Below are positions 1-33,426 of a stretch of DNA of 33,426 nucleotides, one piece after another; within the stretch, counting starts at the first letter, position 1, and each line of letters starts with the position of its first letter. The position numbers were made by a program, and so were the translations under genes. Below the pieces are notes generated by a model. It saw only the letters and a program-made list of their open reading frames with translations, ran no database searches and had not been told where the DNA came from. Source of the DNA: Acetobacteraceae bacterium (GTDB lineage: Bacteria > Pseudomonadota > Alphaproteobacteria > Acetobacterales > Acetobacteraceae); assembly GCA_019750465.1 (NCBI GenBank), contig JAIEOP010000457.1:1-33426 (forward strand), read 5' to 3'.

Positions 1-1134
1 GTAGCTCAGCACCAGGTTCGTGCTGATCGGCGCCACCTGGTACAGCCGCGCCTCGCGGAACTTGCGCTCCACGTCGTATTCCTCGGCGAAGCCGAAGCCG
101 CCATGGGTCTGCACGCAGGCCTCGGCCGCGGCCCAGGCGGCGTCGGCGCAGAGCATCTTGCCCATGTTCGCCTCCTCGCCGCAGGGCAGCCCGGCCTCGA
201 ACCGCTCCAGCCCCTGGCGCAGCAGCGCCTCGGCGGCGCGCATCTGGGCATAGGCCCTGGCGATCGGGAACTGCACGCCCTGGTTCTGCCCGATCGGCCG
301 GCCGAACAGCACGCGCTCCTTCGCATAGCTTACGGACTTCTCGATGAACCACTTCGCATCACCCACGCTCTCGCTGGCGATCAGCAGGCGCTCCGCGTTC
401 ATGCCGTCGAGGATGTAGCGGAAGCCCTTGCCCTCCTCGCCGACCAGGTTCGCCGCCGGAACCTCCACGTTATCGAAGAAGACCTCGGTGGAGTTGTGGT
501 TCATCATGGTGCGGATCGGCCGGATGGTCAGGCCCCTGCCCTTCGCCTCGCGCATGTCGAGGATGAAGGTGGACAACCCCTCGGTCCGCTTCGTCACCTG
601 GTCCTTCGGCGTGGTGCGCGCCAGCAGCAGCATCAGGTCCGAATGCTCGGCCCGGCTGGTCCAGATCTTCTGGCCGTTGACGATGTAGCGGTCGCCCTCG
701 CGCCGCGCGAAGGTGCGGAGCGCGGTGGTGTCGGTGCCGCTGGTGGGTTCCGTCACGCCGAAGGCCTGCAGGCGCAGCTCGCCGGTGGCGATCTTCGGCA
801 GGTACATGCGCTTCTGCTCCGCGCTGCCGTGCCGCAGGATGGTGCCCATGATGTACATCTGCGCGTGGCAGGCGGCGGCGTTGCAGCCGGCGTGGTGGAT
901 CTCCTCGAGGATCGCCGCGGCGGCCGAGAGCGGCAGGCCCGCGCCGCCATACTCCTCCGGTATCAGCGCGCCGAGATAGCCGGCCTCGGTCAGCGCCTGC
1001 ACGAAGGCGGTCGGGTAGCCGCGCTCGCGATCCAGCTCGCGCCAGTACTCGCCGGGAAAGCGGGCGCAGAGCTTGCGCACCTCGGCCCGGATCTCGGCAT
1101 GCGGATCGCCGGCGACGCTCAACGGCTGGTCCAT
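1..1134 (-). CDS. Acyl-CoA dehydrogenase family protein (3' end outside window)
   Basis: FAD-dependent alpha,beta-dehydrogenation of an acyl-CoA thioester; substrate unknown. 378 residues are visible and the frame is still open at base 1, so probably only the last few residues are missing (family length about 380-400). Family signatures are present: FGVTEPTSGTDT near residues 125-135, the beta-domain stretch with GQKIWTS near 154-160, the helical domain with RVLFGRPIGQNQGVQF near 274-289, and HGGFGFAEEYDVERKFREAR near 344-363. The usual EGT catalytic-base motif after the RxAR segment is replaced by PIS (Pro369 where Glu is expected), while Glu248 in NAER sits where isovaleryl- and long-chain-type enzymes carry their base. 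The ATG at 1134 precedes a typical N-terminus. It is divergent from the RND operon across 173 bp. Family is certain, substrate is not. Confidence 0.93.
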   Translation of the reverse strand, partial: MDQPLSVAGDPHAEIRAEVRKLCARFPGEYWRELDRERGYPTAFVQALTEAGYLGALIPEEYGGAGLPLSAAAAILEEIHHAGCNAAACHAQMYIMGTILRHGSAEQKRMYLPKIATGELRLQAFGVTEPTSGTDTTALRTFARREGDRYIVNGQKIWTSRAEHSDLMLLLARTTPKDQVTKRTEGLSTFILDMREAKGRGLTIRPIRTMMNHNSTEVFFDNVEVPAANLVGEEGKGFRYILDGMNAERLLIASESVGDAKWFIEKSVSYAKERVLFGRPIGQNQGVQFPIARAYAQMRAAEALLRQGLERFEAGLPCGEEANMGKMLCADAAWAAAEACVQTHGGFGFAEEYDVERKFREARLYQVAPISTNLVLSY

Positions 1135-1307
1135 GGCGGGCTCCTCTCGACCCTGGCGGATTAGGACCCCCCCGGCAGGCAGGCAAGGCGCGCCGCCGCG
1201 GGCAGCGGCCGGGCCCGTGGTTGCGCCCGCGGCGTTTGCGGCTGCCGGCGAAACATGCGATCCCCCGCACGGACGCGTGACGCCAGACAGGACGCGGGGG
1301 GAGCAGC

Positions 1308-2477
1308 ATGCCGATCGGGACCAGGGCGAGCCGCTTGGCCATCGCCGCCGTGCTGGCGGGCGCCCTCGGGCTTCTGGCGGCCTGCGACGACAAGCCGCAG
1401 CAGCCCGCCGCCGCCGGCCCGCCGCCCACCGTCCTCGTCAGCCGCGTGGAGCGCCAGGCGGTCACCCAGGGCGCCGAGTTCATCGGCCGCATCCAGGCGC
1501 TGGAGCGGGTCGATATCCGCGCCCGCGTCACCGGCTTCCTGCGCGAGCGGACCTTCAACGAGGGCCAGCAGGTCAATGCCGGCGAGCTGATCTTCCTCAT
1601 CGAGCAGGAGCCCTTCAAGGCGGAGGTGGACGTCCGCCGCGCCCAGGTGGAGGGCGCGGAGGCGGCGCTGCACAATGCCCAGTTGCAGGTTACCCGCGGG
1701 CGGGAGCTGGTGCGCACCAATGCCATCCCGCAGGCGACGCTCGACCAGCGCATCGCCGACCAGCTGGTGGCAGCGGCCCAGCTCGCCTCCGCCAAGGCGG
1801 CGCTGGAGCAGGCCACGATCCAGTACGGCTATACCCAGATCGTCGCGCCGATCGCCGGCCGCATCGGCCTGGCGACGCTGACGCCGGGCAACGTCGTGGC
1901 GCCGGACAGCGGCGTGCTGACCACGGTGGTGCGCGAGGACACGGTGCGCGTGCAGTTCCCGGTGACGCAGCGCCAGCTGCTCGGGCTGCGCCGGGCCGAG
2001 GCCGAGCGGGGCGCGCAGCCGCTGCGGGTCCGCCTGCGGCTTCCGGATGCCAGCCTCTATGACCAGGACGGGCGGATCTCCTTCATCAACGTGGTCGCCG
2101 ACGCTTCCACCGACAGCACGCTGGTGCAGGCGACGGTGCCGAATCCCGCCATGCTGCTCACCGACGGGCAGGTGGTCGGCGTGGTGGTGGAGCTGGAGAC
2201 GCCGCGCCAGGCCCTGGTGATGCCGAACGCCGCGGTGCTGCTGGACCAGGCCGGCGCCTTCGTGCTGGCCGTGGGTGCGGACAACCGGGTCGAACAGAAG
2301 CGCGTGAAGGTGAGCGAGGGCGCCAACGGCCAGGCCGTGGTCACCGATGGGCTCGAGGAAGGCACGACGGTGGTGGTGGAAGGCGCGCAGCGCGCCCGCC
2401 CCGGCAGCGTCGTCGCGCCGCGGCCGATGCCGCCCGGCCCGGCCGCCGGCCCGGTCCCCGGGGGCAGCGCGCGATGA
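1308..2477 (+). CDS. RND efflux periplasmic adaptor (AcrA/MexA-type lipoprotein)
   Basis: Membrane fusion protein linking an inner-membrane RND pump to an outer-membrane channel. The 389-residue protein has a lipoprotein signal with lipobox LAAC (Cys26) followed by DDK; Asp at +2 is the classical inner-membrane retention signal and the same CDDK follows the lipidated Cys of AcrA. A biotinyl-lipoyl-like segment (about 60-95), an alpha-helical hairpin (about 100-165), the second lipoyl half with PIAGRIG (about 182-188), a beta-barrel and a membrane-proximal domain follow in family order. GGGGGAG lies a few bases before the ATG. The stop overlaps the pump start as ATGA (2474-2477), so the two are translationally coupled. 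No regulator gene adjoins; the divergent neighbour is an acyl-CoA dehydrogenase. Confidence 0.95.
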
Positions 2478-5400
2478 TCTCCAAGGTCTTCGTCGATCGG
2501 CCGCGCCTCGCGATCGTCATCGCCATCGTCATGACGATCGCCGGCTTCGTCTCCATGCTGCAGATCCCCGTCGCGCAATTCCCCGACATCGTGCCGCCGC
2601 AGGTGACGGTGACCGCGAGCTTCCCCGGCGCCTCCTCGGAGGTGGTGGAGGCGACCGTCGCCCAGCCGATCGAGGGGCAGGTCAACGGCGTGGACAACAT
2701 GATCTACATGAAGTCCACCAGCGGCAATGACGGTTCCTACACGCTGACGATCTCCTTCCGCGTCGGCACGAACCCCGACCAGAACACCACCAACGTGAAC
2801 AACCGGGTGCAGCTCGCCATGGCCGTGCTGCCGGATGAGGTCCAGCGCCAGGGCCTGACGGTGCGCAAGAAATCCTCGGCCCTGCTGCAGGTGATCACGC
2901 TGCGCTCCGAGGGGCGGCAGCAGGACCCGCTGTTCATCAGCAACTACGTCACCATCAACGTCATGGATGCGCTGAAGCGCGTGCCGGGCGTCGGCGACGC
3001 CATCATGTTCGGCCAGCGCGACTACGCCATGCGCATCTGGTTCACCACCGACCGGCTGACCGCCCTCGGCCTGACGCCGCAGGACGTCATCGCCGCCATC
3101 CAGGCGCAGAACCGCGTCGCGCCGCTCGGCCGCGTCGGCGCCCAGCCGATGAGCGACGATGCGTCCTACACGCTGAACATCCGCACCACCGGGCGGCTCA
3201 CGGACCCGGAGGAGTTCGGCCGCATCGTGGTGCGCGCCAATGCCGATGGCAGCGTGCTGCGGGTGCGCGACGTGGCGCGCATCGAGCTCGGCGCCTGGAA
3301 CCAGGACGTGGACACGCGGCTGAACGGGGAGGACGCCATCGGCATCCAGATCTTCCTCGCCCCCGGCGCCAATGCGGTGGGCGTGGCGGACGCCGTGGCG
3401 AAGACCATGCGCGGCCTGGCGGAGCGCTTCCCGCCCGGCCTCGTCTACGCGGTGAACTACGACACCACCACCTTCGTGAAACTGACCATCGAGGTGGTGA
3501 TCGACACCCTCATCGAGGCCTTCATCCTGGTCGTGCTGGTGGTGTTCCTGTTCCTCGGCTCGGTCCGCGCCACCATCATCCCGCTGGTCGCGGTGCCGGT
3601 CAGCCTGATCGCCACCTTCGCCGTGCTGAACGCCATGGGCTATTCGGCCAACACCGTCTCCCTGCTCGCCATGGTGCTCGCCATCGGCATCGTCGTCGAC
3701 GACGCCATCGTCGTCGTCGAGGCCGTCGAGGCGACGATGGAGGAGGACCATTCGCTCACGGTCGCCGAGGCCACCAAGAAGGCGATGGAGACCATCACCG
3801 CGCCGATCGTCGCCATCACCCTGGTGCTGCTCTCGGTCTTCGTCCCGCTCGCCTTCATCCCCGGCATCTCGGGCGAGCTGTTCCGCCAGTTCGCCGTCAC
3901 CGTCAGCGTTGGCATGCTGTTCTCGGCGATCAACGCGCTGACCCTCTCGCCGGCGCTCTGCGCGGTGCTGCTCTCGCCGCACCACGGGCCGAAGACCGGC
4001 ATCATGGGGCGCGTCTCCCGCGCCATCGACCGGGTCAGGGACGGCTATGCCGGCATCGTCGCGCGGCTGGTGCGGGTGGCGGCGGTCAGCCTCGGGCTGC
4101 TGGTGCTGGTCACTGGCGGCATCCTCGGCGTCGCCAGCCGCACCCCCACCGGCTTCCTGCCGCAGGAGGACCAGGGCGCCTTCTTCGTCGAGGTCCGCCT
4201 GCCCGAGGGCGCCTCCCTCAACCGCACGCGGGCGGCGACGCGCCAGGTGGAGGAGGCGGCGCGCGCCATGGCCGGCGTCGAGGACGTGATCAGCATCTCC
4301 GGCTACTCCATGCTGAACGGGCTGGCGCAGGCGAATGGCGGCTTCCTCATCGTCACGCTGAAGCCCTTCGGGCAGCGCGCGACCCCCGAGCTCGGCGTCA
4401 ACGGCCTGATCGCCCGGCTGCAGCGGGAGACCGCCGGCGTTCCGGCGCAGGTCATCCCCTTCAACCTGCCGCCGATCATCGGCCTCGGCACCGGCGGCGG
4501 CTTCGAGTTCCAGCTGCAGAACCTCGAAGGCCGGCCGGTGTCCGAAATGGCCGCCGCCATGCGCGCCCTGGTGCTGGCCGCCAACGGCGACCCGGCGCTG
4601 ACCCGCGTCTTCTCCACCTTCGCCGCCGACACGCCCTCGGTGTTCCTCGACATCGACCGCGACCGCGCGCAGGTGCTCGGCGTCTCGATCAGCGACATCT
4701 TCTCCGCGCTGCAATCGGCGATGGGTGGCGCCTATGTGAACGACTTCAACCTGTTCGGCCGCACCTGGAAGGTCAGCCTGCAGGCCGAGCAGGCGGACCG
4801 CGCCAGCATCCTCGACATCTACCGCGTCCACGTGCGCAACCGCGACGGCCGGATGGTGCCGATCCGCGCCCTGGCCGAGGCGCGCATCGAGTTCGGCCCC
4901 GCCTTCATCATCCGCTACAACAACACCCGCAGCCTGACCATCAGCGGCGAACCCGCGCCGGGCCGCAGCAGCGGCGACGCGCTGGCGGCGATGGAACGCG
5001 TGGCGGGCGCCACCCTGCCGCCCGGTTATTCCTTCGAGTGGACCGGCACCGCCTTCCAGGAGCGGGCGGCGCAGGGGCAGACCGGCATCATCCTGGCGCT
5101 GGCCGTGCTGTTCGCCTTCCTGTTCCTCGTCGGCCTCTACGAAAGCTGGACGATCCCGGTGCCGGTGCTGCTCTCGGTCACCGTCGGCGTGCTGGGCGCG
5201 ATGATCGCGATCGGGCCGGCCGGGCTGGCGCTCGATCTCTATGCGCAGGTCGGCATCGTGGTGCTGATCGCACTGGCGGCGAAGAACGGCATCCTGATCA
5301 TCGAGTTCGCCAAGGAGCAGCGCGAGCATCACGGCCGGTCGATCGGGGACGCCGCGATCATGGGCGCGAAGCTGCGCTTCCGCGCCGTGATGATGACCTC

Positions 5401-5620
5401 CTTCGCCTTCATCCTCGGGCTCTATCCGCTGGTGGTGGCGCATGGCGCGTCCGAGATCAGCCGGCGCGCCGTCGGCACGCCGGTATTCTGGGGCATGCTG
5501 GCCGCCGCGACCCTCGGCATCTTCATGATCCCGATGCTCTACGTGGTGTTCCAGGCCGCGCGGGAATGGCTGAAGGCGAGGCTGGGCCTGGGCAAGGCGA
5601 AGCCGGCCGGGGCGCATTGA
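2474..5620 (+). CDS. RND multidrug efflux permease, HAE1 family (AcrB/MexB-type)
   Basis: Proton-driven inner-membrane trimeric exporter. The 1048 residues match the usual length (AcrB 1049). It has the N-terminal [11 protein letters not shown] first membrane helix, two large periplasmic loops, and twelve membrane helices in two halves. Proton-relay residues are visible: Asp409-Asp410 in [11 protein letters not shown] (AcrB D407/D408) and Lys937 in [14 protein letters not shown] (AcrB K940), with a conserved Arg in [16 protein letters not shown]. It is coupled to the adaptor by a 4-bp overlap. No outer-membrane factor follows: the next gene is convergent with only 13 bp between stops, so this two-gene operon must borrow a TolC-like channel encoded elsewhere. 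Substrates cannot be read from sequence. Confidence 0.97.
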
Positions 5621-5633
5621 GCGCGGCGGGCCG

Positions 5634-7265
5634 TCAGGCCCCGGGCAGCACCGCCCGCAGCGAGGTGCGGATCACCGCCGCCGCCGGGCCCGGCGCGCGG
5701 ATCGCCGCCTCCAGCGCAGGAAAGTCGGCGCGGCCTTCCACGCTGACAACCGGCACGCGGAAGGCCCTGCACCAGCGCAGGAAATCCGGGTTCTCCAGCG
5801 TGGTGCCGCTGACCCGGCCCGGATGCGCGCGTTCCTGGTGGATGCGGATGGAGGCGTAGCTGCCGTTGTCGGACAGCAGCAGCTTCACCGGCGCGCCGCG
5901 CGCGACGGCGACCGCGAACTCGCCGCCCGTCATCAGCGCCCCGCCATCGCCGACCAGGCCGACCACCATGCGATCCGGGTAGCGCAGCGCGGCGGCGACG
6001 GCGGCCGGCACGCCGAAGCCCATCGCGCCCGAGACCGGCGCCAGCAGCCGCTGACCCTCGCGCCAGGCGACCTTGCGGTAGAAGGGCGCGCCGAAGGTGC
6101 CGGCGTCGAGCGTGACGATGGCGTCCGCCGGCGCAATGCGCTCCACCAGCTTCGCGACCTCGGCGAAGGCGATGCCGTCCGGGAATTCGCCCGGCACCAC
6201 TTCGCACTCCGCGACATGCAGCGCCCGGAGCCGGGCGTTCCAGGCGGCGCGGCCCGCCGGCGCGGCGGGCATGTGCGACCCCAGTGCCGCGACCGTCGCG
6301 CGCGCATCCGCAGCAATCGCCAACTCGGCCGGGAAGAACCAGCCGAGGAAGCGCGGATCGGCGCAGACATGCACCACGCGCTGTCCGGCTGCAGGCCAGG
6401 TCCAGCCCTGCGTCGTGATGTCGGTCAGCCGCGTGCCGAGCGCCAGCACCAGGTCGGCCTCGGCGAAGGCGGCGCGCTGCGCATCGGGGTTCCGCAGGCC
6501 GAGATCGCCGGCATAGAGCGGGTGGTCGTTGGGGAAGAGATCCTGCCGCCGGAAGGAGACGGCGACGGGCAGGTTCCACGCTTCGGCGAAGGTGCGCAGC
6601 GCCGCACGTCCGTCGCCGGCAGGGTTGCCCGGCGTGTCGAAGCCGTGCCCCGCCAGCAGGATCGGCCGCTCCGCGTCGCGCAGCAGCGTCGCCAGTCGCG
6701 CCGCATCGGCGGGCGAGGGCGCGACGGGCGATGGCAGGGTCGCGGGCGGCAGCTTCGCGCGGCACTCCATGGCCAGCACGTCCTCGGGCAGCGACAGCAC
6801 CACCGGCCCCGGCACGCCGCCCATGGCCATGGCATGGGCGCGGGCGATCAGCTCGGGGACCTGGTCCGGGTCGGTCGCCTCGCCGATCCACTTGGCGATG
6901 CCGCGGAACATCGACCCGTAGTCGATCTCCTGGAAGGCGTTGCGCCGCAGGTCCCGTCGCTCCACCTGGCCGACCAGCAGGATCAGCGGCACCGCGTCCT
7001 GCTCGGCGGTGTGCACGGCGATCGCTGCGTTGCAGGCGCCCGGGCCACGCGACACCAGCACCACGCCGGGCCGTCCGGTCAGCTTCGCGTCGGCCACCGC
7101 CATGAAGCCCGCGCCCCCCTCGGAACGGCAGGTGACGAGATCGACGCGGTTGTCCGCGTGCAGCGCATCCAGCAGCGCGATGTAGCTCTCGCCCGGCACG
7201 CAGAAGGCGCGATCAACGCCCTGCAAGGCAAGGAATTCGATCAGGCGTTCGGCAACGGTCGGCAT
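5634..7265 (-). CDS. Thiamine-diphosphate-binding enzyme, acetolactate synthase/benzoylformate decarboxylase-like
   Basis: 543-residue member of the POX/ALS/BFDC-type ThDP family with three domains: pyrimidine-binding (1-165), central (about 185-320) and diphosphate-binding (about 350-520). The catalytic Glu that activates the cofactor is Glu49 in CRSEGGAGFMA, preceded by the PGES loop (24-27). The C-terminal diphosphate/Mg motif is GDGGALMTGGEF followed by LLLSDN. No FAD-binding or regulatory-subunit evidence makes this a true biosynthetic acetolactate synthase, and no ilvN-like gene is nearby, so a catabolic decarboxylase or lyase is at least as likely. The ATG at 7265 lies 8 bp downstream of the D-aminoacylase stop, indicating one operon. 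The frame is open much further upstream, but that part is antisense-frame noise inside the deacylase gene. Confidence 0.92.
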   Translation of the reverse strand: MPTVAERLIEFLALQGVDRAFCVPGESYIALLDALHADNRVDLVTCRSEGGAGFMAVADAKLTGRPGVVLVSRGPGACNAAIAVHTAEQDAVPLILLVGQVERRDLRRNAFQEIDYGSMFRGIAKWIGEATDPDQVPELIARAHAMAMGGVPGPVVLSLPEDVLAMECRAKLPPATLPSPVAPSPADAARLATLLRDAERPILLAGHGFDTPGNPAGDGRAALRTFAEAWNLPVAVSFRRQDLFPNDHPLYAGDLGLRNPDAQRAAFAEADLVLALGTRLTDITTQGWTWPAAGQRVVHVCADPRFLGWFFPAELAIAADARATVAALGSHMPAAPAGRAAWNARLRALHVAECEVVPGEFPDGIAFAEVAKLVERIAPADAIVTLDAGTFGAPFYRKVAWREGQRLLAPVSGAMGFGVPAAVAAALRYPDRMVVGLVGDGGALMTGGEFAVAVARGAPVKLLLSDNGSYASIRIHQERAHPGRVSGTTLENPDFLRWCRAFRVPVVSVEGRADFPALEAAIRAPGPAAAVIRTSLRAVLPGA

Positions 7266-7273
7266 GGCGGCGC

Positions 7274-8731
7274 CTAATCCCCGCGGTTGCGGCGGATCAG
7301 CCGGCCCGGCGTCGCGCCGGTCAGCGCGCCGTCGGCCCAGGTAGGCTGACCATTCGTCCAGACCTGCTCGATGCCCTCGCTGGCGAGCTTCGGTTCCTCG
7401 AAGGTGGCGCGGTCGATCACCCGGTGCGGATCGAACAGCACCAGGTCGGCATAGGCGCCGGGCCGCAGCACGCCGCGATCCACCATGCCGAACAGCGCGG
7501 CGGTGCGGCCCGTCATCTTGTGGATCGCGTCCTCCAGGCTGAGCAGGCCGAGCTGGCGAACATAGAGGCCGAGCACGCGCGGGAAGGTGCCCCAGAGACG
7601 GGGATGGGGATGCGCGTCGTGCGGGATGCCGTCCGATCCGATGATGGAGAGCGGATGCGCCATGATCCGCCGCACATCCTCCTCGTCCATCTGGAAGGTG
7701 ATGGCGCCGGCAGGGGTGAGCCGCTCGGCCGCCGTGCGGATGTCGGTGTTCCAGCCGCGTGCGACCTCGGCCAGATCCTTTCCGGTCATCTCCGGGTGCG
7801 GCGCGGACCAGGTGATGATGACGCGGCAATCCTCGCGCAGCCGGTCCGGCATCAGCACGGTGGAGCCGGCCGGGTAGGGGTACATGTCGAAGGCGACCTC
7901 CTGCATGGTCGCCGCCGCCTCGATGAGCGCCAGGGTCTGCACGGAGCGGCCGTAATTCTCCGGCATGGAGCACTTGTGGTGGCTGATGTGCACGGGGATG
8001 CCGACGCGCCTGCCGATCCTCAGCGTCTCCTCGATGGAGGCGCAGACGCGGTCGGCCTCGTCGCGCATGTGCGTCACGTACAGGCCGCCCGCGGCGCGCA
8101 GCGGTTCGGCGACGGCGATCACCTCCTCCGTCGTCGCATGCATGTTGGGCTTGTAGTAGAGGCCGGTGGAGAAGCCGGAGGCGCCCTCGGCCAGCGCCGC
8201 GGCGACCAGGTCGCGCATGCGGGCGATCTCGCCATCCCTCGCCGGGCGCAGCACGTCGTTGCCCATGACGCGGTAGCGCAAGGTCTGGTGGCCGACGAAG
8301 GCATAGGTGTTCACCGCTGCCGGGTGCCGGCGCACCGCCTCCGCATAATCGCCGAAGCTGTCGAAGGTGGTGCTGCTTTCCGCCACCAGGTCCAGCGGCG
8401 GGATCGGCCGCTCGCCCGGCGCGACGCGCATGGGCGCCAGCGAGACGCCGCAATTGCCCACCACGACCGTGGTCACCCCCTGGCTCGACTTGCAGGCCAG
8501 GCACCCCGGCCCGCAGAGCACGGCGCGGTCGTCATGCGTGTGGCTGTCGATGAAGCCGGGCGCGAGGGCCTTGCCCGTCGCGACCACCTCCCGGTCCGCC
8601 GTGGCGCCGCCGAGGTCGCCCACGGCCACGATGCGCTCGCCCGTGATGCCCAGGTCGCCCGTGCTGCGCGGGGCGCCGGTGCCGTCGAACAGCGTGGCGT
8701 CGCGGATGATCAGGTCGCAGCGGAGCGCCAT
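7274..8731 (-). CDS. N-acyl-D-amino-acid deacylase family amidohydrolase
   Basis: Zinc-dependent amidohydrolase-fold enzyme; relatives hydrolyse N-acyl-D-amino acids or similar amides. 485 residues from the ATG at 8731, the normal length. Metal-site motifs fit D-aminoacylase closely: HTH (His64, His66) after PGFIDS, bridging Cys94 in VVVGNCGVS, then GFSTGLYYKPNMHATTEEV, VTHMRDEAD, HISHHK and the C-terminal SDGIPHDAHPHPRLWGTFPRVLG. A 42-codon upstream extension is possible in the same frame but is poorly family-like, so the internal ATG is preferred. It is the first gene of a two-gene unit with the ThDP enzyme. D-amino-acid or N-acyl-amide salvage is inferred; exact substrate unknown. Confidence 0.93.
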   Translation of the reverse strand: MALRCDLIIRDATLFDGTGAPRSTGDLGITGERIVAVGDLGGATADREVVATGKALAPGFIDSHTHDDRAVLCGPGCLACKSSQGVTTVVVGNCGVSLAPMRVAPGERPIPPLDLVAESSTTFDSFGDYAEAVRRHPAAVNTYAFVGHQTLRYRVMGNDVLRPARDGEIARMRDLVAAALAEGASGFSTGLYYKPNMHATTEEVIAVAEPLRAAGGLYVTHMRDEADRVCASIEETLRIGRRVGIPVHISHHKCSMPENYGRSVQTLALIEAAATMQEVAFDMYPYPAGSTVLMPDRLREDCRVIITWSAPHPEMTGKDLAEVARGWNTDIRTAAERLTPAGAITFQMDEEDVRRIMAHPLSIIGSDGIPHDAHPHPRLWGTFPRVLGLYVRQLGLLSLEDAIHKMTGRTAALFGMVDRGVLRPGAYADLVLFDPHRVIDRATFEEPKLASEGIEQVWTNGQPTWADGALTGATPGRLIRRNRGD

Positions 8732-8838
8732 GGGTCTTTGATCCGTCTTCCGGGACAGGTGGGCTTCACGCCCAGGAAAGCGGGGTTCCGCCAGGGTGGG
8801 AAGGGGGCTCCGGCACAAGCCGCTGATCCTCGCCGGTA

Positions 8839-8885
8839 ACACAACATCTGGTGGCAATTACGCTGAGAACGCATATATGATGTGT
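8839..8885 (+). promoter_or_regulatory. Two tandem NrdR-like boxes with overlapping promoter
   Basis: Box 1 at 8839-8854 reads ACACAACATCTGGTGG and fits the CACnAnATnTnGTG core of NrdR boxes at all ten fixed positions. Box 2 at 8870-8885 (CGCATATATGATGTGT) keeps the A, AT and GTG positions but has a degraded left half. The starts are 31 bp apart, the three-helical-turn spacing typical of paired NrdR sites. A plausible sigma-70 promoter overlaps them: GTGGCA (8851-8856), 17-bp spacer, TATATG (8874-8879), so bound NrdR would block initiation. Known role: NrdR represses ribonucleotide reductase genes according to ATP/dATP. NrdR binding here is inferred. Confidence 0.72.
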
Positions 8886-8924
8886 AGTGACTTGCCGCCT
8901 GCGTGCCAGCAGAGGGTCTGCCTG

Positions 8925-11348
8925 ATGGATGGTTCGCTTCTCGCCGCGAGCGTCTCCGCCACCCGCGCGGGCCACCGGCCGCCGCCGGGCGCCAGCTTCG
9001 GCACGGCGCCGGCCCCGGCGCGGGCCGTCGATGCCGGCATGGGGCTGGCGGTGGCGCGGCGCACGGTGTTCCGCCCCGAGGATGCGGAGTGCTTCGGCCG
9101 AGTCGCGGATCGGGTCGCTGCCGGCAATATCGGCCTGCTTGGCGCGGCAGCCGGCGACGCCGCGGTGGAAGGGGCGCGGCTGCGCAACGCCATCGCCAGC
9201 GGTGCGCTGATCACCTCCGGCCGGCACCTGCAGCATGGCGACGCCACGCAGCCCGGGCGCGGCATGGAGGTCTTCACCAACTGCGCGACCGCCATCACCT
9301 CCTTCGCCAAATTCTACCTGCTGCTGAACGGCTCCGGCGTCGGCCGGTCCTATGACGATGCGCTGATGGCGGTGGACTGGGCCAAGGCGCCGGAGATCCT
9401 GCTGCACCTCGATGCCGCGCACCCGGACTGGCCGAGGACGCCGGAGGCGCTGCAACGCGTTGCCGGCGAGTTCGGCCTGTTGCCCTGCGGCGCCGCCTGG
9501 GACACCGCGGCGGAAGCGCGCACGCACGAATTCCTGGCGCGCGAATTGCTGCCCCAGCCGGGCGCCGCGCCCGCCGGCGCCCTGCATCATCGCATCGCCG
9601 ACAGCCGCGAGGGCTGGGCCAAGGCCATCGAGCTGATCGAGAGCCTGGCGCATGCCGGCGCCCGCGGCCGCTGCGTGGTGCTGGACCTCTCCGCCATCCG
9701 GCCGAACGGCGCGCCGATCGCCGGCATGCAGGGGCGCCCGGCCTCCGGCCCGCTCTCCCTGCTGCGTGCGCTGATCGCCATCCGCCGCGACGTGATCGGC
9801 GCCGCCCGCGCGCGCGATCCCGCGGCCGAGGCGATGCAGCCCTGGGAGCAGGCGCTGCTGGTGGACCACCTGCTCTCGGTGGAGGTGCAGGTCGGCGGCG
9901 CCCGGCGTGCCGCCCGCATGGCGACGAAGTCCTGGCGCGACCCCGGCGTGCTGCGCTTCATCCGTGCGAAGAGCGAGGGCGGGCTCTGGACGGCGAACAA
10001 CAGCGTGATGGTGGACCGCGAGTTCTGGAACCGCGTGCGGGCCGGCGGCGACGACCGGCCGAGTGCGCATGCCCGCGCGGTGTTCGAGGAAGCCACGCGC
10101 TGCGCCTACATCAACGGCGAGCCAGGCTTCATCAACGGCGACCTGCTCGAGGACCATCGCACCGGCCTCGCCCGCGCCAAGCCCGTGCACGCCGATGGGC
10201 GCGACCTGCGCAGCCGGCGCTACGCCGTGGACCATGCCGCGCCACTGATGGCGGAACTCTCGCGCCGCGCCGCGCAATCCGATTTCCCCGCCACCACCAA
10301 CCCCTGCGGCGAGATCGTGCTGCACGTGACCGGGGGCTACTGCGTGATCGGCGACTTCGCGCCGCTGCTCGCCTGCCCGGTGCCGCTCGAGGATCTCGCC
10401 CCGGGCGGCGCGGATGACGAGACCGCCGCGCTGTGGGACGCGCGGGTCGAGGATGCCGTGCGCCTCGGCGTGCGCTTCCTGATGCGCGCGAACACCATGG
10501 ACAGCCTCTATGCCGAGGAGGTGCGGCGCACCAACCGGATGGGCATCGGCCCCACCGGGCTGCACGAATGGGCCTGGATGCGCTTCGGCCTGGGCTTCCG
10601 CGACCTGCTGGACCCGGTGCGCTCGGCGCCGTTCTGGGCAATGCTGGAGCGGCTCTCGGACGCCGCGAAGGAGGAAGGCGAGCACTACGCGGCCGAGCTC
10701 GGCCTGGCCGCGCCGGCGACCGTCACCACGGTGAAGCCGGCCGGCACCACCTCCAAGCTCTTCGGCCTGACCGAGGGCGCGCACCTGCCGGCGCGCCGGC
10801 AATACCTGCGCTGGGTGCAGTTCCGCGGCACGCGCGACGCCGTGGGGCGCTGGGCCGCGGATGCCGACCCGCTGCTGGCGGAGTACGAGGCGCGCGGCTA
10901 CCCGGTGCGCACGCTGCGCAGCTTCCCCGGCATGTCCATCGTCGGCTTTCCCACTCTGCCGCTGTTGCAGCGCCTCGGCGCCGATGCGGCGCTGGTGACC
11001 GCGCCGGAGGCAAGCCCGGAGCAGCACTACCACTGGCTGCGCCTGCTGGAGCGGCACTGGATCGGCGCCGAGCAGGGCAACCAGGTGAGCTACACGCTGA
11101 AGGTCTTCACCGACCGCCACGACCTCGAGGCGTTCCGCGCCATCCTGCTGCGCGAGCAGCCCGGCGTGCGATGCTGCGCCGTGCTGCCCAGCCGGCCCGA
11201 GAGCGACCTCGGCTACGAATACCTGCCGGAGGAGGAGGTGGAGGCGGCGCGCTTCGACGCCATCCTCGGCGCCATCGACGCGGCGGAGAGGGGGGAGGCG
11301 GTGGACATGGCGCAGCTTGCCTGCGCCTCCGGCGTCTGCCCGATCTGA
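8925..11348 (+). CDS. nrdJ: Adenosylcobalamin-dependent (class II, monomeric) ribonucleotide reductase
   Basis: Makes deoxyribonucleotides using a thiyl radical generated from adenosylcobalamin; oxygen-independent. 807 residues. Diagnostic cysteines match the Lactobacillus leichmannii triphosphate reductase: Cys120 (C119), thiyl Cys461 and Glu463 in NPCGEI (C408/E410), Cys473 (C419), and the C-terminal pair Cys800/Cys805 in CASGVCPI with the same 5-residue spacing as C731/C736. VKPAGTTSKLFGLTEGAHLP and PGMSIVGFP are further RNR motifs. It is longer than the 739-residue reference, mostly between Cys120 and Cys461. The start at 8925 has AGAGGG at 8911-8916. The frame is open back to 8796, but that would place the NrdR boxes inside the gene. 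No nrdA/nrdB partner or B12 riboswitch is visible. Close relatives are often labelled as fused protease/reductase; I see no protease domain. Confidence 0.9.
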   Translation: MDGSLLAASVSATRAGHRPPPGASFGTAPAPARAVDAGMGLAVARRTVFRPEDAECFGRVADRVAAGNIGLLGAAAGDAAVEGARLRNAIASGALITSGRHLQHGDATQPGRGMEVFTNCATAITSFAKFYLLLNGSGVGRSYDDALMAVDWAKAPEILLHLDAAHPDWPRTPEALQRVAGEFGLLPCGAAWDTAAEARTHEFLARELLPQPGAAPAGALHHRIADSREGWAKAIELIESLAHAGARGRCVVLDLSAIRPNGAPIAGMQGRPASGPLSLLRALIAIRRDVIGAARARDPAAEAMQPWEQALLVDHLLSVEVQVGGARRAARMATKSWRDPGVLRFIRAKSEGGLWTANNSVMVDREFWNRVRAGGDDRPSAHARAVFEEATRCAYINGEPGFINGDLLEDHRTGLARAKPVHADGRDLRSRRYAVDHAAPLMAELSRRAAQSDFPATTNPCGEIVLHVTGGYCVIGDFAPLLACPVPLEDLAPGGADDETAALWDARVEDAVRLGVRFLMRANTMDSLYAEEVRRTNRMGIGPTGLHEWAWMRFGLGFRDLLDPVRSAPFWAMLERLSDAAKEEGEHYAAELGLAAPATVTTVKPAGTTSKLFGLTEGAHLPARRQYLRWVQFRGTRDAVGRWAADADPLLAEYEARGYPVRTLRSFPGMSIVGFPTLPLLQRLGADAALVTAPEASPEQHYHWLRLLERHWIGAEQGNQVSYTLKVFTDRHDLEAFRAILLREQPGVRCCAVLPSRPESDLGYEYLPEEEVEAARFDAILGAIDAAERGEAVDMAQLACASGVCPI

Positions 11349-11505
11349 TACCAACTCGGTCAAAGGCTGACCCATGCGGCGCGCCAGATGGCGCGCCGAG
11401 GCCGCGGACGCGGCCCGCGCCCAATGGCGCGAAGCCAAGCCGCGCGGATGCGCGGCGCCCGGCGTCTGAGGGGCGTTGATGTGTCAACATCAACGCGCGT
11501 TGGTA
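11349..11505. repeat. 157-bp palindromic element with inverted ends, four internal hairpins
   Basis: The ends are perfect 7-bp inverted copies: TACCAAC (11349-11355) and GTTGGTA (11499-11505). Each is flanked by TGA (11346-11348 and 11506-11508), a possible 3-bp target duplication whose left copy is the RNR stop codon. Inside are four hairpins: GGCGCGCC arms with AGAT loop (11378-11397), GCCGCG/CGCGGC (11401-11414), GCCGCGC/GCGCGGC with GGAT loop (11439-11456), and a perfect 10-bp stem GCGTTGATGT/ACATCAACGC with GTCA loop (11473-11496). No coding sequence or T tract is seen. It could be a MITE- or REP-like element, or an unusual bidirectional terminator between the convergent genes. Confidence 0.55.
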
Positions 11506-11518
11506 TGAGGCGGCGGCG

Positions 11519-12457
11519 CTACTCCGCCTGGCGCAGGCCGGCGGCCTCGATCAGCTCGCGGTACTTGGCGCTTTCGGCGGCGACGAAGGCTGCCAGGTCG
11601 CGCCGGTTGCGCCAGCGGACAGGCGTGACGATGCGCGCCAGGCCCTCGGCCACCGCCGGGCGCTTCAGCACCGCCTCGCAGGCCGCTTCGAGGCGGTCCA
11701 GCACGGGCTCGGGCGTGCCCTTCGGCGCGAAGAAGCCCTGCCAGATGAAGAAGCCGAGGTCGTGGCCAAGCTCGCGCAGCGTCGGCGCCTCCGGAAATTC
11801 CGGCACGCGCTCCGGCGTGAAGGTGGCGATCACGTGCAGGTCGTGCTGGCGCACGGTGGCGGGGACGTCGCTGAACAGCGCCAGCACCCCCTGCTGGAAG
11901 GCGAGCATCACCTCCCCGCCGCCGCGGTACGGCACATGCACCATGCGGATGCCCGCCGCCCGCTGGAACGCCACCATGGAGATGTGCGGAATGGTGCCGA
12001 TGCCGGAGGAGCCGAAGGGCAGGTTGCCGCCCTCCTCCCGGGCGCGGGCGATCACGTCGGCCAGCGTGCGGAATCCGGAATTGCGCGGCGTCATCATGAC
12101 GACGTCCGCGGAGGTGGTCTGGCAGATCGGCGCGAAATCCGCCGCGGTGTAGCGGATCCCGCGTTGCAGGTTGGGCTGGATGGCCATCGGCCCGACCGGG
12201 GAGAACAGCAGCGTCTGCCCGTCCGGCGCCGCGCGCGCCGCTTCGGCGGCACCGATCGTGCCGGAGGCGCCGGCCGTGTTCTTCACCACGACCGACGTGC
12301 CGATCAGCGCCGACAGCTCCGGTTGCAGCACGCGCATCGCCAGGTCGCTGCCGCCGCCCGGCGCGAACGGCACCACGACGGTGATCGCCTGCTGCGCCCG
12401 GGCGGGCACGCCGACGAGCAGCACCGCCGCGGCCAGCGCGGCGAGCCATGGACGCAT
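11519..12457 (-). CDS. Tripartite tricarboxylate transporter substrate-binding protein (Bug/TctC family)
   Basis: Periplasmic receptor that captures a small carboxylate or related ligand, either for a TctAB permease or as an orphan sensor. 312 residues, normal for Bug proteins. The signal peptide spans residues 1-21 (cleavage ARA before QQ). Family motifs: VVVPFAPGGGSDLAMR near 26-41, ENxxGASGxIG equivalent VVKNTAGASGTIGAA near 56-70, LPFGSSGIGTIPHISM near 145-160, HVPYRGGGEVM near 174-184 and QGFFAPKGTPEPV. Strong GGAGGAGG Shine-Dalgarno ahead of the ATG at 12457. No tctA or tctB gene adjoins, as is usual for the expanded Bug families. Ligand unknown. Confidence 0.95.
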   Translation of the reverse strand: MRPWLAALAAAVLLVGVPARAQQAITVVVPFAPGGGSDLAMRVLQPELSALIGTSVVVKNTAGASGTIGAAEAARAAPDGQTLLFSPVGPMAIQPNLQRGIRYTAADFAPICQTTSADVVMMTPRNSGFRTLADVIARAREEGGNLPFGSSGIGTIPHISMVAFQRAAGIRMVHVPYRGGGEVMLAFQQGVLALFSDVPATVRQHDLHVIATFTPERVPEFPEAPTLRELGHDLGFFIWQGFFAPKGTPEPVLDRLEAACEAVLKRPAVAEGLARIVTPVRWRNRRDLAAFVAAESAKYRELIEAAGLRQAE

Positions 12458-12649
12458 GTGAAGCCTCCTCCCCGTGCGGGGTCGTAGGTCAGGCTAGGAC
12501 GATATCCGACCGGTTGGAATCACCCGTTCGAGCGTCTTGCCCGAGAATGCGAAACGACCGGGGCTGCCGGCCTGCCGCCGCAAGCACGATGCGCCGCCTT
12601 GCCCCGCCGGCGTGCGCACCGCACCCTGCGCGCGGCCGGGGGAGACGCC
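12458..12649. promoter_or_regulatory. Divergent intergenic region with an imperfect operator-like dyad
   Basis: This 192-bp gap separates the divergent Bug receptor and crotonase genes and must hold both promoters. At 12505-12518 TCCGACCGGTTGGA is a near-perfect dyad (12 of 14 positions symmetric), the size and form of many TetR-type operators. No regulator gene lies next to it and no strong -35/-10 pair stands out. Function is a guess. Confidence 0.25.
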
Positions 12650-13450
12650 ATGAACGAGGACATGCCGCTGCTGGTGACCCGCGAGGGACCCGTGGTGCGC
12701 GCCACCATGAACCGTCCGGCGCGGCGCAATGCCCTGAGCGAGGCCATGGGCGCCGCGTGGGACGCGCTGTTGGCGGAGCTCGCGCGGGATGCCTCGGCGC
12801 GCGTGTTGGTGATCGCCGGCGCCGGCGGGCATTTCTGCGCCGGCCTCGATCTGGCCGAGGTTGCCGGCGACGAAGCGCCGGACCGGATGCTGGTCCGCCA
12901 ACAGGCACGCAACCGCCGCACCGGGGCGCGCTTCGCTGGCATCACGACGCTGCCGCAGGTGGTGATCGCGGCAGTGGAGGGCTCCTGCCACGCCGGCGGC
13001 CTGGGCTTCTGCTGCGCGGCCGATATCGCCTTCGCCTCCGCCAGCGCCCGCTTCTGCGCCCCGGAAGTGCGCCGCGGCCTGGTGCCGGCGCAAATCCTGC
13101 CCGGGCTGGCAAATCGCACCGGCCGTGCCGCTGCGACGCGGCTGGTGCTGGAGGCGAATGTGATCGACGCTACGGAGGCCGCGCGCATCGGGCTCGTGCA
13201 CGCCGTGCTGCCGGACGCGGCCGCGCTGGAGGCGCAGCTGCAGGCGACGATCGCCGCGGTGCTGGACGGCGCGCCGGGCGCGCTGGCCGAGACCAAGGGG
13301 CTGCTCGCCGCGCTCGGGCCGTTGGCGCCGGAGGGCTACGCGGAGGCCGGGGCAGCCAGCTTCGCGCGCACCGCTTCCGGCGCCGAGGCGGCGGAAGGCA
13401 TTGCGGCATTCGGGGCGAAGCGCAGGCCGCGCTGGGCCCGCCGCGGGTAG
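12650..13450 (+). CDS. Enoyl-CoA hydratase/isomerase (crotonase) family protein
   Basis: 266-residue crotonase-fold protein acting on an acyl-CoA. The oxyanion-hole segments are GHFCAGLDLAEV (about 60-71) and AVEGSCHAGGLGFCCAADIAFAS (about 108-130). Of the two acid/base glutamates of enoyl-CoA hydratase, the one in PEVRRGLVPAQILP is present (Glu139), but the first position (in GGGCEL of the rat enzyme) is Gly119. This pattern, with GLVPA instead of G(I/T)xPG, resembles methylglutaconyl-CoA and isohexenylglutaconyl-CoA hydratases, so branched-chain or terpenoid acyl-CoA breakdown is possible. The ATG at 12650 follows GGGGGAG; an in-frame ATG 51 bp upstream lacks a convincing N-terminus. Single gene, convergent with the MoxR gene. 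Confidence 0.9.
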   Translation: MNEDMPLLVTREGPVVRATMNRPARRNALSEAMGAAWDALLAELARDASARVLVIAGAGGHFCAGLDLAEVAGDEAPDRMLVRQQARNRRTGARFAGITTLPQVVIAAVEGSCHAGGLGFCCAADIAFASASARFCAPEVRRGLVPAQILPGLANRTGRAAATRLVLEANVIDATEAARIGLVHAVLPDAAALEAQLQATIAAVLDGAPGALAETKGLLAALGPLAPEGYAEAGAASFARTASGAEAAEGIAAFGAKRRPRWARRG

Positions 13451-13527
13451 GCCGGTACCGGCCTGCGATACCGCGCGGGTGCCATGGCACTGCAGCCGGC
13501 GCCGGCGATCAGGACCCCGGTGGGGTC
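13449..13527. terminator. Two GC-rich palindromes between convergent genes, possible terminators
   Basis: AGGCCGGTACCGGCCT at 13449-13464 is a perfect 16-bp palindrome overlapping the crotonase stop. GACCCC-GGT-GGGGTC at 13513-13527 is a 6-bp-stem hairpin reaching into the MoxR stop codon. They lie at the two ends of a 75-bp convergent gap. Neither has a T tract, so intrinsic termination is uncertain. Confidence 0.3.
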
Positions 13528-14437
13528 ATCCGGCGGCCGCCTTCGCCTCCGCCACCAGCTTCGCCGCATCCGCGCCCCGCAGCTTGGCGATGTCGTCCTG
13601 GTACTTCAGCAGCACGCCCAGCGTCTCGTCGACCACGCCCGGCTCCAGCTCCCGCGCATCCAGCGCCGCCAGCGCCGCCGCCCAGTCGATGGTCTCGGCC
13701 ACGCCCGGCAGCTTGAAGAGGTCGCCGCCGCCGCCGCGCAGCCGCTGCACGAAGGCGACGACCTCGGCCGAGAGCCGCTCCGGCAGCCCCGGCGCGCGGA
13801 TCGCCAGGATCGCCCGCTCCCGCGCCGCATCCGGGTAGTCCACCCAGTGATACAGGCAGCGGCGGCGGATCGCGTCATGCACCTCCCGCGTGCGGTTGGA
13901 GGTGATGATCACCACCGGCGGAACCTCGGCACGGATGGTGCCCAGCTCCGGGACGGTGATCTGGAAGTCGGCCAGGATCTCCAGCAGGAAGGCCTCGAAG
14001 GGCTCGTCGGCGCGGTCGAGTTCGTCGATCAGCAGCACCGCCGGCCCGCCCTCCGGGCTGAGCGCCTGCAGCAACGGGCGCTCCTGCAGGAAGCGGCGGT
14101 CGTAGATGCCGCGCTCCAGCGCCATGCGGTCGCGCGTCTCGCCGCTTGCCTCGGCCAGGCGGATCGACATGAGCTGGCGGGCGTGGTTCCACTCATAGGC
14201 CGCGGCCGAGAGATCGAGCCCGTCATAGCATTGCAGCCGCACCAGCCGCCGCGGCAGCTCCTTCGCCAGGACCTTGGCGATCTCGGTCTTGCCGGTGCCG
14301 GGCTCGCCTTCCAGGAAGAGCGGGCGGCCCATGCGCAGCGCCAGGTGGACGGTGGTCGCCAGCGCCCGGTCGGCGACATAGCCGCCGCCGGCCAGCAGGC
14401 GCTGCGTCGCCTCCACGCTCTCGGGCAGACCGGTCAC
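13526..14437 (-). CDS. MoxR-type AAA+ ATPase (CoxD-like)
   Basis: Chaperone-like ATPase; CoxD of carbon monoxide dehydrogenase clusters helps build the Mo-Cu active site. 303 residues. Walker A is GEPGTGKT (44-51), Walker B VLLIDELD (134-141), sensor 1 IITSN (177-181), with the MoxR landmark RLQCYDGLD near 68-75 and Arg-rich IRRRCLYHWVDYP near 190-202. The start is GTG at 14437, overlapping the CoxG stop by 4 bp (GTGA), which shows coupled translation. No von Willebrand (CoxE) partner follows: the gene ends facing the crotonase gene. No coxMSL genes are in the window, so the client may be another molybdoenzyme. Confidence 0.92.
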   Translation of the reverse strand: MTGLPESVEATQRLLAGGGYVADRALATTVHLALRMGRPLFLEGEPGTGKTEIAKVLAKELPRRLVRLQCYDGLDLSAAAYEWNHARQLMSIRLAEASGETRDRMALERGIYDRRFLQERPLLQALSPEGGPAVLLIDELDRADEPFEAFLLEILADFQITVPELGTIRAEVPPVVIITSNRTREVHDAIRRRCLYHWVDYPDAARERAILAIRAPGLPERLSAEVVAFVQRLRGGGGDLFKLPGVAETIDWAAALAALDARELEPGVVDETLGVLLKYQDDIAKLRGADAAKLVAEAKAAAG

Positions 14438-15342
14438 AGGAAGAGCAGGACGGCGATGATCAGCATGAGCACGCCGCCGATCCAGAATTGCAGCGGCAGG
14501 CCGAACGGCTCCATCTGCGTCAGCAGGCGCAGCGGCGTGAGCGCCGCGGCGTCCACGGGGCGCGGATTGGGTCGCTGCACCGACCGGCCGCCGCCGGCGC
14601 TCGGGCCGCCCTCGCCGATATGCTGGGTGATCGGGCCGGCGGCATCGGCGTCCCGCAGGTATTCGGTATCGGTGTTGGCGGCGACGCCGCCCCGGCGGGC
14701 CGTTTCCACCCGCGCATCGGTGGCGGCGCGGTTTGCGGGGCTGGCGGCGGCGGCCTGGTCCGCCTCGCGGTTGATCGCGTGCTCGGGCGCGCGAAGGCCG
14801 GTGAGGGTATTGGAAGGGTCATGCGCCACGGCGGGGGCTCCTGGGGTGGGAGCCCTCTCAACGGCCGGGGCGGGCGGCGGTTGGCCATCCTCCGCCGCAG
14901 CGGGCGTCAGCTGCGCCGCGAAGCGGTCGAAGAACTGGTCGGCCATCTGCTTCGCCGTGCTGTCGATCAGCCGGGCCCCGAGCTGGGCGATCTTGCCGCC
15001 GACCTGGGCCTTCACGGTGTAGGAGAGCAGGGTCTCGGCCGGTCCCACCTCCTCCAGCGCCACGTCGGCGCCGCCCTTGGCGAAGCCCATCGCGCCGCCA
15101 TTGCCCTCGCCGCTGATCGTGTAGCCGGCGGGCGGGTTCAGGTTCTCCAGCTTCACCTTGCCGCCGAACTTCGCCGACATCGGGCCGAGCTTCACCGCCA
15201 CGCGGGCCTGGAACTGGTCCTCCGCCACGCGCTCCACCGACTCGCAGCCGGGGATCGAGGCGCGCAGCACCTCCGGGTCGTTCAGCGCGTCCCACACCGC
15301 CTGGCGCGGCGCCGGAATGCGCCGCTCGCCGGTCATTTCCAT
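14434..15342 (-). CDS. coxG: CoxG-like SRPBCC protein with C-terminal membrane anchor
   Basis: 302 residues. The N-terminal 150 are a CoxG/SRPBCC fold (GERRIPAPRQAVWDALNDPEVLRASIPGCE, then KVKLENLNPP, SGEGNGGAMGFAKGGADV, TLLSYTVKAQVGGKIAQLGARLID). CoxG proteins are linked to carbon monoxide dehydrogenase, where they take part in membrane attachment and quinone-linked electron transfer. Residues about 150-275 form a Pro/Ala-rich low-complexity linker, and the last 21 residues (282-302) are one hydrophobic helix, giving a tail anchor. First gene of a two-gene operon with the MoxR ATPase. The dehydrogenase it would serve is not in the window. Confidence 0.9.
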   Translation of the reverse strand: MEMTGERRIPAPRQAVWDALNDPEVLRASIPGCESVERVAEDQFQARVAVKLGPMSAKFGGKVKLENLNPPAGYTISGEGNGGAMGFAKGGADVALEEVGPAETLLSYTVKAQVGGKIAQLGARLIDSTAKQMADQFFDRFAAQLTPAAAEDGQPPPAPAVERAPTPGAPAVAHDPSNTLTGLRAPEHAINREADQAAAASPANRAATDARVETARRGGVAANTDTEYLRDADAAGPITQHIGEGGPSAGGGRSVQRPNPRPVDAAALTPLRLLTQMEPFGLPLQFWIGGVLMLIIAVLLFL

Positions 15343-15503
15343 GGTCTGCTCCCGATGTCCGGGCCGACGTTTAGGGGTAGGCCGGCGGCAGGGGAACCCC
15401 CGCCCGCGGCCGCGCTGAGCGGGGACCGCACCCGCCGCGAGCGGGCGGGCGCCGCCGTCCTGCTGGCACGCGCGCGCCGGGTGGTGTAGGCGCGGGCAGA
15501 ACG

Positions 15504-16970
15504 ATGCCGGGAGCGTGCAGGGTGGCGGCAGGACCAGAGGGAATGCGCCGCGGCGCGGTGCCGCGGGTGGCGATGCTCGGCGCCGTCGTGCCGTGCCTGG
15601 TGCTCGCCGCCCCGCCGGCGGCCCTGGCGGCCACCACGATCGATCCGCGCACGCTCTCGCTGGTCTGGGGCCTGCCCTTCGTCGGGCTGCTGCTGTCGAT
15701 CGCGCTGATGCCGCTGCTGGCCGGGCCTCTCTGGCACCACCACTACGGCAAGATCGCCGCCGGCTGGGCCGTGCTGCTGGTGCTGCCCTTCGCCGCGGTC
15801 TTCGGCCCCGAGGCGGCGGCCGCCGAGATCTGGCACGTCGTGCTGCAGGAATACATCCCCTTCATCGCGCTGCTGCTGGCGCTCTACACCGCCGGCGGCG
15901 GGGTGCTGCTGCGCGGCACGCTGGTCGGCACGCCGGCGGCCAACACCGCCCTGCTGGCGGTGGGCACCGTGATCGCCAGCCTGATGGGCACCACCGGGGC
16001 GTCGATGGTGCTGATCCGGCCGATGCTGCGGGCCAACGCCTTCCGCAAGCGCAAGGTGCACAGCTTCGTCTTCTTCATCTTCCTGGTCAGCAACATCGGC
16101 GGCTCGCTGACGCCGCTCGGCGATCCGCCGCTGTATCTCGGCTTTCTCAAGGGCGTGTCCTTCTTCTGGACGACGACGCACCTGTTCTGGGAATTCGCGC
16201 TCTGCGCCGCGGTGCTGCTCGGCATCTACTACCTGCTGGATTCCTGGTTCTGGGCGCGCGAGCGGCCGGTCCCGCCGGAGACGGCGGTGGTGGAGCCCCT
16301 GCGCATTCAGGGCTGGCAGAACGTGGCGCTCATTGGCGTCGTGGTGTTGATCGTGCTGCTGCAGGGCGTCTGGCGGCCGGGCGAGGTCGCCATCCTCGGC
16401 GACGCGATCGGCATCGAGCGGCTGGTGGCGATCGCCGCCTTCGTCGGCGTGACCTTCGCCTCCATCCGCCTCACCACGCCGGAGCTGCGCGAGGCGAACG
16501 GCTTCGCCTGGGGCGCGATGGCGGAGGTCGCCAAGCTGTTCGCGGCCATCTTCGTCTGCATGGCGCCCGTGCTGGCGATCCTGCGCGCGGGCGTGGAGGG
16601 GGCGGCGGGGCCGCTGGTGGCGCTGACCTCGGACGCCGCGGGGCAGCCGGTGCCCTGGGTCTATTTCTGGCTGACGGGGGGGCTTTCCAGCTTCCTCGAC
16701 AACGCGCCGACCTATCTGGTGTTCTTCAACCTGGCCGGCGGCCATGCGCCGACGCTGATGGCGGAGGGCGCGCTGACGCTCGCGGCGATCTCCTGCGGCG
16801 CGGTGTTCATGGGGGCGAACAGCTATATCGGCAACGCGCCCAACTTCATGGTCAAGGCGATCGTCGAGGAGCAGGGCGTGCGCATGCCGAGCTTCTTCGG
16901 CTATGTCGGCTGGGCCTGCGTGTTCCTGCTGCCGCTCTTCGTGCTGGTGACGCTGCTGTTCTTCGCATGA
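15504..16970 (+). CDS. ArsB/NhaD-superfamily sodium:proton antiporter-like membrane protein
   Basis: 488-residue polytopic inner-membrane protein of the ion-transporter superfamily that includes NhaD and citrate carriers. A signal-like hydrophobic stretch ending AALAA (about 25-42) is followed by roughly eleven membrane helices. Two inverted-repeat hallmarks are visible: SNIGGSLTPLGDPPLYLGFLKG near 198-219 and GGLSSFLDNAPTYLVFFNLAGG near 392-413, plus GANSYIGNAPNFMVKAI near 438-454. Asp residues in GDPP and LDNAP are the expected ion-site candidates. The ATG at 15504 was chosen; in-frame ATGs at 15543 and 15573 are possible. Divergent from coxG, and 22 bp ahead of the next gene. Transported ion inferred from family. 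Confidence 0.87.
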   Translation: MPGACRVAAGPEGMRRGAVPRVAMLGAVVPCLVLAAPPAALAATTIDPRTLSLVWGLPFVGLLLSIALMPLLAGPLWHHHYGKIAAGWAVLLVLPFAAVFGPEAAAAEIWHVVLQEYIPFIALLLALYTAGGGVLLRGTLVGTPAANTALLAVGTVIASLMGTTGASMVLIRPMLRANAFRKRKVHSFVFFIFLVSNIGGSLTPLGDPPLYLGFLKGVSFFWTTTHLFWEFALCAAVLLGIYYLLDSWFWARERPVPPETAVVEPLRIQGWQNVALIGVVVLIVLLQGVWRPGEVAILGDAIGIERLVAIAAFVGVTFASIRLTTPELREANGFAWGAMAEVAKLFAAIFVCMAPVLAILRAGVEGAAGPLVALTSDAAGQPVPWVYFWLTGGLSSFLDNAPTYLVFFNLAGGHAPTLMAEGALTLAAISCGAVFMGANSYIGNAPNFMVKAIVEEQGVRMPSFFGYVGWACVFLLPLFVLVTLLFFA

Positions 16971-16992
16971 CAGTACTGCGGGGGAGGAAGCG

Positions 16993-17865
16993 ATGGCGCA
17001 TGTCGAGCCACCCGGGCAGGTGCGGGCTTCGGTGCAGCGGTTGGCACGCCGGGCGCCGTGGCGCGCCTTCGCACCGGTCGCCTCGCTTGGCCTGGCGGGT
17101 CTCGGCGTGGTGCTGCTGGTCGCAGCGCGGTTGCCGGCCATCGGCACGGCGCTGGGCGCCGTCGCCGCGGCTTCCGTCTCGGTCTTCGCCGCTTATGTCT
17201 CCTACCGGCTGAAGCAGGAGGACGATGCCCGAATCGCCGAGCGGGACCGGATCGTCGAGCAGATGGGCGTTGCGGCGGCGCTGGTCGCCGAGATCGAGGA
17301 CAATAAGCGGGCTTCGGAGGCGGTCCATAGCTACGAGACCATCGCTGACATCTGGCGGAAGATGTCGGACGATGCCGCCTTCATCCCGTTCCTGGTCGAG
17401 GATGAGGGCGGCGCGCAGGTCTATGGGGCGGTGCTCGGGCGCTTGCTGCTGCTGCCCTACGCGGTGGTGCGGCCGGTGGTGCGCTACTACGCCGCGGACA
17501 CCACGTTGAACGAGAGCATCGCGGCCTGGCGCAGCCCGGATTTCCGCGCGCTCTGCAATCCCAGGGATTCGGGCTCCGTCCTCGCGGGCAGGCCACGGCA
17601 GAAGCGCTTCGTGATGTGGACCTTGCTGAGCATCTGCGACATCTACCGGGTTGACCTTCCCGATCTCCGCACCGCGCCGGGTCCGGCTGACGCCGCTCTC
17701 GCCGCGCTGCTGCGGGACCACATCGATGCGCGAGAGGGGTGGAAGGCGGCCTACGGCCAAGGCGGCTGGCCCTTCGCGGATGCCGCCATTGATGGTCTGC
17801 GGCGTTTCGCCGACGATTGCCGCGCCGCGCTCGCGTTCCTCGAGGCGGAAATCCGCAGCGGCTGA
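16993..17865 (+). CDS. Two-TM protein of unknown function
   Basis: 290 residues that I do not recognise. A basic N-terminus is followed by two hydrophobic helices (about 25-44 and 47-70). Then comes a charged segment (YRLKQEDDARIAERDRIVEQ, 71-90), probably a short coiled coil, and a mostly helical soluble domain to the end with no catalytic motif I can name. The likely topology is two helices holding a cytoplasmic domain. GGGGGAGGAAGCG just before the ATG is a good Shine-Dalgarno. It starts 22 bp after the antiporter stop, so it is probably co-transcribed and might modulate that transporter, which is inference only. Confidence 0.75.
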   Translation: MAHVEPPGQVRASVQRLARRAPWRAFAPVASLGLAGLGVVLLVAARLPAIGTALGAVAAASVSVFAAYVSYRLKQEDDARIAERDRIVEQMGVAAALVAEIEDNKRASEAVHSYETIADIWRKMSDDAAFIPFLVEDEGGAQVYGAVLGRLLLLPYAVVRPVVRYYAADTTLNESIAAWRSPDFRALCNPRDSGSVLAGRPRQKRFVMWTLLSICDIYRVDLPDLRTAPGPADAALAALLRDHIDAREGWKAAYGQGGWPFADAAIDGLRRFADDCRAALAFLEAEIRSG

Positions 17866-18115
17866 GGCCCGAATTCGGGGTGTCTGGCGCCCCGGGACGG
17901 GATTCAGGTGATCGGCTTGATCGGGCCGAGCATGGGGTGGCCTCCGTCGAACTGGCGATGGATTTAGCAAGCCGGGGAGCGAATTCCAGCCTGCGCTGCG
18001 GTTCACCCGCGTGACGGTTCATTCCAGGCCCAAGCTGCCCAGGATCGAAATTGACAGATCGGCGGACCCGTCGTCCTTTCGGGCTCCGAGATCGCCGCCG
18101 ACCGGGAGACAGCTC
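17866..18115 (+). promoter_or_regulatory. 250-bp leader region of the methylisocitrate lyase gene
   Basis: No gene is seen here. A consensus -35 hexamer TTGACA lies at 18051-18056, but the matching -10 around 18074 is poor. An open frame runs from an ATG at 18011 into the downstream gene; its 35 extra codons are not family-like and there is a better Shine-Dalgarno (GGGAG) before 18116. Confidence 0.3.
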
Positions 18116-19039
18116 ATGCCCTATGTCATCGCCGACGACATGCCCGACGAGCCCGCCGGCCTGCGCTTCCGCCGCCTGCTCGACCGGCCTGGCATCCTGC
18201 AGATGCCGGGTGCGCATTTCGGCATGGCGGCGCTGCTGGCGAAGCGGGCCGGGTTCGAGGCCCTCTACCTCTCGGGCGCCGCCATGACGGCGACCATGGG
18301 CCTGCCCGACCTCGGCATGATCACGGTCGACGATGTCTGCTTCTGGATCCGCCAGGTGAACCGCTCCGCCGGCCTGCCCATGCTGGTCGATGGCGACACC
18401 GGCTATGGCGAGGCGCTGAACGTCATGCACATGGTGCGCAGCTTCGAGGAGGCCGGAGCGGGCGCGGTGCACCTGGAAGACCAGCTGCTGCCGAAGAAGT
18501 GCGGCCACCTGAACGACAAGAAGCTGGCCGACGCGCACGACATGGCGGCCAAGGTCGCCGCCGCGCGCAAGGCGAGGAAGCACCTGTGCATCATCGCCCG
18601 CACCGACGCCGCGGCGAGCGAGGGCATGGACGGCGCCGTCGCGCGGGCAAGGCTCTACCTGGAAGCCGGCGCCGACGCGATCTTCCCCGAGGCGCTGAAC
18701 ACGCGCGAGATGTTCGAGGAATTCGCGCGGCGCATGCCGGGCGTGAAGCTGCTGGCCAACATGACGGAGTTCGGCCGCACGCCCTTCTTCACGGCGCAGG
18801 AATTCCAGGAGATGGGCTATGCCATGGTGATCTGGCCCGTCTCCCACCTACGCGTCGCGGCCAAGGCGATCGAGGAGCTCTACGCCTCGATCCGCGAGAA
18901 TGGCGGCACGCACCGGCTGGTGGACCGCATGCAGACCCGCGCCGAGCTGTATGCCACCATCGGCTACCACGAATACGAGGCGCTGGACCAGACGCTGGTG
19001 AAGACCGTCATCCCGCAGGCCATGCCGCAGCGGGGATGA
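18116..19039 (+). CDS. prpB: Isocitrate lyase/PEP mutase superfamily protein, probably 2-methylisocitrate lyase
   Basis: 307 residues, close to PrpB length (about 296). Methylisocitrate lyase splits 2-methylisocitrate into pyruvate and succinate in propionate breakdown. Visible motifs: YLSGAA (51-56), PMLVDGDTGYG with Mg-binding Asp92 and Asp94 (89-98), VHLEDQ (118-123) and the catalytic loop KKCGH (127-131, Cys129), which marks lyases rather than PEP mutases or oxaloacetate decarboxylases. E. coli PrpB has KRCGH. The prpC and prpD genes are absent nearby, so a relative such as a dimethylmalate lyase cannot be excluded. Followed 83 bp later by the CDGSH gene on the same strand. Confidence 0.85.
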   Translation: MPYVIADDMPDEPAGLRFRRLLDRPGILQMPGAHFGMAALLAKRAGFEALYLSGAAMTATMGLPDLGMITVDDVCFWIRQVNRSAGLPMLVDGDTGYGEALNVMHMVRSFEEAGAGAVHLEDQLLPKKCGHLNDKKLADAHDMAAKVAAARKARKHLCIIARTDAAASEGMDGAVARARLYLEAGADAIFPEALNTREMFEEFARRMPGVKLLANMTEFGRTPFFTAQEFQEMGYAMVIWPVSHLRVAAKAIEELYASIRENGGTHRLVDRMQTRAELYATIGYHEYEALDQTLVKTVIPQAMPQRG

Positions 19040-19122
19040 GGCGGCGCTTCCCCCTGGACAGGGGCGCGGCGGCCGTCGGATGCTGCGGCGCATCGCCGTC
19101 TCGCGAGCCAACGGGGGGACCC

Positions 19123-19392
19123 ATGTCCGAGCAGACCAGCAGCGCGCCGAAGCCCGCCGTCCCGCACATCGCCCAGAAGGCGCCCTTCGCCGTCGAGGTC
19201 GAGGAAGGGAAGATCTATTTCTGGTGCGCCTGCGGCCTGTCCTCCAGGCAGCCCTTCTGCGACGGCAGCCACAAGGGCACCGACATGCAGTCGCTGAAGT
19301 GGACCGCCGACAAGTCCGGCAAGGTCTGGTTCTGCGGCTGCAAGGCCACGGCCAGGCAGCCCATGTGCGACGGCCGGCACAAGGCGCTGTAG
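19123..19392 (+). CDS. Dual CDGSH iron-sulphur domain protein
   Basis: 89 residues holding two CDGSH motifs, each expected to bind a 2Fe-2S cluster with three Cys and one His. The first is CxC...PFCDGSH with Cys35, Cys37, Cys46, His50; the second is CxC...PMCDGRH with Cys71, Cys73, Cys82, His86. Both ligand sets are complete, the second with Arg in place of Ser. Bacterial versions are small cytoplasmic redox or cluster-transfer proteins of unknown partner. GGGGGG precedes the ATG at 19123. Same strand as the lyase gene and convergent with DUF808, 13 bp between stops. Confidence 0.95.
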   Translation: MSEQTSSAPKPAVPHIAQKAPFAVEVEEGKIYFWCACGLSSRQPFCDGSHKGTDMQSLKWTADKSGKVWFCGCKATARQPMCDGRHKAL

Positions 19393-19405
19393 CCGCGGGC
19401 GCGGC

Positions 19406-20380
<975 letters not shown>

Positions 20381-21787
20381 TCAGCGTCCCACCCGCGGGA
20401 AGTCCGCGGCCCGTATCGTGCCGAGCTCGCTCAGCAGCATCGGCCATAGGCGCAGCCCCTCCTCGAGCGAGGAGAGGCGGAAGAATTCGTTCGGCGCATG
20501 CGCATCCTCGTCCGGGCTGGCCAGGCCGAACATGAGGCTGTCGATGCCGAGCCGCTCCTGGACCATCGTCGTGATCGGCACCGTGCCGCCGAGCCGCATC
20601 ACGGCCGGCTCGCCGCCCTTGGCCCGGCGCAGCACCGCGCCGGCGGCGGCGCGCAGCGGATGGTCGGCGGCCAGCGTGAAGGCGCGCGTCCCGCCGGGCC
20701 GGTAGCTGAATTCCAGCGCCACGCCCGGCGGCGCGTGCCGCTCCAGATGCGCCTTCACCGCGGCCTGGGCCGCCGCCGGATCCTGGCCCGGGACCAGCCG
20801 CATGGTGAGCTTCGCATGCGCCTCTGCCGGCGTGACGGTCTTGCCGCCCCGGCCGGTATAGCCGCCCCACATCCCGTTCACCTCCACGGTTGGGCGCAGC
20901 GTCGTGCGCTCCCGCACCGTGTAGGCGGGATCGCCGAAGGGGGCGGCGCCGAACTCGGCATACCAGGCCGCCTCGTCGAGCGGCAGGGAGGCGCTCTCGG
21001 CGCGCAGCGCGTCGGTGAAGGGCAGGGCGCCCGCTTCGAAGCCCTCGACGGTCACGCGGCCCTGCCCGTCGTGCAGGGTGGCGATCAGCCGGGCCATCTC
21101 GTGCAGCGCGTTGCGTATTGCGCCGCCCACCTTGCCGGAATGCGCGTCCTTCCCCGCCGTGCGCAGGCTGAATTGCAGCGCGCAGATGCCGCGGCAGCCG
21201 ATGTTCAGCACCGGCACCGCCCCCGCCGCGCCGCCGCCATCGGCGCTGAGCATGGCGTCGGCGGCCAGCAGGTCCCGATGCGTCTCGATCAGCGCCGGCA
21301 GGGAGGGCGAGCCGACCTCCTCCTCGCCTTCGAGGAACAGCTTCACGTTCACCGGGCAGCCGCCTTCCACGGCGAGGAACCCGGCGATGGTCTCGATGGC
21401 GACGGTGGTCGAGCCCTTCACGTCGGAGGCGCCGCGCGCGTAGATGCGGCCGTCGCGGATCGTCGGCTCGAACGGAGGCGCGTGCCACAGCTCCAGCGGG
21501 TCGGCGGGCTGCACGTCGTAGTGGCCATAGATCATGATCGTCGGCCGGTCCGGCCCCGCGCCGGTCCAGGCACCATGGACGGCGGGCTGGCCGCCGGCGG
21601 CCTCGAGCAGCCGCACATCCTCCATGCCGATGGCCCGCAGGCGGTCGAGCAGGAATTCCCGGGCGCCGCGCATGCCCTCGGCGAAGGCCGGGTCGGTGCT
21701 CACGGAGGGGAAGCGGATCAGCGTCAGCAGCCGATCGAGGATCGCATCCCGCTGGCCTGCCAGGTGCTCGATGACGCGCTCGCTCAT
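20381..21787 (-). CDS. M20 family metallopeptidase (dipeptidase)
   Basis: 468-residue cytosolic di-zinc peptidase of the M20 family (carnosinase/CNDP-like group). Zinc-site motifs in order: YGHYDVQP (His, Asp) near 90-97, ARGASDVKG (bridging Asp) near 117-125, EGEEEVGS (catalytic Glu and metal Glu) near 154-161, GKDAHSG..GG in the dimerisation region near 212-220, and a C-terminal DEDAHAPNE near 428-436 carrying the last His. The lid domain lies between. It sits 61 bp downstream of the ClC gene and directly abuts DUF808. Substrate unknown. Confidence 0.94.
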   Translation of the reverse strand: MSERVIEHLAGQRDAILDRLLTLIRFPSVSTDPAFAEGMRGAREFLLDRLRAIGMEDVRLLEAAGGQPAVHGAWTGAGPDRPTIMIYGHYDVQPADPLELWHAPPFEPTIRDGRIYARGASDVKGSTTVAIETIAGFLAVEGGCPVNVKLFLEGEEEVGSPSLPALIETHRDLLAADAMLSADGGGAAGAVPVLNIGCRGICALQFSLRTAGKDAHSGKVGGAIRNALHEMARLIATLHDGQGRVTVEGFEAGALPFTDALRAESASLPLDEAAWYAEFGAAPFGDPAYTVRERTTLRPTVEVNGMWGGYTGRGGKTVTPAEAHAKLTMRLVPGQDPAAAQAAVKAHLERHAPPGVALEFSYRPGGTRAFTLAADHPLRAAAGAVLRRAKGGEPAVMRLGGTVPITTMVQERLGIDSLMFGLASPDEDAHAPNEFFRLSSLEEGLRLWPMLLSELGTIRAADFPRVGR

Positions 21788-21848
21788 GCCGATGTCTCCG
21801 CCGTGGTGGCGCGCAGCATCGGGCCGGGTACGGCCCGCCGCAATGCCG

Positions 21849-23501
21849 CTATCCTTGCCGCTCCAGCTCCGCCCTGAGCTGCCCGACCAGCGCGCGTTGC
21901 GTCACCACGCCCACAACCGCATCCGGCACCGCCGCCTCGTCGCGCAGCACCAGGATCACCTCCGCCCCCACGTCATGCAGGCGCGTCGCCGCCGCCAGCA
22001 GGCCGTCCTCGGGACTCGCCGTGACGTGGCGGAGCAGCCTTCCGTCGGCAGCGCGGACCGCGCCGATCCCGCCATGCTCGCCGTCGTGGATCTCGAAGCC
22101 AACCGGCTCCGCCATCGCATCCGCCACGCGCCGCATCGGCAGCACCGGCGCCTGCAAGCCTTCCGGCACGGCATGGCCGCGGGCCAGCAGCTTCACGGTG
22201 TAGATGCTCTCGGCCATCAGCGCGCGCCGCGTCCACCAGGCCGCTGACGCGGCCAGGAGCAGCGGCAGCGCGATGCCGGTGTCGCCCGACATGCCGGTGA
22301 TCATGATGATCGCCGTCAGCACCGCGCCGGTGGTGCCCGCCGCCATTCCCGCCATGCCGGCCAGCGCGAAGGCCGGCACGCCGACGCCGATGCCGGGCAC
22401 CAGGCGCTCCGCCACCAGCCCGAAGCAGGTCCCCGCCGTCGCGCCGACGAACAGCGCCGGCGAGAACACTCCGCCCGAGGCGCCAGAGCCGAGCGAGAGC
22501 GCGGTTGCCAGCAGCTTCAGCCCAGCCAGCGGCAGCAGGAACCAGGGATCGGCCAGCGCGCCGGTCAGCACGTCCATGATCGTCGCATAGCCGACGCCCT
22601 GTACGTAGTAGTGCCCGGCCCGCTGCATCAGCAGCCAGAGCAGCACGCCGAGGCAGAGCATGCCCAGCATGTGCCGCGTGTAGTAATTGCCGGGAATGGC
22701 GTCGAAGAGATCCTCGGCGCCGTAGATGGCGTGGATGAACGCCGCCGCCAGCAGCCCCGTCAGCGCGCCGAGCGCGAGGAAGGCCAGCAGCGCCTGCGGC
22801 GCGAACAGCACCTCATGCGCCACCTCCAGCGCCGGCACGACGAACGCGGGGCCGGCGCCGAGCAGAGCGTTGCCGATGCGCGTCGCCACCATCACCGCGA
22901 CGGCCACCACCAGCACGCTGCGCGCGCCGACCACCAGCAGCAGCAGCTCGATGGCGAAGACCAGCCCGCCGAGCGGCGTGTCGAAGGTGGCGGCGATTCC
23001 CGCACCGGCGCCGGCGGCCACCAGGATGCGCCGGTCCGCCGCGCCCATCGGCAGCACCTGCCCAAGCGTCGATCCGAAGGCCGAGCCGATCTGCACGATC
23101 GGCCCCTCCCGCCCCACCGAGGCGCCGGAGCCGATCGAGATGGCGGAGGCGAGCGACTTCACCAGCGCCACCTGCGGGCGGATGCGGCCTTCCTTGAAAT
23201 GGATGGAATCCATCACCTCCGGCACCCCGTGCCCCTTGGCCTCGGGCGCGAAGTTGGAGACCAGCCAGGCCACCAGCACGCCGCCGACCACCGGCGCCAG
23301 GATCACCCAGGCGCCGAGGGGCGGCGGCGCGGTGTGCAGGTTGGCGTCATAGGCGAAGGCGAGCTGGCCGAGGAAGGCGATGTTGTGCACCAGCCCGATC
23401 AGCAGCCGGAAGGCCCAGGCGCCGAGCCCGGCGATCACGCCGATCAGCAGCGCGAGCCCGAGCATGGCGGCGATCGGGGAGCGGCGCGGGGCATCCAGCA
23501 T
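21849..23501 (-). CDS. ClC-family chloride channel/antiporter with degenerate CBS tail
   Basis: 550-residue ClC protein. Signature segments: KGHGVPEV (89-96), GREGPIVQIG with gating Glu132 (130-139), FDTPLGGLVFAIELL (173-187), GSGASGGVFSP and ALAGMAGMAAGTTGAVLTAIIMITGMSGD. After the membrane part, about 110 cytoplasmic residues form a weak CBS pair. Two positions differ from the E. coli antiporter ClC-ec1: the selectivity Ser of GSGIP is His91, and the inner proton-transfer Glu203 aligns with Leu186 (IEEM versus IELL). Divergent from the LLM gene and upstream of the M20/DUF808 pair on the same strand. Confidence 0.94.
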   Translation of the reverse strand: MLDAPRRSPIAAMLGLALLIGVIAGLGAWAFRLLIGLVHNIAFLGQLAFAYDANLHTAPPPLGAWVILAPVVGGVLVAWLVSNFAPEAKGHGVPEVMDSIHFKEGRIRPQVALVKSLASAISIGSGASVGREGPIVQIGSAFGSTLGQVLPMGAADRRILVAAGAGAGIAATFDTPLGGLVFAIELLLLVVGARSVLVVAVAVMVATRIGNALLGAGPAFVVPALEVAHEVLFAPQALLAFLALGALTGLLAAAFIHAIYGAEDLFDAIPGNYYTRHMLGMLCLGVLLWLLMQRAGHYYVQGVGYATIMDVLTGALADPWFLLPLAGLKLLATALSLGSGASGGVFSPALFVGATAGTCFGLVAERLVPGIGVGVPAFALAGMAGMAAGTTGAVLTAIIMITGMSGDTGIALPLLLAASAAWWTRRALMAESIYTVKLLARGHAVPEGLQAPVLPMRRVADAMAEPVGFEIHDGEHGGIGAVRAADGRLLRHVTASPEDGLLAAATRLHDVGAEVILVLRDEAAVPDAVVGVVTQRALVGQLRAELERQG

Positions 23502-23622
23502 GCCGGGCAGTCTTGCCTGCCACGGGCCGGACGGAAAGCCATGCAGCGTGCGCAGGCCGGTTCAGGCAGGCGCGCCATGCCGGGCCGCGCGCGACGGTGG
23601 TGCCACCGCGGCGGAGCGGGCG

Positions 23623-23721
23623 TTGTCGATCGTCCCGAGTGCTGGCTATCCTTCCGGCATGGACGCCAGATCGGCCCGGCATCGGCGCAACCCCGGCCAC
23701 CGCACCAGGACCGAGACCTGA
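23623..23721 (+). promoter_or_regulatory. Candidate promoter and 20-codon upstream ORF of the LLM gene
   Basis: TTGTCG (23623-23628) and TATCCT (23647-23652) are 18 bp apart and each match sigma-70 hexamers at four of six positions. An ATG lies at 23659, only 7 bases after the -10, as in leaderless messages. It opens a 20-codon frame whose TGA (23719-23721) overlaps the ATG of the oxidoreductase gene. The peptide is short and very Arg-rich and may mean nothing. Confidence 0.3.
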
Positions 23722-24662
23722 TGCGCTACGGCTTCTACCTGCCGACGCGCGGTGAACTCGCCAACCGCGCCGCGATCGCGGCGATGGCCCGGACCGGCGA
23801 GGCGGCCGGATTCCATTCGGCGATGGTCGCAGACCATGTGGTCTTCCCGGTCACCTCCCGCTCCGCCTATCCCTATACCGTCTCCGGCGAGCACCCGAGC
23901 CACGGCGATGCGCTGGAGCAGGCCTCCATCCTGGCCTTCGTCGCGGGCATCACCGAACGGCTGAGGCTGGTCAGCTCCGTGCTGATCCTGCCCTGTCGCA
24001 ACCCGGTGCTGACCGCGAAGATGCTGGCCACGATCGACGTGCTGTCGGAGGGTCGCCTGACGGTGGGCGTCGGCGTTGGCTGGCTCGAGGAGGAGTTCAC
24101 GGCTCTCGGCGCGCCCGATTTCCGCCGGCGCGGTGCCGTCAGCGACGAGTACCTGCGGATTTTCCGCAAGCTCTGGTCGGAATCGCCGGCTTCGCATGCC
24201 GGCGAGTTCTATTCCTTCGACGGGATCCGCTGCGAGCCCTTCCCGATCCAGCGCCCGGGCCCGCCGATCTGGGTCGGCGGGCACAGCACCGCCGCCCTGC
24301 GCCGCACCGCCCGCTACGGCGATGGCTGGCATCCTGTCGGCGCCATTGCCGCGGTGCCGCTGCCGCCGGCCGAGATGCAGGAAAAGCTGACCGAACTTCG
24401 CCGCCTGACCGAGGCGGCCGGGCGGGATTTCTCCGCCCTGACCATCTCCTACAAGGCGCCGCTCTACGACGTGGCGCTGCCCGGCCCCGATGGCGCGCGC
24501 AGGCCGTTCTCCGGCGAGCCGGGCCAGGTTGCCGAGGACATCCGCGCCTTCGCCGCCATCGGCGTGCACGAACTGATCTTCGACTTCCGCGGCGAAACCC
24601 TCGCCGGCAGCCTGGCGCGGCTGGAACGCTTCGCCCGGGACGTGATGCCGCGCATGCGCTGA
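23721..24662 (+). CDS. LLM class flavin-dependent oxidoreductase (TIGR03619-like)
   Basis: 313-residue luciferase-like monooxygenase fold (TIM barrel binding FMN or F420). Typical motifs: MRYGFYLPTRGEL N-terminus, ADHVVFP (37-43), LVSSVLILPCRNPVLTAKMLATIDVLSEGRLTVGVGVGWLEEEF (75-119) and the C-terminal PPIWVGGHSTAALRRTARYGDGWHPVG (about 190-216), which fits the TIGR03619 (Rv2161c-like) group. The ATG at 23721 starts exactly at the conserved N-terminus although the frame is open far upstream. Whether the cofactor is F420 or FMN cannot be told; no F420 genes are in view. Divergent from ClC, convergent with the MFS gene. Confidence 0.92.
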   Translation: MRYGFYLPTRGELANRAAIAAMARTGEAAGFHSAMVADHVVFPVTSRSAYPYTVSGEHPSHGDALEQASILAFVAGITERLRLVSSVLILPCRNPVLTAKMLATIDVLSEGRLTVGVGVGWLEEEFTALGAPDFRRRGAVSDEYLRIFRKLWSESPASHAGEFYSFDGIRCEPFPIQRPGPPIWVGGHSTAALRRTARYGDGWHPVGAIAAVPLPPAEMQEKLTELRRLTEAAGRDFSALTISYKAPLYDVALPGPDGARRPFSGEPGQVAEDIRAFAAIGVHELIFDFRGETLAGSLARLERFARDVMPRMR

Positions 24663-24714
24663 CGCCCGGTCGGGCCGGCGCGCCGTGCCCGGGCACCGCG
24701 GGCACCAGGCCGCC

Positions 24715-25953
24715 TCAACGCCGCAGCGCCCGCGGCGCCGCCACGGCGAACAGCAGCAGGCCCAGCGCGGCCATCAGGATGATGGCGAAGCCCGGCCCCC
24801 GTGCATCGGCCAGCGCGCCGATCGCCAGCACGCCCACCGGTCCCATGCCGATGCAGGTGGTCACCAGGCCCAGCACGCGCGAGCGCGCCTCGGGCGGTGC
24901 CACGGTGACCGGGATCGCGGTCTGCAGCGTGGCGAAGAGCGCCGTGCCGATGCCGCCCAGCATCAGCAGCCCCACCGCCTGCCAGATCGCCGGCATCGCC
25001 GGCAGCGCCAGCAGGGCAACCATGAATCCCGCGGCGCCGCCGATCATCAACCCGGACCGCATCGGCACGCCCCGCCGAGTCGCCAGGGCCAGGCCGGTGA
25101 TCAGCGCGCCCGCCGGCTCGGCGGCGGTCAGCAGGCCGATCTGGAAGGGCGAGGCGCCGAAGGCCAGCGTGCCGAGGGCCGGCAGCACGGCGGTGTAGCA
25201 GAAGCCGAAGACGTTCATGCCGATGGTCACCAGGATCACCGCCTGCAGCGGCCGGTGGCGGCGCACCACGCCGACGCCGTCCACCATGTCCGCCAGCACC
25301 TGCCGCGCCGCGAAGCGCCGTGGCACCTGCGGCATGCGCACGCCCGCGAGCAGCACGATGGCGACGGCATAGCAGGCGGCGGCCAGCGCATAGGCGGCGC
25401 CAGCGCCCAGCGTCTGGTAGATCAGCCCGCCGATCAGCGGCCCCGCCATGCGCGTGGTGTTGGAGGTGGTGCTGTCGAAGGCCATGCCCTGCACGACCAT
25501 CCCTTCGCCGGCGGCCTCGCTGACCATGCGGCGGCGCGCCGCCATCTCGCCCGTCCAGGCCAGGCCGCCCAGCAGGTTGACGATCGCCAGGTGCCAGACC
25601 GCGAGCTGCCCGGCCCAGTCCAGCAGCGCCACGGCGATGGCGCAGAGGCAGACCACGGCCTGTCCCGCCATCAGCAGGCGGCGACGATCCAGCACCTCGG
25701 CGATGGCGCCGGCCGCGGCGCCCGCCACGAACATCGGCAGCGCGCGCAGCACGGCGATGAGCGAGACCGCGAGGGCGGAGCCCGTGACCTCGAAGGTGAA
25801 GACCGCGGCGACCAGGATCTCCACCCAGCGCATGGCGTTCGCCAGCCCACCCACCGCCCAGAGCCGGACGAAGTCCGGGCTGGCGAAGAGGCGGCGCAGC
25901 GGATGGTCGCCCCCGGTGGGACCGGGAGGCGGCGTGGAATCCTGTTGGGGCAT
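24715..25953 (-). CDS. MFS transporter (EntS/MFS_3-like exporter)
   Basis: 412-residue major facilitator with about twelve membrane helices. The N-terminal FASPDFVRLWAVGGLANAMRWVEILV, the DRRRLLMAGQ loop between helices 2 and 3, and the mid-protein cytoplasmic loop RFAARQVLADMVDGVGVVRRHRPL before helix 7 are typical of the MFS_3 group, which contains the enterobactin exporter EntS. The frame is open to 26076, but that would overlap the divergent hydrolase gene, so the ATG at 25953 is preferred even though no clear Shine-Dalgarno precedes it. Convergent with LLM across 52 bp. Substrate unknown. Confidence 0.88.
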   Translation of the reverse strand: MPQQDSTPPPGPTGGDHPLRRLFASPDFVRLWAVGGLANAMRWVEILVAAVFTFEVTGSALAVSLIAVLRALPMFVAGAAAGAIAEVLDRRRLLMAGQAVVCLCAIAVALLDWAGQLAVWHLAIVNLLGGLAWTGEMAARRRMVSEAAGEGMVVQGMAFDSTTSNTTRMAGPLIGGLIYQTLGAGAAYALAAACYAVAIVLLAGVRMPQVPRRFAARQVLADMVDGVGVVRRHRPLQAVILVTIGMNVFGFCYTAVLPALGTLAFGASPFQIGLLTAAEPAGALITGLALATRRGVPMRSGLMIGGAAGFMVALLALPAMPAIWQAVGLLMLGGIGTALFATLQTAIPVTVAPPEARSRVLGLVTTCIGMGPVGVLAIGALADARGPGFAIILMAALGLLLFAVAAPRALRR

Positions 25954-26060
25954 GCGGGACTGGCGTTTGGGCGTGAGCCTCCCCGCTGCGCGCGATCCTG
26001 TCGAGGGGGTGCACGGCGCGCGCGGCGGGTGCAGGATCGGGCGCGAGGAGGAGACACTCG

Positions 26061-26912
26061 ATGCCCTACGCCCCATCCGACGGCGCGCGCCTCTGGTACG
26101 AGGAAGCCGGCACCGGCCACCCCATCCTGTTCCTCCACGAATTCGGCGCCGACCACCGCGACTGGGAGGACCAGATGCGGTTCTTCTCCCGCGAGTACCG
26201 CTGCATCGCCTATGCGGCCCGCGGCTACCCGCCCTCCGACGTGCCGACCGACCCGGGGCTCTATGGCCAGGACTTCTCGGTCGCCGATGCGGTGGCGGTG
26301 CTGCGGCACCTCGGCATCGCGCGGGCGCACATCGTCGGGCTGTCGATGGGCGCCTTCGCCGCCCTGCTGTTCGGCATCCGCCATCCGGGGATGGCCAGCG
26401 CCATCGTCGCCGCCGGCGTCGGCTCCGGCTCGCCGCGGGCGGAGCAGGCGGCGTTCCGCGCGCAATGCCGGGAGAAGGGGGAGGCGCTGATCGCGCAGGG
26501 ATGGGCTGGCGCGCAGGCCGAGGAGACCGGGCACTCGCCCACCCGCATCCAGCTCAGGAAGAAGGACCCGCGCGGCTGGGCGGCCTACATGGAACGCCTG
26601 GCGCAGCACTCCGGGCCGGGCACCGGCTTGACCATGAAGCACTACCAGGGGGAGCGGGATTCGATCCTTGACTGGGAGGCGGAGCTGCGGCGGATGACGG
26701 TGCCGACGCTGCTCGCCGTCGGCGACGAGGACTGGCCCTGCATCGAGGCCAACATCTTCCTTAAGCGCGTGCTGCCCAATGCCGGGCTGTGGATGCATCC
26801 GCGCACCGGCCACGCGATCAACCTGGAGGAGCCCGCGGCCTTCAACGCCGCCGTGCAGTCCTTCCTCTCGACCGTCGAGCGCGGGCGGTGGAGCCTCGAC
26901 GCGGCGGGCTGA
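26061..26912 (+). CDS. Alpha/beta-fold hydrolase
   Basis: 283-residue alpha/beta hydrolase, probably cytosolic (no signal peptide). The nucleophile elbow is GLSMGAF with Ser95; the acid is in AVGDEDW (Asp222 or Asp224), and the base is His251 in RTGHAIN. The oxyanion segment is LHEFGAD (25-31) rather than the more common HGxG. A Cap region spans about 130-200. AGGAGGAG lies 10 bases before the ATG. Its stop directly abuts the stop of the convergent Uma2 gene with no spacer. Esterase, lactonase or C-C bond hydrolase activity cannot be separated by sequence. Confidence 0.92.
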   Translation: MPYAPSDGARLWYEEAGTGHPILFLHEFGADHRDWEDQMRFFSREYRCIAYAARGYPPSDVPTDPGLYGQDFSVADAVAVLRHLGIARAHIVGLSMGAFAALLFGIRHPGMASAIVAAGVGSGSPRAEQAAFRAQCREKGEALIAQGWAGAQAEETGHSPTRIQLRKKDPRGWAAYMERLAQHSGPGTGLTMKHYQGERDSILDWEAELRRMTVPTLLAVGDEDWPCIEANIFLKRVLPNAGLWMHPRTGHAINLEEPAAFNAAVQSFLSTVERGRWSLDAAG

Positions 26913-27464
26913 TCAGTCGAGCAGCCCGGCGTAGAGTTCGGCGAGCGGCAGGGTCAGGCCGAATTCAGGCAGCACCAGAGCTTCGTGCTCCTGCCGCTCC
27001 GCGAAGCCGTCGTCGCGGGCGCAGACCAGCGCGATCGGCGCGTCCTGGGCGAGCATGACGTAGCGCGACAGGCTGGGGAGGGCAGCGTATTCGGCCCGCT
27101 TCACGCCGCGGTCGATCGCCGCGCTGGACGCGGACAGTACCTCGACGACGAGCACCGGCTCCGGCACCGCCAGTTCGCGGCCGTGCACAGGGGAGCAGGT
27201 CACCACCAGATCGGGAAACCGGATGCGGGTTCCACGCTCCGTGCGCACGCCGACATCGGATCGGAACGTCCGGCAGGGTCCCCCCCGCAGCGCCCGCCGC
27301 AACGCTTCTTCAAGTCGTGCCGCCAATTCGCTGTGGTTGAGCGTGCCGCCAACCATGGCGACGGGCTGCACGCCGTCCCATTCAAACCGTTCGTCCTGGA
27401 GCGGAACCCAATCCAGGAACTCCTCCAGCGTCCGCGGCGGCATGAAGGCGAGGGCTGCGCTCAT
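26913..27464 (-). CDS. Uma2 family (DUF820) PD-(D/E)XK-like protein
   Basis: 183 residues of the Uma2 family, a restriction-endonuclease-like fold common in cyanobacteria and GC-rich bacteria. Family features: TLEEFLDWVPLQDERFEWDGVQPVAMVGGTLNHSELAARL (13-52), IRFPDLVVT with the putative active-site Asp (about 81-89), and PVLVVEVLSASS with the putative catalytic Glu (about 102-113). Biological role is not established. It lies 40 bp downstream of uup on the same strand and may be the last gene of a phd-like/uup/uma2 transcript. Confidence 0.93.
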   Translation of the reverse strand: MSAALAFMPPRTLEEFLDWVPLQDERFEWDGVQPVAMVGGTLNHSELAARLEEALRRALRGGPCRTFRSDVGVRTERGTRIRFPDLVVTCSPVHGRELAVPEPVLVVEVLSASSAAIDRGVKRAEYAALPSLSRYVMLAQDAPIALVCARDDGFAERQEHEALVLPEFGLTLPLAELYAGLLD

Positions 27465-27504
27465 GCCCGCATCCTAGCACGCCGGGCGACCCGGCGCAGC
27501 GGAA

Positions 27505-29331
27505 TCACCCCGCGGCCTCGATCTCCTCCCGCAGCATCTCCAGCGCCAGCCACTCCTCCTCCGCGGCCGCAAGCGCCGCCTGCTTCTCCGCCAGCGCCGT
27601 GCTGAACCGCTCGAAGCGCCCACGGTCGCGGGCGTAGAGCGTGGGATCGGCCAGCGCCCGGCGCAGCGGCGCGATTTCCCGCCCCAACGCTTCCATCCGC
27701 GCCGGCAGCGCGCCGAGCGCGTGCAGCTGCGCCGGGTTCAGCCGACGCCTCGCCACGGCCGCCGCCGGTGCGGCCGCTTCCACCTTCATCGCCGCCGCCG
27801 TGATGCCCGTCGCCGCGAACGCTTCCACCCCGCGGCCGCGCTGCGCCACCATGTCGGTGTAGCCGCCGGCATACTCCTGCCAGCGCCCGTCGCCCTCCGC
27901 CACGATCACGCTCGTCGCCACGCGGTCGAGGAAGTCGCGGTCATGGCTCACCACCAGCGCGGTGCCCGCGTACTCCGCCAGCACCTCCTCCAGCAGATCG
28001 AGCGTCTCCAGGTCGAGGTCGTTGGTCGGCTCGTCCAGCACCAGCAGGTTGGAGGGTTTCGACAGCGCCCGCGCCAGCAGCAGCCGCCCCCGCTCGCCGC
28101 CCGAAAGCGCGCCCACCGCGGTGCGCGCCTGGTCGGGCTGGAACAGGAAATCCTTCATGTAGCCGATGACGTGCCGCGCCTGGCCGCCGACGAAGACCGT
28201 GTCGCCCCGCCCGCCGGTCAGCGTCTCGGCGAGCGACAGCGCCGGATCCAGCGCCTCCCGCTTCTGGTCGAGCGTCACCATGGCAAGCCCGGTGCCGAGC
28301 CGCACCACCCCCTCGTCCGGCGCGAGCATGCCCGTCAGCAGGTTGAGCAGCGTGGTCTTGCCCGCGCCGTTCGGCCCGACCAGCCCCACCCGGTCGCCGC
28401 GCAGGATCCGGGTGGAGAAGCCATGCACCACCGGCGGCGCGTCGCCGTAGCGCTTCGCGATCCCCTTGGCCTCGATGACCAGCGAGCCCAATCCCGCGCC
28501 CTCGGCCGCCGCCATGCGTACCGTGCCCGTGGGCTTGAGCGCCTCGCGCCGGCGCCGGCGCAGCGCCGCCAGCTCCCCGACCCGGCGCATGTTGCGCTTG
28601 CGCCGCGCCGTCACGCCGTAGCGCAGCCAGTGCTCCTCCCGCACGATCCGGCGGTCCAGCTTGTGGCGGTCGCGCTCCTCCTCCTCCAGCACCTGGTCCC
28701 GCCAGGCTTCGAACCCCGAGAAGCCCTGCTCCAGCCGCCGCGTCACGCCGCGGTCGAGCCAGACCATGGCCCGCGTCAGGCTCCCGAGGAACCGCCGGTC
28801 GTGGCTGATCAGCACCAGCGCGGTGCCGCGCATGCCGGCCAGTTCCCGCTCCAGCCAGGCGATCGCCGGCAGGTCGAGGTGGTTGGTCGGCTCGTCCAGC
28901 AGCAGGATGTCGGGAGACGGGGCCAGCACGCGCACCAGCGCCGCCCGCCGCGCCTCGCCGCCCGAAAGCCGGGCCGGAGCTTCCTCGCCCGTCAGGCCGA
29001 GCGCGGCCAGCAGGGTGCGTGCCCGGTGCGGATCGTCCGCCGGGCCGAGGCCCGCCGCCACGTAGTCCCAGACCGTGCCGTGCCCGCCGAGCTCGGGCTC
29101 CTGCGGCAGGGTGCGCAGCGTGGTGCCGGGCTGGAGGAAGCGCGTTCCCCCGCCATGCGGCTCGATCTCGCCGGCGGCGATGCGCAGCAGCGTCGATTTG
29201 CCGCTGCCGTTGCGCCCGACCAGCGCCAGCCGCTCCCCGGCCGAGACGGACAGCGTGGCGCCGTCCAGCAACGGCGTGGTGCCGATGGCGTGGCGGACGT
29301 CCTGCAGGAGCAGCAGCGGGGGAGGGGCCAT
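27505..29331 (-). CDS. uup: ABC-F family ATPase (Uup-like)
   Basis: 608-residue soluble protein with two ABC domains and no membrane part. Domain 1 has Walker A GRNGSGKST (39-47), signature LSGGEARR and Walker B ILLLDEPTNHLD. Domain 2 has GPNGAGKTT, LSGGERGR and LLVLDEPTNDLD. The linker between them is Arg/Lys-rich (about 215-275, P-site tRNA interaction motif). The last about 90 residues are a charged helical C-terminal domain like the DNA-binding coiled coil of Uup. Uup is linked to precise transposon excision, ribosome assembly and replication-fork intermediates. Gaps of 34 and 40 bp to neighbours suggest an operon. Confidence 0.93.
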   Translation of the reverse strand: MAPPPLLLLQDVRHAIGTTPLLDGATLSVSAGERLALVGRNGSGKSTLLRIAAGEIEPHGGGTRFLQPGTTLRTLPQEPELGGHGTVWDYVAAGLGPADDPHRARTLLAALGLTGEEAPARLSGGEARRAALVRVLAPSPDILLLDEPTNHLDLPAIAWLERELAGMRGTALVLISHDRRFLGSLTRAMVWLDRGVTRRLEQGFSGFEAWRDQVLEEEERDRHKLDRRIVREEHWLRYGVTARRKRNMRRVGELAALRRRRREALKPTGTVRMAAAEGAGLGSLVIEAKGIAKRYGDAPPVVHGFSTRILRGDRVGLVGPNGAGKTTLLNLLTGMLAPDEGVVRLGTGLAMVTLDQKREALDPALSLAETLTGGRGDTVFVGGQARHVIGYMKDFLFQPDQARTAVGALSGGERGRLLLARALSKPSNLLVLDEPTNDLDLETLDLLEEVLAEYAGTALVVSHDRDFLDRVATSVIVAEGDGRWQEYAGGYTDMVAQRGRGVEAFAATGITAAAMKVEAAAPAAAVARRRLNPAQLHALGALPARMEALGREIAPLRRALADPTLYARDRGRFERFSTALAEKQAALAAAEEEWLALEMLREEIEAAG

Positions 29332-29365
29332 GCGGGCGTGGGCATCCCCCGTCCCCGCGCAGGAA

Positions 29366-29641
29366 TCAAGGCTTGCCGCCGCTCTCGCCCTCGATCACCG
29401 GCGGCCGCGGCGCCGCCGCCCAGAGCCGCCGATAGACATCGAGCGGCAGCAGCACGAAGGCCTCCCGGCCATGCCGGGTGAGCACCAGGGGGCTGCGCAG
29501 CGCCGCCTCGACGAAGCTCGGGATGACGTTCTCGACGCGGTCGATGTCGGTGCGCGGCATGCCTTCGAGGCCCGGCGCCGGATCGGCCGGCGCGGCGGTC
29601 GCGATCGCCTCGTCGCCGGTCGTGTTCCTGCCCCGCGCCAT
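29366..29641 (-). CDS. Phd/YefM-like antitoxin, no partner toxin
   Basis: 91 residues. The centre, DRVENVIPSFVEAALRSPLVLTRHGREAFVLLPLDVYRRLW (about 33-73), looks like the Phd/YefM fold, in which a helix is followed by p-hv-x-hv-T-k-hG-x-x-hhvl and eeYxrL. A short Ala/Gly-rich N-terminal extension and C-terminal tail are unremarkable. Known family members repress their own operon and neutralise RelE- or Doc-type toxins, but no toxin reading frame lies on either side: uup follows 34 bp downstream. It could be a solitary DNA-binding regulator. Assignment rests on a short motif. Confidence 0.6.
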   Translation of the reverse strand: MARGRNTTGDEAIATAAPADPAPGLEGMPRTDIDRVENVIPSFVEAALRSPLVLTRHGREAFVLLPLDVYRRLWAAAPRPPVIEGESGGKP

Positions 29642-29731
29642 CCAACCTCCTGGACCCCTGGTCCGCGCACCGGCTCATGCACCCCGGCAGCGCGGGGACG
29701 CAATCGCTTCCGCGGCCCTATCCTGCCGTCA

Positions 29732-29807
29732 CTAAGCAGGCTTTCATGGCTTGGCCCACACATCGTGTGGTCCAAGCCATTGTAGCGAAAGCCTGCTTAG
29801 GTTTTTT
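29732..29807 (+). terminator. Large 29-bp-stem hairpin followed by T6
   Basis: Three stacked perfect arms: CTAAGCAGGCTTTC (29732-29745) with its complement at 29787-29800; ATGGCTTGG (29746-29754) with CCAAGCCAT (29772-29780); and CCACAC (29756-29761) with GTGTGG (29765-29770), closed by an ATC loop. A 6-base bulge lies on the right side (29781-29786), and one unpaired base on each side of the inner stem. GTTTTTTG follows at once, the form of an intrinsic terminator for plus-strand transcription. No plus-strand gene lies upstream, so it may be an attenuator for the lipoprotein gene or a palindromic repeat. Confidence 0.65.
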
Positions 29808-29841
29808 GTCGGGCGCAAACCTCCAGAGGTTTGCTTAGGTT
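29794..29841 (+). repeat. Direct repeat bracketing a second hairpin
   Basis: TGCTTAGGTT occurs at 29794-29803 and again at 29832-29841. Between them is the hairpin GCAAACCTC/GAGGTTTGC (29815-29834) with a 2-base loop. AGGTTT at 29799-29804 can also pair with AAACCT at 29817-29822, which would compete with that hairpin. Confidence 0.6.
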
Positions 29842-29939
29842 CCGCCACCATAGGCTCATCCATCCGGGGTATCCGACCACTGGCGAACCGAGCGCGCGGT
29901 TGTTACCGTGCGTTCGGGAACCGTCACCGGATAAGTACC

Positions 29940-30938
29940 ATGTCAAGCCGCAGCCATCGGGCCATCGCCGCCGTCACCGCCGCCGCCCTGCTGGCCGGCT
30001 GCGTCACCACCCGCGGCCAGCGCATCGGCGCCGATGACGGCATGGATGCCTGCCGTGCTCAGCTCGTGGCGCTCGACTCCACCGGCGACTTCTTCGCCGA
30101 GGACATCCTGAAGGGCGCGGCGGCCGGCGCGCTGGCCGGCGCGCTGATTGGCGGTCTCGCCACCGGCCGCTGGCAGGGCGCGCTGATCGGCGCCGGCGCC
30201 GGCCTCGCCGCCGGCGCGGCCACCGGCTACCTCGTGGCGTTGCAGCAGCGCAGCGCCGACCAGGCGGCGCTGAATGCCAGCCTCTCCTCCGACCTGGCGC
30301 GCGAGAACGCCCAGCTCGACCGCACGCAGGTGGCCTTCGACCAGCTCATGGAATGCCGCTTCAACCGCGCCCAGCAGGTCCGCGAGGCCTACCGCGCCGG
30401 CCGCCTGCCGCAGGGCGTGGCCGAGGCGCAGATGGCCGATGTCCGCGCCCGGGCGCAGCGCGACATCGCGCTGGCCCGCACCATCAGCGAGCGCATCGGC
30501 ACCCGCGGCGCCGAGTTCGACACCGCCATCGAGACCGTCGCCCCCGGCACCAAGAACAGCGTGCTCGCCGGCAAGTCCGGCGCGGCGACCGTCAGCACCC
30601 GCACCGCGGCCGTGGTGCCGCTGCGGCTGCGGCCCGACCCGGGCTCGCCGATCATCGGCAGCGTGCCGGCGCAGCAGGCGGTGCAGGTCCGCCCCGCCAC
30701 CGGCGGCTTCGCGCAGGTGCAGGCGGCCGGCGGGCGCGTCGGCTATGCCGAGGCCTCGGCCTTCCGCGGCACGCCGGCGGCGCGCGCCTCCGGCGGCATC
30801 GACCCGGCGACCATGGGGACGAGTGGCGGTGACGTCCGCACCCTCGCCGCCTCCAACATCGCCCGACGCGAGAATTTCACCGACGCCGTCGCAACGGCCG
30901 AGCGCGCCTCCTCCAGCGGCTTCGAGCTGGCGAGTTGA
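29940..30938 (+). CDS. Glycine-zipper lipoprotein with SH3-like C-terminal region
   Basis: 332 residues. The signal peptide ends in lipobox LLAGC (Cys21, Val at +2), so an outer-membrane lipoprotein is likely. Residues about 58-90 form a glycine zipper (GAAAGALAGALIGGLATG... GALIGAGAGLAAGAATGYL), a membrane-inserting or oligomerising motif. A helical, probably coiled-coil region (about 95-185) follows. Then comes a segment resembling a bacterial SH3 domain (VVPLRLRPDPGSPIIGSVPAQQAVQV, about 222-247, then GGRVGYAEASAF). The ATG at 29940 gives a proper signal peptide. Its stop overlaps the TTG start of the WD40-caspase gene. Specific function unknown; envelope anchoring of its partner is an inference. 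Confidence 0.87.
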   Translation: MSSRSHRAIAAVTAAALLAGCVTTRGQRIGADDGMDACRAQLVALDSTGDFFAEDILKGAAAGALAGALIGGLATGRWQGALIGAGAGLAAGAATGYLVALQQRSADQAALNASLSSDLARENAQLDRTQVAFDQLMECRFNRAQQVREAYRAGRLPQGVAEAQMADVRARAQRDIALARTISERIGTRGAEFDTAIETVAPGTKNSVLAGKSGAATVSTRTAAVVPLRLRPDPGSPIIGSVPAQQAVQVRPATGGFAQVQAAGGRVGYAEASAFRGTPAARASGGIDPATMGTSGGDVRTLAASNIARRENFTDAVATAERASSSGFELAS

Positions 30939-33426
30939 GCCGCGGGCGGGACGCCGCCGCGCGGGGCGCCGCCCCGCGCCCCGGTGCCCGCCTGGCGCGG
31001 GCCGCCCTCGGGCTTGTGCTCCTCGTCGCGGCGGGGCTTGGCCTCGCCGCGCCTCTTCTTGCCCAGGCACCGCCTGCCGGCCCGTCGCCCAACCCATCGC
31101 GCGGCATCATCCCGATCCAGCCGCCGGAGCCGCAGCGCCCGCCGGCGGGGCGCATCGCCGAACCACCGCAGGCGCCGATCCTGCGGGTGGAGGCCGGCAC
31201 GCATATCGCGCCGGTCCGCCGCCTCGCCCTCGATTCCGCCGGCCGGCTGCTGGCGACCGTGTCGGACGACAAGACGCTCCGGCTCTGGTCGCTGCCGGAT
31301 GGCGGGGCGCGCGGCGTGCTGCGCCCCCCGATCGGCGCCGAGCAGGAGGGCGAGCTCTACGCCGTGGCGCTGAGCCCGGACGGCGCCCGCGCCTTCGCCG
31401 CCGGCTACACCGCGCGCAGCTGGGACGGCAGCTTCGCCATCTATGTGTTCGACACCGCCACCGGCCGCCTGGCCGCGCTGCTCGGCGGCCTGCCCGCGCC
31501 GGTGCTCGATCTCGCCATCTCGCCGGAGGGCGACCGCCTGGCCGCGGGCTTCGCCGGCCGTGGCGGCGTGCGGGTCTGGGATGCGCGCAGCGGCCGCCCC
31601 GTCTGGGAGGACATGGCGCCGGGCAGCTACGGCGGCGCGGTGCGCGGCCTGGCCTTCGATGTGCGCCAGGGCCGGCTGGCCGTGACCGCGGCCGATGGGC
31701 GGGTCCGCGTCTACGACAATGCCGGGCGCAAGGTCGCGGAGCGGGTGCCGCAGGCGGGGGCGCGGCCCTATGGCCTGGCCTTCTCGCCGGATGGCACGCT
31801 GCTCGCGGTCGGGTACGAGGACAGGCTGCGGGTCGACCTGCTCGCCGCGTCCGACCTGCGCACCGTCTTCGCCCCCGACGTCTCCGGCCTCGCCGGGGAA
31901 GGGCTGCCGGCGGTGGGCTGGGCGGCGGACGGGCAGGGCGGGGTGCAGCTGCATGCCGGCGGCTACGCGCGCTCCGGCGTCGCCCGCTCGGGCGAGGCGG
32001 CGCCGCGCAGCTTCGTCATCCGGCGCTGGGTCGATTTCGGCCTGGGTCCGAGCACGGACATCCCCGCGGCACGCGATGCCATCGGCCAGATCCTGGCCGT
32101 GCCGGGCGGTGGCCTGGTCTACGCCGCGGCGGATCCGGGCTGGGGCCGGGTCGCGCCCGATGGCAGCCTGGCTCGCGCGCCGACGCCGGCGGCGCTGGAG
32201 CCACGCGCGGTCGGGCGGTCCCTGGCGATTTCGCCGGAGGGCACGCGGCTGCGCTTCAGCAGCGACGCGCGGACCCTGGTCTTCGATGCCGGCATCGGCC
32301 GCCTCTCGCCTGCGGAGATCGATGCCGGGGGCTTGTTCCTGTCGCCCCGCACCACCGGCGCGCGGGTGCCGATCCAGGATTGGCGCGACACCAACCGCCC
32401 ACGGCTCGGCCAGGCGGCGCTGCGGCTCGATGCGGGGGAGTTCTCGCGCAGCCTGGCGCTGCTGCCGCGCGACGAGGGCTTCGTGCTCGGCACCGATACG
32501 CATCTGCGGGTCTTCGACATGGCCGGGCGCCAACTCGACTCCGTGGCGCTGCCGGCCATCGCCTGGGGCGTGGCGGTGGCGGAGAACGGCGTGGTCGCGG
32601 CGGCGCTCGGCGACGGCACGCTGCGCTGGTTCGGGCCCGGGCCGGCCGGCGGCAGGCTGGAGGAGCGCGCGGCGCTCTTCGTCCATGCCGATGCCCGGCG
32701 CTGGGTTGCCTGGACGCCCGAAGGACTGTTCGACCATGCCCCGGAGGGTGGGCAGGAGCTGGTCGGCGTCCACCTCAACCGCGGCCGCGCCCAGACCCCC
32801 GAATGGGCGAGCTTCCGCCAGGCCTACCGCGCGCTCTTCGCGCCGGCCGAGCTGCGCGCCCGGCTGACCGGCGATGCGGCGCCGGCCGGGGCGCGGATCG
32901 CGGCGCTCGGCGACATGCGCGAGGCGATCGGGCGGCTGCCGGTGGTGGCCGCGCGCTCCGCCTGCGCCGTGCTGGCCGGGGGCGAATGCCGCAGCGTCGC
33001 GCTGGCGCCGGCCATCACCGTGCCGCCGGAAAGCACGGGCCTGCGCCTGACCCTCAGCGCGGAGGATCGCGGCCTTGGCCTCGGGCCGGTGGATGCGCTG
33101 GTGAACGACCGCATCGCCGCGCGCGGCGCCCCGCCGGCGCTGAAGGATGCGCCGGCGACGACTCGCGGCGCGCTGGGCGAGGTGGTGCTGGAGGTGCCGC
33201 TCGACCCCGGGCCGAACCGCATCAGCACGCGCCTCTATGCCGAGGACCGCGTGCTGTTCGCCGAGGGGCCGAGCTTCGAGCTGCGGCGCGAGGGCGAGCG
33301 CGCGCCGCCGGTGGATACGGGCCGGCTGCTGGTGCTCGCCGTCGGCGTGGACCGCTACGCCAACCGCAGCCTCGACCTGCGCTTCGCGGTGGCGGATGCG
33401 CGCACCGTGGCGGAGACGCTGCGCCG
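30935..33426 (+). CDS. Exported WD40-repeat protein with C-terminal caspase-like domain (partial)
   Basis: 830 residues are visible and the frame runs off the window. The only credible start is TTG at 30935, overlapping the upstream stop (TTGA): it yields an Arg-rich N-terminus, a hydrophobic core (about 23-42) and an AQA cleavage site at 43-45. No in-frame ATG provides a signal peptide. A Pro-rich linker leads to WD40-type blades from about residue 95 (VSDDKTLRLW at 109-118, GVRVWDARSGR, GRVRVYDNAGR, LRVFDMAGR). Residues about 588-620 (WVAWTPEGLFDHAPEGGQELVG) are a module common in WD40-caspase proteins. A beta-rich segment follows, then LLVLAVGVDRYANRSLDLRFAVADARTV from about 797 begins a peptidase C14 domain. 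Its catalytic His and Cys lie beyond the window, so activity is unproven. Confidence 0.85.
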   Translation, partial: MSRGRDAAARGAAPRPGARLARAALGLVLLVAAGLGLAAPLLAQAPPAGPSPNPSRGIIPIQPPEPQRPPAGRIAEPPQAPILRVEAGTHIAPVRRLALDSAGRLLATVSDDKTLRLWSLPDGGARGVLRPPIGAEQEGELYAVALSPDGARAFAAGYTARSWDGSFAIYVFDTATGRLAALLGGLPAPVLDLAISPEGDRLAAGFAGRGGVRVWDARSGRPVWEDMAPGSYGGAVRGLAFDVRQGRLAVTAADGRVRVYDNAGRKVAERVPQAGARPYGLAFSPDGTLLAVGYEDRLRVDLLAASDLRTVFAPDVSGLAGEGLPAVGWAADGQGGVQLHAGGYARSGVARSGEAAPRSFVIRRWVDFGLGPSTDIPAARDAIGQILAVPGGGLVYAAADPGWGRVAPDGSLARAPTPAALEPRAVGRSLAISPEGTRLRFSSDARTLVFDAGIGRLSPAEIDAGGLFLSPRTTGARVPIQDWRDTNRPRLGQAALRLDAGEFSRSLALLPRDEGFVLGTDTHLRVFDMAGRQLDSVALPAIAWGVAVAENGVVAAALGDGTLRWFGPGPAGGRLEERAALFVHADARRWVAWTPEGLFDHAPEGGQELVGVHLNRGRAQTPEWASFRQAYRALFAPAELRARLTGDAAPAGARIAALGDMREAIGRLPVVAARSACAVLAGGECRSVALAPAITVPPESTGLRLTLSAEDRGLGLGPVDALVNDRIAARGAPPALKDAPATTRGALGEVVLEVPLDPGPNRISTRLYAEDRVLFAEGPSFELRREGERAPPVDTGRLLVLAVGVDRYANRSLDLRFAVADARTVAETLR

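Follow-up and report, generated by a model that had tools for sequence, protein, structure and literature searches.

In Pseudomonas aeruginosa, the lipoprotein TagQ brings the periplasmic protein TagR to the outer membrane, and activation of PpkA requires TagR (PMC6657622, PMC6565705). Even in Pseudomonas, little is understood of the signal that switches on the TagQRST–PpkA pathway (PMC6565705). Here we describe a gene pair from an Acetobacteraceae bacterium in which a TagQ-like anchor is coupled to an exported caspase, a real and conserved variant of the TagQ–partner envelope module. The window, by which we mean the whole stretch of 33,426 nucleotides that was analysed, is the entire contig C491, one of 522 contigs in the genome assembly.

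The lipoprotein gene (29940..30938, forward strand) runs from an ATG at 29940 to a TGA stop at 30936–30938 and encodes 332 amino acids. The WD40-caspase gene follows on the same strand (30935..33426) as an open frame cut by the contig end, with 830 amino acids in view. Both open reading frames were confirmed at the coordinates given by the sequence-only reading, as was the TTGA overlap that it described (30935..30938, forward strand), in which the TTG start of the second gene meets the TGA stop of the first. That reading also held that the TTG restores a signal peptide, and TTG 30935 is indeed the sole ATG, GTG or TTG start that keeps the N terminus of the WD40-caspase intact; its position is conserved in relatives. 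In the sister species (L010), the junction is a GTGA overlap and the WD40-caspase has its own signal peptide. A fixed ratio of the two products, as further proposed, is suggested by the coupling, but Pseudomonas TagQ is ~60-fold more abundant than TagR (PMC6565705).

A palindromic element of ~107 bp with nested inverted repeats (29732–29838) lies approximately 100 bp 5′ of the lipoprotein gene; it has ~40 copies in the same genome at 79–100% identity and is a REP- or MITE-like interspersed repeat. On the reverse strand, a small divergent open reading frame (29366–29641) resembles a Phd/YefM-type antitoxin (LVLTRHGREAFVLLPLDVYRRL); it adjoins an ABC-F gene, and in the sister species (L207) it likewise accompanies the pair.

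The lipoprotein begins with a signal peptide and an LLAGC lipobox that leads to the lipidated Cys21 (29940..30002, forward strand, as are all features of the pair given below). A glycine-zipper helical hairpin covers residues 58–104 (30111..30251), followed by the long helical pair of a TagQ-like core (residues 108–200, 30261..30539; pLDDT ~85–95 in the AlphaFold2 model) and a bacterial SH3 domain (residues 218–273, 30591..30758). The zipper and the SH3 domain, both noted by the sequence-only reading, have Pfam matches above cut-off: Gly-zipper_YMGG at residues 58–97 (30.6 bits, cut-off 28.9) and SH3_3 at residues 226–273 (29.8 bits, cut-off 27). In the AlphaFold2 model as a whole (pLDDT 80), the zipper hairpin and the two long helices precede an SH3 barrel, and a helix closes the C terminus. 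Foldseek matches to the whole lipoprotein fell on the SH3 domain only; the best matches of this domain, which also identify it by predicted fold, are the SH3 domains of NlpC/P60 proteins and endolysins (probability ~1.00, E 0.005 or worse). With few exceptions, intact orthologues have exactly three cysteines, namely the lipobox cysteine and the invariant Cys38 (30051..30053) and Cys139 (30354..30356), which align with the first and second conserved periplasmic cysteines of TagQ. Cys38 and Cys139 probably form a disulfide in the periplasm. Divergent lipoproteins (L019–L021, L038) are without the SH3 domain. One orthologue has lost the lipobox cysteine (WGP in L005, G005:C95), with the rest conserved, and in another genome the TagQ-like gene is tandemly duplicated ahead of the WD40-caspase gene (G138:C10:90556-92866).

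A search for TagQ across Alphaproteobacteria returned mainly zipper-only or OmpA-type lipoproteins, so we tested homology with true Pseudomonas TagQ instead. An hhalign comparison of the Pseudomonas TagQ profile with the lipoprotein family gave a probability of 99.0% across 182 columns and brought both cysteines into register. The NCBIfam TagQ model (NF041250) matches residues 5–176 of the window lipoprotein at 47.9 bits (E 1e-12), far below the curated cut-off of 300 bits, with Pseudomonas TagQ scoring >500 bits; a distant member of the family reaches 67.5 bits. BLASTP of the window lipoprotein against one TagQ gave a weak match (E 0.065). The lipoprotein has the TagQ traits of lipobox, glycine zipper, helical core and two conserved cysteines. 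On profile comparison, then, it is homologous to TagQ, which anchors the T6SS sensor TagQR to the outer membrane; by the curated cut-off it is not TagQ, its partner is not TagR, and whether it works in a TagQR-like manner is a separate claim.

The partner protein starts with a Sec-type signal peptide (approximately residues 1–44, 30935..31066), in which an n-region, a hydrophobic core and an AQA-like cleavage site can be discerned by eye. Tandem WD40 beta-propellers follow (31160..32610), as indicated by Pfam WD40, a model of the relative L016 and Foldseek matches to tandem propellers. These matches are mostly double propellers, including Apaf-1, and are uninformative on the caspase. Alignment with relatives places the first 33 residues of a caspase p20 at 33328..33426. 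PF00656 scores above cut-off in L016 (residues 757–947), L019, L038 and L022, and complete relatives are about 950–1130 amino acids long. Because the contig stops after the first 33 residues of the C14 domain, the histidine and cysteine of the window protein lie beyond view, and a search of its own assembly with the C terminus of the sister species found no continuation. The catalytic dyad on which the sequence-only reading had made its proposal depend could thus be followed in relatives only: a DTC cysteine motif occurs in 22 of 22 full-length proteins and an obvious GHG or SHG histidine motif in 21 of 22, and the dyad is present in the sister species (L010). An invariant pair, Cys677/Cys685, would fit a periplasmic disulfide. 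The same genome also has a second, smaller exported caspase gene without WD40 repeats (L001, G000:C493:27460-28131; C14 145 bits), and the WD40-caspase of Thiohalocapsa (L034:5467-8529) bears an N-terminal PDZ domain.

We compared two sets of loci, one taken from named genomes (Roseococcus, Plastoroseomonas and MAGs) and one from 200 sampled Acetobacteraceae genomes, and found the lipoprotein gene directly 5′ of the WD40-caspase gene in loci of both. Both genes occur in 43 of the 200 sampled genomes. At 25 of 30 inspected WD40-caspase junctions, the next start lies −1 to +10 nt from the first base of the stop codon, where −1 is an NTGA overlap and +2 a TGATG overlap. The count of 58 was made at a threshold of E 1e-8, and weak TagQ-like matches in small Acetobacter-type genomes (~1e-9) were not taken as strong evidence. 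Chance pairing is ruled out because the adjacency is conserved. The sequence-only reading of a coupled pair in the envelope, with signal peptide, SH3 domain and caspase, is supported; of the outcomes named there as refuting it, unconserved adjacency and an alternative start without the signal peptide did not occur.

Other genes were seen in the neighbourhood of such pairs. A second caspase gene lies 3′ of the pair in six loci, identified by Pfam C14 in L162, L176 and L177 and by a sequence motif in L019, L020 and L021, and a CHASE2-guanylate/adenylate cyclase gene lies two genes past the pair in L166. In another group of WD40-caspases (L024, L025 and L030, from Bradyrhizobium, Azospirillum and Neoroseomonas), the upstream gene encodes another kind of small exported protein, marked by a WPDAI..L..ER..A..C motif, which seems to be a second conserved partner; the one example searched with Pfam had no match.

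In Pseudomonas and several Alphaproteobacteria, TagQ-like genes adjoin a gene for an FGE-sulfatase protein, which is TagR-like (L165, L167, L168, L171, L199 and L205), with ABC transporter genes in one case. In other genomes, some outside the class, the TagQ-like gene adjoins a WD40-caspase gene with 4-nt overlaps (L162, L177, L192 and L193). No tagR (FGE-sulfatase) neighbour was found in the window, where the adjoining gene is that of the WD40-caspase. As TagQ-like genes adjoin either a TagR-like or a WD40-caspase gene, the WD40-caspase holds the partner position of TagR.

The pair is also associated with T6SS. TssC, present in 100 of the 200 family genomes, occurs in 40 of the 43 with both genes versus 60 of the 157 others (Fisher 4e-11, a test that ignores phylogeny). 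By genus, in a tally compiled by hand from tables, all 23 genera with a strong pair have a T6SS versus 63 of 102 overall (hypergeometric 2e-6, again ignoring phylogeny). Three TssC-negative genomes have both genes. One of them, the nearly complete G057, has in-frame stops in both genes, and two of its congeners have a T6SS and intact pairs; the other two (G174 and G178) are divergent, incomplete genomes. Sixty T6SS-positive genomes are without the pair. Divergent lipoprotein/WD40-caspase pairs occur in TssC-negative genomes (G254, G373, G431, G174 and G178), followed in some cases by a CHASE2-cyclase gene or another caspase gene; T6SS is therefore not required for the pair as such, and the module can work without it.

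Physical linkage varies. Roseococcus pinisoli, genus g56 (G056, G135 and G186) and G206 have the pair within a T6SS cluster or next to one, where its neighbours include genes for VgrG, DUF6931, PAAR, Fha, TssK, TssL, TssM, TagF and a PppA-like PP2C phosphatase. For G135 the linkage is indicated by a neighbouring VgrG gene and by TssC 18 kb away, and in G186 the T6SS cluster is flanked by two Ser/Thr kinase genes. No T6SS genes adjoin the pair in the window or in its genus, the sister species included, nor in Plastoroseomonas; elsewhere in the genome from which the window comes, C462 carries a T6SS cluster that includes TagF and PppA-like genes, and C494 carries a relative of Fha. Related WD40-caspases with no recognised TagQ-like partner also have neighbours of this kind, namely TssK among other T6SS genes in Thiohalocapsa (L034) and a vgrG in a Rhodocyclaceae MAG (L036).

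We hypothesize that the pair forms an outer-membrane-anchored periplasmic caspase that serves the T6SS as a TagQR-like envelope sensor with a putative proteolytic step, a reading to which we give about an even chance. A lipid anchor and the zipper hairpin would hold the lipoprotein at the outer membrane, the Cys38–Cys139 disulfide would probably staple its helical core, and its SH3 domain may touch peptidoglycan. The Sec-exported partner, in which two WD40 propellers and an Ig-like region are combined with a caspase protease at the C terminus, would be recruited by the lipoprotein, presumably through direct binding, to the outer membrane on its periplasmic side, and in its Acetobacteraceae form the module would most likely serve the T6SS in place of the TagQ–TagR of Pseudomonas. 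An envelope disturbance might then be sensed and lead the caspase to cut a periplasmic target, and this cut could switch PpkA/Fha/PppA or another T6SS control step in one direction or the other. More tentatively, the caspase may be the envelope switch of the T6SS, held by the lipoprotein, with regulated proteolysis replacing TagR and either triggering or restraining firing.

Such an anchored caspase might instead have a general role in quality control of the envelope or in stress signalling; it would then coincide with T6SS through shared ancestry and genome size in the Roseomonas-like branch of the family. This is possible, if less probable than service to the T6SS: divergent pairs occur where T6SS is absent, some with the cyclase or second secreted caspase gene downstream, and the pair is unlinked to T6SS genes in the window and in several relatives, but at least two genera have it within their T6SS clusters, it is decayed in the T6SS-negative G057, and its lipoprotein is homologous to a T6SS lipoprotein, TagQ. 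Vicinity to the T6SS could also be that of cargo, with the WD40-caspase as a delivered toxin and the lipoprotein as its periplasmic immunity protein. In Roseococcus and g56, vgrG and PAAR genes lie directly 3′ of the pair, as would suit an effector–immunity pair; against this, nearly all relatives of the caspase have a Sec signal peptide, unlike effectors loaded in the cytoplasm, the pair persists away from vgrG, and the TagQ-like lipoprotein is well conserved, which typical immunity proteins are not. We regard such a role as very improbable.

A suicide or defence module, in which breach of the envelope by phage or T6SS attack frees or activates the caspase so that the cell dies or incoming proteins are cleaved, is somewhat less remote, although unlikely. 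Caspase-fold effectors and WD40 sensors are known from conflict systems (see also PMC7159879), and a generic 'caspase' profile of PADLOC matched (E 3e-14). No defined PADLOC anti-phage system was matched, however, and this generic profile was the sole PADLOC match to either protein; neither NACHT nor TIR nor any other known partner of defence systems was found, the protein is exported to the periplasm, and one lipoprotein is stably adjacent across genera, which is not the mobility of a defence island. Service to the T6SS remains the reading that we prefer.

Our literature search on T6SS together with caspase and WD40 or with TagQ found no description of the pair, and neither the pair nor T6SS is mentioned in the available portions of a survey of orthocaspases (PMC3501461). 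The sequence-only reading, which knew of no described function for the pair, missed the TagQ homology and the T6SS association, and these turn that statement into a testable link. Should the T6SS reading be correct, a second lineage in which a WD40-sensor protease has taken the position of TagR would offer a new handle on how the T6SS senses attack, and periplasmic bacterial caspases, about whose roles little is known, would gain a concrete pathway and a partner.

Each part of the module has relatives in described systems. Its SH3_3 domain is like the wall-binding domains of NlpC/P60 peptidases and endolysins, in profile score above cut-off and in predicted fold, but here it sits on a lipoprotein of the outer membrane that has no wall hydrolase domain. 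The partner is like prokaryotic caspase homologues, or orthocaspases (Peptidase_C14, PF00656), in combining WD40 repeats with a C14 domain that has the His–Cys motif in relatives, and signal-peptide-bearing orthocaspases were noted in the survey by Asplund-Samuelsson et al. 2012 (PMC3501461). It differs from WD40-type orthocaspases in that a double propeller precedes the caspase, export is clear and a TagQ-like lipoprotein is coupled to it. A further comparison is with TagQ–TagR. Like TagQ of the P. aeruginosa H1-T6SS, the lipoprotein has a lipobox, a glycine zipper, a long helical core and two aligned cysteines, and, like TagQ with TagR, it is genetically partnered with an exported soluble protein, in a T6SS context in part of the family. 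In contrast to TagQ–TagR, the partner is a WD40-caspase rather than the FGE-sulfatase protein TagR, an SH3 domain has been added, no TagS or TagT genes stand beside the pair, and the lipoprotein gene comes first.
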